Shown here piece by piece: positions 1 through 64,000 of a stretch of 64,000 nt of DNA (positions are counted from its first letter, which is position 1; every line of letters begins with the position of its first letter). The DNA lies in contig NZ_LDCP01000001.1 in NCBI RefSeq assembly GCF_001021555.1, positions 124,001-188,000 on the forward strand, given 5' to 3'. The position numbers were made by a program, and so were the translations under genes. Under the pieces are notes generated by a model. It was given only the letters and a program-made list of their open reading frames with translations, ran no database searches and was not told the DNA's origin. The DNA is from Aurantiacibacter marinus (GTDB lineage: Bacteria; Pseudomonadota; Alphaproteobacteria; Sphingomonadales; Sphingomonadaceae).

Positions 1-669
1 CGCCGTTGCCGGATTGAACTGGATACGCTCGATCACCAGCGGGCAAACGCGTGCTGTTGTCGCAGCATCGACCTGCGTGCTCGCAACCGTGCAATTGCGC
101 GCGCGGCCATCTGTGGTGACGGTGAAATGTACAGTGACAGCAAGGCCAAGCCTGGCCGCCCGCCCGCCTTCGGGAATGGGAAAATCGCGGGCCTCGTTCA
201 ATTCTCCCGATCGAACCGATGGGCCAACAGCAACCGCGCCGCCTGTGCCCGATCCACTCCGCCCGCTGCCTGTGCCGTCGCCCGTGCCACCTGCGCCTGT
301 TCCGTCGCCCTGTTCGCGCGCACCCGATTGGTTGGCCGCCCCGGTGGAAGACGCGCGCGGTGCTGGTGAAGGCCGGGGAAGCGGCTGCTCCGGCGCGACC
401 ACAGCGCGCGGCGTCGCCTGCCGTCCTTCCTCTCCCGCCGCGCCTTCATCAGGCTGCGGCGGCGCGATGCTAGGCTCCGTTTCAGGCTCTTCATATGTGC
501 GCACGGTTACGGTCACGACCGAAGTTGCGGTTTCGATGACGCTGGCGGTAAATTCCGGCGCAAGCAGCCGCGCAAGACCGGCCAGTGCCACGATATGAAG
601 CAGGCCGATCAGGACAATCAGCTTCCAGTTCAGCCGCTTGCGTTTCGCAGTGTAGGCGCCATCCGCCAT
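1..669 (-). CDS. TonB-family energy transducer, C-terminus cut by window edge
   Basis: The reading frame runs from an ATG at 669 to the window edge without a stop (223 codons seen). A short basic N-terminus (TAKRKR) precedes one membrane segment at about residues 14-36. A Pro/Gly/Ala-rich linker follows at about 55-145, and then a stretch resembling the TonB C-terminal domain begins (GRAARLGLAVTVHFTV, NCTVASTQVD). This is the classic TonB layout: an inner-membrane anchor, a periplasm-spanning linker and a domain that contacts outer-membrane receptors. The usual ExbB/ExbD partners are not in the window. The C-terminal end lies outside, so completeness cannot be judged. Family assignment is from architecture and is fairly safe; the receptor it serves is unknown. 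Confidence 0.75.
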   Translation of the reverse strand, partial: MADGAYTAKRKRLNWKLIVLIGLLHIVALAGLARLLAPEFTASVIETATSVVTVTVRTYEEPETEPSIAPPQPDEGAAGEEGRQATPRAVVAPEQPLPRPSPAPRASSTGAANQSGAREQGDGTGAGGTGDGTGSGRSGSGTGGAVAVGPSVRSGELNEARDFPIPEGGRAARLGLAVTVHFTVTTDGRARNCTVASTQVDAATTARVCPLVIERIQFNPATA

Positions 670-693
670 CGTTTTGCTATCCTACGTGCCGCT

Positions 694-1464
694 TCAGGGC
701 GTGCTCAGGCTGAGCTCGCCGCGCATACCCAGCACGCCTTCGCCATACAGGTAGGTCGAATCGAATGTGGCATATTTTTCCAGCCGCTTGCGATCCGGCA
801 CATCGATCCGGCCACGGCGGAAATCGGCCAGCCCCTCTTCCCGCAGCTGGCTCAGCGCGCGGTTCATGTGGATGGCTGTGGTGCCGCACATTTCGGCCAG
901 ATCCTGCTGGATCAGCGGCGTATCAATGCCCCCGTCACGCCCCAGCCCGACGAAATCAAGACGCTGCCAGATTTCGCAGAACACATGCGCCACGCGTTTC
1001 GGCGCGCGCAGCTGTTCCAGTTTCATGATCCATTCGCGGTGAATGGCCGCGTCCAGCAGGGTGGAAAACCATAGCAAACGGGCAAGATGCGGGTTGTCCG
1101 ACATCACGTCCTTGATCCGGTCATGTGTGGTGAACCCGACTTTGGCCTTGCCGATCGTCACCAGATTATGGTCCAGCCGTTTCAGCGCAAAGGCGTGAAG
1201 GTCAACGAAGTCTCCGGGCACCTGAACCCCGACAACATAGCGCTTTTCGCCCGAATTGATTGTTCGCAGGACAAATCCTTCGATGAGCATGGTGGAGCGA
1301 TTGCACAGGACTCCGCGCTCCAGAATAACTTCGGGCGACTCAAATTCGGCGGTTTCCTCGACCAGCGATTCAACCGTCGCTTTCTCCTCTTCGCTCATCG
1401 CATCGCGAAGCCGCCCTTCGAGAAACCTTCCCGTCTTCGGATAAAGATCAAGTTCGTCCGCCAT
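694..1464 (-). CDS. Crp/Fnr-family transcriptional regulator
   Basis: 256 residues from ATG 1464, which follows an AGGGA-like ribosome site; a longer frame to 1530 lacks a good start. The N-terminal half looks like a cyclic-nucleotide-binding-type sensor barrel (VILERGVLCNRSTMLIEGFV, VGVQVPGDFVDLHAF). The C-terminal part carries a winged helix (LIQQDLAEMCGTTAIHMNRA, LREEGLADFRRG). The N-terminal cysteine cluster of true oxygen-sensing FNR is absent, so the signal is unknown. The gene is transcribed away from the 5-oxoprolinase operon starting at 1594, which makes it a candidate regulator of that operon; this is inference. It has the form of the abundant sphingomonad Crp/Fnr-like regulators. 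Confidence 0.85.
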   Translation of the reverse strand: MADELDLYPKTGRFLEGRLRDAMSEEEKATVESLVEETAEFESPEVILERGVLCNRSTMLIEGFVLRTINSGEKRYVVGVQVPGDFVDLHAFALKRLDHNLVTIGKAKVGFTTHDRIKDVMSDNPHLARLLWFSTLLDAAIHREWIMKLEQLRAPKRVAHVFCEIWQRLDFVGLGRDGGIDTPLIQQDLAEMCGTTAIHMNRALSQLREEGLADFRRGRIDVPDRKRLEKYATFDSTYLYGEGVLGMRGELSLSTP

Positions 1465-1593
1465 CTCATTCCCTGCAATTGCACCCCGCAAAGGACCTGA
1501 AGTGAAATGGAAGAATTTGCAAGGTGACACGGGTTTTGCAGGCCCGCGCTATCCGGCTCGACGCGGCGCTGCGCGGTCCCTAGGTTACGCGAT

Positions 1594-4500
1594 ATGACGA
1601 GCGCATACCGATTTGCCATTGATCGGGGCGGCACATTTACCGATGTGGTCGCCCAGCTGCCGGATGGTAAGCTGGTGACGGCCAAATTGCTGTCCAGCAA
1701 CCCCGATCATTACCCCGATGCAGCAAGCGAAGCCGTCCGGCGCATTCTGGCCGAGACCGGCCCGAAGTATCCCGGGGCGCCTATTGCAGAGCTGCGGATC
1801 GGCACGACAATTGCCACGAATGCTTTGCTTGAGCGGCAGGGCGCACAGGTCGCGCTGGCAATCACGGCGGGGCACCGGGACGCGCTGCGGATCGGCAACC
1901 AGTCGCGGCCCGATATTTTTGCCCGCCACATCGTACTGCCGGAACGGCTGGAGCGGCATGTGGTGGAAATCGCCGAGCGCGTGGGTGCGGATGGCGAGGT
2001 GCTGGTGCCGCTCGATGACAATACCACGCGGCGCGATCTTGCGGCTTTGCGCAAACAGGGCGTGGATGCGCTCGCCATCGTGCTGCTGCATGGCTGGAAA
2101 TACACCGGGCATGAGGCGCAGGTGGCGCGGATCGCGCGTGAACTCGGCTTTACGCAGGTCAGCGCCAGTCATGAAGTCTCTCCGCTGATCCGGCTGGTTC
2201 CGCGCGGCGATACCAGCGTGGCGGATGCCTATCTCTCCCCCGTGATCCGCGCCTATGTCGAACAATTGTCTGACCGGTTGCCGGAGCATGGCTCGCTGCG
2301 GTTCATGCAATCCAATGGCGGCCTTGCCGATGCTCGCGCCTTTCGCGGCAAGGATGCAGTGCTTTCCGGCCCGGCAGGCGGCGTTGTGGGCATGGTGGAG
2401 ACAGCGGGGCGGCTCGGCCACACCCGCCTGATCGGCTTCGACATGGGCGGCACCAGCACCGATGTGTGCCATTATGCAGGCGAGTATGAGCGGACCGGCG
2501 ACAGCGTGGTTGCCGGCGTGCGCATCGCCGCACCGATGATGCAGGTGCATACGGTGGCGGCAGGCGGCGGATCTGTGTGCCGGTTCGATGGATCGCGCCT
2601 GCGTGTCGGCCCGGAAAGCGCGGGCGCGGACCCCGGCCCTGCCTGCTATCGCAAAGGCGGCCCGCTGACGGTGACCGATTGCAATCTGCTGCTGGGCCGG
2701 CTTGATCCCGATGAATTCCCGCATGTGTTCGGCCCTGAAGGCGATCAGCCGCTTGATCCCGAAGCTTCCCGAGCGCGATTGGAAGAGGTCGCGGCCAGCC
2801 TGCCTGAACCGATGACGCCTCGCGATCTGGCAGAGGGCTTCCTCGCCATCGCGGTGGACGAAATGGCCAATGCCATCCGCAAGATCAGCACCGCACGCGG
2901 CCATGATATCACGACCCATGCGATGGCGTGCTTCGGCGGAGCGGGAGGGCAATTTGCCTGCCGTGTGGCAGACGAGCTGGGCATGGACACAGTGCTCGTC
3001 CACCCACTTGCCGGAATGCTCAGCGCCTATGGCATTGGCCTGGCACCGATCATTGCCATCCGGGAAGCGGGCGCGGTGCAGCCACTGGAGAATGATTTTT
3101 CCGCAGCGCTGGCGGCGCTCAAAGAACAGGCGCGCGAAGACTTGCTGGCCCAGAATATCGCCGCAGACCGGATCACGCTGACCTCGCGTTTGCGCCTCCG
3201 CTTTGCTGGCAGCGATACCACCATCGACATGCCGCTGGGCGATAATGCGGACAGCGCCTTCCGCGCCGAACATCGCCGCCGTTTCGGCTGGTCGGACGAT
3301 GCCGCGCCGATCGTATTGGAAGCCCTGAGCGTTGAGGCCCAAGGAACCAGCGGCGGGCTTGGCGACTTCGAGGCCGAAGATCTGCCGCGCGGCGAGGCAA
3401 TCACCGGCCCCGCCATCATTCCCGCATCCGGCTCCACCACAGTTCTGGAAGAGGGCTGGATAGCCGAACGCGCTGCCGAGGGAACGCTTGTCCTGACCCG
3501 CACAGCGCCGCGAGAACGCGCACCTGCGGCAGGCACGGCGGTGGATCCCGTCCGCCTCGCCATCTTCAACAATGCGTTCATGGCCATTGCAGAGGAAATG
3601 GGCGTGGTGCTGGAAGCCACGGCGAGTTCGGTCAATATCAAGGAACGGCTCGATTTTTCCTGCGCCCTGTTCGACGCAGAAGGCGCGCTGATCGCCAATG
3701 CGCCGCATATTCCGGTGCATCTGGGAAGCATGGGGGCGAGCATAAGGCGGGTGATCGAAAACCGCGCTACAAGCACACGCGGTATACGGCGCGGCGATGC
3801 CTATGTGGTCAACGATCCCTACCACGGCGGCACTCATTTGCCCGATGTGACCGTGATTGTCCCGGTGTTCTGGAGCGATGCGAGCACTGCGCCCGATGCG
3901 TATGTGGCGGCACGCGGCCACCATGCCGATATCGGCGGGATAGCGCCCGGCTCCATGCCGCCTGACAGCCGCACAATCGACGAGGAAGGCGTGCGGCTGG
4001 ACGATGTGCTGCTGGTGGATGAGGGGCGCTTTTGCGAGGCCGAAATGCGCAGCCTGCTGGGCGCGGGAGATTATCCGGCCCGCGCGCCTGACCGCAATAT
4101 CTCCGACCTCAAAGCGCAAATTGCCGCTTGCGCACGCGGGGAGGACCTTTTGCGGGCAGCGGCGGATGAGCATTCCGGTGACATACTGACCGCCTACATG
4201 GGCCACGTGATGGACAATGGCGAAGCCGCCGTGCGCCAGCTTCTGGGCCATTTGCCCGAAGGCGCATTCACTTATGCGATGGACAATGGCGCGCAGGTCT
4301 CGGTCGCCATCACGATCGACCGCGACGCCCGGACCGCCGTGTTCGATTTCACCGGCACCAGCGATCAGTTGCCGGACAATTTCAACGCCCCCAGCGCCAT
4401 CACCAGAGCCGCTGTGCTATACGCCTTGCGCTGCCTGGTTGACGATGATGTGCCGCTGAATGACGGTTGCCTTCGACCGGTGACGCTGCGCATCCCGGAA

Positions 4501-5085
4501 GGCTCCATGCTCGCACCCAATCCGCCTGCCGCCATCGTGGCGGGCAATGTGGAAACGAGCCAAGTCGTTACCGATGCCGTGCTGGCTGCTTGCGGAGCGC
4601 TTGCCCCGTCGCAAGGCACGATGAACAACTTCACCTTCGGCGATGCCACCCGCCAATATTACGAAACCATTTGCGGCGGCTCTGGCGCGGGGCCGGACCA
4701 TGATGGCACCTCTGCCGTGCAAACCCACATGACCAACAGCCGACTGACCGATCCCGAAGTGCTGGAAACGCGCCTGCCCGTGCGGGTAGACAGCTTCTCC
4801 ATCCGCACCGGTTCGGGCGGACAAGGCCGTCATCGGGGCGGAGAGGGGGTTGAACGGCGCATTGCCTTCCTCGAACCGATGCGCGCACAAATTCTTGCCA
4901 ATCGCCGTCTTGTGCCGCCGCGCGGGATCGCGGGCGGCAGCGATGCGCAGCCCGGCGATACTTTTGTCGAACATGGTGACGGGTCTATTACAACACTGGG
5001 CGCGACCGGCGCAGCAGACGTTGAACCCGGCGATGTGGTGGTCATCCGCACACCGGGCGGCGGCGGATATGGAGATGCATCATGA
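1594..5085 (+). CDS. 5-oxoprolinase / hydantoinase A-B fusion
   Basis: 1163 residues, close to the length of the fused ATP-dependent 5-oxoprolinases. The order is an N-terminal hydantoinase-A N domain with a phosphate-binding motif (DRGGTFTD, residues 9-16), the hydantoinase-A/oxoprolinase domain with a second ATPase-like motif ([11 protein letters not shown] near 281), and the hydantoinase-B domain ([14 protein letters not shown] near 738). Members open 5-oxoproline or hydantoins using ATP; conversion of pyroglutamate to glutamate is the likeliest reaction. It is the first gene of a run with overlapping stops and starts (its TGA overlaps the next ATG by four bases). The next genes handle sulfur compounds, so turnover of glutathione-derived 5-oxoproline is plausible. 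N-methylhydantoinase or acetone-carboxylase-like roles cannot be excluded from sequence alone. Confidence 0.9.
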
Positions 5086-6059
5086 TCCTGAATGAAGCCA
5101 CAGCAGCCCGCTTTGCCCGCACTGCGCTTGGGCATGTAGGGCAGGAATATCCAAACAAGCTGGATCATGTGATGGCAGGCCCCGATGCAGTTGCCAGTCC
5201 GCGCAACTTGCACCCTGCCTTCTACGGCAGTTTCGACTGGCACAGCTGCGTCCACAGCTGGTGGACCCTGCTGACAATCCGACGCCTGTTTCCCGATCTG
5301 CCTGAAGCTGCGACCATCGAAACGCGGGCCGAAGAAACGCTTTCGCAGGCCAATCTCGACGCTGAACTGGCCTATGCGCAGATACTGGAAGCACGCGGAT
5401 TCGAGCGGCCTTATGGCTGGGCGTGGCTGCTGTATCTGCATCTGGAGGCGAGCCGACACGGCGACCAGGCCTGGGCCGAAAGGCTTTCCCCGCTGGCGCA
5501 TCATTTTGCTACCGGCTGGCGCGATTATCTCGGCATTTTGCGCCATCCAATCCGGCACGGAGCGCACGCGAACACTGCCTTCGCGCTTAACCTCAGCCTT
5601 CAATGGGCGCGGGTATTTGATCAGGAACTGGCGGCGCTGATCAAGCAAGCGGCACAGCGCTATTTCATTGAGGACCGCGCGGCGCAGTGCTGGGAGCCGG
5701 GCGGTGACGAATTTCTCTCGCCCACTCTTACAGAGGCCGCATTGATGAAGCAGGTTCTGCCTGCCGATACCTTTGCGCAGTGGTTCGGACATTTTCTACC
5801 ACAGTTGGAGCAAGGGGAACCGCGCGCACTATTCATCCCCGCGCAGGTCAGCGATCCTACCGATGGCAAGGCGGCGCATCTGGACGGCGTGAACTTCACA
5901 CGGAGCTGGTGCTGGCGGATGCTGGGCCTTGATGAGCGCAATGCGCATCGCCATATCAAGGCGTCAGAAGATGCAATCGATGGTGACTATATGGGGTCCC
6001 ATTGGCTCGCCAGTTTTGCTTTGCTCGCTATGCTGGCAGGACAGGAGGAAACAGAGTGA
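5082..6059 (+). CDS. DUF2891 family protein
   Basis: 325 residues, starting at the ATG that overlaps the 5-oxoprolinase stop by four bases. I recognise the DUF2891 signature: an N-terminal NLHPAFYGSFDWHSCVHSWW segment rich in His and Trp, and a later NFTRSWCWRM / GSHWLASFA segment. The sequence suggests an all-helical soluble protein with no signal peptide or membrane span. Conserved aromatic and His residues around HPAFYGSFDWH resemble sugar-processing alpha/alpha-barrel enzymes, but no reaction is established. Its stop overlaps the GTG of the following hydrolase. Tight coupling to the 5-oxoprolinase and the persulfide-dioxygenase-like gene is the only clue to its job. Confidence 0.85.
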   Translation: MILNEATAARFARTALGHVGQEYPNKLDHVMAGPDAVASPRNLHPAFYGSFDWHSCVHSWWTLLTIRRLFPDLPEAATIETRAEETLSQANLDAELAYAQILEARGFERPYGWAWLLYLHLEASRHGDQAWAERLSPLAHHFATGWRDYLGILRHPIRHGAHANTAFALNLSLQWARVFDQELAALIKQAAQRYFIEDRAAQCWEPGGDEFLSPTLTEAALMKQVLPADTFAQWFGHFLPQLEQGEPRALFIPAQVSDPTDGKAAHLDGVNFTRSWCWRMLGLDERNAHRHIKASEDAIDGDYMGSHWLASFALLAMLAGQEETE

Positions 6060-6982
6060 CCGACGCCGCCATTACCGCCGCAGCAGCGCAAATTGCGCAG
6101 GCGCAGGCCGACAAGGCTCTGCGACCGACCATTGCGGGCTTTTTCGATGAAGCGACCAACACGATCACCTATGTCGCCAGCGATCCTGCAACGCGGGAAG
6201 CGGCAGTGATCGATTCCGTGCTCGATTACGAAGCCGCATCGGGGCGCACGTCCCACGGATCGGCCGACCGGGTGATCGAATATCTGAGCGCCAATGATCT
6301 CACGGTGACCTGGCTGATCGAAACCCACGCCCACGCCGATCACCTTTCTGCCGCGCCCTATCTGCAGGAAAAACTGGGCGGAAAGCTGGCTATCGGGGCG
6401 GAGATCATCCGCGTGCAGGATGTGTTCGGCAAGCTGTTCAATGCCGGAAGCGAGTTCGAGCGCGATGGATCGCAGTTCGATCACCTGTTCACCGATGGCG
6501 AGACATTCCGCATAGGCAATCTGCATGGCATTGCGCTCCATGTGCCCGGCCATACGCCCGCTGACATGGCCTTCATCATCGGCGATGCTGCCTTTATCGG
6601 CGACACCATGTTCATGCCCGATTTCGGCACTGCCCGCACCGATTTCCCTGGCGGAGATGCGCGGCAATTGTTCCAGTCAATCCACCGCCTGCTACGCCTG
6701 CCGGACGAAACGCGGTTGTTCCTGTGCCATGATTACAAGGCACCGGGGCGCGATGAATTTGCCTGGGAAAGCACGGTAAAGCTACAACGCGCGCACAATG
6801 TCCACGTCCATGACGGTGTGACAGAGGACGAATTTGTCGCGATGCGCACCGCGCGCGATGCCAACCTGGCCATGCCCACGCTGATCCTGCCAAGCGTGCA
6901 GGTGAACATTCGCGGCGGACATTTGCCCGAACCGGAGGACAACGGCGTGAGTTACATCAAAATCCCTGTGAACGCAGTATGA
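6056..6982 (+). CDS. MBL-fold hydrolase, persulfide dioxygenase-like (ETHE1/Blh type)
   Basis: The start is GTG 6056, which overlaps the DUF2891 stop as GTGA; an in-frame ATG at 6002 lies well inside the previous gene and is unlikely. The 308-residue product has the metallo-beta-lactamase metal motif HAHADH (residues 91-96), [29 protein letters not shown] and LCHDYK. The ARTDFPGG segment is typical of ETHE1/Blh persulfide dioxygenases rather than glyoxalase II. These enzymes use one iron and oxygen to convert glutathione persulfide to sulfite plus glutathione. The protein is cytoplasmic (no signal). The next two genes encode thiosulfate-type transporter halves, which supports a sulfur role. 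Confidence 0.85.
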
Positions 6983-7443
6983 TGCTGGCGACCTTCACAC
7001 TTCCGGGCTTCCCTGATGCAGCCCCTGTAGACGGCCTGATCGGCGGCGGCTTGATCGGGCTGGCGGCGGCTATCATGCTGCTTGGCCTCGGCCGTATCGC
7101 CGGCGTATCCGGAATTGCCGCAAAGGCTGCCGGCCTTGGTGGCAGCGGGATGAGCCGGACGGGCGCATTTGCCTTTGTCATCGGCCTGCCGCTGGGCGCC
7201 TTTCTGGTGATGCTGGCTGGCGGCGGAGGTGATCCCAGCTTTGCCGGCACCGTGCCACTTGTCATCGCAGGCGTCATTGTCGGCGTGGGCACACGATTGG
7301 GCAGCGGTTGCACCAGCGGCCATGGGGTGTGCGGGATGAGCAGGCTTTCCGCCCGTTCCATTGTGGCAACAGGGGTCTTCATGGCCACTGGCATTGCGAC
7401 AGTCGCGCTGATGAATGCGGCCGGCTGGGAGGTATTGTCATGA
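6979..7443 (+). CDS. YeeE/YedE (TsuA-like) sulfur transporter, first half
   Basis: 154 residues, strongly hydrophobic, with four or five membrane segments and many Gly/Ala. The conserved motif [16 protein letters not shown], with its invariant Cys, marks the YeeE/YedE (DUF395) family that imports thiosulfate or related sulfur species. The full-length transporter is about twice this size. Here the two halves are separate genes, as in the PmpA/PmpB arrangement. The ATG at 6979 overlaps the previous stop as ATGA; a second ATG three bases on is possible. The stop overlaps the next ATG, so both halves should be made together. Confidence 0.88.
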
Positions 7444-7853
7444 ATATGCGTCCTCTTATCGCCCTGCTATCGGGCACGATATTCGGTGCAGGCCTGACAA
7501 TTGGCGGCATGACCGATCCGGCGCGGGTGCGCGGCTTTCTGGATCTGCTGGGCGATTGGGACCCGACGCTGGCCTTCGTCATGGGCGGCGCGCTGATAGT
7601 GATGGCGATTGCATGGCGCTTTGTGCCAGGCATGGCCCGGCCCATTTTCGAAGACGACTTTCATGTACCGACCCGCAACGATCTGACGCCCAAGCTGATC
7701 GGCGGCGCGGCGTTGTTCGGCGTTGGTTGGGGCATTGCGGGACTGTGCCCCGGTCCCGGATTTGCCGCACTGGCGATAGAGCCACTGGGTGCAGCCATCT
7801 TCGTCGCTGCCATGTTTGGCGGAATGGGGCTGGTCAGGCTGACGGAACGCTAG
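7440..7853 (+). CDS. YeeE/YedE (TsuA-like) sulfur transporter, second half
   Basis: 137 residues from the ATG at 7440, which overlaps the previous stop by four bases. The membrane protein carries [14 protein letters not shown] near the N-terminus and the family motif [14 protein letters not shown] with its conserved Cys. It complements the first-half protein to rebuild one YeeE-type channel. It is the last gene of the five-gene operon and faces the deacetylase gene, whose stop lies only seven bases away. The transported species (thiosulfate, sulfite or a persulfide) is not readable from sequence; thiosulfate is the known cargo of TsuA. Confidence 0.88.
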
Positions 7854-7859
7854 CGGGCG

Positions 7860-8852
7860 CTATTCTGCTGCCTGGTGTAATACCCGGCGTTCGAATTCCT
7901 CGCGGGCCAAGTCCACATTGTTGCGCGCATACCAGCGCGGCGCTGGCAGGCCGCGTTCCCATGCCACTTGCTCCGTCAGCGTACCTTGCGCGGATGGCGT
8001 GTCGTACGTCGCGGCATATTGGCTGAAGGGATCGGCATAGGCCTCATCTGCGGTGATGACGGTCCAGCCGCGCGCCTCAAGCGCATCGATCAGGTCGCCG
8101 AGAAACAGCACTGTTACATCGGCTTCATGCAGCAGCATGACGTGCGCAGGCGAGCGGCCTAAAGCAGCTCGCGCAAGGCCATCGAAGAATTCCGCCGCCT
8201 CGACATGGCTTTCCACGAACAGGTCGCGGAAAGCGTCCATATCCATCGTATGACCGCCCTGCTGTGCCTCAATCGCGGCCTGTTCGTAGAACCAGTCGCT
8301 TGCATCGACGGTGACATAACCATTGCTCAGACCGCGCTGGGCCAGCGCCGCGCGCACACCGTCGCGCTTGGCAACATCGTCGCGCCCTTCGTTGAGAAAG
8401 GGATAGCGGAACCACGGCCTATGACCCTCAAGTTGGGAAAGCCAAGTTTCGGCAATATCAATATCCGCGACGTAATCCTCGAGGGTAAGATCGCTCAGGT
8501 TGGGATGGGTGGCCGTGTGGTTCGCAAGAACATGCCCGTCTGCGGCATAGTCCATCACATGCTGGACGCCGCCCGGCCGATCATGCAGCCTGGCGGGATT
8601 GATGAAGAATGCAGCCTGCGCAACCCCGGCATCGCGCAAGGTTTGCCGCAAAATCGCCGCGCGCTCGTCAGGTTCGAGGAAGGCTCCGGCGTGCCGCGGA
8701 ATATCGTCGAATGTCAGCGCGATACGCTTATCCGCCGGTGTCGGCCCAAGCGGGGGCTCAGGCGATGATGCGGGGGCCGTCGCGCAGGCGGAAAGCATTG
8801 CAGCGATCAGCAGGCAGGTGAGCCAGCGGACCTTTCTTCCCGTGCTGCCCAT
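7860..8852 (-). CDS. Polysaccharide deacetylase-family lipoprotein
   Basis: 330 residues from ATG 8852, which overlaps the mmsA stop by one base (TGATG). A lipoprotein signal ends at LSAC (Cys23). The NodB-type catalytic motifs are complete: LTFDD (Asp49/Asp50), NHTATHPN (His112 and His116) and RYPFLNEG; a late LLHEAD motif supplies the usual final His. Such enzymes remove N- or O-acetyl groups from carbohydrates at a divalent metal. The likely place of action is the periplasm or inner face of the outer membrane. The substrate is unknown (peptidoglycan or an exopolysaccharide are possibilities). Its link to mmsA is probably only transcriptional. Confidence 0.88.
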   Translation of the reverse strand: MGSTGRKVRWLTCLLIAAMLSACATAPASSPEPPLGPTPADKRIALTFDDIPRHAGAFLEPDERAAILRQTLRDAGVAQAAFFINPARLHDRPGGVQHVMDYAADGHVLANHTATHPNLSDLTLEDYVADIDIAETWLSQLEGHRPWFRYPFLNEGRDDVAKRDGVRAALAQRGLSNGYVTVDASDWFYEQAAIEAQQGGHTMDMDAFRDLFVESHVEAAEFFDGLARAALGRSPAHVMLLHEADVTVLFLGDLIDALEARGWTVITADEAYADPFSQYAATYDTPSAQGTLTEQVAWERGLPAPRWYARNNVDLAREEFERRVLHQAAE

Positions 8853-10348
8853 CACCCCATCGTCGGGATGATGAAGGCGTTGGAGCCATCACCGCCCCCA
8901 TCGGGCCAGCGCTGGGTGACCTTCTTGGTCTTAGTCCAGAACTTCAGGCCTTCGGTGCCATATTGGTCGATATCGCCAAAGCCCGAACGCTTCCACCCGC
9001 CGAAGCTGTGATAGGCGACTGGAACAGGGATCGGCACGTTGATACCGACCATGCCGACATTCACGCGGGAGGCGAATTCGCGCGCGGCGTGGCCGTTGCG
9101 GGTGAAGATGGCGACGCCGTTGCCATATTGGTGCTCGCTGGGAAGGCGCAGGGCATGTTCGAAGTCCGTGGCGCGCACGATCTGCAGCACGGGACCGAAA
9201 ATCTCTTCCTTGTAACTTTCCATCTCAGGCGTGACATGGTCGATCAGCGTTGGGCCCACAAAGAAGCCCTTCTCATGGCCTTGCAGCGAATAACCGCGGC
9301 CATCGACGACGATCTCGCCGCCTTCGTTCTCTGCCGTGGTGATCCACTCTTCGATGCGCGCCTTGTGTTCGGGCGTGACGACCGGACCGTAATGCGCGTC
9401 AGGATCGTTCGACACCCCGATACGCAGGGCATTGATCGCCGGGATCAGCTTTTCGCGCAAACGATTGGCGGTATCCTCGCCCACCGGCACCACCACGGGC
9501 AGCGCCATGCAGCGTTCACCCGCAGAGCCGAAAGCGGCGCCTGCAAGATCATTCACAACCTGATCGAGATCGGCATCAGGCATCACAACGCCGTGGTTCT
9601 TCGCGCCGCCAAAGGCCTGCACCCGCTTCGCATTGGCGGTGCCGCGCGAGTAGATATATTGCGCAATGTCGGAACTTCCCACGAAGCTGACGGCGGCAAT
9701 ATCCGGATGGTCGAGGATCGCGTCGACCATTTCCTTATCGCCGTGGACGACCTGCAGCAGGCCCTCCGGCGCGCCAGCTTCAAGGAACAGTTCAGCGAGA
9801 CGCACCGGCACGGATGGGTCACGCTCCGACGGTTTCAAAATGAACGCATTGCCAGCGGCAATCGCCATACCGAACATCCACATCGGGATCATTGCCGGGA
9901 AGTTGAACGGCGTAATGCCGGCCCCAATGCCGAGCGGCTGACGCGTGGAATATACGTCGATGCCCGGACCTGCGCCTTGGGTATATTCACCCTTCAGCAC
10001 CTGCGGAATGCCGCAGGCATATTCAATCACTTCCAGCCCGCGCTGCACATCGCCCTTGGCGTCGTCCACCACCTTGCCGTGCTCGCTCGAAAGCAGCTCG
10101 GCCAGATCCTGCATATTGGCTTCGATCAGTTCCTTGAACTTGAACATCACGCGGGCGCGTTTTTGCGGATTGGTTGCCGCCCATTCGGGCTGCACCTTCT
10201 TGGCGTTTTCCATCGCGCGGTCGAGAAGCGCGGCATCACCAAGCGCGACCTCAGCCTGTACTTCGCCTGTCGAAGGGTTCCAGATCTTGTGCGTCCGTCC
10301 GCTGCCCGAACCTGAGCCACCCTGAATGAAATGATCGACCTGCCGCAT
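8852..10348 (-). CDS. mmsA: Methylmalonate-semialdehyde dehydrogenase (CoA-acylating)
   Basis: 498 residues, the usual MmsA length. Aldehyde-dehydrogenase motifs are present: ITPFNFPAMIPMWMF (Asn in the oxyanion pocket), FVGSSDIAQYIYSRG and GSAGERCMALPV with the catalytic Cys. The CoA-acylating MmsA subclass lacks the general-base Glu of ordinary ALDHs, and here FGGAKNHGVVMPDADLDQ fits that. The enzyme turns methylmalonate semialdehyde into propionyl-CoA at the end of valine degradation. This feeds the propionyl-CoA carboxylase and mutase genes nearby. A crotonase gene lies 89 bp upstream on the same strand and the deacetylase overlaps downstream. Confidence 0.96.
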   Translation of the reverse strand: MRQVDHFIQGGSGSGSGRTHKIWNPSTGEVQAEVALGDAALLDRAMENAKKVQPEWAATNPQKRARVMFKFKELIEANMQDLAELLSSEHGKVVDDAKGDVQRGLEVIEYACGIPQVLKGEYTQGAGPGIDVYSTRQPLGIGAGITPFNFPAMIPMWMFGMAIAAGNAFILKPSERDPSVPVRLAELFLEAGAPEGLLQVVHGDKEMVDAILDHPDIAAVSFVGSSDIAQYIYSRGTANAKRVQAFGGAKNHGVVMPDADLDQVVNDLAGAAFGSAGERCMALPVVVPVGEDTANRLREKLIPAINALRIGVSNDPDAHYGPVVTPEHKARIEEWITTAENEGGEIVVDGRGYSLQGHEKGFFVGPTLIDHVTPEMESYKEEIFGPVLQIVRATDFEHALRLPSEHQYGNGVAIFTRNGHAAREFASRVNVGMVGINVPIPVPVAYHSFGGWKRSGFGDIDQYGTEGLKFWTKTKKVTQRWPDGGGDGSNAFIIPTMG

Positions 10349-10437
10349 GTCCGCTTCTCCCGTTAGCTCTCAAAAAATCTCGGCCCGTTGCCGGGCTCTT
10401 GCGTTATCAATGCCGCGCGTGCGCTGGCGGTTCCGCC

Positions 10438-11217
10438 TTAGCGGCCTTTCCAGTTCGCTGCGCGCTTTTCTACGAAAGCTGACATGCCTTCGGACTTGTC
10501 CTGCGTAGCCGTCAGGATCTGGAACAGGCGGCGTTCGTGCGTCAGGCCTTGTGCCAGCGTTGTTTCGAATGCGGCGTCGACCAGTTCCTTGTTCACCATC
10601 GCGGCCATGGGCGGCATGGAGGCAATGGCCTCGGCTGCGCTCATGGCTTCGTCCATCAGCTGATCATGCGGCACGATGCGCGCGACAAGACCTGCACGCT
10701 CTGCTTCGGCGGCGTCCATCATGCGGCCTGTGAGGCACAAATCCATCGCCTTGGACTTGCCCACGGCGCGGGTCAGGCGCTGGCTGCCGCCCATGCCCGG
10801 TGCAACGCCCAGCTTGATTTCGGGCTGGCCGAATTTCGCGTTTTCCGAAGCGATGATGAAATCAGCCATCATGGCAAGTTCACACCCGCCGCCCAGCGCA
10901 AAGCCGTTCACCGCCGCGATCCATGGCTTGCGGGTTTTCGCTGTCATCTCGTTCCAGCCGGAGAAGAAATCTTCGAGGAAGAAATCCGCCGCCTGCTTGT
11001 CGACCATTTCCTTGATGTCGGCGCCTGCTGCAAAGGCCTTTTCGCCTGATCCGGTGACGACTGCGCAGTGTTGGCTATCGTCTGCTTCGAAAGCAGCGAA
11101 AGCCTGCTGCAGTTCGTTCAGCACGGTGGTGTTCAGTGCGTTCAGGGCGTCGGGCCGGTTCAGTGTGATGAGCGTGACTGCGCCCTTCGTTTCGCTGGTG
11201 ATTGTCTCAAACGCCAT
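10438..11217 (-). CDS. Enoyl-CoA hydratase (crotonase)
   Basis: 259 residues from ATG 11217, chosen because GGAGAG sits just upstream; an earlier in-frame start at 11259 would add a poorly supported leader. Both catalytic glutamates of classical hydratases are present: [12 protein letters not shown] (first Glu) and FGQPEIKLG (second Glu). The C-terminus [16 protein letters not shown] is also typical. It hydrates trans-2-enoyl-CoA to 3-hydroxyacyl-CoA. Placed before mmsA, it probably acts on methacrylyl-CoA or other branched enoyl-CoAs in valine breakdown, though short-chain crotonases are broad. Confidence 0.93.
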
Positions 11218-11278
11218 GTTACTCTCCGCTCGGATGAATGTTTTCGCAGCTACAATCATGTTGCGGCCCTTGGTGCAA

Positions 11279-11311
11279 GCACAGTGGTGAGCACAGTGGT
11301 GAGCACAGTGG
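11279..11311. repeat. 12-bp tandem repeat, 2.75 copies
   Basis: The unit gcacagtggtga occurs exactly at 11279-11290 and 11291-11302, followed by nine matching bases to 11311. It sits in the 159-bp region between the two divergent crotonase genes, where promoters for both must lie. The period is close to one helical turn, so it could be a multi-site binding array, or simply a slippage-prone microrepeat. Confidence 0.7.
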
Positions 11312-11376
11312 CCGCAAAGACCATCGCCAATTGCGGCTCAAACGCCTATCGCATCGCCAAACGAGGAGAATTGAGC

Positions 11377-12159
11377 ATGACGACCGGGACCGATGAACTG
11401 CAATATAGCGTGGTGGACAATATCGCACGCATCACGCTGAATGCGCCGGACAAGCTGAACTCTCTCGCACCAGCAATGCTCACCGGTCTGGTCGCCGCGA
11501 TTGCGCAGGCGCATGAGGATGGCGCGCGCTGTATCGTGATCACCGGAACAGGCCGCGCATTCTGCACCGGTGCGCGGCTGGACCCGTCTTTTGCGGGCGA
11601 TGGCGATCTGGGCGCAGTGATTGAAAAGTATTACGACCCTGCAGCGCGGGCGATGGCAGATAGCGATATTCCGATTGTCACTTCTTTGAATGGCATTGCG
11701 GCGGGCGCGGGCCTTGGATTTGCCCTGTCTGGCGATATCGTGATTGCTGCGCGCTCGGCACAGTTGCTTTGCGCTTTTGCGCGGATTGGCCTTGTGCCGG
11801 ATGCTGGCACCACGTGGATGCTTGCGCAATCGGTTGGCCGGGCGAAAGCGCTCGAAATGATGCTGCTGGCCGAGGAAATGAGCGCCGAAGATGCGGCGGC
11901 GCAGGGGCTGATCGCGCGCGTCGTTGATGACGAGGCGCTTGAGGCAGAAACGGCGAAGGTGGCCGCAAAGCTCGCCGCCATGCCGACCAAGGCGCTGGGC
12001 ATGATCCGCAAGCAGGTGCGCGCTACTCTCGAAGGCGATCTGGAGAATTCACTCGCGGCAGAACGCGGCCATCAGACGATCGCAGGCAAGACGCATGATT
12101 TCCGCGAAGGCGTGATGGCCTTCATCCAGAAACGCCTGCCCAGCTTCAAGGGCGAGTAG
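11377..12159 (+). CDS. PaaG-like enoyl-CoA isomerase/hydratase-family protein
   Basis: 260 residues from ATG 11377, with AGGAGAA at 11363-11369. The crotonase fold is clear (NGIAAGAGLGFALSGD, KRLPSFKGE), but neither catalytic Glu of the hydratases is kept: the first position is Gly (GAGLGFALS) and the second Phe (AFARIG). Instead it has IGLVPDAGTTWML, the motif holding the key Asp of PaaG isomerases. The likely reaction is therefore isomerisation of an enoyl-CoA or of the ring-epoxide CoA of phenylacetate breakdown, not simple hydration. No other phenylacetate (paa) genes are in the window, so the substrate is open. It is divergent from the crotonase at 10438-11217. Confidence 0.88.
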   Translation: MTTGTDELQYSVVDNIARITLNAPDKLNSLAPAMLTGLVAAIAQAHEDGARCIVITGTGRAFCTGARLDPSFAGDGDLGAVIEKYYDPAARAMADSDIPIVTSLNGIAAGAGLGFALSGDIVIAARSAQLLCAFARIGLVPDAGTTWMLAQSVGRAKALEMMLLAEEMSAEDAAAQGLIARVVDDEALEAETAKVAAKLAAMPTKALGMIRKQVRATLEGDLENSLAAERGHQTIAGKTHDFREGVMAFIQKRLPSFKGE

Positions 12160-12184
12160 GGATTCCGGGGGCAAGTAGGCGAAG

Positions 12185-14221
12185 CTATTCCAGCTCGAGA
12201 ATAACCGCGTCCACCACCAGCGTTTCGCCTTCGGCGGCGTTGATGACGGCGACCGTGCCAGCCTTTTCGGCGCGCAGGATGTTCTCCATCTTCATGGCCT
12301 CAACTGTCGCAAGCGGCTGCCCGGCTTCCACCGCAGCGCCTGCTTCGACGTGCAGTTTCACCAGCAGGCCGGGCATCGGGCACAGCAGCAGCTTGGAGGT
12401 ATCAGGCGGCACCTTTTCGATCATGTGACCGGCATGGGTGGCCAGCCGCGCTTCCAGCACGCGAACATCATGCTGCGCCCCGCGCGTGGTCATGTGATAG
12501 CCGAGCAACCGCCTGTTTAGCCTGATGCCATAGGTGCCGAGCGGAGCGTCATCTTCTCCCGCACCGTTTGCAAACAGCGCGACATCCACCATCCGATCCC
12601 CCGGCGTGTAGTTGAACTCGAGCGTCACTTGCTCGCCATCAACCATGATGCCGTCCTCCCCCAGAACAACCTCGTGATCGATGTCACCGATGCGCACGGT
12701 CCAGTCTCCCGGCGGGGGGAGCGGTCCGTCGAGCTGGTCCGTAACGCGGCGCGCGCGGTCGGCATCAGCAGTCGCGATGATGCCTGCAACCGCTGCCAAC
12801 ACTGACATAGTGCGCTCGCTGGCAGGCGCGCCTTCGAAGCCCTCGGGATATTCCTCCGCGATAAAGCCGGTCGTGATGTCGCCGCTGCGGAAGCGCGGAT
12901 GCTGCATCAATGCCGAGAGGAAATCGACATTGTGGCCGAGCCCTTCCAGCACCACGCGGTCCAGCGCCTGCACCTGCAAATCGGCAGCTTCGTCGCGGGT
13001 TTCGCCCCATGTTACCAGCTTGGCGATCATCGGGTCGTAAAAGATCGAAACCTCGCCGCCTTCCTGCACCCCTGAATCGACGCGAACGCCGCCTATACCG
13101 CGCAAGTCGCCGTCCCAGCTTTCCACCGGAGTGGAATATCGCACCAGCCGCCCGGTTGAGGGCAAGAATCCGCGATAAGGATCTTCGGCGTAGATGCGCG
13201 TTTCCATGGACCAGCCGTCAATGCCGATATCGTCCTGCGTCATTTCCAGTTTTTCACCCGCCGCAACACGGATCATCTGTTCGACCAGATCAATGCCGGT
13301 GATGGCTTCGGTAACGGGATGCTCCACCTGCAGACGGGTGTTCATTTCGAGGAAGAAGAAGCTCTCGCCCGTCGGGTCCGCCCCGCTGACAATCAGCTCT
13401 ACCGTGCCAGCCGAATGGTATCCCACGGCCTGCGACAACGCGACGGCCTGCTCGCCCATCTTGCGGCGCATTTCCGGCGTGACGAAGGGCGAAGGCGCTT
13501 CTTCCACCACCTTCTGGTGGCGGCGCTGGATGCTGCATTCGCGCTCATTCAGATACAGCACATTGCCGTGCTTATCGCCCAGCACCTGAATTTCGATATG
13601 GCGCGGATCGAGGATGAATTTCTCGATAAAAACGCGGTCGTCGCCAAAAGAATTAAGCCCTTCGCGCTTGGTTGCCTCGAACCCGTCCTTCACGTCCTGA
13701 TCGTTCCACGCAAGCCGCATGCCCTTGCCGCCGCCGCCCGCGCTGGCCTTCATCATCACCGGATAGCCGATGTCGTTCGAGACGGTCAGCGCTTCCTCGG
13801 TTGTGTCGATAGCATCTTCTGATCCGGGGACGGTGTTGACGCCTGCTGCCTTGGCGAGCTTCTTGGATTCAATCTTGTCGCCCATCGCCGCGATGGCACC
13901 CGCAGGCGGGCCGATAAATTCGATCCCTTCCTTGGCAAGCGCCTCCACAAAACTGGCCCGCTCGGATAGAAAGCCATAGCCGGGATGCACCGCCTCTGCG
14001 CCGGTCTGCTTGCAGGCGGCGATGATCTTTTCAGGCAGCAGATAGGATTCGCTGGCAGGCGCTGGCCCGATATGCACCGCCTCATCCGCCATCTGCACAA
14101 AAGGCGCGCGCGCATCAGCATCAGAATAGACCGCAACCGTGGCAATGCCCATACGCCGCGCCGTCTTGATAACCCGGCACGCGATTTCGCCGCGATTGGC
14201 GATGAGGATTTTTTTGAACAT
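12185..14221 (-). CDS. pccA: Propionyl-CoA carboxylase, biotin-carrying alpha subunit
   Basis: 678 residues from ATG 14221 (MFKKILIANRGEIACRVI). The order is a biotin carboxylase N-domain, an ATP-grasp domain (SAGGGGKGMRLAW, EMNTRLQVEHPVTE), a biotin carboxylase C-domain, a linker/BT region and a biotinyl domain with VEAMKMEN (biotinylated Lys about 644). It carboxylates its own biotin with bicarbonate and ATP. Together with PccB (19840-21372) it turns propionyl-CoA into methylmalonyl-CoA. The methylmalonyl epimerase and mutase in the same cluster favour propionyl- over methylcrotonyl- or acetyl-CoA carboxylase. Its ATG overlaps the stop of the esterase gene upstream (TAATG), so it is translationally linked to that gene. 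Confidence 0.94.
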   Translation of the reverse strand: MFKKILIANRGEIACRVIKTARRMGIATVAVYSDADARAPFVQMADEAVHIGPAPASESYLLPEKIIAACKQTGAEAVHPGYGFLSERASFVEALAKEGIEFIGPPAGAIAAMGDKIESKKLAKAAGVNTVPGSEDAIDTTEEALTVSNDIGYPVMMKASAGGGGKGMRLAWNDQDVKDGFEATKREGLNSFGDDRVFIEKFILDPRHIEIQVLGDKHGNVLYLNERECSIQRRHQKVVEEAPSPFVTPEMRRKMGEQAVALSQAVGYHSAGTVELIVSGADPTGESFFFLEMNTRLQVEHPVTEAITGIDLVEQMIRVAAGEKLEMTQDDIGIDGWSMETRIYAEDPYRGFLPSTGRLVRYSTPVESWDGDLRGIGGVRVDSGVQEGGEVSIFYDPMIAKLVTWGETRDEAADLQVQALDRVVLEGLGHNVDFLSALMQHPRFRSGDITTGFIAEEYPEGFEGAPASERTMSVLAAVAGIIATADADRARRVTDQLDGPLPPPGDWTVRIGDIDHEVVLGEDGIMVDGEQVTLEFNYTPGDRMVDVALFANGAGEDDAPLGTYGIRLNRRLLGYHMTTRGAQHDVRVLEARLATHAGHMIEKVPPDTSKLLLCPMPGLLVKLHVEAGAAVEAGQPLATVEAMKMENILRAEKAGTVAVINAAEGETLVVDAVILELE

Positions 14222-15075
14222 TATTCGGCGGCCCCTTGTTGAGCACACGGGACGGTGAAGCCCCATTCGGGTTCGAAGTCATAGCCGGTCGGCAGCAGGT
14301 ACTGCAGCACTGTCGGTGTCAGGGTGTGATAGGCGGTAGCGTGGGTCAGGTCAGGCGTGGCGAGAAGGCATGCGCCCTCGCCAGCGGCGGCAGCGACCAT
14401 TTCTATCGGCTCCTGCGTGTCTGGCCCTTCGTTGGAATAGCTGACCAGTAGCCTCCCCCGCGCATTGCCATCGGCAAGCGCAGCGGTGGCCGAACGCGCC
14501 AGCGCCTGACCGTCCCACCACAGGCTGGGATTGATCGCGCCGTATCCGTCAAACAGCTCCGGCTCGGTGAGCCACGTCTCGACGATAAACAGTCCGGCAA
14601 GCGATTCCCCGATGACCGCATTCATGCCATTGGTCCGGTAATTCGCCTCGATCAGCGGCTTGACCTCGTCCCGGACAAAGGCGCGGAAGCTGGCGGCATT
14701 GCCTGCCGTCGGAAAGGCCTCGCGCTCCTCCGCAGTGCCCGGCGTGCCGATCAGTTCCGCGCGCCTGTCCCGCGTGGTGATCCCGACCACAATGGCAGGC
14801 TGCGAGCGGCCCCAAAGCGCATTGAGCGCCGATGTACCACTGACGTGCAGGAAGTCCTGATCCATCCCGCCGTCGATCAGGTAGAGAACGGGATAGCTTT
14901 CCTCACCCTCGCCATAACCTTGCGGTAAATAGACGTTGATCGCGCGTGCTGTTTCTTCACCGCCATAGCTGACGAGATGTGACCGCCCGATCGTGATCGG
15001 GGTGCCAGCATCCTGAGCCGCCGCCGGGACGGCGAGAGCGAGGGCGGCTATCATTAGAAGGATGTTCCTGAACAT
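14221..15075 (-). CDS. Secreted esterase-like alpha/beta hydrolase
   Basis: 284 residues from ATG 15075; the ATG overlaps the metY stop by one base. A signal peptide is clear (LLMIAALALAVPAAAQ). The body resembles the putative-esterase (esterase D / IroE-like) family: VLYLIDGGMDQDF for the oxyanion strand and VIGESLAGLFIVETW with the nucleophile Ser in GESLAG. The catalytic His is probably in DLTHATAYHTL. It should act in the periplasm. Natural substrates of this family include enterobactin-like esters and acyl esters; none is indicated here. Its place between metY and pccA is odd, because both neighbours are cytoplasmic enzymes. Confidence 0.85.
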   Translation of the reverse strand: MFRNILLMIAALALAVPAAAQDAGTPITIGRSHLVSYGGEETARAINVYLPQGYGEGEESYPVLYLIDGGMDQDFLHVSGTSALNALWGRSQPAIVVGITTRDRRAELIGTPGTAEEREAFPTAGNAASFRAFVRDEVKPLIEANYRTNGMNAVIGESLAGLFIVETWLTEPELFDGYGAINPSLWWDGQALARSATAALADGNARGRLLVSYSNEGPDTQEPIEMVAAAAGEGACLLATPDLTHATAYHTLTPTVLQYLLPTGYDFEPEWGFTVPCAQQGAAE

Positions 15076-16361
15076 CAAATCCCCGCCAGCGCCTGTTCCA
15101 GGTCGGCGATGATATCGTCCACGTGCTCAATGCCCACTGAAATACGCACCACATCCGGCCCTGCACCGGCTGCCACCAGCTCATCTTCCGAAAGCTGGCT
15201 GTGGGTGGTGGACGCGGGATGGATGATAAGGCTGCGCGTATCGCCGATATTGGCAAGGTGGCTGAACAGCTCCACCGATTGCACCAGCTTCACGCCCGCC
15301 TCATATCCGCCTTCCAGCCCGAAGGTGAACACGGCACCGCCCTTCCCGCCAAGGTATTTGTCGGCCAGCGGCTTGTACGCATTATCGGGCAGTCCAGCGT
15401 AGGAAACCCACGCGATCTTCTCGTGACTCTCCAGCCATTTGGCGACGCTAAGCGCATTGTCGCAATGCCGCTCCATTCGCAGCGCCAGCGTTTCCATGCC
15501 CGTCAGCGCAAGGAAAGCGTTTTGCGGCGCCATCGCCGGGCCAAGATCGCGCAGGCCCAACACGCGGCAAGCGATGATGAAGGCGATGGGGCCAATCGGC
15601 TCCAAAGCATCGACCAGCACCGCGCCGTGATACGAACCGTTCGGCTCGGTAAGGCTGGGGAATTTTGATCCTTGTGCCTTCCAGTCGAATTTTCCCGAAT
15701 CCACGATCACCCCGCCAACGGCATTACCGTGACCATTGAGGAATTTGGTGGTCGAATGCGTCACAATATCCGCGCCGTGTTCAAACGGACGGCACAGCGC
15801 GGGGCTGGCCATGGTATTGTCCACGATCAGCGGCACGCCGCCTGCGTGGGCAACATCGGCAATGGCCTGAATGTCGCTGACCACGCCGCCCGGATTGGCA
15901 AGGCTTTCAATAAACACGCAGCGCGTCTTGTCATCCATCGCCGCGCGGATATTTTCCGGATCATCGGCATCGACAAAGCGCGTTTCCCAGCCAAACTTGC
16001 GGAAGCTTTCGCCCATCTGGTTGAGCGATCCGCCATACAGCTTCTTCGCCGCGACGATATTGCAGCCCGGCTCCATCAGCGTGAAGAACGCCAGCAATTG
16101 CGCTGCATGGCCCGATGCCACCGCCAGCGCGCCCACCCCGCCTTCCAGCGCGGCGATCTTCTGCTCCAGCGCATCGTTCGTCGGGTTCATGATGCGCGAG
16201 TAGATGTTGCCGAATTCCTTCAGCGCAAACAGGTTCGCAGCATGCTCTGCATCGTTGAAGACGTAGCTTGCCGTCTGATAGATCGGCGTGATCCGCGCAT
16301 TTGTGGCGGGGTCAGGCTGCTGGCCAGCGTGAATGGTGAGCGTTTCGATTTTGTGAGTCAT
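15075..16361 (-). CDS. metY: O-acetylhomoserine sulfhydrylase-type PLP enzyme (MetY-like)
   Basis: 428 residues, the size of the long MetY class rather than the roughly 380-residue MetB/MetC/MetZ enzymes. N-terminal [42 protein letters not shown] and the PLP lysine in [12 protein letters not shown] are all present, with a C-terminal [20 protein letters not shown]. The enzyme would replace the acetyl group of O-acetylhomoserine with sulfide, giving homocysteine. The acetylhomoserine maker MetX is at 49140-50243. It lies within the propionate cluster, with the esterase gene overlapping downstream and the mutase operon ending 42 bp upstream. No SAM riboswitch is visible before it. Confidence 0.92.
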
Positions 16362-16403
16362 TGGGTCAAACCTTGTTGTGCGAATATGCGGGCGCTGCGG
16401 GCG

Positions 16404-16631
16404 TTATTTGTCTGCGGAATTCCATAGCCGATTCATCGCCCATGCCCAGACCAGCATCAGCACGAGGGCAAGGAGCCACAGAACATTCTCATACCAGCTC
16501 GGGCTAGCAAAAACGCGGCCTGCCTCGGTGCGCAGATCGAGCTGATCCGACGCGGACTTTCCCGCAAGGCAGGATGTGGGCAGCAGCACAATAGTAATGA
16601 ACGCCATGCGGAGTTTGTGGCGGGTTGTCAC
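16404..16631 (-). CDS. Small membrane protein, unknown function
   Basis: 75 residues starting with GTG 16631, which overlaps the mutase stop as GTGA. The N-terminus looks like a signal or first membrane helix ([16 protein letters not shown]; the Cys is in a poor lipobox). A second membrane helix near the C-terminus is [19 protein letters not shown]. The middle part is polar and might face the periplasm. I know no family. Translational coupling to the methylmalonyl-CoA mutase gene suggests it is expressed, but gives no function. A chance frame is possible, but the overlap and clean hydrophobic pattern argue for a gene. Confidence 0.6.
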
Positions 16632-18868
16632 TCAGCCGCCTCCATCTCTTCACCGGCAGGCGGCATATTGTGGCCGAGCAGGCGCAGCACATCGGCCACG
16701 GCTTCGACCACATTGGTGCCGGGGCCGTAGATGCCCTGCACGCCGGCTTTCTTCAGGAAATCATAGTCCTGCGGCGGGATGACGCCGCCTGCCACCACCT
16801 TGATATCGGCGCGGCCTGCATCGCGCAGGTGCTGGATCATTTCAGGGATCAGCGTCTTGTGGCCTGCTGCCAGAGAGCTGGCGCCTACTGCATCCACATC
16901 TTGCTCTATTGCCATTTTCGCGGTTTCTTCGGGCGTCTGGAACAACGGGCCGGACAGCACTTCAAAACCCATGTCGGCAAAGGCACTTGCGATCACATTC
17001 GCGCCGCGATCATGCCCGTCCTGGCCCATTTTCGCGACCAGAATGCGCGGCTTATGCTCCAGCCTGCGGGCCACGGCTTCCACTCCGGCAACCACCTGCG
17101 CAAAACGCGCGTCGCCCTCGTATGCAGCGGCGTAAACACCCTTCACCGGGGTCGGCACGGTTTCGTAGCGGCCAAAGGCGGCTTCCATCGCGGACGAGAT
17201 TTCACCCAGCGTCGCATCGGCGCGGGCGGCCTCTACGGCAAGCGCCAGCAGATTGGTCTCGCTCAGCCCTTCCAGCCGTGCGATCTGCGAGGGTGGCAGT
17301 GGCACTCCGTTTTCGTCGCGGCCCTTCTCGGCCTCTGCCCTGGCATCCGCCGGATCGGTACGCGAACCACGGGTCAGTGCAGCCAGAGCGACCTTTACCG
17401 CTTCCTCGTCCCGTTCCCGACGGACGCGTTCGAGGCGCTTTACCTGCGACTGGCGCACGGCGTGATTGTCGATGTCGAGCGTGTCGATTTCGTCTTCGGT
17501 CTCGCGGCGATATTTGTTCACACCCACGATCACGGTTTCGCCCTTGTCAACGCTTGCCTGTTTTGCGGCGGCGGCGCTTTCGATGGCGGCCTTGGGCTTG
17601 CCGCTGGCGACATAGACGGTCATCCCGCCCGCTTCGTCCACCTCGGCAATCAGCTCGCGCGCTTTTTGCGTAATCTCGGCGGTCAGCGCCTCGATATAAT
17701 AGCTGCCGCCCAGCGGATCGGCAACGTTGCACACGCCGCTTTCCTCTTGCAGGATCAGCTGCGTGTTGCGGGCGATGCGGGCGGAGAAATCGGTCGGCAA
17801 AGCGATGGCTTCATCCAGCGCATTGGTGTGGAGCGATTGCGTGCCGCCAAGCACGGCAGACAGCGCCTCCAGCGTGGTCCGGATGACGTTGTTATAGGGG
17901 TCCTGCTCCTGCAGGCTCACACCCGAAGTCTGGCAATGTGTGCGCAGCATTTTGGATTTCGGGTTCTGCGCGCCAAGCTCCGTCATGACATCGTGCCACA
18001 AAGTGCGCGCAGCGCGCATCTTGGCGATTTCCATGAAAAAGTTCATGCCGATGCCCCAGAAGAAGCTGAGGCGCGGAGCGAAGGCATCTATATCCAGCCC
18101 CGCTTCTATGGCGCGGGTCGCATATTCCTTGCCGTCCGCGATGGTGAAGGCCAGTTCCTGCACTGCCGTCGCCCCGGCTTCATGCATGTGATAGCCGCTG
18201 ATCGAAATGCTGTTGAATTTTGGCATATTGGCAGAGGTGTAGGCGATAATATCCGACACGATCCGCATGCTGGGCGCAGGCGGATAGATGTAGGTGTTGC
18301 GGACCATGAATTCTTTCAGAATGTCGTTCTGGATCGTGCCGCTGAGCTTGTCCTGCGAAACGGCCGCACGCTCTGCCGCCACGATATAGAACGCCAGCAC
18401 CGGCAGCACCGCGCCGTTCATCGTCATGGACACGCTCATTGTATCGAGCGGGATCTGGTCAAACAGGATTTCCATGTCGCGCACGGTATCAATCGCCACG
18501 CCCGCCTTGCCGACATCGCCGACAACGCGCGGGTGATCGCTGTCATAACCGCGATGGGTGGCGAGATCGAAGGCGACGCTCAGGCCCTTCTGGCCCGCCG
18601 CCAGATTGCGGCGGTAAAAGGCGTTCGATTCCTCGGCGGTGGAGAAGCCCGCATATTGCCGGATCGTCCACGGGCGGCCCGTGTACATGCTGGCGTAGGG
18701 ACCGCGCGTGAAGGGTTCAAAGCCGGGCAATCCAGGATCGGTCGGCGCGTCTTCTGCCGTATAGAGCGGCTGCACGGCGATGCCTTCGGGCGTGTGCCAC
18801 GTCAGGTCACGGCCCTTCACTTCTTGGGCTGCGCGGTCCTGCCAGTCGGCTTTGGTCGATTTGGTCAT
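16628..18868 (-). CDS. scpA: Methylmalonyl-CoA mutase, single-chain large subunit
   Basis: 746 residues with a TIM-barrel substrate domain ([50 protein letters not shown]) and a C-terminal B12-binding domain with the cobalt-ligating His in [13 protein letters not shown] (about residue 616). This is the homodimer-type or large chain of the adenosylcobalamin enzyme that interconverts R-methylmalonyl-CoA and succinyl-CoA. No separate small subunit and no MeaB/ArgK chaperone gene is in the window. The epimerase gene lies 25 bp upstream on the same strand, which fits the pathway order. Confidence 0.95.
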
Positions 18869-18893
18869 ATTGGGTTCCAGTGCGCGGCGCGGG

Positions 18894-19343
18894 TCAATTC
18901 GACCAATGCGCCCCTTCCTTCGGCGTTTCCATGATTTCGGTCAGCTGGCCCATCATGTCCTTGGGGTGGAGGAAGAAGATCGGCGTGCCGTGCGCGCCAA
19001 TGCGGGTGGGGCCGAGGATACGCTTGCCCTGCTCCTCGAACCACTTTCGCGCATCCTCGATGTCCTCGACTTCGAAACAAATGTGATGCTGCCCACCCAA
19101 TGGGTTCTTGGCGAGGAAACCGGCGATGGGAGAACTATCGGACAAAGGCTCGATCAGCTCGATTTGCGTGCCGTTCATTCCGCTGTCCGTGGGCGTGTCG
19201 ACGAAGCAGACTTTCACGCCCTGAGCTTCGAGATCGAACGGTTCGTGGATTTTGGTCGCGCCCATCGTACCGCGAAAATGTGCGACGGATTCCGCGATGG
19301 AGGGAGTGGCGATACCGATGTGGTTGAGACGTCCTAGTTTCAT
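18894..19343 (-). CDS. mce: Methylmalonyl-CoA epimerase
   Basis: 149 residues of the vicinal-oxygen-chelate fold: two beta-alpha modules with metal ligands expected in [31 protein letters not shown] and the late Glu region. [20 protein letters not shown] is a family segment. It converts S- to R-methylmalonyl-CoA, bridging carboxylase and mutase. It starts at ATG 19343, overlapping the stop of the unknown gene upstream by four bases, and is followed after 25 bp by the mutase gene. Length and context match well. Confidence 0.94.
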
Positions 19344-19840
19344 TTTAGCCTCGGTATGTTTTGAGCTACTTCCGCTCGCAAGTTCCGCACAAATTTGCGA
19401 GTTTCTTCATTTTGAGAGCTAACCATCACGGCGGTAAGTGCTTTTATACGATCGCCACCATCCGAAGATTTCAATGCGCCATCTAGATCCTTGGTTACAG
19501 AACTAGACACTACTGCACATCGTTCTTCGTAACCTTCGACTGTTGGCATAGCTTCAGGAAAATATATTCCCACAAGCATTCTGATCCTTCCGAGATCTGG
19601 CAAGGGTGATGGAGGGACATTCTTTTCGGCGAGGTTCCGGAACACCGCTATGTTTGCAGAGTGAGATTCGGCAACCATTCGGTCCAATTCATCAAACAAT
19701 TCAGCGGCTTTCTCGCGAATGAGTTGTGAATCCTCTCTTTCGGCTCGCCATTTCTCATGCTTCCTCTGGAAGAATGGTGCTACCAGAGCTCCCGCAAGGG
19801 TTAGCAGGCCTCCCACCAAGACTGGTACAATGGCTTCCAT
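19340..19840 (-). CDS. Unknown membrane-anchored coiled-coil protein, AT-rich
   Basis: 166 residues from ATG 19840, which overlaps the pccB stop by one base (TGATG). An N-terminal membrane helix (VPVLVGGLLTLAGALVAPFF) is followed by a basic, charged helical stretch (QRKHEKWRAEREDSQLIREK) likely to form a coiled coil, and then by a polar C-terminus. I recognise no family; the shape resembles many small accessory proteins with an N-in anchor. Two complete 60-base lines inside it (19441 and 19501) are each 45% GC, against 63% in a line of pccB (20401), so it looks recently acquired. It nevertheless overlaps both neighbours neatly and is absent from the usual pccB-mce order. Confidence 0.7.
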   Translation of the reverse strand: MEAIVPVLVGGLLTLAGALVAPFFQRKHEKWRAEREDSQLIREKAAELFDELDRMVAESHSANIAVFRNLAEKNVPPSPLPDLGRIRMLVGIYFPEAMPTVEGYEERCAVVSSSVTKDLDGALKSSDGGDRIKALTAVMVSSQNEETRKFVRNLRAEVAQNIPRLK

Positions 19841-21372
19841 CACAACGGCATATTATCATGTTTCTTCCACGGGTTCTCGAGGTTCTTGTTCCGCAGCTTC
19901 CGCAGCCCCAGAGCAATCCGCCGCCGCGTTGAATGCGGGTGGATCACTTCATCGATATAACCGCGTGAAGCCGCCACAAACGGATTGGCGAAGCGGTCTT
20001 CATATTCCTTCGTTTTCTCGGCGATCTTCTCCGCATCGCCGCGTTCGCCCCGAAAGATAATCTCCACCGCGCCCTTCGCGCCCATCACCGCGATTTCTGC
20101 CGTGGGCCATGCGTAGTTGAGATCACCGCGAAGGTGCTTACTCGCCATCACATCATACGCGCCGCCGTACGCCTTGCGGGTGATGACGGTGATCTTGGGC
20201 ACGGTCGCCTCACCATAAGCAAACAGCAGTTTCGCGCCGTGCTTGATAATGCCGTTATGCTCCTGCGCCGTGCCGGGGAGGAAGCCGGGCACATCCACAA
20301 ACGTCACAATCGGAATGGAGAAGGCATCGCAGAACCGTACGAAACGCGCAGCCTTGCGGCTGGCGTTGATATCCAGCACGCCCGCCAGCACCATCGGCTG
20401 ATTGGCGACGAAGCCCACCGGGCTCCCTTCGATGCGGCCAAAGCCGGTGATGATGTTCGCGCCGTGGGCGGGCTGAATTTCAAAGAACGTCCCCTCGTCC
20501 ACCACCTTCGCGATCAGTTCATGCATGTCATACGGCATGTTCGCATTGGCGGGGATCAGCATGTCGAGGCTGTCCTCCTGCCGGTCCCACGGATCGTCGG
20601 TGGGCAGCACGGGCAGTTCGGACTGGTTGCTGGCGGGCAGGAAGCCCATCAGATCACGCGCCGCGATCAGCGTTTCGATGTCGTTTTCCAGCGCGAGATC
20701 GGCCACGCTGGTCTTCGTGGTATGCACCACTGCCCCGCCGAGTTCTTCCTGCGTGACTTCTTCATTGGTGACCGTCTTCACCACTTCGGGGCCGGTCACG
20801 AACATGTAGCTGCTGTCTTTCACCATGAAGATGAAATCGGTCATCGCGGGTGAATACACCGCACCGCCCGCGCATGGTCCCATGATCAGGCTGAGTTGCG
20901 GGATCACGCCCGATGCCAGCACGTTTTTCTGGAACACGTCGGCATATCCGCCAAGACTGGCCACGCCTTCCTGAATACGCGCGCCGCCGCTGTCGTTGAG
21001 GCCGATAACCGGCGCACCGACCTTCATCGCCATGTCCATCACCTTGCAGATTTTCTCCGCATGACGTTTGGAAAGGGAGCCGCCGAAGACGGTGAAATCC
21101 TGGCTGAAGACATAGACCAACCGCCCGTTGATCGTACCGCTGCCGGTGACAACGCCGTCGCCCGGAATTTTCTGGTCCTGCATCCCGAAATCGATGCAGT
21201 CATGCTCGACGTAAGTATCAAGCTCTTCAAAGCTGCCTTCATCCAGCAGCACATCAAGCCGTTCGCGCGCGGTCAGCTTGCCCTTGGCATGCTGGGCATC
21301 GATACGCTTCTGCCCGCCGCCCATCAGGGCAGCGTCGCGGCGGCGTTCCATTTCGGCAATATTGGCAGACAT
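19840..21372 (-). CDS. pccB: Propionyl-CoA carboxylase, carboxyltransferase beta subunit
   Basis: 510 residues from ATG 21372, chosen over an in-frame start at 21405 because AGAGGAG lies at the right distance. Carboxyltransferase features: [52 protein letters not shown] in the first crotonase-like half, and [20 protein letters not shown] and [18 protein letters not shown] in the second. The C-terminus ends KKHDNMPL, close to the usual PccB ending. It transfers carboxyl from biotin on PccA to propionyl-CoA. It heads the run pccB, unknown, mce, mutase, small membrane protein, all joined by overlaps or short gaps. Confidence 0.95.
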
Positions 21373-21475
21373 TGGCGCTCCTCTTTTATGAAGAGGCCGT
21401 TGCACGGGACGCGTTTACAGTCAATTCGGGTGGATGAGTGGCAACCGGTGTCGGTAAAAATTCTGCCACAAAAGG

Positions 21476-21551
21476 TGGTGAGCCCTGCTGGGTTCGAACC
21501 AGCGACCTACTGATTAAAAGTCAGTTGCTCTACCGACTGAGCTAAGGGCCC
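21476..21551 (-). tRNA. tRNA-Lys (anticodon TTT)
   Basis: Read on the minus strand, the 76-nt gene starts GGGCCCT and ends AGGGCTC-A-CCA, with the CCA encoded. The acceptor stem has seven pairs including one G-U. The D arm is TTAGCTCAGTCGGTAGAGC, the anticodon stem ACTGA/TCAGT encloses loop CTTTTAA with TTT, and the T arm has GGTTCGAACC. All parts fold as a standard tRNA. Confidence 0.97.
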
Positions 21552-21576
21552 GAGAGATAATCTCTCTGCGGCGCGT

Positions 21577-21605
21577 CACCTAGGCATCGGGCGGGTGGCG
21601 GTCAA
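21577..21605 (-). promoter_or_regulatory. Putative sigma-70 promoter for tRNA-Lys
   Basis: On the minus strand TTGACC (21605-21600) and TAGGTG (21582-21577) are separated by exactly 17 bases. A start near 21570 would give a leader of about 20 nt before the tRNA. Position and spacing are good; the -10 match is moderate. Confidence 0.45.
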
Positions 21606-21707
21606 GCTTGGTTTGCGTGTCTGAGTCGATGACGACGATTTTCAGGACTTGCAGCGGGCCTTATTCGCGATACGGTTGCGCTACCAAAACAACAACCGAG
21701 AGAGTCG

Positions 21708-22331
21708 ATGATACCTGTTCAAATTAGCACCCCCGCCCTGATCACCGCGCTGTTTCTGGCGAGCGCAGCACCCGCCGCCGCGCAGGATGCAGCCGCTGCC
21801 GAACAGCGTAATACCGCGGGCCTGCCTACCCATCTTCACGCCATCGATCAGATGCTGCCGGGCGGGCTGATGAATGATCCCACCGATCTTGTCTGGGACA
21901 CATACGGCACTCATCTGACCCGTGAATTTATCGTGGACGAGGCCTATCCCGGTGGCGGTGCGGCCTTGCGAGTCATGATTGCACAGCCGGGCGAAGTATA
22001 TTCCGGCGGGCTGAATATTCCCCTGCTGGCACCTGTCGTTTCCGGAGATCAATTGACGATAGGCTTTTTCGCGCGGACGATCTCAAGCGCGTCTGCAGAC
22101 GGCCAGGGCAGGGTACAGGTGCGCTTCCAGCAAAACCGGGAGCCGTATCCCGGCTTTGGCGAAGAACTCGTCTCGATCGGTCCAGAATGGGGTTTTTACG
22201 AAGTCACCGCCCAGGCCGATCGCGGCTTTAGGAACGATGCCATTGTCGCCCTGCAATTTGGCTTGCAGCGGCAGACAGTTGAAATCGGGCAGGCAATTGT
22301 GGTGAGCGGGACGACCTACATCGTTGATTAG
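21708..22331 (+). CDS. Secreted carbohydrate-binding-like beta protein, unknown role
   Basis: 207 residues with a signal peptide (ALITALFLASAAPAAAQ). The mature part is rich in beta strands and resembles a jelly-roll of the galactose-binding / CBM4-9 type: an expected binding face includes LTREFIVDEAYPGGG, GDQLTIGFFARTIS, RVQVRFQQNREPYPGF and a closing GQAIVVSGTTYIVD. This is a fold impression, not a firm family call. No catalytic motif is seen. It stands alone between tRNA-Lys and the convergent folK gene, whose stop it overlaps by four bases. Confidence 0.75.
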   Translation: MIPVQISTPALITALFLASAAPAAAQDAAAAEQRNTAGLPTHLHAIDQMLPGGLMNDPTDLVWDTYGTHLTREFIVDEAYPGGGAALRVMIAQPGEVYSGGLNIPLLAPVVSGDQLTIGFFARTISSASADGQGRVQVRFQQNREPYPGFGEELVSIGPEWGFYEVTAQADRGFRNDAIVALQFGLQRQTVEIGQAIVVSGTTYIVD

Positions 22332-22873
22332 GCTTTGCGCTTCCATCTAGAGAGGCGGGCCGCGGTTTGGCGGATCGTCAGTCCGGTAAGCGGATCTCTC
22401 CAGAGCGGCGCGATTTGCGCTGCGGGACCAAGCACGAAACTGCGTTCCCGGTACAGCGGGTGCGGGATGATCAGCTCTGGTGCGGCAAAAATCCCGCCGC
22501 TCCACAGCACGATATCAAGATCCAGCGTACGGGCCTGCCATCGCTGCCCCCGGCGCACGCGCCCGAGCATTGCCTCTGTATCCTGCAGGACATTCAGCAG
22601 GCTGCGCGGATTAAGCCTGCTTTGGAGGAGCAGCGCAGCATTGGCATATTGCCGCTGCGACGGGCCAACAGGTGCGCTGGCCGTAATGGCGGAGCAGGCG
22701 GTAACCTCGCCAAGGGTTTCGTGCAGCAGTTCCATCGCCAGCGCTACTATGTCGCGCGGTCTGCCAAACAGCGGATGGCGCTGATTGCTGCCGATTGCGA
22801 TCAGATAGGTGTGATCGTCACGCGCGGTGCCGTATCCCGTCTGCCTGGCTGATGAGCGCGGCAGGGCGATCAG
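22328..22873 (-). CDS. folK: HPPK, 2-amino-4-hydroxy-6-hydroxymethyldihydropteridine pyrophosphokinase; unusual start
   Basis: The frame encodes a clear HPPK: YLIAIGSNQRHPLFG at the N-terminus, QARTLDLDIVLWSGG and IPHPLYRERSFVLGP further on. It transfers pyrophosphate from ATP to the pterin in folate synthesis. The only ATG, at 22735, lies after the conserved IGSN motif and would remove an essential strand. Upstream the frame stays open but has no ATG, GTG or TTG. I therefore give the start as CTG 22873, which overlaps the amidase stop as CTGA and is preceded by GGAGG at 22882-22878. The product would be 181 residues with a leader of about 22 residues before YLIAIGSN. A sequencing error near 22815-22830 is an alternative. 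Confidence 0.8.
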   Translation of the reverse strand: MIALPRSSARQTGYGTARDDHTYLIAIGSNQRHPLFGRPRDIVALAMELLHETLGEVTACSAITASAPVGPSQRQYANAALLLQSRLNPRSLLNVLQDTEAMLGRVRRGQRWQARTLDLDIVLWSGGIFAAPELIIPHPLYRERSFVLGPAAQIAPLWRDPLTGLTIRQTAARLSRWKRKA

Positions 22874-23733
22874 ATGTCCTCCGCAATGCGGCCATAAAGC
22901 TGCGGTCGGCGGTCGCGGAAGAAGCCCCAGCTGGCACGGTGCTGGCGGGCGGCATCAAGGTCCAGCTCTGCCACCAGAACGCCGGTTTCCGCCGCGCCGT
23001 ATTCGGCCAGTATATCGCCCCACTCGTCGGCGATGAAGCTGTGGCCGTAGAAGCTGGTGCCATCACCCGCGCCGCCTTCATGGCCGATGCGGTTGGCGGC
23101 AACCACCGGCATGCAATTGCTGACCGCATGACCGATCATGGCGCGGCGCCACATGCGGCTGGTATCCATCTCCGCATCCTTCGGCTCGCTACCGATGGCC
23201 GTGGGATAGAACAGGACCTGAGCGCCCTTTAGCGCTAGCACGCGCGCGGTTTCGGGATACCACTGGTCCCAGCAGATGCCGATACCAATGCGCGCGCCAA
23301 AAACATCCCACACCTTGAACCCGTCATTGCCGGGGCGGAAATAGAACTTCTCTTCATATCCCGGCCCGTCAGGGATGTGGCTTTTGCGATAAGTGCCCAT
23401 GATGTCCCCATCGGGGCCGATCATTGCGAGCGTGTTGTAATAGTGATGCCCGTCCCGTTCAAAGAAGCTGGTCGGGATCGCCACGCCCAGTTTCGCCGCG
23501 AGCGCCTGCATGGCGATAACGGAGGGATGCTCCGCCGTCGGACATGCCAGAGCGAAAAATTCGTCCTTCTCCTCGCGGCAGAAATACGGGCCTGAAAACA
23601 ATTCCGGCGGCAGGATGACCTGCGCGCCTTTGCCGGCGGCTTCCTCTATCAAAGAGGAGACCGCCGCGATGTTTTCCGCCTCGTCATCCGAGCCTAAGGC
23701 AAGCTGCAGCGCGGCGGTTTTCAGTTTTGTCAT
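22870..23733 (-). CDS. aguB: N-carbamoylputrescine amidase
   Basis: 287 residues from ATG 23733. The nitrilase-superfamily triad is visible: Glu in ILPPELF, Lys in YRKSHIPDGPGY, Cys in GIGICWDQWYPE. EKFYFRPGNDGFKVWD and RIGHEGG are typical of plant-like and bacterial AguB enzymes. It hydrolyses N-carbamoylputrescine to putrescine, CO2 and ammonia, the last step from agmatine. The usual partner agmatine deiminase is not in the window. The stop overlaps the proposed folK start. Confidence 0.92.
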   Translation of the reverse strand: MTKLKTAALQLALGSDDEAENIAAVSSLIEEAAGKGAQVILPPELFSGPYFCREEKDEFFALACPTAEHPSVIAMQALAAKLGVAIPTSFFERDGHHYYNTLAMIGPDGDIMGTYRKSHIPDGPGYEEKFYFRPGNDGFKVWDVFGARIGIGICWDQWYPETARVLALKGAQVLFYPTAIGSEPKDAEMDTSRMWRRAMIGHAVSNCMPVVAANRIGHEGGAGDGTSFYGHSFIADEWGDILAEYGAAETGVLVAELDLDAARQHRASWGFFRDRRPQLYGRIAEDI

Positions 23734-23754
23734 GCCTGGCAATTACTGGGGAGC

Positions 23755-24543
23755 CTATTGCTCCACAAGTGCGAAATCGACCTGCACAGTGACCGCACTG
23801 GTCGTTTGTCCGGGCATGATGGTGGCGGACACTCCTGCTTGCTCTTCCGGCGCAATAGCAAGATTGACAGGCGGCGGCGGTGCCACTGGCGGCGGCGGAG
23901 TGCGGCTATAGCTGGCTGCGTCCACCGCCGTGGCTTGCGCGCCGGAGAAGTAGCGGCCACCTTGCGATCCGCCTGCATCGCGAATGTACAGCACACGGCT
24001 GACTTCCATTCCCGCTGCCTGGGCGTAGGCTTCTGCGCGGGCTAGTGCTGCGGCATAGGCGTTGGAATAGGCGGTGTTGGCGGCAGCTTCCGGATCGGAA
24101 AGGCGCAGTTCCGGGCCGGACACGATATTTGCGCCCACGCCGGTTACCGCAGTTACCGCAGCGCCCGCCTTTTCGATATCGCGCACCCTTACAGTCAGCG
24201 TGTTGAACGCCTGGAATTGGCCCCGCCGGTCGCCCCAATCGATGCGCTGGACATTGACTGCGCTGGTCTGGATATCTTCTTCAGCCACGCCCAGTTCGCG
24301 TAAAGCAGCGACAATTGCGTCGATATCCTGCTGCGTTTCGGCAGAGGCATCGGCGGCATTGCGCGCCCAATTCTGCACACCTGCCTGAAAACGCGCCTCG
24401 TCGGGGCGCATGTCAGCCTGCCCGGTTGCGCTGACCGAAAGCAGCGTCTCGCTCTTCTCGACGCCGCGCGGATCGTAAACCGTATCTCCGCAGGCCGTTA
24501 ATGACAGCGCGCACAGGGCAAGTGAAAAGTTACGATAATTCAT
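23755..24543 (-). CDS. SIMPL-domain (DUF541) lipoprotein
   Basis: 262 residues. The signal peptide ends in LTAC, a good lipobox, so the protein is likely a lipoprotein. The body is a SIMPL/DUF541 domain: SVSATGQADMRPDEARFQAG, then an alpha-beta repeat and VSGPELRLSDPEAAANTAYS, ending with a proline-rich stretch (TPPPPVAPPPP) and a last beta segment. The family is linked to outer-membrane stress and oxidative defence, but its biochemistry is not settled. It starts at ATG 24543, directly after a perfect hairpin holding its ribosome site, and an FNR-type box lies about 60 bp upstream. Regulation is thus the interesting part. Confidence 0.9.
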   Translation of the reverse strand: MNYRNFSLALCALSLTACGDTVYDPRGVEKSETLLSVSATGQADMRPDEARFQAGVQNWARNAADASAETQQDIDAIVAALRELGVAEEDIQTSAVNVQRIDWGDRRGQFQAFNTLTVRVRDIEKAGAAVTAVTGVGANIVSGPELRLSDPEAAANTAYSNAYAAALARAEAYAQAAGMEVSRVLYIRDAGGSQGGRYFSGAQATAVDAASYSRTPPPPVAPPPPVNLAIAPEEQAGVSATIMPGQTTSAVTVQVDFALVEQ

Positions 24544-24545
24544 AG

Positions 24546-24584
24546 CGATGCTCCTAATGTAATAATATCACATTAGGAGCATCG
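24546..24584 (-). promoter_or_regulatory. Perfect 15-bp inverted repeat hiding the SIMPL ribosome site
   Basis: The arms cgatgctcctaatgt (24546-24560) and its exact complement (24570-24584) are separated by nine AT-rich bases. On the minus strand the 3' arm contains AGGAG (24555-24551), seven bases before ATG 24543, so in RNA the ribosome site would be fully base-paired. It could be an RNA thermometer or other translational switch, or as DNA an operator for a dimeric repressor. There is no T-run, so it is not a terminator. Confidence 0.75.
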
Positions 24585-24601
24585 AGGTTACACTATGTCA
24601 A

Positions 24602-24615
24602 TTGATGTATATCAA
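24602..24615. promoter_or_regulatory. Perfect FNR/FixK-type box (TTGAT-N4-ATCAA)
   Basis: The 14-mer ttgatgtatatcaa matches the FNR/FixK consensus in all ten specified positions. It lies between the SIMPL gene start (24543) and the stop of the methyltransferase gene (24671), both on the minus strand, so SIMPL is the only possible target. A TTGACA (24601-24596, minus strand) abuts it. No FNR with its cysteine cluster is in this window; the Crp/Fnr protein at 694-1464 lacks it. Confidence 0.6.
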
Positions 24616-24632
24616 CCTGACAGCGCTTATCT

Positions 24633-24656
24633 GCGCTGCCCAGATCGGGGCAGCGC
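24633..24656 (-). terminator. Hairpin downstream of the secreted methyltransferase gene
   Basis: A nine-pair stem gcgctgccc/gggcagcgc with a six-base loop lies 15 bp after the stop at 24671. There is no clear T-run on the minus strand, so it may be an RNA-stabilising hairpin rather than a full intrinsic terminator. Confidence 0.4.
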
Positions 24657-24670
24657 CAGATATGCCGATG

Positions 24671-25480
24671 TCAGTCCCGCTTGCGGAACAGCAAAGTCAT
24701 GCGGTCGGTTTCGCCAATGGCTTCATAGCGGGCGCGGTCCTGGTCGCCGTACCGCAGTGTTGGCGGCAGGGTCCACACGCCGCCTTCCCAGTCTGCCGTG
24801 TCGCTCGGGTTGGCATTGACTTCAGACGTTTCGACAAGTTCGAAACCGTGCAGTTCGAACAGACGGATCACGTCCGACTGGCGCATGTAGCCGCGAGAGC
24901 CGCGTGCGGCTTCGTAGCTGGCATCTTCGGGGGCGCGGTGCTGGACCACGCCGACCATGCCATCATCGGCCAGCAGCGTGCGAATGGCGCGCAGCTCTGC
25001 ATCGGCGGCATTGCCGTTCATCAGGCCGTGGATGGAGCGAAACACCAATACGCGGTCCACCGTGCCTGCCACGTCGGCGGGAATTTCATCGCTTTCGAAT
25101 GCGCTGACATTGCCCATCGCAGCCATGCCGTTTTCGGTCGCTGCGGCCATGAACTGTTCGGCCCAAGTGGCTGCGCCCTCTTCACGAGCGCCAGTGTCAC
25201 GCTGCAACGCCATATATGCGCCTTGCGGAGCGACATAGGGCAGCAGCACACGGGTATACCAACCGCCGCCGGGGCCATACTCGGCCACGCGCATCGTTGG
25301 TTCTACCTGGAAGAAAGCCAGCGTTTCGGCGGGATGGCGATATTGATCGCGGGCAGCATCATCGGCGCGCGATTCCATTGCCAGAATGTCTTCGATGGAA
25401 TGATGATGCTCATGTTCATGAGCGGCGGCAGGCGCAGCCAGCACAAATGCTGCGGCGGCAAGAAGGGGGGTAATACGCAT
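24671..25480 (-). CDS. Class I SAM-methyltransferase-like protein with signal peptide
   Basis: 269 residues. A clear signal peptide (LLAAAAFVLAAPAAAHE) leads into a His-rich segment (HEHEHHH). A Rossmann-type methyltransferase core follows: MRVAEYGPGGGWYTRVLLPY (motif I), DRVLVFRSIHGLMN (motif IV region) and DDGMVGVVQHRAPED. This matches the COG4798-type predicted methyltransferases seen in many Proteobacteria. Export is puzzling because SAM is cytoplasmic, so the fold may serve another job, or the protein may bind another ligand; the His cluster could bind metal. No partner gene is obvious. Confidence 0.82.
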   Translation of the reverse strand: MRITPLLAAAAFVLAAPAAAHEHEHHHSIEDILAMESRADDAARDQYRHPAETLAFFQVEPTMRVAEYGPGGGWYTRVLLPYVAPQGAYMALQRDTGAREEGAATWAEQFMAAATENGMAAMGNVSAFESDEIPADVAGTVDRVLVFRSIHGLMNGNAADAELRAIRTLLADDGMVGVVQHRAPEDASYEAARGSRGYMRQSDVIRLFELHGFELVETSEVNANPSDTADWEGGVWTLPPTLRYGDQDRARYEAIGETDRMTLLFRKRD

Positions 25481-25585
25481 CGGAGTTCTCCCAGTGTAAG
25501 ATGTTGGCGCAAACCACTACAGACCATTGGCGGGATGACAAGACGTGCCTTGGTCCCCATCTCACCTGCAAAGGAGAATAGGGTT

Positions 25586-26119
25586 ATGAGTGAAACAGTA
25601 ATTGTTGCCGGCGGCTGCTTCTGGTGCACAGAAGCGGTGTTCAAGGATGTGATCGGCGTCGAAAGCGTCGAAAGCGGATATATCGGCGGCGATGTGGCGG
25701 ACCCGACATACAAGCAGGTGTGCACCGGCACTACAGGCCATGCCGAAGGCGTAAAGGTCACATTCGATCCGGCACAGGTGAGCATGCCCGAAATCTTCGA
25801 CATGTTTCTTGGCACGCATGATCCGACCCAGCTGAACCGTCAGGGCGGCGATGTCGGCACGCAGTATCGCAGCGCCATCTTCCCGCTGTCAGACGAGCAG
25901 CGCACCGAGGCCGAAGCAGCGATTGCCCGCTGGAATGACAGCCATGACGGAACCGCTGTGACCACCATCGAAGGCCCCGCCACATGGTATCCGGCGGAAG
26001 GCTACCACCAGGAATACTGGGAAGGCGAAGGCCAGCGCAATCCATATTGCATGGCGGTGATCCCGCCCAAGCTGATGAAGCTGCGCAAGAGCTTTGCTGG
26101 CAAGGTGAAACAGGGCTGA
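25586..26119 (+). CDS. msrA: Peptide-methionine (S)-S-oxide reductase
   Basis: 177 residues from ATG 25586, preceded by AAGGAGA. The catalytic motif GGCFWCTEAVF stands at the N-terminus. GYIGGDVADPTYKQVCTGTTGHAEGV, shortened here, and YHQEYWEGEG follow in the usual order, with a second Cys region at NPYCMAV. It reduces methionine-S-sulfoxide in proteins with thioredoxin. The partner MsrB is a separate gene at 40505-40915 and thioredoxin reductase is at 52569-53540. The protein is cytoplasmic (no signal). Confidence 0.95.
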   Translation: MSETVIVAGGCFWCTEAVFKDVIGVESVESGYIGGDVADPTYKQVCTGTTGHAEGVKVTFDPAQVSMPEIFDMFLGTHDPTQLNRQGGDVGTQYRSAIFPLSDEQRTEAEAAIARWNDSHDGTAVTTIEGPATWYPAEGYHQEYWEGEGQRNPYCMAVIPPKLMKLRKSFAGKVKQG

Positions 26120-26162
26120 TCCGCGGCCAGTTTCCAATCGGGTCTTGTCAATCGAACCTCTT

Positions 26163-26178
26163 ATGGTAGCGCTATCAT
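26163..26178. promoter_or_regulatory. 16-bp near-perfect palindrome, LacI-type operator candidate
   Basis: The sequence atggtagcgctatcat is palindromic except for one base pair and has a central CG. LacI-family operators usually have this form. It ends 31 bp before the GH43 start codon, an ideal place for repression. No LacI-family gene is in the window. Confidence 0.5.
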
Positions 26179-26209
26179 TCCGGTTGGAATTGTTCGGGGA
26201 GATAGGCAG

Positions 26210-27868
26210 ATGCGGCGTTACGGACTGATATTAACAGGTGCATTTCTGGCTGCGGCAAACGCTGGGCCTGCACTGGCCGATCCTGCCCCGACGGCGCGTT
26301 TCGACTATGTCGATTATCATGCCTTGAATAAAGCGGAAGCCCTGGAACCCCGGCAATTCCGAAACCCGGTACTGCCGGGGTTTCATCCTGATCCATCCAT
26401 CGTGCAAGTGGGCGATGATTTCTACGTTGTCACCTCGACTTTCGCGTGGTTTCCGGGGCTGCCGGTATTCCATTCCCGTGATCTGGTGAACTGGCGGCAA
26501 GTGGGCAACGCAATCGACCGACCAGGCCAGGTCGATTTTGCGGGCCTTGGGACCAATCGCGGCCTGTTCGCCCCTGCCATTGCACATGATGGAAGCCGCT
26601 TCTGGATTGCCAACACCTGCATCGAGTGCGGCAACAATTTCGTGATCACCGCTGATGATCCGGCAGGCCCGTGGAGTAATCCCAAGTGGCTCGACTTTGG
26701 CGGCATCGATCCCTCGCTGTACTTCGAAGATGACCGCGCGTGGATTGTCTATAACGATGCTCCGCCCGGTGATCCCCTGTACGAGGGCCACCGTGCACTT
26801 TGGCTGCAAGAGCTTGATCTGGTGACGATGCAGATGATGCCGCGCCGCACGCTGCTTGTGAACGGCGGCCTTGATCTGGCGGACCAGCCGGTCTGGGCAG
26901 AAGGCCCACACATCTACCGCGTCGATGGCTGGTATTATCTGCTGGCTGCCGAAGGCGGTACAGCAGACCAGCATTCGCAAACGATCTACCGCTCGCGTGC
27001 ATTGGAAGGGCCATACGAAGCTGGACCGCTCAATCCGATCCTGACTCAGCGCGGCCTTTCCCCTGAAAGGCCAGACCGGGTGGAAGCGACCGGTCATGCC
27101 GATTTCGTGCAGCTCGCCGATGGCAGCTGGTGGGGCGTATTTCTGGCGACGCGGCCGTTCGCTGGCCAATCGACCTTGCTGGGACGCGAAACTTTCCTGT
27201 TGCCTGTCAGATGGGAGGATGGCTGGCCCTATTTCCTTCGTCCCGGCGAAGCTGTTCCGCCGGTCATAGGGGCACCGGACCTGCCAGCATCTGCCGGCAC
27301 CGACTGGTCCGCGTGGCGCGACGAATTCGATGCTGATGCGCTGGGATTGGAATGGATCGGTATCCGCACGCCGGCAGCCGTACAACGTGCCGCTTTGCTG
27401 GATGGCACCCTGCAACTCGTGCCAGGTTCGGATGGCCCGGGCTCCCTTGGCAAACCGGCATTCGTCGGCCGCAGGATGCGCCACCATGAAGCGCAGTTTG
27501 AAACACAGGTGGATTTCGCGCCCACCGATCAGGGCCAGCAGGCCGGACTTCTCGCTTTTGTGGACGAAAGCCACTTCCTGTCGGTCGGGGTCGAACTTGA
27601 CGAAGGAGAGCGTTTGGTGACCGTCCGTCGCCGCGCTGGTGAGGATGAGCCAGAGGAGGGCGTCGTTGTCGCCAGCCGCATGGTCCCTTCGGCCGGCCCG
27701 GTAGGCCTGCGCCTGCGTTTCGAACAGGGCACAGTCCATGCACAGCTGGAGACAGGCGGCGTTTGGCAGCAGGTCGGAGACGCAATCCACGTCGAACCGC
27801 TCGCGTCGGTCTACGCCGGTTTGTTCACCGGGCTGGTGGTAGGCCCCTATGCGGTCGGCGGCGACTGA
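26210..27868 (+). CDS. Secreted glycoside hydrolase family 43 (xylosidase/arabinofuranosidase type)
   Basis: 552 residues with a signal peptide (LTGAFLAAANAGPALA). The five-bladed propeller of GH43 is evident: the general-base Asp in FHPDPSIVQ (about 61), the pKa-tuning Asp in FGGIDPSLYF (about 167) and the acid Glu in VWAEGPHIY (about 230). A C-terminal beta-sandwich (about 370-552) with WRDEFDADALGLEW matches the XynB-type C-domain, as in GH43 beta-xylosidases. Likely substrates are xylo- or arabino-oligosaccharides in the periplasm. It is a single gene with a palindromic operator upstream, and no sugar transporter or catabolic genes are beside it. Confidence 0.9.
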   Translation: MRRYGLILTGAFLAAANAGPALADPAPTARFDYVDYHALNKAEALEPRQFRNPVLPGFHPDPSIVQVGDDFYVVTSTFAWFPGLPVFHSRDLVNWRQVGNAIDRPGQVDFAGLGTNRGLFAPAIAHDGSRFWIANTCIECGNNFVITADDPAGPWSNPKWLDFGGIDPSLYFEDDRAWIVYNDAPPGDPLYEGHRALWLQELDLVTMQMMPRRTLLVNGGLDLADQPVWAEGPHIYRVDGWYYLLAAEGGTADQHSQTIYRSRALEGPYEAGPLNPILTQRGLSPERPDRVEATGHADFVQLADGSWWGVFLATRPFAGQSTLLGRETFLLPVRWEDGWPYFLRPGEAVPPVIGAPDLPASAGTDWSAWRDEFDADALGLEWIGIRTPAAVQRAALLDGTLQLVPGSDGPGSLGKPAFVGRRMRHHEAQFETQVDFAPTDQGQQAGLLAFVDESHFLSVGVELDEGERLVTVRRRAGEDEPEEGVVVASRMVPSAGPVGLRLRFEQGTVHAQLETGGVWQQVGDAIHVEPLASVYAGLFTGLVVGPYAVGGD

Positions 27869-27898
27869 GCAGCGGCGGTTCCAGTCCGGCCAGCTGGA

Positions 27899-29116
27899 TC
27901 AACCCTTGAACCGCGCCAGGAAGAACCCGTCCATCCCGCCGTGTTCGGCAAGCAGTCCGGGATGTGTGCGAAGCCAACCTTCGGGCGTTGGCCGAAGTCC
28001 TGCGGGCAATTCTTCCGCTACAATCGGATCGGGCGTCAATTCGCATTTGGCTGCGATATCTTCGCCCTCTTCGTGTTCCAGCGAACAGACTGCGTAAACT
28101 AGCCTTCCGCCGGGCGCGAGCCAGTTCACGGCGCGCTCCAGCAACTGCGTTTGCAGCACTGCCATCGCTTCAATCTGGCGCGGACCGATACGGTGGATCA
28201 CGTCCGGATTGCGGCGGCACGTGCCCGTGGCGGTGCAAGGCGCGTCGAGCAGGATGGCATCGAACAATTCGTCCGGCTCCCACCCCATGGCATCGGCTTC
28301 CACGATATCAGCAGAAAGGCCAGTGCGTGTGAGATTCTGACGCAGGCGCTCCAACCGGCGCGATGAATTGTCGAGCGCGGTCACATTCCAACCGGCAGCG
28401 GCGAGTTGCAATGTCTTGCCACCCGGCGCGGCGCACAGGTCCAGCACTTTGCGTCCTTCGCCTGCACCCAGCAATCGAACGGGAAGCGAAGCGGCCAGAT
28501 CCTGCACCCACCACGCGCCATCATCGTAACCGGGCAGGTCTTCGACCCGCGTCCCGCGCGGCAAGCGGCGATGCAGCGGCGCAAGGCTTGGCCCCTCAAG
28601 GCCCTCGCCCGCATCTTCCGACCGCAGTGTCAGGTCGAGCGATGGCGGCTGCGCAAGACCTCCCGCAATCGCCTCCGCCCGCTCGCCCCAACGCTCCGCC
28701 ACTTCGGGCGGCAGCGTTGGCACATCGGGCAGCTTGGCCTCGGCCCGCGTCAGGGTTGCAAAAACGCCGTGCGCCAGCCGCTTCGGACCACCAGCAAGCA
28801 GTGGCAAGGCAGTCGCCACAATTGCATGCGGCGGTGTTTCCAGCCGCAGCCATTGGGCAAGCATCATACGCAGCACCATGCGCGGCTTGGCATCGTCAGG
28901 CAATTCCTTGGCAGTAACGCCATCGATCAGCGCATCGAGATCGACCAGCCAGCGCAGCACTTCGCCCGATATGGCGCGGGCCAGTGCACGGTCGGCGAAG
29001 CTGGGCAGGCCATTGGCAGCACCGCCCGCCTGTTCCAGCGTTTCACCGCGCCGCAGCACGGCATCGAGCATCTTGAGCGCAGCCTTGCGCGCACCACTTC
29101 CGGGGATCGTTTCCAT
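27899..29116 (-). CDS. RsmB-family 16S rRNA m5C methyltransferase
   Basis: 405 residues. The N-terminal third is an NusB/RsmB-like helical domain (ARKAALKMLDAVLRRGETLE). The C-terminal part is a Nol1/Nop2/Sun methyltransferase: LDLCAAPGGKTLQLA (SAM site), ILLDAPCTATGTCRRNPD with one catalytic Cys, and VYAVCSLEHEEGE with the second. It methylates a cytosine of 16S rRNA, position 967 in E. coli RsmB. It is divergent from the SDHAF4-like gene by 56 bp and convergent with GH43. Confidence 0.92.
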   Translation of the reverse strand: METIPGSGARKAALKMLDAVLRRGETLEQAGGAANGLPSFADRALARAISGEVLRWLVDLDALIDGVTAKELPDDAKPRMVLRMMLAQWLRLETPPHAIVATALPLLAGGPKRLAHGVFATLTRAEAKLPDVPTLPPEVAERWGERAEAIAGGLAQPPSLDLTLRSEDAGEGLEGPSLAPLHRRLPRGTRVEDLPGYDDGAWWVQDLAASLPVRLLGAGEGRKVLDLCAAPGGKTLQLAAAGWNVTALDNSSRRLERLRQNLTRTGLSADIVEADAMGWEPDELFDAILLDAPCTATGTCRRNPDVIHRIGPRQIEAMAVLQTQLLERAVNWLAPGGRLVYAVCSLEHEEGEDIAAKCELTPDPIVAEELPAGLRPTPEGWLRTHPGLLAEHGGMDGFFLARFKG

Positions 29117-29172
29117 ACGCCTGGCCCTTAAGGCCAGTTGCGCCCGAGCGCCAGCCGCCCCATGTTACACAC

Positions 29173-29331
29173 ATGACAAAACGCGCAACCAAGCGGCCTG
29201 AAGGCTTCGAGAAGCCCGCCCACTGGACCAATGATCCGGTCCCCACGCCGGAAAAAGGCGAAGTGAACGAAAAACTCAGCCCCACCCGCTACGGTGACTG
29301 GGTGCACAAGGGCATCGCAATCGATTTCTAG
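29173..29331 (+). CDS. DUF1674 / SDHAF4-like succinate dehydrogenase assembly factor
   Basis: A 52-residue product, shorter than most gene finders report. It starts at ATG 29173 and ends at TAG 29331. The C-terminal motif SPTRYGDWVHKGIAIDF is the DUF1674 signature (P-x-RYGDW-x(2)-KG-x(2)-IDF). In mitochondria and bacteria the family protects or assembles the flavoprotein subunit SdhA. No sdh genes are here. The last bases of this gene and the convergent membrane protein gene share the palindrome CTAG, which supplies both stops. Confidence 0.85.
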   Translation: MTKRATKRPEGFEKPAHWTNDPVPTPEKGEVNEKLSPTRYGDWVHKGIAIDF

Positions 29332-29930
29332 TCCGACCCATGGCTATCCGGGTCGGTATGCTCCGGCGCGGGTCCGAAAATCTTGGTCCAGTCGACTTTC
29401 AGCATCACGGCCAGGCCCCCCAGCAGGAAAATTTGCAGGGCAATGCCCCACGGACTGGTGAGCGAGGCGCGGAAGATATCACCGATATCAGTGTATTGGT
29501 CGGCCAGTTGCGCGGTTCCGGCATAAAAGCTGTAGGACACCAGCCTCCCGGCGAAAAATGCGAGGGTGAACGGAAAAATACGCACGCCCGCAAGGCCGAC
29601 GGCGGCGAATTGCTGGGCCGAGGGTAAGGGCGAGACAGCAAAGAACACCAGTGCGAGCCAACTGTGATGGGGACGGCGTTCGAAAGCAGCGCGGGCCGCA
29701 GCGAGGCTTTTCTGGGTCTTCTCTGAAACCCTGCTGGCGAGCAGGCGAAATCCATGGGCGAGAATATAACGTCCTGAGGACGAAGCCAGCGCCGCTGTCA
29801 CCACCAGACCCGGTAAAGGCAGATCGCTGGTGAGGCCATAAAATACGATGATCGCCCAAGTCGGCGGGCCAAACGCGGGCAGCAGGTTTACGCCGAATAC
29901 GATCGCAAAAAGAATGAGATATTCCTGCAT
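29328..29930 (-). CDS. DedA/VTT-like integral membrane protein
   Basis: 200 residues with five or six membrane segments: YLILFAIVFGVNLLPAFGPP at the start, a middle ALVFFAVSPLPSAQQFAAVG, then FPFTLAFFAGRLVSYSFYAG and a last helix LQIFLLGGLAVMLKVDW. The Pro-containing re-entrant-like motif with SPLPSAQQ and FFAGR recalls VTT/DedA and small-multidrug-export (COG2426) proteins. A polar tail (EHTDPDSHGSD) ends the protein. Substrate unknown. It lies 19 bp downstream of hemH on the same strand. Confidence 0.65.
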   Translation of the reverse strand: MQEYLILFAIVFGVNLLPAFGPPTWAIIVFYGLTSDLPLPGLVVTAALASSSGRYILAHGFRLLASRVSEKTQKSLAAARAAFERRPHHSWLALVFFAVSPLPSAQQFAAVGLAGVRIFPFTLAFFAGRLVSYSFYAGTAQLADQYTDIGDIFRASLTSPWGIALQIFLLGGLAVMLKVDWTKIFGPAPEHTDPDSHGSD

Positions 29931-29949
29931 CGGCGTAGCGAACCTCCCG

Positions 29950-30996
29950 TTACATCCAGCCGGCGAGTTCCCGCCGCACGATCGCCTCGATCATGTCCAT
30001 GCTCGTCTCGCGGGCGTTGAGGCATTCCAGCACTGCAAATTGTTCGCCGCCGCCTTCGACAAATTCTTCGCGGCCCTGCATCGCCAGTTCTTCCAGCGTT
30101 TCCAGACAATCGGCGGAAAAGCCCGGCGCAACGATGGCCATGCGCTTCGTGCCTTTCTCGGCCTCTGCGATAATCGTATCGTCGGTGGCGGGCTCCAGCC
30201 ATTTGGCGGGGCCAAAGCGGCTTTGGAAGGTCGCCTGGATGCGAATGTCGGGCCGCGCCAGTTCGGCCGTCAACAGACGCGCGGTCTTCTGGCAGTGGCA
30301 GTGATAGGGATCACCCAGCCCGAGCGTGCGCAGCGGCATCCCGTGGAAGCTGAGCAGCAGCACTTCGGGCGTGAAATCCAGCGCATCCAGCTGCGCGCCG
30401 ATATCCTTCGCCAGTGCTGCAATATACAACGGATCATCATGATATGGCGGCATGGTCCGCATCGCCGGCTGCCAGCGCTGTTCACGCAGCCAGTCGCCCA
30501 CCTTGTCCACCACCGTGGCAGAGGTCGCCGCGCAATATTGTGGATACATTGGCGCCAGCAGAATGCGTTCGCACCCGGCGGCTTTCATCGCGTCCAGTTT
30601 TGGGCCGATGGACGGTTCGCCATATCGCATGGCCCATTCGACCATCACGCTGTCGCCAAAGCGCGGTTGCAACCTTTCCGCCTGATCGCAGGTTATGAAA
30701 GCCAGCGGGGAGCCTTTTTCTGTCCACACTTCCTTATAGGCAGCGGCGCTTTTCTTGGGCCGTGTGGTCAGGATAATGCCGCGCAGGATAGGTTGCCAGA
30801 TAACAGACGGGATCTCGATCACGCGTTTATCGGACAGAAATTCTGCCAGATAGCGCCGCACGGGGCCTGTCTCGGGCGCCTCAGGCGTGCCGAGATTCAC
30901 CAGCAACACGCCGATTCGTCCGGTCTTCACAGGGGGGTGATCGGCCGGAAGATGCTGTTCCTGCCCTGAAAAGGCGCCTGAAGTGGGGTCTGTCAT
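29950..30996 (-). CDS. hemH: Ferrochelatase
   Basis: 348 residues, normal for bacterial HemH with an N-terminal extension. Conserved parts: VLLVNLGTPEAPE, YPQYCAATSATV, LLLSFHGMPLRTLGLGDPYH with the metal-handling His, TFQSRFGPAKWLEP and APGFSADCLETLEELA with its conserved Glu. It inserts ferrous iron into protoporphyrin IX at the membrane. Its ATG overlaps the stop of the molybdenum hydroxylase gene upstream by four bases, so the two are co-translated. Confidence 0.95.
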   Translation of the reverse strand: MTDPTSGAFSGQEQHLPADHPPVKTGRIGVLLVNLGTPEAPETGPVRRYLAEFLSDKRVIEIPSVIWQPILRGIILTTRPKKSAAAYKEVWTEKGSPLAFITCDQAERLQPRFGDSVMVEWAMRYGEPSIGPKLDAMKAAGCERILLAPMYPQYCAATSATVVDKVGDWLREQRWQPAMRTMPPYHDDPLYIAALAKDIGAQLDALDFTPEVLLLSFHGMPLRTLGLGDPYHCHCQKTARLLTAELARPDIRIQATFQSRFGPAKWLEPATDDTIIAEAEKGTKRMAIVAPGFSADCLETLEELAMQGREEFVEGGGEQFAVLECLNARETSMDMIEAIVRRELAGWM

Positions 30997-33269
30997 GGCG
31001 AGGCCGATAGCAGCGGCAGGCGGCGAAGGCGAAGGCCTGTTGCACTAAAAAACGCATTGGCGACTGCCGGGGCCACTGGCGGGACCCCGATTTCACCCGG
31101 ATCGAAGGGTTCGTCTGCGCTCTGGACAAGCTCCACGGTAATTTCTGGGCAGTCGGCCAAGGTAGGCAGGCCCAGCGCGGCAAGGCGTTGATGCGTGGGC
31201 AGGCCTTCGGCATATTCCGTGGCGCTGCCCAAAGCCAGGCCGAGGCCGAAAACCAATCCGCCTTCGATCTGCTGCAAGGCGATGTCGCGGTTCACGATGC
31301 GGCCAATGTTTACAGCTGCAAATATCCGCCGCACACGCACGCCGCCTTCGCCCGCGCTGGCTTGCGCGATGACAGCGATGCGGCCTGTCGCCCCGCCCGC
31401 GTCCATCCGGTGACATGCCAGTCCCTGCCCGCTGCCGCTGATACCGCCATCCCATTCCGCCAGCCGCGCGGCGCGTTGCAGCACATCCACCATCGGCGCA
31501 TCCTGCCCGAGCATGGCAATGCGGTAGCTCAGGGGTTCGCGTTCATGCCGCACCGCGATTTCGTCGACGAAGCTTTCACGGAAAAAACAGGTGTAACTAT
31601 GCGCGCCGCCGCGCATGCGGGCGGTCGGCAGATCGAGCGTTACGGGGATATGTTCCACGAACATGTCCGGGATGCCGTAACTCTGCATCATTCCTTCCAC
31701 CGCCATCGGGTCCGCGTCGCCCGCGACCGCGTCGATCGCGGCCCAGCTGGTCGAATTGGCGAACAGCCGGCGTCCGAATTCAGGCATGGTAGAAGGCGCT
31801 GCAATACGTGCACGCAGGCACTTGATAGAGCCTTCCTGCATCAGTTCTGCACCCATCAAAGCAGCAATCGGCGGACGCGGATAGCTGGCGAGATGTTCCT
31901 GCCAGCGCGACCATGTCAGTTGCACCGGACGGCCTGCCTCGCGCGCAAGCAACGCGACTTCGATGGCCACCTGATTGTCCAGCCGCCGGTCAAAACTTCC
32001 GCCCGCCGCTACCGGATAAAGCACGACATTACCGGACGAAATTCCCAGCGCCCTGGCTGCCGCTTCACGCGCCGCTTCAGGGGCCTGTGTCGGCAGCCAC
32101 ATCTCCAGCACCCCATCGCTGAGCCGCGCAGTAGCGGTCGTGGTTTCGAGCGGAGCGTGCAGCGCCGGGGCGACATCATATCGCAGCGCGAAGTCCGGCG
32201 TATAATCAGTGCCACCCGTTCCGCGCGTCTCGGTGAAGGCAGGCGTGCCGCGCCGCACAGCATCATCCAGCGCGGCAACAATTTCTTCGCTTTCCACGCT
32301 CCGGCTGACAGCAAAGCGTGGGGCAATACGCCGCAGAGCTTCTTCGGCCGCCCACCAATTGTCGGCCAGTGCCGCCAACCAGCGCTTCCCGCGCACCAGT
32401 TTGATCAGCCCCTGCTGTCCGGAAGCCAGGCTGGCATCGAAATCCAGCAGAGTGGACTCGTCCATCGGGCCATGGCGAATGGCGGCGTGAACCATATCGG
32501 GCAGGCGCACGTCGGCGGCGAAGATGTAGCTTCCGTCGACCTTGCTGGGCAGGTCGAGCCTGGGCCAGTCGAGCAATCGTTCGCCGGCCTCTTCTTCGCC
32601 GATAACCAGCAAATTTTCGGCTGGCGCTTCGGGACGTAAGGCCGGCAGGTCCGGAGGATCAAAGCGCGCCGCATCCAGCGCAAGTTCGGCAAAGCTGGCA
32701 CGGTTTTCATCGTTATAAATGAACCCGTTTTCTGCCGTGCACTGTTCCCAATCGACGCCCCAGCGTTCCGCCGCCGCCATAGCCAATACGGCGCGCGCAG
32801 AGGCACCGGCATCGCGGCAGGCGGCCTCATACGCAGCGAGCTGTGTGCCTTCTGCAGTCACGGTAAAGCGATTGTCCTGCGCCCAGCGTTCCAGCAGCAG
32901 ATCACCGGGCTCGTCTGCCAGCGCGGGGATCAGCGGCCTCCATAAAGGGGCCCAGCGCGCCGCCAGCGGAATATTGGCGTAGGCACCGTTGACGGGTGCA
33001 GGCTCGACCGCAATCTGCCGCCAATCGGCGCCCAGTTCCATCGCCACGATCTGCGGCAGAACGGTGGTCACGCCTTGCCCCATTTCGAGCTGCGGCACGG
33101 CCACGGTGACCACGCCGTCATCTGCGATCTTCAACCAGGCGTCGAAGGCGATTTCGCCCGGTCCCGGGTCCAGCGGATTGTCGAAATTGCGCGGCAACAG
33201 GCTCCACGCCACGAGCAGTCCGCCGCCTACCGCTGCACCGACCAGCACGCCGCGCCGAGAGATATTCAT
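30993..33269 (-). CDS. Molybdopterin-dependent hydroxylase large subunit (IorB-like), orphan
   Basis: 758 residues. A Tat-type signal (SRRGVLVGAAVGGGLLVAW) leads. Two molybdopterin-binding modules follow, with PQLEMGQGVTTVLPQIVAME near residue 60, an internal RMRGGAHSYTCFFRESFVDE region, and the C-terminal active-site Glu in PGEIGVPPVAPAVANAFF. This is the large chain of isoquinoline/aldehyde-oxidoreductase type enzymes of the periplasm. The partner [2Fe-2S] subunit and maturation genes are missing on both sides (hemH and mrp flank it). Substrate unknown. Confidence 0.88.
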   Translation of the reverse strand: MNISRRGVLVGAAVGGGLLVAWSLLPRNFDNPLDPGPGEIAFDAWLKIADDGVVTVAVPQLEMGQGVTTVLPQIVAMELGADWRQIAVEPAPVNGAYANIPLAARWAPLWRPLIPALADEPGDLLLERWAQDNRFTVTAEGTQLAAYEAACRDAGASARAVLAMAAAERWGVDWEQCTAENGFIYNDENRASFAELALDAARFDPPDLPALRPEAPAENLLVIGEEEAGERLLDWPRLDLPSKVDGSYIFAADVRLPDMVHAAIRHGPMDESTLLDFDASLASGQQGLIKLVRGKRWLAALADNWWAAEEALRRIAPRFAVSRSVESEEIVAALDDAVRRGTPAFTETRGTGGTDYTPDFALRYDVAPALHAPLETTTATARLSDGVLEMWLPTQAPEAAREAAARALGISSGNVVLYPVAAGGSFDRRLDNQVAIEVALLAREAGRPVQLTWSRWQEHLASYPRPPIAALMGAELMQEGSIKCLRARIAAPSTMPEFGRRLFANSTSWAAIDAVAGDADPMAVEGMMQSYGIPDMFVEHIPVTLDLPTARMRGGAHSYTCFFRESFVDEIAVRHEREPLSYRIAMLGQDAPMVDVLQRAARLAEWDGGISGSGQGLACHRMDAGGATGRIAVIAQASAGEGGVRVRRIFAAVNIGRIVNRDIALQQIEGGLVFGLGLALGSATEYAEGLPTHQRLAALGLPTLADCPEITVELVQSADEPFDPGEIGVPPVAPAVANAFFSATGLRLRRLPLLSASP

Positions 33270-33279
33270 CGGCGCGCCC

Positions 33280-34245
33280 TCATCCGGCGTGTTCCAGCCA
33301 ATCTTTCAAGCGCGCAGCAATCTGCGTGAAAGGTGCGCCCACTTCGCTGGTGCCCGCGGCAGGCGGCTGTCCGCCATCGCTTGCCGTGCGGATTTCCATC
33401 GCGAGCGGAACCCGGCCCAAAAACGGCACGTCGATATCCTTCGCCGCACTTTCGGCCCCGCCATGGCCGAACGGCTCGCTTGCCTCTCCGCAATGGGGGC
33501 AGAGGTATCCCGCCATATTCTCGACAATTCCGACAATCGGGATCTTGGCCTGTTGGAACAGATCAATTGCGCGGGTAGCGTCAATCAAAGCGAGATCCTG
33601 CGGTGTAGAAATCACCACTGCGCCCGCAGGCTTGAACTTCTGCATCATCGTCAATTGCACATCGCCCGTGCCCGGCGGCATATCGACCAGCAGTAGTTCG
33701 GTCTCGCCCCAGTCCGCTTCCATCAACTGGCCCAGCGCGCTGCCAACCATCGGTCCGCGCCATGCAATGGCCTTGCCCGGTTCTACCAGCTGCCCCATCG
33801 ACACGAACTTCACGCCGAAATCGCTGTCATGCGGGATCAGCGTCTGACCTTCGGCGCGCAGCTTGCTGCCCTTGCCATTCAGCAAGGTCGCCTGCGATGG
33901 CCCGTAAATATCGGCATCGACCACGCCGACCTTCATCCCCATTTTGGCAAGCGCTACGGCCAGATTGGCCGTCAGCGTCGATTTGCCGACACCGCCCTTG
34001 CCCGATCCCACGGCAATGATCCGCCGCGGAGCCTTGTCCGCCATCAGCGCCACGCGCACTTCGGACACGCCTTCAACCAGAGAGGCGGCCTCTGACAGCT
34101 CACGTTGCAACTGCGCTGCCGCTGACCGGCCAAGCCCGCTGGCATCGGCCACGATCGTTGCCACGCCTTCGCGCAAAGTGACGGAACGAACGGTTGCGGA
34201 AAGCTCGGCAGGAATAGCTGCCCGAATGGCTGTATCAGAGGTCAT
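33280..34245 (-). CDS. Mrp/ApbC-type Fe-S carrier P-loop ATPase
   Basis: 321 residues. An N-terminal MIP18-like (DUF59) remnant is present at 1-65, then a deviant Walker A GSGKGGVGKSTLTAN, DADIYGPSQA, DMPPGTGDVQLT and the C-terminal CPHCG motif with two cysteines that hold a bridging cluster. It loads iron-sulfur clusters onto apoproteins. It is divergent from hflK and followed, 10 bp on, by the molybdenum hydroxylase gene, which itself would need a partner with Fe-S clusters. That neighbourhood may be coincidental. Confidence 0.92.
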   Translation of the reverse strand: MTSDTAIRAAIPAELSATVRSVTLREGVATIVADASGLGRSAAAQLQRELSEAASLVEGVSEVRVALMADKAPRRIIAVGSGKGGVGKSTLTANLAVALAKMGMKVGVVDADIYGPSQATLLNGKGSKLRAEGQTLIPHDSDFGVKFVSMGQLVEPGKAIAWRGPMVGSALGQLMEADWGETELLLVDMPPGTGDVQLTMMQKFKPAGAVVISTPQDLALIDATRAIDLFQQAKIPIVGIVENMAGYLCPHCGEASEPFGHGGAESAAKDIDVPFLGRVPLAMEIRTASDGGQPPAAGTSEVGAPFTQIAARLKDWLEHAG

Positions 34246-34339
34246 AGACCCGCGTGCTAGCGGCTCTGCAACGCGCGGTCAGCAATTTTGCGCTGCGAAA
34301 CCCCTGTTTTTTGTCAAACGGCTACCTATAGAAGAGTGC

Positions 34340-35542
34340 ATGGAACGATTGGGCGGATTTATCGAGAGATTTGGGCTGGCTATGGCTGGCAAGCGCAACC
34401 CGTGGGGAAAACCCACTGGCGACGGTGGTCGCGGTGGCGGCAATGACGGAGGCGGCGGCGATGGCTCCGATGGTGACGATACGTCTCCATCCGGCAGCGA
34501 TGGCCCCCGGAACCCGTGGCTGCCCGGAGGCGGGAGCGGTGACAATGGCGCCAAGAATGGTGAGCGCCCGCGCCGTTCGGCCAATATAGAAGACATCTTC
34601 CGCAATCGCGGACCCGAAGGCCCGCGCCGCGGTGGCAGCGGCGGCGGCGGCCCGAACTTCCGCATGCCGGAGCGTCCTGGCGGCGGCAGCTGGTTCCCGA
34701 TTGCGATGATCGCAATTGTTGCCGTGTGGGTTGCCACCACATCGGTGCACTTTATCCAGCCGCGCGAACAAGGCGTGGTAACGTGGATGGGCGGGCAATA
34801 TTCCCGTACTCTCAATCCCGGTACCGAATTTACCGCTCCCTTCCCGTTCCAGACTGTCAACGTTCTGGATGTGAGCGAAATCAGACTGGAAGAAATCGGT
34901 GCGGGCGGTGAAAACCTCATCCTGACCGGTGACCAGAACCTCGTCGATCTCAGCTATCTGGTGCGGTGGAACATCAAGGATCTGGTGCAATATCAGTTCG
35001 AACTGGGTGATCCCATCGAAACCGTGCAGGAAGTTGCTGAATCAGCGATGCGCGAATCCATTGCCGAAACCAATCTGGACACGGTCCTGTCCGGTTCCGG
35101 CCGTGCTCAGGTGGAAAGCCGCGTACGCCAGCGCATGCAGTCAATCCTTGATGCCTATGATGCCGGTATCGCCGTGCAGGGTGTCGAAATTGCCCGGACA
35201 GAAGCGCCACAGCAGGTGATCGAAGCGTTCAACGATGTGCTTGCCGCACGTCAGAACGCCGAGCAGCTGATGAACGATGCACGTCGGTACGAACAACAAA
35301 TGCTCGCCCAGGCGCAGGGTTCGGCAGCGGAGTTCAACGAAATCTACGGGCAATACCGTCTCGCACCAGAGGTGACACGGCGACGCCTGTATTATGAAAC
35401 CATGGAAACCGTGCTGCGCGGGACCGACAAGACAATTATCGAAGCCGATGGTGTAACCCCTTATCTGCCGCTTCCCGAAGTTCAGCGACGCGCGCAGAAC
35501 AGCAGGTCTGCAATCACCGTGACACCGCAGGAAGGCCAGTAA
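34340..35542 (+). CDS. hflK: HflK, membrane protease FtsH modulator
   Basis: 400 residues from ATG 34340, which has GAAGAG just upstream; ATG 34382 (MAGKRNPWGK) is an alternative start. A long Gly/Asp/Arg-rich cytoplasmic region (about 15-110) precedes one membrane helix (WFPIAMIAIVAVWVATTSV). The stomatin/prohibitin (SPFH) domain follows: FIQPREQGVVTWMGGQYSRT, then a coiled coil with EQLMNDARRYEQQMLAQAQG. HflK and HflC form the large cage around FtsH in the membrane and tune proteolysis. The unusually Gly-rich tail is common in alphaproteobacterial HflK. Confidence 0.94.
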   Translation: MERLGGFIERFGLAMAGKRNPWGKPTGDGGRGGGNDGGGGDGSDGDDTSPSGSDGPRNPWLPGGGSGDNGAKNGERPRRSANIEDIFRNRGPEGPRRGGSGGGGPNFRMPERPGGGSWFPIAMIAIVAVWVATTSVHFIQPREQGVVTWMGGQYSRTLNPGTEFTAPFPFQTVNVLDVSEIRLEEIGAGGENLILTGDQNLVDLSYLVRWNIKDLVQYQFELGDPIETVQEVAESAMRESIAETNLDTVLSGSGRAQVESRVRQRMQSILDAYDAGIAVQGVEIARTEAPQQVIEAFNDVLAARQNAEQLMNDARRYEQQMLAQAQGSAAEFNEIYGQYRLAPEVTRRRLYYETMETVLRGTDKTIIEADGVTPYLPLPEVQRRAQNSRSAITVTPQEGQ

Positions 35543-35543
35543 A

Positions 35544-36404
35544 ATGGAACAGATCTGGCAAAACCATAAATTGACGGTGATTGCCGTGCTGGTGGCAATC
35601 ATTGCCGCGCTCAGCACGATAGTGATTGTCCCTGAAACACATCAGGCAGTGAAGATCCGGACGGGTGAACCGGTTTCGGTCATCAACCGTTTCGATCCTT
35701 CGCAGACTTTCGGTCAGACAGGTGCCGGCCTTACGTATCGCATTCCGGTAATCGAACGCATCCAGATGGTCGACCGCCGCATTCTCGATCTTGATATGGA
35801 GAATGAAACGGTACTGTCGAATGACCAGCAGCGTCTCGAAGTGAACGCTTATGCACGTTACCGCATTTATAATCCGGTCCTGTTCGTCGAACGCGTGGGC
35901 AGCGAAGAACGGCTGCAGACACAGCTGGCACAGATTCTCACTTCGGTGCTGCGTCAGGAGCTTGGCCGGCGGACCTTCGCCAGCCTTCTGACCGCCGAAC
36001 GCGGCAATGCGATGACCAACATTCGCGATTCGCTCGACACGCAGGCGCGGCAATATGGTGCGCAGATCCTTGATGTGCGGATCAAACGGGCCGATCTTCC
36101 CGAAGGTACTCCGCTGAATGCGGCCTTCACCCGAATGGTTTCGGAACGGCAGGAAGAGGCCGAGACGATCCGTGCGGGCGGGCGGCGCGATGCGCAGATC
36201 ATTCGTGCAGAAGCAGAAGCCGAAGCTGCGCAGATTTATGCCGAGGCTTATAACCAGGACCCGCAGTTCTACGATTTCTTCCGCGCCATGCAGAGCTATC
36301 GCACAACCTTTGGCCCTGCTCGCGAAGGCGAAGATGCCGGTCAAAGCTCCATCGTGATGGACGGCGATAATGAATATCTGCGGCAGTTCCGCGGCGGCCG
36401 ATAG
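35544..36404 (+). CDS. hflC: HflC, membrane protease FtsH modulator
   Basis: 286 residues, starting one base after the hflK stop. An N-terminal membrane helix (LTVIAVLVAIIAALSTIVIV) is followed by the SPFH domain (ETHQAVKIRTGEPVSVINRF, GLTYRIPVIERIQMVDRRI) and a long C-terminal coiled coil with alternating charges (RAEAEAEAAQIYAEAYNQDP). The C-terminus has a family segment DPQFYDFFRAMQSYRTTF. It pairs with HflK. The tandem order hflK-hflC-htrA-type protease is common in sphingomonads and groups membrane and periplasmic quality control. Confidence 0.95.
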   Translation: MEQIWQNHKLTVIAVLVAIIAALSTIVIVPETHQAVKIRTGEPVSVINRFDPSQTFGQTGAGLTYRIPVIERIQMVDRRILDLDMENETVLSNDQQRLEVNAYARYRIYNPVLFVERVGSEERLQTQLAQILTSVLRQELGRRTFASLLTAERGNAMTNIRDSLDTQARQYGAQILDVRIKRADLPEGTPLNAAFTRMVSERQEEAETIRAGGRRDAQIIRAEAEAEAAQIYAEAYNQDPQFYDFFRAMQSYRTTFGPAREGEDAGQSSIVMDGDNEYLRQFRGGR

Positions 36405-36502
36405 GTCTCCGACTACAGCTGTCGTTAAAGCATGGTTCAGCCGCCTTGCGCTGCAAAGGACCTGGGACGGATACAGATTTGAACAAAGAGGATAACAAGG
36501 AC

Positions 36503-38056
36503 GTGAAGCCAGTGCGCTATTCCTACGCTATCACCTCAGCCCTGCTTGTTGGCGGCGCTGCTGTTTCGCTTATCACCGGCAACCCGGCTGGAGCCCAGGT
36601 GGCCCAGAACGACCGCATCCAGATGGACAATGTCGTCCCGAGCGCCGGAGCACCTGCCAGTTTTGCCGATCTGACCGAGCAATTGCAGCCTGCGGTGGTC
36701 AACATCTCGACCAGGCAGACAGTAACGGTAGAGCAGCAGGCCAACCCCTTTGCCGGCACGCCGTTCGGCCAGTTCTTCGGGCGCCGTCAGCAACAGCAAC
36801 AGGCGCCCTCTGCCCCGCAGACACGCGAAGCGACTTCGCTGGGTTCCGGCTTCCTCGTTTCAGCGGATGGCTATGTCGTAACGAACAATCACGTTGTTTC
36901 GCCGGACGCGCGAGCGACCTTGGAAGAGGTCACCGTTACCCTGCCCGATGGCACGGAATATGAAGCCGAGCTGATCGGCACAGATGCCGCGAGCGATCTC
37001 GCCGTCCTGAAAATCACGCGCGCAGAGCCGTTTCCCTTCGTCCGCTTCGGCAATTCCAGCCAGGCCCGCGTGGGTGACTGGGTGATCGCCATCGGCAATC
37101 CGTTCGGCCTTGGCGGCACAGTAACCAGCGGGATCGTTTCCAGTGTGCTGCGCAACGTCGGCTCCGGCGCGTATGATCGCTTCCTGCAAACAGATGCGGC
37201 GATCAATCGCGGCAATTCGGGCGGCCCTCTGTTCGACATGCAGGGCAATGTGATCGGCATCAACAATGCCATCCTGTCACCATCGGGCGGCAGCGTCGGA
37301 ATTGGTCTGGCGATCCCGGCCGAGGTTGCAGAGCCAATCGTCAACCAGCTGATCGCAGGCGAAGAAATCCAGCGTGGTTATCTGGGTGTTCAAATCCAGC
37401 CGGTGAATGAAGATATCGCCGACGCGCTGGGTATCGCGAAGAACCGCGGCGAACTGGTGCAGATGGTCCAGCCGGACCAGCCTGCGCAGCAAGCTGGCCT
37501 GCGTTCGGGCGATGTGGTGCTTTCGGTCAATGGCGAAGACATCACGCCCGACCGGACCTTGTCGTTCATTGTTGCCAATATCGCGCCCGGTACAACTGTG
37601 CCAGTGACCTACATCCGCGATGGCGAACGCCGCCGTACGAACGTGACCGTGGGCCGCCGCCCGAGCGAACAAGAGCTCGCGCAGCAGCAGATGTTCAATG
37701 ATGACGACGAGCCGGACAGCGGCATGACGCCGGGCGATTCGAGCAGTCTGGTCGAGAGTGCTCTGGGCATTCAGGCCATCCCGATCGATGCAACCATCGC
37801 CCGCCAGCTTGGCGTCCCATCCGATACGCAGGGCCTTGCCATCACCGGTGTGGACGGCAATTCCGATGCGGCAAGGCGCGGGCTTTCACGCGGGGTTATG
37901 ATCCTGAGCGCCAACAGCCGGGCGGTTCCGACCCTGGAAGCACTGGAGGAGGTTATTGCCGATGCGCGCGCTGCGGGCCGCAATGCAGTTCTCCTGCGGG
38001 TGCAGGCGCGCCGCGGCCAGCCCCAGCTTGTTCCTGTTCGTCTCAACGACGAATAG
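36503..38056 (+). CDS. Do-family periplasmic serine protease (DegP/MucD type)
   Basis: 517 residues from GTG 36503; TTG 36479 and TTG 36446 are possible earlier starts. A signal peptide (YAITSALLVGGAAVSLITG, ending near AGAQ) leads to a trypsin-like protease with His130 (TNNHVV), Asp165 (SDLAVLK) and Ser239 (GNSGGP). Two PDZ domains follow (about 280-375 and 410-510). The regulatory loop contains an oligo-glutamine run (GRRQQQQQAP). It degrades or chaperones misfolded envelope proteins. It follows hflC at a 98-bp gap. A good intrinsic terminator lies at 38080-38115. Confidence 0.94.
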   Translation: MKPVRYSYAITSALLVGGAAVSLITGNPAGAQVAQNDRIQMDNVVPSAGAPASFADLTEQLQPAVVNISTRQTVTVEQQANPFAGTPFGQFFGRRQQQQQAPSAPQTREATSLGSGFLVSADGYVVTNNHVVSPDARATLEEVTVTLPDGTEYEAELIGTDAASDLAVLKITRAEPFPFVRFGNSSQARVGDWVIAIGNPFGLGGTVTSGIVSSVLRNVGSGAYDRFLQTDAAINRGNSGGPLFDMQGNVIGINNAILSPSGGSVGIGLAIPAEVAEPIVNQLIAGEEIQRGYLGVQIQPVNEDIADALGIAKNRGELVQMVQPDQPAQQAGLRSGDVVLSVNGEDITPDRTLSFIVANIAPGTTVPVTYIRDGERRRTNVTVGRRPSEQELAQQQMFNDDDEPDSGMTPGDSSSLVESALGIQAIPIDATIARQLGVPSDTQGLAITGVDGNSDAARRGLSRGVMILSANSRAVPTLEALEEVIADARAAGRNAVLLRVQARRGQPQLVPVRLNDE

Positions 38057-38079
38057 AGAAACCGGCCTTTTCGAAAAAG

Positions 38080-38115
38080 CGCCCGGCGCCGCCCATGCGG
38101 TTTGCCGGGCGTTTT
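38080..38115 (+). terminator. Intrinsic terminator after the Do-family protease gene
   Basis: The stem cgcccggc (38080-38087) pairs with gccgggcg (38104-38111) across a 16-base loop and is followed by TTTTCGTTT. The stem is preceded by AAAAAG, so it may also work on the opposite strand. Confidence 0.75.
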
Positions 38116-38183
38116 CGTTTGTGGGCAAGCGTGGTGATCAAGGCTGAGGCCCCCGCGATCACAGGCCAGCTGCGAACCTCTGG

Positions 38184-40400
38184 TTAAAACCGCTGTTCGT
38201 TGATCAGATCATCGGCCATGCGGCGTTGCCGGGGCTGGTCTCTCGGCAAGTCCTGCCCGGTCGCCTGCTCCAGAAAATCATCGCTCGCGGCCTGCGGAGG
38301 CTTCTGCGGGCTTTGTCCGCCAGCAGGCCGATTGGGACTGCGGGTGCCGCCACGCTGTTCATCCATCCCGCGCGGATCGAGCGGATCACGGCGGATATCG
38401 CTGCCTTCGCCTTCCACGTCGAAACCTTCGTCCCGCGCACGATTGGTGCGACCCGGCTCGACCAGATTGCCCTGCTCGTCGATGTAGTAATAATAATCGC
38501 CTTCCTCGCCGTAATACAGCTCATCGTCAGGCTCCAACTCCCAGTCCGGCAGCTTGAGATCGGTATCGAATTCCTCCACCGGGCGATCCCGCACGGCGTA
38601 TCGCATATAGGCAGCAAACGCGCGCGCCGGCGCAGTGCCGCCCTGCAAGCCTGCAACACGGCCATTATCGTCACGCCCCATCCAGACGCCGGTGGTGACG
38701 CCACTGGAAAAGCCGACGAAATAGCCGTCGCGGCTGGAATTGGTCGTGCCGGTCTTGCCCGCCACCGGCCTGCCGATCTGCGCCGCGCGGCCCGTGCCGG
38801 TGGCCACAGCGGTTTGCAGCAGATCGGTGATTCCGGCCGCCACGTAATCGGGCACAAGGCGGTAGCTGCGGGCATTGGAGTGGCGGTATATTTCCTCACC
38901 ATCAGGCGTGGTCACGCGCAAGATACCGTAAGGCTCAACCGATTGGCCACCTGCAGAAACGGCGGCATAGGCCCGGGCCATATCGATCAGCCGAACTTCG
39001 GAAGACCCCAGTGTCATCGAAGGGACGGTGGCAATCGGCGTCGTGATGCCGAAACGCCGTGCCATGCTGGCAACGTTGGAGAAGCCCACTTCATTACCAA
39101 GCTGCGCCGCAACCGAGTTCTTGGAATAGGCGAATGCCGTGCGCACATCGATCTGGCCGGCATAATTGCCGCCGGAATTGCGCGGACTCCAGCCGTCGAT
39201 GGTGACGGGCACGTCCTGCACATTATCGTCAGGCGTATAACCTGCCTCCAGCGCCGCCAGATAAACGAACAGCTTGAAGGATGATCCGGGCTGACGCATC
39301 GCATCGGTCGCGCGGTTGTAATTGCTGGTTACGTAATCTGTACCGCCGACCAAAGCCAGAATCGCCCCGTCCCGGTCCAGACTGACCAGCGCACCCTGCG
39401 CCCCCTCCGGCGCATTGCTTTGCACAGAAGCAGTGGCCGCACGCTGCATCCCGACATCGATCGTGGTCCAGACCTCGATCGGTTCGAACGTGCCGTTTGG
39501 CAGCAACAGATCAAGCTGGGGAAGCGCCCAATCGGTGAAATAGCGGATCGAATTCTGGCCCATCTCCTCGCGCAGATTGACAGCCTCTACATTCACCTCG
39601 CGCGCCACTGCGGGATCAAGGCCGCCATAACGCACCATCTGCCCGATCACGACATTGGCGCGGCCAACCGCGGCCTCGACATCGGCAGTGGGTGAATATC
39701 GGCTGGGCGCTTTTACAAGACCGGCGATGATCGCGGCTTCTTCCAGGCTGAGAGTCGTTGCAGAATGGCTGAAGAATTTGCGGCTCGCGCTGTCGATGCC
39801 GTATGCGCCGCCGCCGAAATAGACCTTGTTGAGATAAAGTTCGAGAATCTCGTCCTTGGTAAAATTCCACTCCAGCGCCATCGCCAGCACGGCCTCGCGC
39901 GCCTTGCGGCCCATCGTGCGGTTCGAATTGAGGAATACGTTGCGGGCCAGCTGCTGCGTGATGGTGGAGGTCGCACTGACCTGCCGGTCCTCGGCCGCGG
40001 CATTGTATACCGCACGCGCCAGCCCCATCGGGTCCACACCGAAATGGGAATAATAACGATGGTCTTCTACAGAGACCATCGCATCCTTCATTACCTGCGG
40101 AATCTCATCGGCATCCAGCCATTGGCCATAGCTTGGCCCAAGCTCGACGATCTCGGATCCGTCGCGGGCGCGCACCAGAATGGTCTGGCCATTCTGGCTC
40201 TGCTTGAGCTCTGCATAAGACGGCATGGATTGCGCGGCGAAATACACCGAAGTGAACAGGCCAATCGCACCAAGGATAGCGAGCAACAACCCGCCCACGG
40301 TCAGACGCTTGGTCCAACGCCAAATCCCGGCCTTCCAGCCGCGCGGAGCCGTATCCCGCATTTTTTGTGTGCTGGAGCGAGTGCCCCGACGTTTGGCCAT
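38184..40400 (-). CDS. Class A penicillin-binding protein (PBP1A type)
   Basis: 738 residues. A basic cytoplasmic tail and a membrane anchor (LTVGGLLLAILGAIGLFTSVYF) lead to a glycosyltransferase-51 domain (MVSVEDHRYYSHFGVDPMG with the catalytic Glu, TSTITQQLARNVFL) and a transpeptidase domain with Ser in PGSSFKLFVYL, SKNS in AYSKNSVAAQLGNEV and KTGTTNSSRD. It builds and cross-links peptidoglycan. The C-terminus is a low-complexity acidic and tyrosine-rich tail (DELYYGEEGDYYYYIDEQGN) and then a Pro/Arg/Gln tail. It stands alone on the minus strand, with a good promoter candidate at 40464-40492. Confidence 0.94.
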   Translation of the reverse strand: MAKRRGTRSSTQKMRDTAPRGWKAGIWRWTKRLTVGGLLLAILGAIGLFTSVYFAAQSMPSYAELKQSQNGQTILVRARDGSEIVELGPSYGQWLDADEIPQVMKDAMVSVEDHRYYSHFGVDPMGLARAVYNAAAEDRQVSATSTITQQLARNVFLNSNRTMGRKAREAVLAMALEWNFTKDEILELYLNKVYFGGGAYGIDSASRKFFSHSATTLSLEEAAIIAGLVKAPSRYSPTADVEAAVGRANVVIGQMVRYGGLDPAVAREVNVEAVNLREEMGQNSIRYFTDWALPQLDLLLPNGTFEPIEVWTTIDVGMQRAATASVQSNAPEGAQGALVSLDRDGAILALVGGTDYVTSNYNRATDAMRQPGSSFKLFVYLAALEAGYTPDDNVQDVPVTIDGWSPRNSGGNYAGQIDVRTAFAYSKNSVAAQLGNEVGFSNVASMARRFGITTPIATVPSMTLGSSEVRLIDMARAYAAVSAGGQSVEPYGILRVTTPDGEEIYRHSNARSYRLVPDYVAAGITDLLQTAVATGTGRAAQIGRPVAGKTGTTNSSRDGYFVGFSSGVTTGVWMGRDDNGRVAGLQGGTAPARAFAAYMRYAVRDRPVEEFDTDLKLPDWELEPDDELYYGEEGDYYYYIDEQGNLVEPGRTNRARDEGFDVEGEGSDIRRDPLDPRGMDEQRGGTRSPNRPAGGQSPQKPPQAASDDFLEQATGQDLPRDQPRQRRMADDLINEQRF

Positions 40401-40463
40401 CAGCCCTTATATTCCTGCAACTGGACGCTTCGCGCGCCCCTGCCACCCTGTGAAGAGCCACAT

Positions 40464-40492
40464 TGTATAAGGCAAATATAATAAGGCGTGAA
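40464..40492 (-). promoter_or_regulatory. Putative promoter of the PBP1A gene
   Basis: On the minus strand TTCACG (40492-40487) and TATACA (40469-40464) are 17 bases apart in the only AT-rich patch of this intergenic region, about 65 bp before the PBP start. Confidence 0.4.
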
Positions 40493-40504
40493 CGGCCATC
40501 GCGC

Positions 40505-40915
40505 TCAATCGCCTGCTTTATCCTCCGGTTCGAACGCGAGCGACGCACTGTTGATGCAATACCGCAGGCCTTCGGGGCCTGGTCCATCGGGAAAAACGTG
40601 GCCGAGATGGCCTTCGCAGGCTGCGCACACAACTTCGGTGCGGACCATGCCGAGGCTTTCATCCTGATGCACGTCGACTGCATCGGCAGATGTGGGATCG
40701 GTAAAGCTGGGCCAGCCCGAACCGCTGTTATACTTCGTGTCGCTTTCAAACACAGGCAGACCGCAGCCAGCGCATTTGTAGATGCCCGCTGCCTTGTTCT
40801 TTTCGTACTTGCCGGTGAAAGCCCGCTCCGTCCCGGCTTCGCGCAAGACGTGGTATTGTTCCGGTGTCAGCTTTTCGCGCCACTGCGCTTCGGTGAGTTC
40901 GACTTTGTCTGGCAT
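40505..40915 (-). CDS. msrB: Peptide-methionine (R)-S-oxide reductase
   Basis: 136 residues from ATG 40915, preceded by GAGGAGAAT. Two zinc CxxC pairs are visible ([11 protein letters not shown] and [14 protein letters not shown]), with [12 protein letters not shown] between them and the catalytic Cys in [12 protein letters not shown]. It repairs methionine-R-sulfoxide, complementary to MsrA. A long in-frame extension upstream to 41026 is rejected because the ribosome site and family length favour 40915. A region of repeated hairpins lies directly upstream. Confidence 0.95.
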
Positions 40916-40937
40916 AATATTCTCCTCAAGCGCCGGC

Positions 40938-41100
40938 GGGGCCATCCGGCCCCTTGGCTTTCCTCGCTTTCGGGCAGGCAAGCTGCCCACGCTGCGGGCG
41001 GCCATTCGGCCTCGCGGTCGCTGCACGACCGTTTGGGCGAGCTATCTATCGTGTCTGTGTATATCGGTTTGCGGCCAGCAAACCGCAAGGCCGCCCAAAC
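40938..41100. repeat. Array of five or six hairpins between msrB and a glutathione transferase gene
   Basis: The 202-bp gap 40916-41117 holds no gene but is packed with inverted repeats: ggggcc/ggcccc at 40938-40953, gggcag/ctgccc at 40972-40988, ggcc/ggcc at 41000-41011, cggtcg/cgaccg at 41015-41031 and cggtttgc/gcaaaccg at 41065-41085. An outer pair, gtttgggcg (41031-41039) with cgcccaaac (41092-41100), encloses the last. Dense intergenic hairpins like this suggest a REP/MITE-like mobile repeat or a structured leader of msrB. Confidence 0.6.
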
Positions 41101-41117
41101 CCGGCTTGCCGTGAGAA

Positions 41118-41789
41118 TCAATCATTCACGTCCGCATAGTGCTTTGGCGGAGGCAGGCCATCCATCTTCTGGCGCAGTAGCGGGCCGAAACTTGGGCGAC
41201 TTTTCATCACCCGGTACCATTCATGCGCACTGGTATGGTCGGACCAGTCCATATCACCCAGGTAATCGACCACGGAAATCTGCGCAGCCGCGGCAAAATC
41301 GGCGAGGCTCAACTGTTCACCTGCCAGCCACCGGCGATTGTCCACCAGCCAGTCGATGTAATCGAGATATTCGTGCAGCAGCCGTGATGTTTCGCGCAAG
41401 GTCTTGCTGTCGGGCGACTGCCGCAGAACCAGCCGCTTGCGCATCTTTTCATGCAGCAATGGCCCGGTGATATCGCCGAAAAAACTTTCATCGAACAAAG
41501 CGACCAGCCGCCGCACTTCCGCGCGCGCGCGGGCCGATCCAAGGATCAGCGGGCGTTCCGCCACTGTCTCTTCCAGATATTCGCAAATCGCCTGACTGTC
41601 GATCAGTGCCCAATTGCGCACCGAATCGTGCAGCACGGGCACGCGGCCAGCAGGATTCAGGCGACGGAATTCTTCGCCCGCATCCCACGGATACAGCGTG
41701 ATCGGATCATAGGCGATCGACTTTTCGCCCAGGACGAGCTGCACCTTGCGGCTGAAAGGACAGAGCGGGAAATGATAGAGGTGCCACAT
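41118..41789 (-). CDS. Glutathione S-transferase family protein
   Basis: 223 residues. The thioredoxin-like N-domain opens WHLYHFPLCPFSRKVQLVLG, with LCPFS in the place of the active-site residue, so Cys may be the thiol partner. The cis-Pro is in GRVPVLHD and the glutathione-binding DSQAICEYLEET follows. A helical C-domain ends with LADFAAAAQISVVDYLGDMDW. Possible roles are conjugation or glutathione-dependent reduction. No signal peptide. It stands alone, upstream of the hairpin array and msrB. Confidence 0.88.
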   Translation of the reverse strand: MWHLYHFPLCPFSRKVQLVLGEKSIAYDPITLYPWDAGEEFRRLNPAGRVPVLHDSVRNWALIDSQAICEYLEETVAERPLILGSARARAEVRRLVALFDESFFGDITGPLLHEKMRKRLVLRQSPDSKTLRETSRLLHEYLDYIDWLVDNRRWLAGEQLSLADFAAAAQISVVDYLGDMDWSDHTSAHEWYRVMKSRPSFGPLLRQKMDGLPPPKHYADVND

Positions 41790-41862
41790 GGTTGGCTGAC
41801 GCTATTGCCTCAACGGCGCGCGGCGGTCCAGCATCTCAATTCAGTAATGCAATCAGTGCTGT

Positions 41863-42303
41863 TTATTCGGCGCGTTCTGCCGACAATGTTTCAGGCAGCA
41901 TTTCGGGCAAGCGATCGGCCAATTCGCGCAATTGCGGAAGCATCCCTTGGAGTGCGCCTGCCATGCCAGCCAGCGCCGTCATCATTTCAGGCAACCGCTG
42001 TGCTACCTGCTGCGGAGCGTCCCGGCCTTCCATACCGACAAGATCGCGCACCCGCGCATCGGGATCGATCGCCGGACCACCCTCTCCCGTCGCTTCTGAA
42101 GCGGCCTGCGCCAGAGTACCAACGGGCAGTTCCATCAGCACACCGACCAGAGCAGCGGCAGTCAGCGCCACCTGGTCCTGCGTAGCTGGATCTTCCAGAG
42201 CTTCCGCAACTGCCGCCATAGGCGCTTCCCCGGCAGCTTGCGCAAAGGCCGGCGTGGATGCGGCCCCGAAAAACAGGGCCACGGTGATCAAGGGCAAACG
42301 CAT
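41863..42303 (-). CDS. Secreted Ala/Glu-rich protein, unknown
   Basis: 146 residues from ATG 42303, with a GAGACTG-type ribosome site upstream. Signal peptide LITVALFFGAASTPAFA. The mature protein is helical, rich in Ala, Glu, Met and Leu, with an amphipathic C-terminal stretch (LPEMMTALAGMAGALQGMLP) and no cysteine. I do not recognise the family; similar small periplasmic proteins are frequent in Erythrobacteraceae. No catalytic motif is seen. It is separated from the next minus-strand gene by 69 bp, so the two may share a transcript. Confidence 0.7.
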   Translation of the reverse strand: MRLPLITVALFFGAASTPAFAQAAGEAPMAAVAEALEDPATQDQVALTAAALVGVLMELPVGTLAQAASEATGEGGPAIDPDARVRDLVGMEGRDAPQQVAQRLPEMMTALAGMAGALQGMLPQLRELADRLPEMLPETLSAERAE

Positions 42304-42372
42304 CGCGTCAGTCTCCAGCAATAGCGGTGTTGTGCATTTGTCGCACGAGCCGGATGAGCCGCCGGTGAATGC

Positions 42373-42753
42373 CTATTCGGCGGGCAAAAGCCCCAGGCAC
42401 GCGGGCATCACATCGTCAATTGTGCCATTGTCCCGCAATTGCTGCGCTTCGGCGGACAGCGCGGCCGAAATCTGCGCGCGGTCAAGCTCGGCCTCGTCCA
42501 TAACCTGCGCGCTGGCACGAACGAAAAATTCCTGCCCGCGCTCCGCCATGGCGGGGTAACGCAGCGCGCCTGCCTGCCCGTTTACTTGCCCGTTCGCGGT
42601 CAAGGCAAATGCGGCTGAACACCGCACCAGCATCCGGTGCTCCAGACTGAGGGAGGGTGCATCCTCCCGCGAAGCACTATCCTGCGGGACAGCTTCCTGA
42701 GGAATTGCAAGAAGGGCAAGAAAGGGGGCGAGCAGGGGCACAAGCAGCGTCAT
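42373..42753 (-). CDS. Small secreted protein, unknown
   Basis: 126 residues with an N-terminal hydrophobic signal-like stretch (LLVPLLAPFLALLAIPQEAV). Two cysteines (MLVRCSAAFALT and MPACLGLLPAE) could form a disulfide. The middle includes RYPAMAERGQEFFVRASAQV and a helical DRAQISAALSAEAQQLRDN. The C-terminal pattern is similar to small periplasmic proteins of sphingomonads, but I cannot name a function. It lies upstream of the other small secreted protein on the same strand and is divergent from gabD by 115 bp. Confidence 0.7.
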   Translation of the reverse strand: MTLLVPLLAPFLALLAIPQEAVPQDSASREDAPSLSLEHRMLVRCSAAFALTANGQVNGQAGALRYPAMAERGQEFFVRASAQVMDEAELDRAQISAALSAEAQQLRDNGTIDDVMPACLGLLPAE

Positions 42754-42868
42754 GCCCTGATCTATAGCAGAACGATCTGAACGCTGGCTTCACGAATATT
42801 CCCGCGCACAAGGAAATACCTTGAAGCCCGGCGGGCCGATGCGGATATGGGCGGCAACAGGAGACTTT

Positions 42869-44299
42869 ATGACCGATTATCCCACGCTCCACTTGTTGAT
42901 TGATGGCGAGCAGCATTCCGGCGACGGACGCAAGACCGAAGATGTTATCAATCCGGCAACCGAAGAAGTGCTCGGCACGCTTCCCCATGCGACGCCTGCC
43001 GATCTGGACCGCGCGCTGGAAGCGGCGCAGCGCGGCTTTCACGAATGGCGGCGGACCTCGGCGGACAAGCGCGCTTCCATCCTGACCAAGGCCGCAGGCC
43101 TGATCCGGGAACGGGCGAAGGAAATTGGCGAAACGCTTTGCCTGGAACAGGGCAAGCCAGTTGCCGAAGGGCGCGGCGAAGCGAGCTATTCAGCCAATCT
43201 GCTGGAATTTTACGCACAGGAATGCAAGCGCATCTATGGCCGCACGCTGGTGCGCGGCGAAGGTGCGCGTGCCGAAGTGCAATATCACCCCGTCGGCCCC
43301 ATCGCAGGCTTCGCTCCGTGGAATTTTCCCGCGATCAATGTGATGCGCAAGATCGGCGGCGCGCTGGCAGCGGGCTGTTCCGTGATCGTCAAGCCGAGCG
43401 AAGAAACACCTGCATCCGGCATCGCCGTGGTGCAGGCCCTGCTCGATTCCGGCGTTCCCGGCGGCGTAGTGCAATGCGTGTTCGGTGTGCCGAGTGATGT
43501 GAGCGAGCAATTGATCGGCTCCCCCATCATCCGCAAAATCACTTTCACCGGCTCCACCCCGGTGGGCAAGCAATTGGCGAAGATGGCTGCAGACGATCTC
43601 AAGATCGCCACCATGGAACTGGGCGGACATGGTCCGGTGCTGGTGTTTAACGATAGTGATTTGACCAAAGTGCTCGACACGATGGTTGCGAACAAATTCC
43701 GCAATGCCGGCCAGGTTTGCGTCAGCCCCACCCGCTTCCTAATCGAAGAAGACATTTTCGATAAATTCCGGGACGGCTTTGTGGAACGCGCCAAGGCTTT
43801 GACGGTCGGCAATGGCATGGACAAGGGCACCGATATGGGCCCGATGGCGAATGCCCGCGGGCTCGACAATATCGCCAAGCTGATCGCCAATGCGCAGGAC
43901 AAGGGCGCAAACCTGCTGACCGGCGGAGAGCGGATCGGCAATCAGGGCTTCTTCTTCCAACCTACCGTGCTGAGCGAAGTGCCGCTTGATTCCGATATCA
44001 TGAACAATGAACCTTTCGGCCCCGTCGCCATCCTCAATGCGATGCCCGGCGAAGCTGCGATGATCGAAGAAGCGAACCGCCTGCCATACGGCCTAGCAGC
44101 ATATGCATGGACAAATGATCCCGCACGCCGCCGCCGCCTTGCCGCAGAGGTGGAGGCCGGAATGCTGGCGATTAACACCGGCGGCGTGTCCACCGTCGAT
44201 GCGCCGTTTGGCGGGGTCAAATGGTCGGGATACGGCAGCGAGGATGGCCGCGAAGGCGTGATGGCCTGCATGGTCGTAAAGGCCATTCACGAGGGCTGA
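42869..44299 (+). CDS. gabD: NAD(P)-dependent succinate-semialdehyde dehydrogenase
   Basis: 476 residues from ATG 42869, with CAGGAGA before it; an in-frame start at 42821 is less likely. ALDH motifs: FAPWNFPAINVMRKIGGA, FTGSTPVGKQLAKMAADD, the general-base Glu in TMELGGHGPVLVF and the catalytic Cys in NAGQVCVSPTRF. It matches the GabD-like subclass, which oxidises succinate semialdehyde to succinate. The substrate assignment is by similarity; other short aldehydes are possible. No GABA aminotransferase is adjacent. Confidence 0.85.
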   Translation: MTDYPTLHLLIDGEQHSGDGRKTEDVINPATEEVLGTLPHATPADLDRALEAAQRGFHEWRRTSADKRASILTKAAGLIRERAKEIGETLCLEQGKPVAEGRGEASYSANLLEFYAQECKRIYGRTLVRGEGARAEVQYHPVGPIAGFAPWNFPAINVMRKIGGALAAGCSVIVKPSEETPASGIAVVQALLDSGVPGGVVQCVFGVPSDVSEQLIGSPIIRKITFTGSTPVGKQLAKMAADDLKIATMELGGHGPVLVFNDSDLTKVLDTMVANKFRNAGQVCVSPTRFLIEEDIFDKFRDGFVERAKALTVGNGMDKGTDMGPMANARGLDNIAKLIANAQDKGANLLTGGERIGNQGFFFQPTVLSEVPLDSDIMNNEPFGPVAILNAMPGEAAMIEEANRLPYGLAAYAWTNDPARRRRLAAEVEAGMLAINTGGVSTVDAPFGGVKWSGYGSEDGREGVMACMVVKAIHEG

Positions 44300-44371
44300 C
44301 CTGCACCATCCACGCTTGCCAACGGCCCGGCCCGCTGCCACGCTTTCATCAAGAAATAGCTGGGGGGGCAT

Positions 44372-45451
44372 ATGAGCATTCGCAAACACATCATCGCCGT
44401 CGTTCTGCTGGCGGGCGCGTCAGCCTGCGCGCAAGCCGATACTGAAACTGCAGAAGCGGGTGCGGGTGACCTGCCGCAATGGACGCTGGAGGATGTAAGC
44501 CTCTTCCCAGCAGACGGGTCGCTTCTCCATGCAGAGGATGGGGTCGTCCTGCCGGATGGTCGCCTGCTGGTCGGCGATGCAGAACATGGCCTCGTCACAC
44601 TGGCAGAGGATGGCACGAAGACCCCTTTCGGCAATTTCGCAGCTGCCGGGTTCATCGTCGGACCTGCAGCGGGCTGGAGCAATCCTAACGGCGTCGCGCT
44701 GGAGCCGGACGGAATCCACGTGCTTGTCGCAGATATTGTGGAAGGCAAGATTTTCCGCGCGAACACGCAAACTGGCGATGTAGAACTGGTTTTCGATCAT
44801 GAATTCGGGGTCAACACAGCCGTCGCCGATAGCTCCGGCGCAATCTGGTTCACCCAGTCCACCCGCAATGGCAGCGGGCCAGATTCGCAGACACGCATGT
44901 GGCAGGCGGTGGACAAAGTTCTGAACGACGGCGCGCTTTACCGTCTCGCCAGAGATGCCGATGACGCCTGGCAAGCCAGCGAAGTCGTTGGCGGCCTTGA
45001 TTTCGGGAATGGAGTAGCGCTCGATGAAAGCCGCGGGGTTGTTTACGTGGCCCAAACGATGGCAAATCTCGTGGACATAATCCCGGTGGACTTCGCCAGC
45101 GGTAACTTGAACGGGGCGCGGTCCACTTTCAACGTGTTCTCGCCGGACAATCTGGAGGTGGACTCAGACGGTAATATCTGGGTAGCGCAGCCGCTTACGA
45201 ACCAGGTATCGGTAATCAATCCTGATAGCGGAACCGTGCAGCCTGTCTTCACGCCAACGCCGGAGAATACCCAAAATGTGGAAGGCGAATTTTTGCGCAG
45301 ACGTGCCGCAGGTGAACCAGTAACGCCCATGCTGAACGAAGATCTGTATCGGCCGATGCCCGGCATTCTGACCGGTGTCATCCTGTCACCCGGCGGCGGT
45401 ACGGTTTACGTCAGCAACCTTGGCAACGCATTGGTCCGCCTCGATCGCTGA
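44372..45451 (+). CDS. SMP-30/gluconolactonase-like propeller lipoprotein
   Basis: 359 residues. A signal peptide with lipobox ASAC (Cys19) leads to a six-bladed beta-propeller of the SMP-30/NHL type: LFPADGSLLHAEDGVVLPDG, GWSNPNGVALEPDG, FGNGVALDESRGVVYVAQT, SPDNLEVDSDGNIWVAQ. Metal-binding positions typical of the family (Glu, Asn, Asp) are suggested by AEDGVVLPDG and SPDNLEVD. Known members are lactonases. The substrate here is unknown. It sits between gabD and the formaldehyde operon and is not obviously part of either. Confidence 0.85.
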   Translation: MSIRKHIIAVVLLAGASACAQADTETAEAGAGDLPQWTLEDVSLFPADGSLLHAEDGVVLPDGRLLVGDAEHGLVTLAEDGTKTPFGNFAAAGFIVGPAAGWSNPNGVALEPDGIHVLVADIVEGKIFRANTQTGDVELVFDHEFGVNTAVADSSGAIWFTQSTRNGSGPDSQTRMWQAVDKVLNDGALYRLARDADDAWQASEVVGGLDFGNGVALDESRGVVYVAQTMANLVDIIPVDFASGNLNGARSTFNVFSPDNLEVDSDGNIWVAQPLTNQVSVINPDSGTVQPVFTPTPENTQNVEGEFLRRRAAGEPVTPMLNEDLYRPMPGILTGVILSPGGGTVYVSNLGNALVRLDR

Positions 45452-45620
45452 AGCGTCCATCGCAACAGTATTGGCGCGATCTCAGCAAAGTGGCACGCTG
45501 GTGAATTGCAGCAAGACACAGAACGCAATCATCGGTGGCAAGACGGTCCCGATATGCATATCAGTCAACCTCACGCTCAGCCGGAGCTGAGCCGCCCTCA
45601 CTTCCAAGGATCTGCAATAT

Positions 45621-46727
45621 ATGAAGACCCGTGCCGCCGTCGCTTTTGAACCGAAGAAGCCGCTGGAAATTGTGGAGCTTGATCTGGAAGGCCCGAAGGC
45701 GGGGGAAGTGCTGGTCGAAATCATGGCGACGGGCATCTGCCATACCGATGCCTACACGCTGGACGGGCTCGACAGCGAGGGCCTGTTTCCCAGCGTTCTG
45801 GGCCATGAAGGCGCAGGTATTGTGCGCGAAGTGGGTGCGGGCGTCACCAGTGTTTCACCGGGCGATCATGTGATCCCGCTCTACACGCCCGAATGCCGCC
45901 AGTGCAAAATGTGCCTGAGCGGGAAGACCAATCTTTGCAGTGCGATCAGGGAAACACAGGGCAAGGGCCTGATGCCCGACGGGACCAGCCGATTCTCCTA
46001 CAAAGGCGAGACGATCTACCACTACATGGGCTGTTCCACCTTTTCGAATTTCACCGTGCTGCCCGAGATCGCGCTTGCGAAAATCCGCACCGACGCGCCG
46101 TTTGAAACCTCTTGCTACATCGGTTGCGGCGTGACGACAGGCGTGGGCGCGGTGGTGAACACGGCCAAGGTTCAGCCGGGCGATAATGTGGTTGTGTTCG
46201 GCCTTGGCGGCATCGGCCTGAACGTCATTCAGGGCGCACGAATGGCAGGCGCAGACCGGATCGTTGGCGTCGATCTCAACCCGGCCAAGAAGGAATGGGG
46301 CGAGAAGTTTGGCATGACCGACTTCGTCAACCCGAAGGACACCGCAGATGTGGTCGCACATCTGGTTGAGCTGCTCGACGGCGGGGCGGATTACTCCTTC
46401 GATTGCACCGGCAATACCGACGTCATGCGTCAGGCGCTGGAATGCTGCCACAAGGGCTGGGGCACTTCCATCATCATCGGCGTGGCGGAGGCCGGCAAGG
46501 AAATCGCCACCCGCCCGTTCCAGCTGGTCACAGGCCGCAACTGGCGCGGGACGGCATTTGGCGGGGCCAAGGGCCGCACGGATGTTCCCAAGATCGTCGA
46601 TTGGTATATGAACGGGAAGATTGCCATCGACCCGATGATCACCCACACGCTGACGCTGGAAGACATCAACAAAGGCTTCGACCTGATGCATTCAGGGGAA
46701 AGCATCCGCAGCGTCGTCATTTTTTAG
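45621..46727 (+). CDS. frmA: S-(hydroxymethyl)glutathione dehydrogenase (class III ADH)
   Basis: 368 residues. The zinc-alcohol-dehydrogenase layout is complete: catalytic zinc Cys in [27 protein letters not shown], the four-cysteine structural zinc loop [20 protein letters not shown] and the NAD fold [32 protein letters not shown] is a class III segment. It oxidises S-hydroxymethylglutathione (formaldehyde plus glutathione) to S-formylglutathione. It heads a three-gene operon with a VOC protein and S-formylglutathione hydrolase. The 169 bp upstream hold no other clear gene. Confidence 0.95.
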
Positions 46728-46738
46728 GAGAATACAGC

Positions 46739-47134
46739 ATGTTCAGCCACGTTATGGTGGGAACCAACGATCTGGAAAAGTCCGTCACGTTTTATGAGAA
46801 AGTCCTCGGGGTTCTGGGTGCCGGGGCACCCATGATGCACGATAACGCCACCGGCCAGACGCGCGCCCTGTTCGTCCATGACGGGTCCATTCTTATCCTC
46901 ACCACGCCGATCGACGGCAATCCTGCCAACTGCGCCAATGGTTCCACAATCGGCCTGCGCTGCAGTTCGCCAGAACAGGTGAAGGAACTGCACGATGCAG
47001 CCGTGGCCGCAGGCGGTACCAGTATCGAAGACCCGCCCGGTCCGCGCGATGGCGGAGCACTGGGCACGCTGCACCTGTGTTACTTCCTCGACCTGGACGG
47101 CCACAAGATCTGCGGCATTCACCGGCCAGGCTGA
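46739..47134 (+). CDS. VOC-family (glyoxalase-fold) protein of the formaldehyde operon
   Basis: 131 residues from ATG 46739, preceded by AGGAG. The vicinal-oxygen-chelate fold shows FSHVMVGTNDLEKSVTFYEK, a metal-type His at the N-terminus, GSTIGLRCSSPEQVKELHDA and CYFLDLDGHKICGIHRPG at the end. VOC enzymes bind a metal and act as isomerases, hydrolases or dioxygenases; here none is proven. Its stop overlaps the ATG of S-formylglutathione hydrolase by one base, and frmA precedes it by 11 bp. A role in handling hydroxymethyl- or formyl-glutathione, or a related aldehyde adduct, is a reasonable guess. Confidence 0.85.
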   Translation: MFSHVMVGTNDLEKSVTFYEKVLGVLGAGAPMMHDNATGQTRALFVHDGSILILTTPIDGNPANCANGSTIGLRCSSPEQVKELHDAAVAAGGTSIEDPPGPRDGGALGTLHLCYFLDLDGHKICGIHRPG

Positions 47135-47973
47135 TGACATTGGAACACATCTCCACCTCTCGCTCTTACACGGGTGAGCAGCAGGTCTGGCGGCACGAAA
47201 GCACCAGCACCGGCACTCCGATGACCTTCGCAGTCTACGTCCCCGACCATGCGCCGGGGACCAAGCTGCCGGTCATCTGGTGGCTTTCGGGTCTTACCTG
47301 CACGCACGAAAACGCGATGAACAAATGCGAATACAAGGCGGCCTGCGCAAAGCACGGGATCATCTTCATTTGCCCCGATACTTCTCCGCGCGGGCCGGAA
47401 GTGGCCGACCATGAGGAGTATGATTTCGGCCAGGGCGCAGGATTTTACGTAAATGCCACGCAGGAGCCATGGGCCGCGCATTACCAGATGCGCACCTATG
47501 TCGAGGATGAACTGCCCAAGCTGGTCGCGGCGAATTTCCCGGTCGATATGGAGCGGCAGGGTATCTCCGGCCATTCCATGGGCGGCCACGGCGCGCTGAC
47601 CGTATCGCTGCGCAATCCCGGGCGCTTCCGCTCCACCGGAGCCTTCGCGCCCATCGTCTCGCCGCTCAATTGCCCGTGGGGCGACAAGGCGCTGACAGGT
47701 TATCTCGGAGAAGACCGGGCAGATTGGCGGGAGTATGATTCCGTGGCGCTGATCAAAGATGGCGCGCGGATCGACAATTGCCGCGTCGAGCAAGGCACTG
47801 CCGACGAATGGCTCGACGGTCAGCTCAAAACGCATCTCTTCACCGATGCCTGCAGCGCCGCGGAGATGGCAGTCGATCTGCACATGCACGAGGGTTATGA
47901 CCACTCCTACTTCTTTGTCTCCACCTTCATGGCAGACCACATCGGCTGGCATGCCGAACTGTTGAAGGCCTGA
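47134..47973 (+). CDS. fghA: S-formylglutathione hydrolase
   Basis: 279 residues from ATG 47134. The esterase-D fold shows LPVIWWLSGLTCTHENAMNK with the oxyanion region, the nucleophile Ser in GISGHSMGGHGAL, an Asp region near TADEWLDGQL and a His in HEGYDHSYFFVSTF. It hydrolyses S-formylglutathione to formate and glutathione, after FrmA. No formate dehydrogenase is in the window. The overlap with the VOC gene argues for stoichiometric expression of all three. Confidence 0.95.
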   Translation: MTLEHISTSRSYTGEQQVWRHESTSTGTPMTFAVYVPDHAPGTKLPVIWWLSGLTCTHENAMNKCEYKAACAKHGIIFICPDTSPRGPEVADHEEYDFGQGAGFYVNATQEPWAAHYQMRTYVEDELPKLVAANFPVDMERQGISGHSMGGHGALTVSLRNPGRFRSTGAFAPIVSPLNCPWGDKALTGYLGEDRADWREYDSVALIKDGARIDNCRVEQGTADEWLDGQLKTHLFTDACSAAEMAVDLHMHEGYDHSYFFVSTFMADHIGWHAELLKA

Positions 47974-48059
47974 GCCTTTCCAGAGTTGCATTTCAGTAAC
48001 GATTAGAGCGTAATTCAAGATACGCCGGAACCTGCCGCAATCTCCGGCGCTGGAGGTAT

Positions 48060-48545
48060 ATGGACTCCGTTATTGCTCAATGGTTACCGCTTGGCCTCGT
48101 CGAGGCGGTTGCTGCCATGCCCTTTGGAAGCGTGGCAGTTTCTGCGCTTATCGCGTTAACCACCGCGTCCATCATGGCCTTTTCCATTCCCGGCGCGCTT
48201 ACGCCAACGGCTTTTCTCAGCGGATTGTTGCTCGGCTTCGGCGGGATACTGGTCGTCGCGCTGGGTGCCGTAATCGGCAGCCACATCCTGTTCCTCGCAT
48301 CGCGTCGCTGGTTCGCTGCCGGCATGCGCCGCCGTTTCGGTACGCAGCTGGACGAGGTGGGAGGTCATCTTGAACGGCGCGGACCGATCTATGTCGCAGG
48401 TGCACGGCTTGCTGGCGTGCCGCACGTGCTGATCGCGGCGGGCTGCGCTGCAACCCCGATTACCGGCCGCACATTCGCCTTCGCCACTCTGCTCGGCCTT
48501 TTGCCAGCGATCACTCTGGCGGTAAGCGCAGGGTCTGCGTTCTAA
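48060..48545 (+). CDS. VTT/TVP38-like small membrane protein
   Basis: 161 residues with four or five hydrophobic segments: FGSVAVSALIALTTASIMAF, LTPTAFLSGLLLGFGGILVV, VIGSHILFLASRRW and the C-terminal helices. The central RRFGTQLDEVGGHLERRGPI and the LAGVPHVLIAAGCAATPITG segment recall VTT (DedA/TVP38/TMEM64) proteins, where a re-entrant Pro/Gly loop lies near an Arg. Such proteins are thought to move lipids across membranes. A GGAGG ribosome site is very close to ATG 48060. It is convergent with metW at a seven-base gap. Confidence 0.7.
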   Translation: MDSVIAQWLPLGLVEAVAAMPFGSVAVSALIALTTASIMAFSIPGALTPTAFLSGLLLGFGGILVVALGAVIGSHILFLASRRWFAAGMRRRFGTQLDEVGGHLERRGPIYVAGARLAGVPHVLIAAGCAATPITGRTFAFATLLGLLPAITLAVSAGSAF

Positions 48546-48552
48546 CGCCGCG

Positions 48553-49143
48553 CTATTTGCTCAACCGGAAGACCGCATGCTCGGCGCGCCAATTGGCGTT
48601 CGCCCCGCCAATTTCGCGCCCGCCTGCAAAGTACCAGCTGTCTTCCACTGTCACACCCTTCTCGGTCAAAAGCAGGCGGAAGTCCTCTACCGTGAGGTGG
48701 TGAATGTTCCTGGTGGCGTACCAGCTGACCGGCAAGTGCCGCACCACCGGCATTTTCCCGCCCAGCAGCAGCGCAAAACGCATGCGCCAATAGGCGAAAT
48801 TGGGAAAGCTGACGAAGGCGGTCCGCCCGACACGCAGCAATTGATCCAGTAGCCAGTCGGGCCGCTCTGCGGTCTGCAAGGTCTGGCTCAGGATCGCGAC
48901 ATCGAAAGCCCCGTCGGGATAATCGGCCAGATCGCGGTTCGCGTCGCCCTGCACAACGGAAAGTCCGCGCGCGACGGCCTTTTCTACTTCCTCCGGGTCA
49001 ATCTCTATCCCGCGTGCATCGACACCCTTGCCGGTCTGCAATTCGGCCATCAGAGCGCCATCGCCGCAGCCGATGTCCAGTACGCGCACGCCGTCCGGAA
49101 CCTGTGCTGCGATTTTGGCGAGGTCGGGGCGCAAATTGCTCAT
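48553..49143 (-). CDS. metW: MetW, methionine-biosynthesis companion methyltransferase-like protein
   Basis: 196 residues. A SAM-binding motif [18 protein letters not shown] and [20 protein letters not shown], together with [20 protein letters not shown], are typical for MetW. It works with MetX in one operon in many Proteobacteria, and in several species MetW is required for MetX activity. The ATG overlaps the metX stop by four bases. Its precise chemistry is uncertain; SAM-binding is predicted. Confidence 0.93.
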
Positions 49144-50243
49144 CCGATGAAACCTTTCACGACACGGTCCAGCGCGGGCACATCCAGTAGAAAACTGTCA
49201 TGGCCATAGGGCGCGCTCAGTTCAACGAAGCTGACCGGCGCGGCGACCGCGTTCAGGGCATGGACGATCTCGCGCATGTCGGCGGTCGTATACAGCCAAT
49301 CGGTGTCGAAACTGACGAGGCAGAAGCGCGTATCGCTCGCCGCCCGGAAGGCATTCGCCAAGCGTCCGCCGTGCTCCTCCGCCAGATCGAAATAATCCAT
49401 CGCGCGAGTGATATACAGATAGCTGTTCGCATCGAAGCGGTCGGTAAAGCTGATGCCCTGGTGGCGCAAATAGCTCTCCACCTGAAAATCGGCATCGAAA
49501 CCGAAACTCTTTTCGTCCCGGTCCTGCAATCGCCGCCCGAATTTCTCGGTCAGGCCGGCTTCGGAAAGATAGGTGATATGCGCCGCCATTCGCGCGACGG
49601 AAAGGCCCTTGTCCGGCGTGTTGCTGCCGTAATAGGCCCCGCCTTGCCAATCGGGATCAGCCATGATCGCCTGGCGCCCCACTTCGTGAAAGGCGATGTT
49701 CTGCGCGCTGTGCCGCGCGGTTGTCGCAATGGCGAGAACGCGGTTTGTACGCTCCGGGAAATTGGCAGCGCAGCTCAGCGCCTGCATCCCGCCCATCGAT
49801 CCGCCGACGACAGCGTGGAGCGTTTCGATACCCAGCACATCGAGCAATCGCATTTGCGCGCGCACCATGTCGCGAATGGTGATGACAGGGAATTGCTTGG
49901 CATACGGCTTGCCGTCAGCATCAGGGCTGGCCGGCCCCGTTGATCCCATACAACTGCCCAGAACATTGGCGCAGATAACGTAATAGCGGGCCGTGTCGAT
50001 CGGCTTGCCAGGGCCGACCATGCGTTCCCACCAACCTTGTTTTCCGGTGACGGGATGCTCGCTTGCAACGAACTGGTCCCCGGTCAGCGCGTGGAACACA
50101 AGGATTGCATTGCTGCGATCCACATTTAGCTCGCCATAGGTTTCAAACGCGATTTCAACGCCCGCCAGTTCACGCCCGCTATCCAGAGGAAGCGGGTCAG
50201 GCAGCGCCTTTTTGCGGAAAGAAGGTGCGGTGTTAGGGGCCAT
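49140..50243 (-). CDS. metX: Homoserine O-acetyltransferase
   Basis: 367 residues from ATG 50243. The alpha/beta hydrolase core has [14 protein letters not shown], the nucleophile Ser in [31 protein letters not shown] and a late His in [24 protein letters not shown] is a family hallmark. It acetylates homoserine from acetyl-CoA (or succinylates it, which MetX sequences alone can leave open) for methionine synthesis. Its product would go to MetY at 15075-16361. The ATG lies only 75 bp from the divergent hisC start. No SAM riboswitch is visible in that space. Confidence 0.94.
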
Positions 50244-50318
50244 AATGGTCTGGAAATCGACTTGGGGGAGGTGTTGCAGGCTGTCAATCGTACCCGAGTG
50301 ACGGTATGCGCAGGCCCC

Positions 50319-51443
50319 GTGACTGACAAGACCGCAAACGCCCGCCCGCAGATGAAGCCCTATGTGGCGCAGATCCATGCCTATGTGCCGGGGAAATCCA
50401 GTGCGTCCGATGGCAAGCCGCTGGTGAAACTGTCTGCAAACGAGAACCCGCTGGGCTGTTCTCCCGTGGCACTGGATGCTTTGGCAATTGCCGGTTCGCC
50501 CAATGATTATCCCGATCCCGGCGCGACCGCTTTGCGCGAAGCGATTGGCGAACTGCATGGCATTGATGCGGCGCGCATTGTGTGCGGCACGGGATCTGAC
50601 GAACTGCTCAATCTCGCGGCGCAGGCCTATGCCGGGGCGGGCGACGAGGTGATGTTCAGCCGTTACAGCTTTGCCGTGTACGATATCGCCGCCAAGCGCT
50701 GCGGCGCGGATGCGGTTGAGGTGGACGACCGCGATTACGCCGCCGATGTCGATGCGCTGCTGGCCCGCGTCACCCCGCGCACCCGCGTCATCTTCCTGGC
50801 AAATCCCAACAATCCCACCGGCACGTATTTGCCGCGCGAAGAAGTTGCGCGGCTCCACGCAGGTCTGCCAGCCGATGTGCTGCTGGTGCTGGATCAGGCC
50901 TATGCCGAATATCTTGAGCCGGAAGAAGACGACGGCAGTATGGAACTGGCGGCAGCGCATGAGAATGTTCTGGTCACACGGACTTTTTCCAAGATTTACG
51001 GCCTTGCCGCCGAACGCATCGGTTGGGCTACGGGCGCGCCGCACATAATCGACGCGTTGAACCGGATCAGAGGCCCGTTCAACGTGACCTCGAGCGGGCA
51101 GCGCGCGGCCTTGGCAGCGACGGGCGATCAGGACTTCGTGAAACGCAGCCGCGACCACAACCGCATCGAGCGTGAACGGTTCGAGGCGCGCATCACGATG
51201 CTGGGCAACCGCGGGCTTTGCGTTGTGCCGAGCAAGGCCAATTTCCTGCTGGTGATGTTCGGGGGCGAGGTGACCGCAGAAACAGCGCTGCACGCGATTG
51301 CCGATGCAGGCTTTGCCGTGCGCCATTTACCGGGTCAGGGCCTTGGCGATGGCCTGCGCATAACCATTGGCAGCCGGGCCGATATGGACACGATTGCCGA
51401 TGTCCTGGCTGACGTGACAGGCGGCGCGAATGCCCTTTCGTAA
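50319..51443 (+). CDS. hisC: Histidinol-phosphate aminotransferase
   Basis: 374 residues from GTG 50319 ([20 protein letters not shown]); ATG 50352 and TTG 50262 are alternatives. HisC motifs: [43 protein letters not shown], the PLP lysine in [17 protein letters not shown] and [14 protein letters not shown]. It makes histidinol phosphate; next to tyrA, as here, the enzyme often also serves tyrosine/phenylalanine. Its end overlaps the tyrA start by 14 bases. The divergent metX gene is 75 bp upstream. Confidence 0.93.
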
Positions 51444-52335
51444 GGTCGCGATCATCGGCCTGGGACTGCTCGGCGGGTCTATCGGGCTGGCGGTGCGTGA
51501 ACATCTGCCTGGTGTCGCCACCACCGGCTATGACGCCGATTCCGAAGTGCGTGAACGCGCCCGCGAGCTGGATCTTGCGCAGACCATCGCAGACGATCCG
51601 GCAGAGGCCGTACGCGGTGCCGATCTGGTGGTGCTGTGTGTGCCCGTCGGGGCAATGCGCGGCGCCGCGCAGGCCATCGCGCCGGGCCTGTCAGAGGATG
51701 CCATCATCAGCGATGTCGGATCTTCCAAACAACGCGTCGGCAAAGCGCTGGCCGAGGAATTGCCCGGCCATCACGTGATCCCCGCCCACCCCGTTGCGGG
51801 TACGGAACAATCCGGGCCGGACGCGGGCTTTGCCAGCCTGTTTCACCAGCGCTGGTGCATCGTCACTCCGCCCGAAGACGCAGATGCGGCCAAGGTCGCG
51901 GCGCTGGTCAAATTCTGGAAAAGCCTCGGCTCCACAGTCGAAGTCATGGACGCGGCGCATCACGATATGGTGCTAGCAGTTACCAGCCATATTCCGCACC
52001 TTATCGCCTACACCATCGTGGGCACAGCCAGCGATCTGGAAGAGGTGACGCGCAGCGAAGTGATCAAATATTCCGCTGGTGGCTTCCGCGATTTCACCCG
52101 CATTGCCGCCAGCGATCCGACCATGTGGCGCGATGTTTTCCTGCACAACAAGGATGCAGTGCTGGAAATGATGGACCGGTTTCAGGCCGATCTTGGCTCA
52201 ATGCGCGACGCCATCGAAGCAGACGACGGCGAGGCGATGTTCGACCTGTTCACCCGCACCCGCGCGATCCGCCGCAGCATTCTGGAACAGGGCCAGGACG
52301 ATGCGCGGCCCGACTTCGGGCGGGGGCATGAGTAG
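51430..52335 (+). CDS. tyrA: Prephenate/arogenate dehydrogenase family (TyrA)
   Basis: 301 residues. The Rossmann fold opens [17 protein letters not shown] and [36 protein letters not shown], with the prephenate-binding His and Ser/Thr, and [20 protein letters not shown] follow. It carries the first committed step to tyrosine. NAD(P) preference is not clear by eye. It overlaps hisC and is convergent with the small membrane protein at 52373-52555. Confidence 0.93.
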
Positions 52336-52372
52336 CGAACATCACCGCTCAGGACGAGCGGCGCTGTCTTTA

Positions 52373-52555
52373 TTACCAGAGACTTCTCGCGAGCATGGCA
52401 AGGCTCACAATCACTAACGCAATCATACCTGTCAAAAACAGCACGCCGGAAATCACCTCACCTTCAAACCTCTGCGTGAGCGGGATGGTTATGAGGCCTA
52501 GCCCCATCAAGCCGATGCAGGCAAATACTGCCGTGTGAGGTCGCCGTTTTCGCAT
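52373..52555 (-). CDS. Two-helix small membrane protein, unknown
   Basis: 60 residues from ATG 52555. A basic start (MRKRRPHT) is followed by two hydrophobic helices: AVFACIGLMGLGLITIPLT and VISGVLFLTGMIALVIVSLA, with an intervening QRFEGE turn. It reads as a compact two-TM protein of the alphaproteobacterial kind. I know no family. The start of the frame at 52630 overlaps trxB and is rejected. It lies 13 bp downstream of trxB on the same strand and may be co-transcribed. Confidence 0.6.
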   Translation of the reverse strand: MRKRRPHTAVFACIGLMGLGLITIPLTQRFEGEVISGVLFLTGMIALVIVSLAMLARSLW

Positions 52556-52568
52556 TGGTGTAGAGCCC

Positions 52569-53540
52569 CTACTCCGCCGCGACAGCTTCCTTCTCGGCAA
52601 ACTCCAGCGTCGCCAGGAACCGCTCTGCATCGAGCGCGGCCATGCAGCCGGTGCCAGCCGCCGTCACGGCCTGACGGTAGGTGTGGTCCATCACATCGCC
52701 GCAGGCGAACACGCCGGGGATGCTGGTTTTCGGTGTGCCTGCCTCAACCAGCAGATAGCCGCCATCGTCCATCGGCAGCTTGCCTTTGAACAGTTCCGTC
52801 GCAGGCGCGTGGCCGATAGCCACGAAGGCTCCGTCCACCTCGAGCGTCGATTTCTCGCCGGTCACCGTGTCGACCAGATTAAGAAGCCCCAGCTTGCCGT
52901 CCTCTCCAGCTGCAAAACTCTCGACCGTCTTGTTCCACATGGTGGTAATCTTTTCGCTCGCAAAAACGCGGTCCTGCAGGATCTTTTCAGCGCGCAGTTC
53001 ATCGCGGCGGTGGATCAGCGTCACGTCGTCCGAATGGTTGGTCATGTAGAGCGCTTCTTCAACAGCCGTATTCCCGCCGCCGATCACGGCGACTTTCTTG
53101 CCGCGATAGAAAAACCCGTCGCACGTGGCGCAGGCGGACACGCCCTTGCCGCCCAGCTCCATTTCGCCCGGAACACCCAGCCATTTGGCCTGCGCGCCCG
53201 TTGCGATCACCAGAACATCGCCGATATATTCGTCCCCGCTGTCACCGATTGCGGTGAACGGTGAGCCGTTTGCCAAGTCCACTTCGACAATCGTGTCCCA
53301 CATCATCTTCGTGCCGACATGCTCTGCCTGCTTCTGCATCTGCTCCATCAGCCACGGGCCCTGGACTACGTCTTCAAAGCCAGGATAATTTTCAACGTCG
53401 GTAGTGATGGTCAGCTGGCCGCCGGGCTGCAGGCCCTGCACGACAATCGGTTCCATCCCGGCGCGCGCGCCATAAATGGCGGCGGAATAACCAGCCGGGC
53501 CGGAGCCGATGATGAGCATGCGGGTCTTGTGGGTAGCCAT
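52569..53540 (-). CDS. trxB: Thioredoxin-disulfide reductase
   Basis: 323 residues. FAD-binding GSGPAGYSAAIYGARAG, the redox motif SACATCDGFFYRG (CATC), NADPH-binding GGGNTAVEEALYMTN and VFACGDVMDHTYRQAVTAAG are all present. It keeps thioredoxin reduced, and so supports MsrA and MsrB. The C-terminus is slightly longer than in E. coli TrxB. A 173-bp upstream region separates it from the next minus-strand gene and includes that gene's terminator. Confidence 0.96.
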   Translation of the reverse strand: MATHKTRMLIIGSGPAGYSAAIYGARAGMEPIVVQGLQPGGQLTITTDVENYPGFEDVVQGPWLMEQMQKQAEHVGTKMMWDTIVEVDLANGSPFTAIGDSGDEYIGDVLVIATGAQAKWLGVPGEMELGGKGVSACATCDGFFYRGKKVAVIGGGNTAVEEALYMTNHSDDVTLIHRRDELRAEKILQDRVFASEKITTMWNKTVESFAAGEDGKLGLLNLVDTVTGEKSTLEVDGAFVAIGHAPATELFKGKLPMDDGGYLLVEAGTPKTSIPGVFACGDVMDHTYRQAVTAAGTGCMAALDAERFLATLEFAEKEAVAAE

Positions 53541-53663
53541 GATGAGTTTTTCCGAATCTGTCTGCTGCTTGATGTTGGCAAGTAATGTTCGGAGACATTC
53601 GCATCAAGCGGTCACTCGGTTTCATCCCAAGCGCTGGCCATCTCGCTTATGGCGCTGAATACA

Positions 53664-53693
53664 AAAAGGGCGGCCACAGCGGGCCGCCCTTTT
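53664..53693 (-). terminator. Intrinsic terminator of the small membrane protein gene
   Basis: A 12-base stem aaaagggcggcc/ggccgccctttt with a six-base loop lies 21-50 bp after the stop at 53714. On the minus strand it ends in TTTTTGT, a good U-tract. It is nearly symmetrical and may act in both directions. Confidence 0.8.
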
Positions 53694-53713
53694 CGTTCAA
53701 TCTGTTGCATGGA

Positions 53714-53929
53714 TCAGACGTTTGCGCGCGGTGCGCCTGTCCGGCCCTTGTCCGCAAATTTCTTCACGACGTATCCGCCAGCCGCAATCGCCAGCATGGC
53801 CGGAAGGCTCATGCGCGAAATGATAGGGACTGCAACTGTGCCGAGTACGGCACCAGTAGTGCCGCCAATGCTGCGTGTCTGTTTACTGAGTGCTGCGCCT
53901 ACGCCGGCGCCAATAATCTTGCCAATCAT
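53714..53929 (-). CDS. Small Gly-rich membrane protein under EcfG-type promoter
   Basis: 71 residues from ATG 53929, preceded by AAAGGAGA. The sequence opens IGKIIGAGVGAALSKQTRSI, then GTTGAVLGTVAVPIISRM and MLAIAAGGYVVKKFADKG, giving two or three hydrophobic segments with GxxxG-like patterns. The tail is basic. I recognise no characterised family. The gene has its own general-stress promoter and its own terminator, so it is probably a single-gene transcript made on entry into stress. Confidence 0.75.
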   Translation of the reverse strand: MIGKIIGAGVGAALSKQTRSIGGTTGAVLGTVAVPIISRMSLPAMLAIAAGGYVVKKFADKGRTGAPRANV

Positions 53930-53949
53930 GATTGTCTCCTTTTGCCCCC

Positions 53950-53975
53950 AACGGATGACAAAGGGTACAGGTTCC
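53950..53975 (-). promoter_or_regulatory. EcfG-type general stress promoter (GGAAC-N17-CGTT)
   Basis: On the minus strand GGAAC (53975-53971) and CGTT (53953-53950) are separated by exactly 17 bases, matching the EcfG consensus GGAAC-N16/17-CGTT. A start near 53943 would leave a short leader that still includes the AAGGAG ribosome site of the gene at 53714-53929. Confidence 0.75.
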
Positions 53976-54009
53976 ACAACTGACAAATTGCTGAGACAAT
54001 TCAGACTGA

Positions 54010-54098
54010 TGGTGCGGTCGAGAAGACTCGAACTTCCACGGGATTTAACTCCCACAGCGACCTCAACGCTGCGCGTCTACCAATTCCGCCACGACCGC
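54010..54098 (-). tRNA. tRNA-Leu (anticodon GAG)
   Basis: Minus-strand 89-nt gene from GCGGTCG to CGACCGC-A-CCA, with CCA encoded. The D arm is GTGGCGGAATTGGTAGACGC, the anticodon stem CAGCG/CGCTG encloses loop TTGAGGT (GAG), and a long variable arm (type II) precedes the T arm GTTCGAGTC. The type II shape and GAG are diagnostic of leucine. Confidence 0.97.
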
Positions 54099-54218
54099 AC
54101 ATCGGTTGGAGTGCGGACCAATGGCCCACCCCGGTAGGAGCGCGCCACTAGCAAAAGGGTTTCCCCGCTGCAAGCAGTGTATTGCGGTGAGGCACAAGTA
54201 CCGCGCGCCGGGGCGCAG

Positions 54219-55121
54219 TTACTCGGGCTTCCAGCCGATCTGCACTTCGCGTGCGGAGCGCGGAATATCGGTTACCGCTTCGCTGACAGGCACGTTTTCT
54301 CCCGGAGCGATCGTGCGCTGCGGCGGTGGCACTTCCCAGCTGTAAACAATGCGGTCACGCGAATCGCGCAGCACGATCAGGATCGTCGGGATCGTGCGAG
54401 TGGTAGTCCCGATATTGGTGATCGTCCCGCTCGCACCGAAAAACTCCGTGCCATTGGGCAAAGTGCGCCGTTCCTGCTGTTCGCGTGGGAAATCAAGCTG
54501 CAGATCCGGCTCTCCAACAGCGAAAGTCGGGCGTTCGACAGGCACCCAGTCGGGCAGGCCCCAGTAAGACACCGCGAAGATCAGGCCTGCTGCCACGACC
54601 GCGAAAATACCCGCGGCCCAGGTCCACACCTTCAGCGGGTTGCGGCGCGGGCGGAACGGAGGCTCTGGATCGAAAGCAGATGCGGGCGGATCGCCGAAAT
54701 CGGTGGATGCCGCGCGTGGCGGGCGGATCTCGTCGCGCAAGGATGACCGTGAAGGGCCTTCCGTTGGCGGCTGGGGTAGTGGGGGATCGGACGAGACTGC
54801 GTCCGGCTGGACGGTTTCAGACTGGACGGTTTCAGAGTGGGCCGTCTCGGTTCCCGCCTGCGCGCCACTGGCATCGGAATCTGGCTCGCTCGTATCCGGT
54901 TGGGCCGGATCTGGTGGCGCTTGGGTCGAGGATTGCGGGTTTGGCGCAGGTTCAGCCTCGTCCGCATTGTCGCTTTCACCGCGGGGCGGAAGATCAAGTT
55001 CAGGGCCATCCTGAAACCAGCTGTGGCGGCATTTCGCGCAGCGCACAGTTCGACCACCCACACCAATCGCGGTATCTGGCACGGCATAGCGTGTCGTGCA
55101 GGCAGGGCACTGAATAATCAT
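54219..55121 (-). CDS. Zinc-ribbon (MJ0042) membrane protein, DUF3426-like
   Basis: 300 residues. The N-terminus is a CxxC-CxxC zinc ribbon (QCPACTTRYAV, VRCAKCRHSWF) of the MJ0042 type. A long Pro/Asp/Ser/Thr-rich linker (about 45-165) carries short repeats (SETVQSETVQPD). A membrane helix (WTWAAGIFAVVAAGLIFAVS) leads to a beta-rich periplasmic domain like DUF3426 (NGTEFFGASGTITNIG, SRDRIVYSWEVPPP). Roles are not established; some relatives are near cell division or export genes. It is divergent from ftsE by 162 bp. Confidence 0.85.
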   Translation of the reverse strand: MIIQCPACTTRYAVPDTAIGVGGRTVRCAKCRHSWFQDGPELDLPPRGESDNADEAEPAPNPQSSTQAPPDPAQPDTSEPDSDASGAQAGTETAHSETVQSETVQPDAVSSDPPLPQPPTEGPSRSSLRDEIRPPRAASTDFGDPPASAFDPEPPFRPRRNPLKVWTWAAGIFAVVAAGLIFAVSYWGLPDWVPVERPTFAVGEPDLQLDFPREQQERRTLPNGTEFFGASGTITNIGTTTRTIPTILIVLRDSRDRIVYSWEVPPPQRTIAPGENVPVSEAVTDIPRSAREVQIGWKPE

Positions 55122-55283
55122 GGGCCGTCGATGTGCCTACGCTGAGCAATCGCATGCAACAAGATTGTCACACTGCAAGAAGCGCTATCTTGCGGCTTTT
55201 TTCCACAAGCGCCAGCGTATATACGCGCTTTGCATGGCTTTTGTGCCCTTCCCGTCGCCCACCCGAGGCTTTAGCTAGGCACC

Positions 55284-56054
55284 ATGAGCGATCCCGAAAG
55301 TTCAATTGTCCAATTTGCCAACGTCGGGCTGCGCTATGGCACCGACCGTGAAGTGCTGAGCGACATCTCCTTCACGCTCTATCCCGGCAGCTTCTATTTC
55401 CTCACCGGAGCCAGCGGCGCGGGCAAAACCTCGATGCTCAAACTGCTGTATCTGGCGCAGCGGCCCAGCCGCGGAATTATTTCCATGTTCGGCGAGGATG
55501 TGATCACACTGCCGCGCAATTGCCTGCCGGGTGTGCGGCGGCGCATTGGCGTGGTGTTTCAGGATTTCCGCCTCGTTCCGCATCTTTCAACCTTCGATAA
55601 CGTCGCCTTGCCGCTGCGCATTTCGGGTATGTCGGAAGAACGGTTGCAGAAACCGGTAGCCGATATGCTGGAATGGGTCGGCCTCGACCACCGCAGCGAA
55701 GCCCGGCCAGAGACATTGTCCGGCGGAGAACAGCAGCGCGCCGCCATTGCCAGGGCCGTGATCGCCCGCCCGGAAATTCTGGTGGCGGATGAGCCGACCG
55801 GCAATGTCGATCCCGAAATGGCGGTCAAACTGCTGCGGTTATTCGAAGCGCTTAACCGGCTGGGCACGACAGTGGTTGTGGCCACCCACGATGTCCACTT
55901 GCTGCGCAAGGTACCCGATTCGCTGATCATGCGGCTGGACAAGGGCAAGCTGTCCGACCCCACCGGCGCGCTGCGATACCCGCCCAAGCGTGATCTGCCC
56001 AAACGTGATCTTCCCAGCCGCGATGTTCCGCAGCGGGAGCTTCCGCGTAAATGA
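55284..56054 (+). CDS. ftsE: Cell-division ABC ATPase FtsE
   Basis: 256 residues. Walker A is LTGASGAGKTSMLKLLYL, the Q-loop VFQDFRLVPHLSTFDNV, the signature LSGGEQQRAAIARAV, Walker B ILVADEPTGNVDPE and the H-loop ATHDVHLL. It forms the FtsEX complex that activates peptidoglycan hydrolases at the septum. The C-terminus has an unusual repeat of five-residue units (KRDLP, KRDLP, SRDVP, QRELP) about 20 residues long. ATG overlap with ftsX (ATGA) shows co-translation. Confidence 0.96.
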   Translation: MSDPESSIVQFANVGLRYGTDREVLSDISFTLYPGSFYFLTGASGAGKTSMLKLLYLAQRPSRGIISMFGEDVITLPRNCLPGVRRRIGVVFQDFRLVPHLSTFDNVALPLRISGMSEERLQKPVADMLEWVGLDHRSEARPETLSGGEQQRAAIARAVIARPEILVADEPTGNVDPEMAVKLLRLFEALNRLGTTVVVATHDVHLLRKVPDSLIMRLDKGKLSDPTGALRYPPKRDLPKRDLPSRDVPQRELPRK

Positions 56055-56971
56055 GCACGCCTTCGCCTATCCGCCGCGGTGCCCCGCGTTTCGGCGATTC
56101 TGCAAGGTTGCTGCAGCAAGCGCGCATTGCCGGGCCGATGCCATGGGTAATCGCCATCATGATCGCGCTGACCGTCATGGCAGCGGCGGCGGGACTGGCA
56201 CTGAACAATATCGCCGGCAGCGCGAGAGATGAAATTGCTGGCGGGATTACCGTGCAGATCGTGGAGGGCGCGCCGATCGAGCGTGACCGGCAGGCAGAGC
56301 GTGCGGTGTCCTATTTTTCCAACCGGGAAGATGTCGCATCGGTCAGGCGCGTGCCTGACGAGGAACTGTCTGCATTGCTTGCCCCGTGGCTGGGTGATGT
56401 CGGCGCGGCGGAAGATGACGGCGTACCCATCCCCGCGCTTGTAGATGTGCGGCTGTCCGGTCCTGTCACCGCACAGCGCCTGCGCAACATGCGCGACGAG
56501 CTACTGGCGCAGGCACCGGCTGCGCGAATTGATGCGCAGGCAAGCTGGCTGGGGCCGGTTTTCGACGCGGTGCGGTCTTTGCAATTCCTCGCCATTGGAC
56601 TTATCGCCCTGCTTGCCCTGACCAGCGCCGCCGCCGTGTGGCTCGCAGCGCGCAGTGCCCTGGGCTCCAACCGAGAAACGATTGAGGTGATCCATCATCT
56701 GGGGGGCACAGACGGGCAGATCGCAGGCATTTTCCAACGCTCCATCGCCTGGGACGCAGCTTTGGGCGGAGCCGCCGGATTGCTGCTGGGACTGGCGGCC
56801 GTATTCATGCTCGGCCAGCAATTTGCTGGACTGGGATCAGGCCTCGTCGCAGGCGGGGGACTTGGCCCGCTGGACTGGCTGGCGATTGCCGCAATTCCTG
56901 TTATCGGCATCGTACTTGCCGTGATCACCGCGCGCTTGACCGTAATCGCTGCATTGCGGCGCATGATATAA
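56051..56971 (+). CDS. ftsX: Cell-division permease FtsX
   Basis: 306 residues. An N-terminal membrane helix (WVIAIMIALTVMAAAAGLAL) precedes a periplasmic loop (about 65-180) that should bind hydrolase activators. Three more helices follow in the FtsX permease domain: FLAIGLIALLALTSAAAVWL, LGGAAGLLLGLAAVFMLG and LAIAAIPVIGIVLAVITARL. RETIEVIHHLGGTDGQIAG is a family segment. It starts within the ftsE stop (ATGA). Both form the septal FtsEX complex. Downstream, after 10 bp, is the DUF218 gene. Confidence 0.94.
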   Translation: MSTPSPIRRGAPRFGDSARLLQQARIAGPMPWVIAIMIALTVMAAAAGLALNNIAGSARDEIAGGITVQIVEGAPIERDRQAERAVSYFSNREDVASVRRVPDEELSALLAPWLGDVGAAEDDGVPIPALVDVRLSGPVTAQRLRNMRDELLAQAPAARIDAQASWLGPVFDAVRSLQFLAIGLIALLALTSAAAVWLAARSALGSNRETIEVIHHLGGTDGQIAGIFQRSIAWDAALGGAAGLLLGLAAVFMLGQQFAGLGSGLVAGGGLGPLDWLAIAAIPVIGIVLAVITARLTVIAALRRMI

Positions 56972-56981
56972 GGCCGACCTG

Positions 56982-57509
56982 TTGCTCCGAACTCTGATCG
57001 CCATTCCTTTTATTGCCTGGGCACTGGGGTTTTTCTGGTTTGCAATCGCCCTGCCGCAGCCGGCAGAGCCTTCTGAAACCGACGCTATCGTCGTGCCTAC
57101 CGGCAGCGGCGGGCGCATCCAGCGCGGGCTGGAAGTGCTGCAATTGGGTGCAGCGGAGCAAATGCTGGTAACCGGCGTGGACCCATCGGTGCTGCCGGGT
57201 GAATTCCAGGTTGAATTCAACGTTCCGGACAGGCTGATGAATTGCTGCGTCACGTTGGGCTTTTCCGCCCTCGACACACGCGGCAATGCGCGGGAAACGG
57301 CTGCCTGGATGGAAGAGCGCAGGTATAATTCGCTGCGCCTTGTGACGGCAGACTGGCACATGCGCAGAGCCGCCGCAGAACTGGCCGACCAATTGCCAGA
57401 GGGTGTTTCTATCGAGCGCGATGCTGTACGATCAGAGGTAAGTCTGTCGACGCTGTTTGTGGAATATCACAAGTTTATCGTGGTCTGGACGCTGCAGGCC
57501 CTGGGATAA
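56982..57509 (+). CDS. YdcF/SanA-like DUF218 protein
   Basis: 175 residues from TTG 56982, the only start that gives the whole N-terminal helix; no strong ribosome site is seen. The membrane anchor LIAIPFIAWALGFFWFAIAL is followed by the DUF218 motifs: DAIVVPTGSGGRIQRGLEVL, TLGFSALDTRGNARETAAWM and LRLVTADWHMRRAAAEL. Family members (ElyC, SanA, YdcF) affect envelope integrity and lipid-carrier metabolism, but the enzymatic role is unsettled. It follows ftsX by 10 bp and precedes plsC by seven. Confidence 0.85.
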   Translation: MLRTLIAIPFIAWALGFFWFAIALPQPAEPSETDAIVVPTGSGGRIQRGLEVLQLGAAEQMLVTGVDPSVLPGEFQVEFNVPDRLMNCCVTLGFSALDTRGNARETAAWMEERRYNSLRLVTADWHMRRAAAELADQLPEGVSIERDAVRSEVSLSTLFVEYHKFIVVWTLQALG

Positions 57510-57516
57510 CCAACCG

Positions 57517-58236
57517 ATGATCGTGCCGCGTAATATCGCTTTTTACATCGCTTTTTATGGCGGGTCCCTGCTGATTTCGGTCGCAGCGGCGGCAGCGACC
57601 TATGTCCGCCCAATATGGGTGCGGCCAATCTGCGACACATGGTCCAGCTGGCACCATTGGTGCTGCACCCGCCTGCTGGGCATCACCATTCGCGAAACGG
57701 GCACGCGGCCCACGATGCCCGTGCTCTACGCCATCAAGCATGAAAGCTTTTTTGAAGCGATTGCGCTGGCGCACACTTTCGATCATCCCGCTGGCGTTGC
57801 CAAGGCGGAGCTGTTCGATCTGCCGTTCTGGGGCCGTGCCGGGCTGGCCTACGGATTGATTCCGGTCGCGCGCGATCAGGGTGCGACAGCGCTGCGGGCC
57901 ATGCTCAGGGCAGGCAAATCCGCAATCGCGCAAGGCCGCTCCATCGTGATTTTTCCCGAAGGCACCCGCGTTCCGCATGGCGAGCACCGTGAACTGCGCT
58001 CCGGCTTTGCGGGCCTGTACAAGCTGTTCCGCCTGCCGGTGGTGCCAGTCGCGATCAACAGCGGCCCTATCTACCGCCGGTTCTGGAAACCGAAAGGCAC
58101 GGTTACCTGGCATTTCGGCGAGGCTATCGAACCCGGCCTCCCCCGCGAGGAAGTGGAACGCCGGGTGCATGAAGCGATCAATACCCTGAATGGCGACCCG
58201 CAGATCGCAAGTGCGCCAGCAGGCGAAGTGGCCTAG
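57517..58236 (+). CDS. plsC: 1-acyl-sn-glycerol-3-phosphate acyltransferase (PlsC type)
   Basis: 239 residues from ATG 57517. An N-terminal membrane helix (IAFYGGSLLISVAAAAATYV) precedes the acyltransferase domain. The HX4D motif appears as HX4E (IKHESFFEA), a variant I know from many proteobacterial PlsC-like proteins. FPEGTRVPHGEHRELRSGF, the substrate-binding block, and VVPVAINSGPIY follow. It makes phosphatidic acid from lysophosphatidic acid. It ends the ftsE-ftsX-DUF218-plsC run; its stop shares CTAG with the convergent Nmad3 gene. Confidence 0.88.
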   Translation: MIVPRNIAFYIAFYGGSLLISVAAAAATYVRPIWVRPICDTWSSWHHWCCTRLLGITIRETGTRPTMPVLYAIKHESFFEAIALAHTFDHPAGVAKAELFDLPFWGRAGLAYGLIPVARDQGATALRAMLRAGKSAIAQGRSIVIFPEGTRVPHGEHRELRSGFAGLYKLFRLPVVPVAINSGPIYRRFWKPKGTVTWHFGEAIEPGLPREEVERRVHEAINTLNGDPQIASAPAGEVA

Positions 58237-58964
58237 CCGATAATCAAGGCGATGATTTGCGCGGCCCAGCGGTGCGCGTCTTTCCGGTCCCCCACATCGG
58301 CAACGAATTCCTGCCCCCGCGCCACGCTTTGCAGACGGTGATCCGGCAGCCAGCGATCAGGCTTGCTGTGATAACTCAACCCGGCCGCGTGCAGCCAGCT
58401 TGGCACTTGCCACAGGCTTGGCGGGCCTCCTGGAACGGTGAGGCGCAGCTCTGAACATGCCGGAGCATTGCTGACGCCGCGTCCGCAATACACTGCATCA
58501 TTGCTGGCATGCATTCCCAACGCATGCGGATGGTCAAGAGCTACCAATTCGCCGCGTTGACCCGCGTCGCAAGTAGCCAGATGCACCACTTGTTCGATTT
58601 CCAGAAAACCGAAAATGCGGTGGTGCGCGGGCGCTTTGCCATCGCGAAACAGGCCAAAGAACACGAACAGATCGCCCGCGCCCACGCCATGATTGGCAAG
58701 ATGCGTCTGCGCCGCGCCGCATTGGCCAAGATAGGCGCGGCCCGCACCTGTAAACATCGGATCGTTATGGCAATTGTCATGGCCCGTCAGCCTGCCGCGA
58801 CTGGCTCGCCCCGCATGATCACCAAGCCCCAGCGCACCATAACTCGTCCGCGAAATTCCCTGCGTATCCGGGATCGGCAGGCTGATGGCGCGCCCGTCCA
58901 CAATCGGCGAAGGCCCGCCGCCGGAACTGCTGTCGAAACCCTTTCGGCTGAGAATGATTTTCAT
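58233..58964 (-). CDS. Nmad3-like protein (nucleotide modification associated domain 3)
   Basis: 243 residues from ATG 58964. The N-terminus LSRKGFDSSSGGGPSPI and then SLPIPDTQGISRTSYGALGL, with GAGDLFVFFGLFRDGK and IVGFLEIEQ-type text (FGFLEIEQVVH), matches what I know as the Nmad3 family, found in phages and bacteria and linked to modified DNA bases. I see no signal peptide or membrane span. The activity is unknown. It stands alone between plsC and putA, without DNA-modification, restriction or phage genes beside it. The family call is by memory of the N-terminal motif and should be checked. Confidence 0.6.
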   Translation of the reverse strand: MKIILSRKGFDSSSGGGPSPIVDGRAISLPIPDTQGISRTSYGALGLGDHAGRASRGRLTGHDNCHNDPMFTGAGRAYLGQCGAAQTHLANHGVGAGDLFVFFGLFRDGKAPAHHRIFGFLEIEQVVHLATCDAGQRGELVALDHPHALGMHASNDAVYCGRGVSNAPACSELRLTVPGGPPSLWQVPSWLHAAGLSYHSKPDRWLPDHRLQSVARGQEFVADVGDRKDAHRWAAQIIALIIG

Positions 58965-59053
58965 GTCATATACCCTGCGCCAACACCATTGCCGCTGCAA
59001 TGCGCCAACTTTGCTTGCTTGCAGATGAAACCATATGCGAAAGGGCTGCGCAG

Positions 59054-62000
59054 ATGACTATTGATCGACTCGCGCTTCGCCAGGCTTACCGCATGGAAGA
59101 AGAAGCCTGCATCGCCCAGCGGCTGGAACAGGCTGCTCCCGTATCCGCCCTTCATGGCAATGCTGCGGCATTCGCCACGAAGCTGATCGAGGGTGCGCGC
59201 AAACGCACCAGCAAGGGGCTCGATGCCTTCCTCGCCAGCTACGGCCTCAACACCGAAGAGGGCATCGCACTGATGTGCCTGGCAGAGGCATTGCTGCGCA
59301 TTCCGGACCAGCAGACAGCTGATGCGCTGATTAGGGACAAGCTGGCCAATGTCGATTGGGCGGAGCATCTTGGGGAAAGCAAGTCGGTGTTCGTCAATGC
59401 CGCCACCTTCTCGCTCATGCTGACAGGCGAAGTCCTGCGCGGCGGTGTGCGCAGCGAAGCTGGCCTTGCGAACACCTTGCGCCGCACCACGGGGCGCTTG
59501 GGAGAGCCGGTGATCCGGCAGGCAGTGCAGCAGGCGATGAAAATTCTCGGCGGGCAATTCGTCTATGCGCGTACCATCGAAGAGGCGATGAAACGCGCCG
59601 AGCCGGAGCGCAAGAAACGCATCGCCCACAGTTTCGACATGCTGGGCGAAGCGGCGATGACGTTTGAGGATGCCGAAAACTACGCCCGCGCCTATTGGCA
59701 CGCGATCGAACGGCTGGCCAAGGAACCGGGCGGCGTACACGGCGGGCCGGGCATTTCGGTGAAGCTGTCCGCGCTGTATCCCAAATACGATTTTCTCCAC
59801 GCCGCCGCTGCGCGCAAAGCCATCGTTCCTGTCTTGCGCGAACTGGCAGAGCAGGCGCGGGAGGCGGATATCCACTTCACCGTCGATGCCGAGGAAGCCG
59901 AGCGGCTGGAACTCAGCATGGATATTTTCGAAGATTTGTTGGCGGACGATACGCTGTTCACCAAGGCAGACGGCACGCAGTGGGACGGTTTCGGCCTCGC
60001 CATCCAGGGCTATCAGAAACGTGCGGTGGAGCTTTGCCGCTGGACCGCGCGGGCTGCGCGCAAGCATGACCGAAAGCTGTTCGTGCGGCTGGTCAAGGGT
60101 GCCTATTGGGATGCCGAGATCAAGCTCAGTCAGGTCGGCGGGCATACCGACTACCCCGTGTTCACCCGCAAGATCGCCACGGATGTGTCTTACCTCGCCT
60201 GCGCGCGCGAACTTCTTAAAGCGGACGACGTGATCTTCCCTGCTTTCGCCACGCACAACGCCTACACCGTGGGCGCGATCAAGGCCCTGGCGGATGACAT
60301 GGCCTCAAGCAGCGGTGCGATAGGCCAGAAAAGTGCCGGGAGGGCGTATGAGTTCCAGCGGCTGCACGGCATGGGGGAGGAAGTGTATGACACGCTCGCG
60401 CAGCTCGAAGGCAATGATCTTACCACCGTGCGCATTTACGCGCCTGTTGGCGGGCATAAGGAACTGCTTGCGTATCTGGTGCGCCGTCTGCTGGAAAACG
60501 GGGCGAACTCCAGCTTTGTGAACCGCATGGCCGATGCCGATGTGCCGGTGGCGGATATGGTGACGGACCCTGTCGCAGAGCTGGCCGCGATGACCCCGCG
60601 CCGCAATCCGACGATCCCCCTGCCCGCGCACATCTATCCCAATCGCCGCAATTCCGCAGGCGTCGATCTGGCCGATCCGCTGGCGCTGGCACCGTTGGTG
60701 GAAGATCTGGAGCATTGGCGCACCGATGATCCCATTGCGCGATCCACCTTGCGCGCCGAACGCGACCGCGCCCGCACAGATGTGCACTCGCCTTTCTCGG
60801 GCCGCGTTGTGGGCCAGTGCATCCCGGCAACATCCAGGGACATAGACCTCGCGATTGCCCGCGCGGTCGCCGCGCAGCCGACATGGGATGCCCTTGGCGG
60901 AGAGGCGCGCGCCGATCTGCTTCTAGCCGCATCCGATTTGCTGGAAGAAAATACCGCGCGCCTGCTTGATCTGTGTGAGCGGGAGGCCGGCAAATCGCTG
61001 CCCGATGCGGTGCTGGAAGTGCGCGAGGCAGTTGATTTCCTGCGCTATTACGCGTGCGAGGCGCGGATGCTGTTCGGCGCCCCGCAGCCGTTGCCCGGAC
61101 CAACTGGAGAGACAAACCTGCTGCGTCTGCATGGCCGCGGTGTGTTTGCCACAATCAGTCCGTGGAATTTCCCGCTGGCGATTTTCATGGGGCCGACCGC
61201 AGCCGCGCTGGCGGCGGGCAATTCCGTGCTGGCCAAGCCTGCCGAGCAGACCCCCCTGATTGCCGCGCTGGCCATTGATCTGTGCCATCAGGCCGGCATC
61301 CCGACAGATGTGCTGCAATTGGTGCCGGGCGATGGCACTGTTGGCGCTGCGCTGACCTCTGACCCGCGTATTGCGGGCGTAGCTTTCACCGGCTCGACCG
61401 GCACCGCACAGAAAATCAACCGCTCGCTCGCCGCGCGTGAAGGGCTGATCGGGATCCTGATTGCGGAAACCGGCGGACAGAACGCGATGATCGTCGATTC
61501 CAGCGCCTTGCCAGAGCAGGTGACGCGGGACGTAATCGCGGCAGCCTTCCAAAGCGCGGGGCAGCGCTGTTCCGCCTTGCGCGTGCTGTATTTGCAGGAA
61601 GACGTGGCCGACACCATGCTCACCATGATCAAGGGCGCTTTCCGCGCGCTGGTAGTGGGTGATCCGGTGGACCTCGCCACAGATGTCGGCCCGGTGATCG
61701 ACGAAGAAGCGAAGGCCAAGCTGGAAGCGCATGTCGCAGAAATGCAGGCAGCCGGCTTCCCCGTCACGCGCCTGCCGCTGCCCGAGATTTGCAAGGACGG
61801 CCACTTCGTCGCCCCGACCATCATCGAAATCGGGTCAATCCTCGATCTGGATGAGGAGCAGTTCGGCCCCGTCCTGCATGTCGTCCGATATCCCGTCGGC
61901 ACGATGCGGCAAGTGATCGACGATATCAACGCCACCGGATACGGCCTGACGCTTGGCCTGCACAGCCGCATCGCGGAAACCCGTGCGTTCGTGGAAGCCC

Positions 62001-62203
62001 ACGCCCGCGTCGGCAATTTCTACGTCAACCGCAACCAGATCGGGGCAGTGGTCGGCAGCCAGCCGTTCGGCGGCGAAGGCCTGTCCGGCACCGGCCCCAA
62101 GGCAGGCGGTCCGCATTATGTAACGCGGTTTGCCACCGAACGCGTCACGACAATCGACACGACAGCTGCGGGCGGCAATGCGAGCTTGCTGGCCGGGGGA
62201 TGA
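59054..62203 (+). CDS. putA: Bifunctional proline dehydrogenase / glutamate-semialdehyde dehydrogenase
   Basis: 1049 residues from ATG 59054; ATG 59000 would add 18 residues. The proline dehydrogenase barrel (about 60-500) has GVHGGPGISVKLSALYPKYD, FVRLVKGAYWDAEIKL and RRLLENGANSSFVNR. The P5C dehydrogenase domain (about 530-1035) has ATISPWNFPLAIFMGPT, ETGGQNAMIVDSSALP with the Glu, and FQSAGQRCSALRVLYL with the catalytic Cys. It channels proline to glutamate. The ribbon-helix-helix repressor domain of E. coli PutA is missing, so this one is an enzyme only. Confidence 0.95.
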   Translation: MTIDRLALRQAYRMEEEACIAQRLEQAAPVSALHGNAAAFATKLIEGARKRTSKGLDAFLASYGLNTEEGIALMCLAEALLRIPDQQTADALIRDKLANVDWAEHLGESKSVFVNAATFSLMLTGEVLRGGVRSEAGLANTLRRTTGRLGEPVIRQAVQQAMKILGGQFVYARTIEEAMKRAEPERKKRIAHSFDMLGEAAMTFEDAENYARAYWHAIERLAKEPGGVHGGPGISVKLSALYPKYDFLHAAAARKAIVPVLRELAEQAREADIHFTVDAEEAERLELSMDIFEDLLADDTLFTKADGTQWDGFGLAIQGYQKRAVELCRWTARAARKHDRKLFVRLVKGAYWDAEIKLSQVGGHTDYPVFTRKIATDVSYLACARELLKADDVIFPAFATHNAYTVGAIKALADDMASSSGAIGQKSAGRAYEFQRLHGMGEEVYDTLAQLEGNDLTTVRIYAPVGGHKELLAYLVRRLLENGANSSFVNRMADADVPVADMVTDPVAELAAMTPRRNPTIPLPAHIYPNRRNSAGVDLADPLALAPLVEDLEHWRTDDPIARSTLRAERDRARTDVHSPFSGRVVGQCIPATSRDIDLAIARAVAAQPTWDALGGEARADLLLAASDLLEENTARLLDLCEREAGKSLPDAVLEVREAVDFLRYYACEARMLFGAPQPLPGPTGETNLLRLHGRGVFATISPWNFPLAIFMGPTAAALAAGNSVLAKPAEQTPLIAALAIDLCHQAGIPTDVLQLVPGDGTVGAALTSDPRIAGVAFTGSTGTAQKINRSLAAREGLIGILIAETGGQNAMIVDSSALPEQVTRDVIAAAFQSAGQRCSALRVLYLQEDVADTMLTMIKGAFRALVVGDPVDLATDVGPVIDEEAKAKLEAHVAEMQAAGFPVTRLPLPEICKDGHFVAPTIIEIGSILDLDEEQFGPVLHVVRYPVGTMRQVIDDINATGYGLTLGLHSRIAETRAFVEAHARVGNFYVNRNQIGAVVGSQPFGGEGLSGTGPKAGGPHYVTRFATERVTTIDTTAAGGNASLLAGG

Positions 62204-62212
62204 GCGCTTCGC

Positions 62213-63181
62213 CTACCGCGTGGCGTAGCCATTGATCAAAAGGAACTCCTCTGGGCGGCCGTCGGAATCCTGATCAAGCTGCGCCGCAACGACGAAGCCT
62301 GTTTCGCGCCCTTGTGGACCATAAAAGCCACCGGTAATCTGATATTCCGGCATTCCACCAAAATTGAGAAGCCCGAAATATCCGGCCCGATCAGTCCCCG
62401 ACAAATCGATATCGACATCGCCCGAAATCGGTCCGACCGTCCGCCGTGCTCCAGCCGAGTCCTCAACAACATAGGAAATCGAGAACCTGATCGAACCGTT
62501 GGTTGTATTTCCGCTAATCGTGCCAGTGCCGCTGACGATCTGTGAGGTTATCGAATTGCCGCCCGCAGGATTGCGCTGGATCAGGAAGCCATCCATCGCG
62601 AGGTCAGTATAGGTCACCGTGGTGGCTGCCGGTATATCGTCGGGGTCGGTTGGCACCCCAAGCGTACAGAACGCTGTCTGGAGCCCGTTGCCTGTCGGCA
62701 GGAGATAACCGGTCCTTCGGCCGTAGGCAGCAGGGGTCCCGGCAACCGTCGACTGGAAAATCGACAGCCGTGTCGGAAGCGGGGTGGTATTCAAATCATA
62801 GCGGACCCGGTCCGCAGCCTGACTTACAATATCGCCCGGTCCAAAGCTTGCCGAAACGCCGCCGCCAAATTCAGTGACTGTCCAGATGGCCGTGCCAGCA
62901 TCAAGATCGATATTGCCACCACCGGAGTAGGGAAAGGCCTGAACAAGACGCGGCACGCCATCAAGTGCCTGTCCGTATTCGATGCAGGCAGTGGCAAAAT
63001 CCTGCACTCCGGTCAGATTAGCAAACTGCGTATACGTAAATGTCGGCGGAGGAGGAGCAGGTGGCGGTGTTGGCGTCGGCGTTGCCGAGCCTGTCGGCGT
63101 TGGGCTGGAATCGTCCCCTCCGCATGACACCAGCAGGAAGCTCGCCAGAACGGCGACACTAGCGTGACCCAATTTTACCAT
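62213..63181 (-). CDS. Lipoprotein with Pro/Thr linker, unknown
   Basis: 322 residues. The signal peptide ends in LVSC (Cys20), a good lipobox. A low-complexity linker follows (SPTPTGSATPTPTPPPAPPP), then a beta-rich domain of about 270 residues with two well-spaced cysteines (DFATACIEYGQ and LQTAFCTLGV). Segments such as TISGNTTNGSIRFSISYVVE and SGDVDIDLSGTDRAGYFGLL suggest an outer-membrane-associated beta sandwich, as in transferrin-binding-like lipoproteins. That comparison is loose. It is convergent with putA (nine-base gap) and divergent from dcd. Confidence 0.7.
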   Translation of the reverse strand: MVKLGHASVAVLASFLLVSCGGDDSSPTPTGSATPTPTPPPAPPPPTFTYTQFANLTGVQDFATACIEYGQALDGVPRLVQAFPYSGGGNIDLDAGTAIWTVTEFGGGVSASFGPGDIVSQAADRVRYDLNTTPLPTRLSIFQSTVAGTPAAYGRRTGYLLPTGNGLQTAFCTLGVPTDPDDIPAATTVTYTDLAMDGFLIQRNPAGGNSITSQIVSGTGTISGNTTNGSIRFSISYVVEDSAGARRTVGPISGDVDIDLSGTDRAGYFGLLNFGGMPEYQITGGFYGPQGRETGFVVAAQLDQDSDGRPEEFLLINGYATR

Positions 63182-63335
63182 GTCTTGCCCTCGATTTTGC
63201 GATCCGAAAAACTACCTTAAAAGGACGGGCGACACCGACCTTGTATCACAGCGACAAAATGCTCGGCGGGCGCTGTGCGGGGGATAATCCGGCGCTGCTC
63301 TTGCCCCCGCACGCCACATCGGGAATCTCTTTCAA

Positions 63336-63890
63336 ATGGCAATTCTCTCAGACAAATGGATTCGCACCGCTGCGCAAAATCACGGCATGATAGAGCCGTT
63401 TACCGAGGCGCAGCGGCGGGACGGGTGTATCTCATACGGCCTCAGCTCCTTCGGCTATGATGCGCGGGTGGCGGATGAGTTCAAGATTTTCACCAATGTG
63501 AATTCTTCCGTGGTCGACCCCAAGAATTTCGACAGCGAGTCTCTGGTGGACCGGCAGACCGACGTTTGCGTCATCCCGCCCAACAGTTTTGCGCTTGCCC
63601 GCACAGTCGAATATTTCCGCATTCCCGATGATGTACTGGTGATCTGCCTTGGCAAAAGCACCTATGCGCGCTGCGGAATTATCGTGAATGTGACTCCGCT
63701 GGAACCGGGCTGGGAAGGCCATGTGACGCTGGAATTTTCCAACACCACACCGCTGCCTGCAAAAATCTATGCCAATGAAGGCGCATGCCAGTTCCTGTTC
63801 CTGCAGGGCAATGAACGGCCCGAAGTCACTTATGCGGACCGCGCGGGCAAATATATGGGCCAGCGCGGAGTGACGTTGCCTAAGCTTTAG
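63336..63890 (+). CDS. dcd: dCTP deaminase
   Basis: 184 residues. The trimeric dUTPase-like fold has [39 protein letters not shown], the active-site Ser/Arg/Glu block [20 protein letters not shown] and the C-terminal [15 protein letters not shown] that closes on the nucleotide. It deaminates dCTP to dUTP for thymidylate supply. It stands alone. The 154 bp upstream contain both its promoter and that of the divergent lipoprotein; I could not pick clear boxes. Confidence 0.96.
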
Positions 63891-63895
63891 TTTTT

Positions 63896-64000
63896 CGAAG
63901 CGGCATCCGCCGCTTCGTCCTCCCGGCTGTTCCCTCCGCTGCGCTGCGGGGCACCTGCGGTCGCCCAGTCGGGCTCTGTCGTTGCCTGGTCGGCAACGAG
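63896..64000. repeat. Hairpin-rich intergenic region after dcd, cut by window edge
   Basis: A stem cgaagcgg/ccgcttcg (63896-63917, six-base loop) follows dcd at once, and a second stem cgttgcc/ggcaacg (63980-63998) lies near the window end. Between are G/C-rich repeats (cgctgcgctgcgg). On the plus strand the T-run precedes, not follows, the first hairpin, so it is not a normal terminator for dcd. No coding frame is evident in the last 110 bases. Confidence 0.45.

Follow-up and report, generated by a model that had tools for sequence, protein, structure and literature searches.

Why should a bacterial gene carry a long, perfect hairpin directly over its own ribosome-binding site? The question is raised by a gene of Aurantiacibacter marinus that encodes a lipoprotein of the SIMPL (DUF541) family and lies in the window, i.e., the whole stretch of 64,000 nucleotides analysed here. 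The original prediction answered it with two layers of control, by oxygen through an FNR box and by temperature or a ligand through the hairpin. It overlooked a Zur-type box, AATGTGATATTATTACATT, at the very centre of the inverted repeat. We consider it probable that a Zur operator and promoter and a hairpin insulating the gene from read-through are built on one and the same centre, and that the hairpin is not a sensor; the promoter, the binding of Zur and the translational block are predictions read from the sequence. The features, in window coordinates, are the following.

23755-24543, minus strand: SIMPL (DUF541) lipoprotein gene, 262 aa, the gene that would be regulated (PF04402, E 1.5e-38, and open frame); a lipobox-like LTAC is read at the N-terminus of the protein
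24541-24543, minus strand: start codon ATG, read from the sequence and kept in G016
24551-24555, minus strand: Shine-Dalgarno AGGAG within the 3' arm, read from the sequence
24546-24560, minus strand: hairpin 3' arm ACATTAGGAGCATCG (inverted repeat and fold; covariation of the equivalent arms)
24561-24569, minus strand: hairpin loop GATATTATT (sequence)
24570-24584, minus strand: hairpin 5' arm CGATGCTCCTAATGT, predicted to hide the ribosome site in the long RNA (inverted repeat, fold, covariation)
24556-24574, no strand assigned: putative Zur-type operator AATGTGATATTATTACATT, with its core TGTNAYANTRTNACA at 24558-24572 (pattern searches, regulon context)
24564-24572, minus strand: putative extended -10 element TGT-GATATT inside the operator, with a predicted +1 at about 24557 (conserved TGTnAYAnT)
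24602-24615, no strand assigned: FNR/FixK-type box TTGATATACATCAA, species-specific (sequence, orthologue comparison)
24671-25480, minus strand: upstream co-directional gene, methyltransferase-like by motifs (open frame; it adjoins SIMPL in most relatives)

On the minus strand, the order is thus TTGATATACATCAA, then CGATGCTCCTAATGT/GATATTATT/ACATTAGGAGCATCG (24584-24546), then CT and the ATG. The arms CGATGCTCCTAATGT and ACATTAGGAGCATCG pair at 15/15 positions and the AGGAG is followed by 7 nt before the ATG, exactly as had been described, and the identity given to the SIMPL gene is borne out by its PF04402 match. Among the perfect inverted repeats of the window, this one, of 15 bp, is the longest; the maximum in 40 dinucleotide-shuffled windows was 13 bp. 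Folding of the plus strand gave a z of -6.2, with 0/200 shuffles equally good, and folding of the minus strand from -62 to +12 gave a z of -6.1. The 88 bases upstream are single-copy in the genome, which rules out that the region between the genes was brought in by a repeat or mobile element. The upstream gene (24671-25480) returned no match in Pfam and NCBIfam searches. Between this gene and the FNR box lies a second hairpin, of 9 bp (GCGCTGCCC-N6-GGGCAGCGC, window 24633-24656), in a stretch that occurs once in the genome and is missing from close relatives.

To what extent is the hairpin kept by selection? SIMPL orthologues were gathered from the genus and from the family. In 28 of the 30 orthologues examined from one related genus, a 16-23 bp stem centred on the Zur-type core adjoins the start codon, and in these 28 orthologues the 3' arm is the ribosome site. 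The arm sequences differ between species (AATCCCTCC, AAAGCCCC, GCAACTCCGC, GGCCCTC, etc.) and their complementarity is kept. We quantified covariation in the arms outside the core, using a gapless alignment of 32 sequences; each row was placed with its best palindrome at the centre, a choice that favours pairing, and five rows came from other genera and were picked because the hairpin was present. Of the outer-arm cells, 97.2% hold standard pairs, against 68.2% after shuffling and at most 57% when the arms were slid by one, 11/11 outer-arm pairs changed on both sides, and compensatory (two-sided) cells numbered 97, against 23.9 +- 4.6 in the shuffled controls. Outside the genus, the same design with unrelated arms was found in G000, G016, G045, G087 and G179, and also in G410, where it stands farther from the start codon. 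Judged by this comparison, the outer arms are a real, selected hairpin, and the claim that a hairpin hides the ribosome site stands, base pairing being kept by compensatory change across many species. In two orthologues, hairpins before the ribosome site were also seen without a Zur-type core, at L008 in G021 (CTCATTTCC...GGAAATGAG) and at L009 in G019 (GGTGTCT-N6-AGACACC).

The core at the centre of the repeat belongs to a small set of similar sites, for which the genome-wide statistics are based on pattern searches. With up to 3 mismatches allowed, the palindromic pattern AATGTNATANTATNACATT occurs 6 times in the 2.8 Mb genome and its reversed-pattern control 0 times; a related 17-mer has 24 sites in 9/10 genomes, with 0 control matches. 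The genes beside the box sites, confirmed by Pfam, encode MerC, TonB (twice), ExbD, a TonB-dependent receptor and a cation-efflux/zinc transporter, and in seven genomes merC shares its box with the divergent ctaA. For Zur sites of proteobacteria, the core in use is GTTA-N5-TAAC (PMC4176598), and in the proteobacterial Zur regulon, boxes of this type accompany tonB and exbD as well as genes for receptors and transporters (PMC4176598, PMC6103462). Our sites thus share with this regulon the type of box and its position at metal-uptake genes, and differ from it by the SIMPL target and by the hairpin arms around the box. The core at SIMPL, here GTGA-N5-TTAC, has 2 differences from the strict GTTA-N5-TAAC; the exact form stands at the same spot in the G041 and G044 orthologues, and a Zur-type core is located at nearly the same place, just before the start codon, in most SIMPL orthologues. 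Two FUR-family proteins are encoded in the genome. Of these, C1:506270 shows similarity to E. coli Zur (chain 4mtd, 1.4e-11); the structure chain that it matches best is 7dh7, a FUR-family regulator (3e-20), and its best NCBIfam match is Zur, but below the model cut-off. We take the repeat centre to be a Zur operator, with predicted binding. The passing remark of the original prediction that the repeat could be a repressor site thus receives a precise content, from the box and from its regulon context. A literature search for a link between a SIMPL-domain gene and Zur found none, the sole paper returned being unrelated.

Several variants of this layout were encountered among the relatives. At six loci of one genus (L066, L067, L070, L073, L074 and L076), TGAGACATnGTCTCA-like palindromes replace the Zur-type box at the same position, which perhaps reflects a changed repressor specificity. 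In a second group (L043, L057, L059, L063, L075 and L079), the Zur-type box stands 75-85 nt upstream of the start codon, and most members carry, after the box, a conserved GTTCACATTRTGGCGAAAATAAGGC-like element and also a different, GC-rich hairpin at the ribosome site. Zur-type boxes also precede the gene of a secreted beta-propeller-like protein in two genomes (L101, L109). At L034 (G000:C2:231972), a perfect 16-bp palindrome, TCACATTATAATGTGA, stands just before a RibB-like gene (riboflavin-synthesis enzyme-like); it resembles the Zur box but does not fit it. At L037, an msrA-like gene immediately precedes the Zur gene, and the divergent neighbour of the SIMPL cluster is a further msrA-like gene. 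Finally, distant SIMPL paralogues of the same group (L010-L014, L016-L023) are unlike the Zur-boxed gene, several of them having upstream a GGAAC-N17-CGTT promoter of the alphaproteobacterial general-stress (EcfG) type.

How could an operator and a hairpin share one centre? An extended -10 element has the form TGnTAnAnT. The left half of the core, TGTnAYAnT, has this form, and its key A and T are conserved across orthologues; from this conserved motif, we place a putative promoter inside the operator. A simple promoter scan found a promoter-like site on the opposite strand only, the -35 region being weak. The opposite-strand match arises because the core is palindromic, and a divergent transcript may start from it. 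The Zur operator would therefore overlap the extended -10 promoter of the SIMPL gene, so that zinc-replete Zur would block this promoter, and the promoter inside the box would fire when zinc runs short. The SIMPL mRNA made in this way would start at about 24557, at the end of the core, and would lack the 5' arm; its leader of about 15 nt would keep the ribosome site, and keep it open. On the contrary, a transcript arriving from the upstream gene would carry both arms, fold into a 15-22 bp stem and hide the ribosome site, so that read-through could not bypass Zur. As the ribosome site would be hidden in the read-through RNA only, the hairpin would be an insulator and not a sensor. We compared the two RNAs by the energy needed to open the ribosome site together with the start codon, a measure chosen since the pairing probability of the Shine-Dalgarno separated short from long RNA poorly. 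This energy is 23.8 kcal/mol in the long RNA against 6.0 in the predicted short RNA of the present species, and the means over 34 hairpin species are 21.1 and 5.4 kcal/mol, respectively; in this model, the long RNA should therefore be silent and the short one active.

Could the arms instead matter only as DNA and play no part in RNA, forming an extended operator or a cruciform, or owing their likeness to template-switch (palindrome-correction) mutation? The stem is indeed centred exactly on the DNA operator, palindrome correction would also give near-perfect arms and rapid two-sided change, and a base gained in both arms, seen in L065 vs L071, fits it too. However, at 19 other box-like sites, pairing beyond the core is at chance (3.7/12), which excludes palindrome extension as a general property of Zur boxes. 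The extended arms are therefore neither part of Zur binding nor a by-product of the palindrome, and neither Zur binding nor correction of the core demands them. No shared sequence in the arms points to a second protein site, and the 3' arm is always the ribosome site. Moreover, the imperfections of the outer arms lean to sense-strand G-U (13 vs 3 A-C), a ratio that falls to about 10 to 3 after merging related species by hand and is suggestive only. Altogether, the chance pairing elsewhere, the drifting arms and the G-U lean favour pairing in the sense RNA, and we regard an explanation in DNA alone as unlikely.

The co-directional upstream gene would be the source of the read-through RNA, and the neighbourhood of the SIMPL gene was compared across species. 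Stems with z < -3 were found in 37/60 species with the methyltransferase-like gene upstream, in 2/9 with another co-directional gene and in 0/15 with neither, and a co-directional neighbour is present in all hairpin species. In the sister pair L055/L047, L047 has lost the upstream gene and has a divergent msrA instead; the box is kept and the hairpin is absent. In L005 and L051, the SIMPL start directly adjoins the stop codon of the upstream gene, and neither the box nor the hairpin is left. L040 and L042 have the box and a co-directional neighbour, without the extended stem. An independent-contrast test of the association between the hairpin and the upstream gene, with few independent changes on the tree to draw on, gave 2.0 for and 0.2 against, of 8 pairs, a result that is not significant. 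From this distribution we infer that read-through is what selects the hairpin. The same neighbourhood could also mean that SIMPL is transcribed mainly with the upstream gene, Zur acting as a roadblock and the hairpin as a constant damper or coupling element that lowers all SIMPL translation. The upstream stop codon is only 13-90 nt from the hairpin in most species, there is no strong -35 element and the co-directional neighbour is conserved, all of which would suit such co-transcription. But a stem with an opening cost of about 21 kcal/mol would leave almost no expression of the gene, and the species that truly couple both genes (L005, L051) are those that lost the box and the hairpin, which makes a constant damper quite improbable.

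Still less probable is a regulated RNA switch (thermometer, riboswitch or small-RNA target), which the original prediction had proposed for a ribosome site hidden in what is indeed a conserved hairpin. The free energy of the isolated stem, -26.4 kcal/mol at 37 C, still amounts to -22.5 at 45 C and to -17.7 at 55 C. This is far too stable for an RNA thermometer, and control by temperature is unlikely. The Rfam search gave no riboswitch or RNA family match near any gathering score, only the plain stem is conserved, with no aptamer beyond it, and no conserved ligand-binding element is seen outside the Zur core; the riboswitch was rejected on these grounds, and the proposed ligand control is not supported. 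The free drift of the arm sequences speaks against a fixed trans-acting partner. As for an intrinsic terminator or a processing site of the upstream transcript, it is scarcely credible: a T-run follows the stem in some relatives (L053, L071, L128), but many others have none (L119, L134, L112), and a terminator scan of 24480-24720 found no T-run after the stem and no terminator-like site.

Hairpins that would act as we propose for SIMPL, i.e., on read-through RNA, are known from mobile elements and phages. In insertion sequences of the IS10/IS50 type, a hairpin of the terminal inverted repeat hides the transposase ribosome site only in RNA entering from outside. The likeness is that a hairpin protects a gene from outside transcription; the difference is that these are mobile elements, with no regulator box at the hairpin centre. 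In phage T4, the operator of a repressor overlies the internal promoter of the I-TevI gene, and a hairpin covers the ribosome site only when the transcript is a long one from upstream promoters; the likeness, an operator over an internal promoter together with a hairpin confined to the long RNA, extends to I-TevII, I-TevIII and segB of T4 and to mobE of Aeh1 (PMC2988022). Those are phage homing endonuclease genes, with a late promoter and autorepression, whereas here we find a chromosomal lipoprotein gene, a putative zinc repressor, and operator and hairpin on one centre. In T4 gene e, a stem silences the early read-through mRNA, with an effect of about 100-fold, and the late promoters of gene e, soc and gene 49 lie in the region coding for the 5' strand, so that the mRNA they give is without the stem (PMC3014915). 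There too, read-through RNA is silenced by a stem and the mRNA of an internal promoter lacks the 5' arm, but the control is one of phage timing, with no metalloregulator. By analogy, the SIMPL arrangement would work like the T4 e and I-TevI design; it is not related to it by descent. A chromosomal bacterial promoter inside a ribosome-hiding hairpin was not found in the open papers that the search covered.

Bacterial genes lie in dense, leaky neighbourhoods, yet many have private switches, and the question of how such a switch is shielded from read-through has seldom been raised except for phages and transposons. The SIMPL locus would be a clear, many-species example of this protection, with a directly testable prediction: a 5' end inside the stem, and a silent long RNA. 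We see about even chances that it represents a general bacterial design, in which the operator of a metal repressor, a promoter and a ribosome-hiding hairpin lie on one centre and evolve as a unit. If true, the repressor would hold the core while the outer arms drift under pairing, and the zinc control of the gene would be immune to the transcription of its neighbour. The locus would show that a conserved hairpin over a ribosome site need not be a sensor. It would also make the SIMPL protein, a member of a family whose function is unclear, part of the response of these bacteria to zinc starvation.

There remains the FNR/FixK-type box. The perfect TTGAT-N4-ATCAA that had been reported is indeed found at 24615-24602; such a match is expected 0.05 times per shuffled window and occurs 10 times in the genome. 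Among the SIMPL orthologues examined, the one in this genome alone has the box upstream, all the others lacking it. From the centre of the box to the predicted start there are about 52 nt, the standard positions being -41.5 or -61.5. Among the proteins encoded in the genome are a cysteine-bearing FNR and a FixK-like protein whose gene lies next to cytochrome oxidase genes; of the other FNR-type sites, one adjoins this FixK-like gene and another a universal-stress-protein-like gene. Oxygen control of SIMPL in this species is therefore possible, because of the perfect box, of these two regulators and of the further FNR-type sites. Lastly, a gene for a CRP/FNR-family regulator (HTH_Crp_2) is located at the start of the window (772-999, minus strand).
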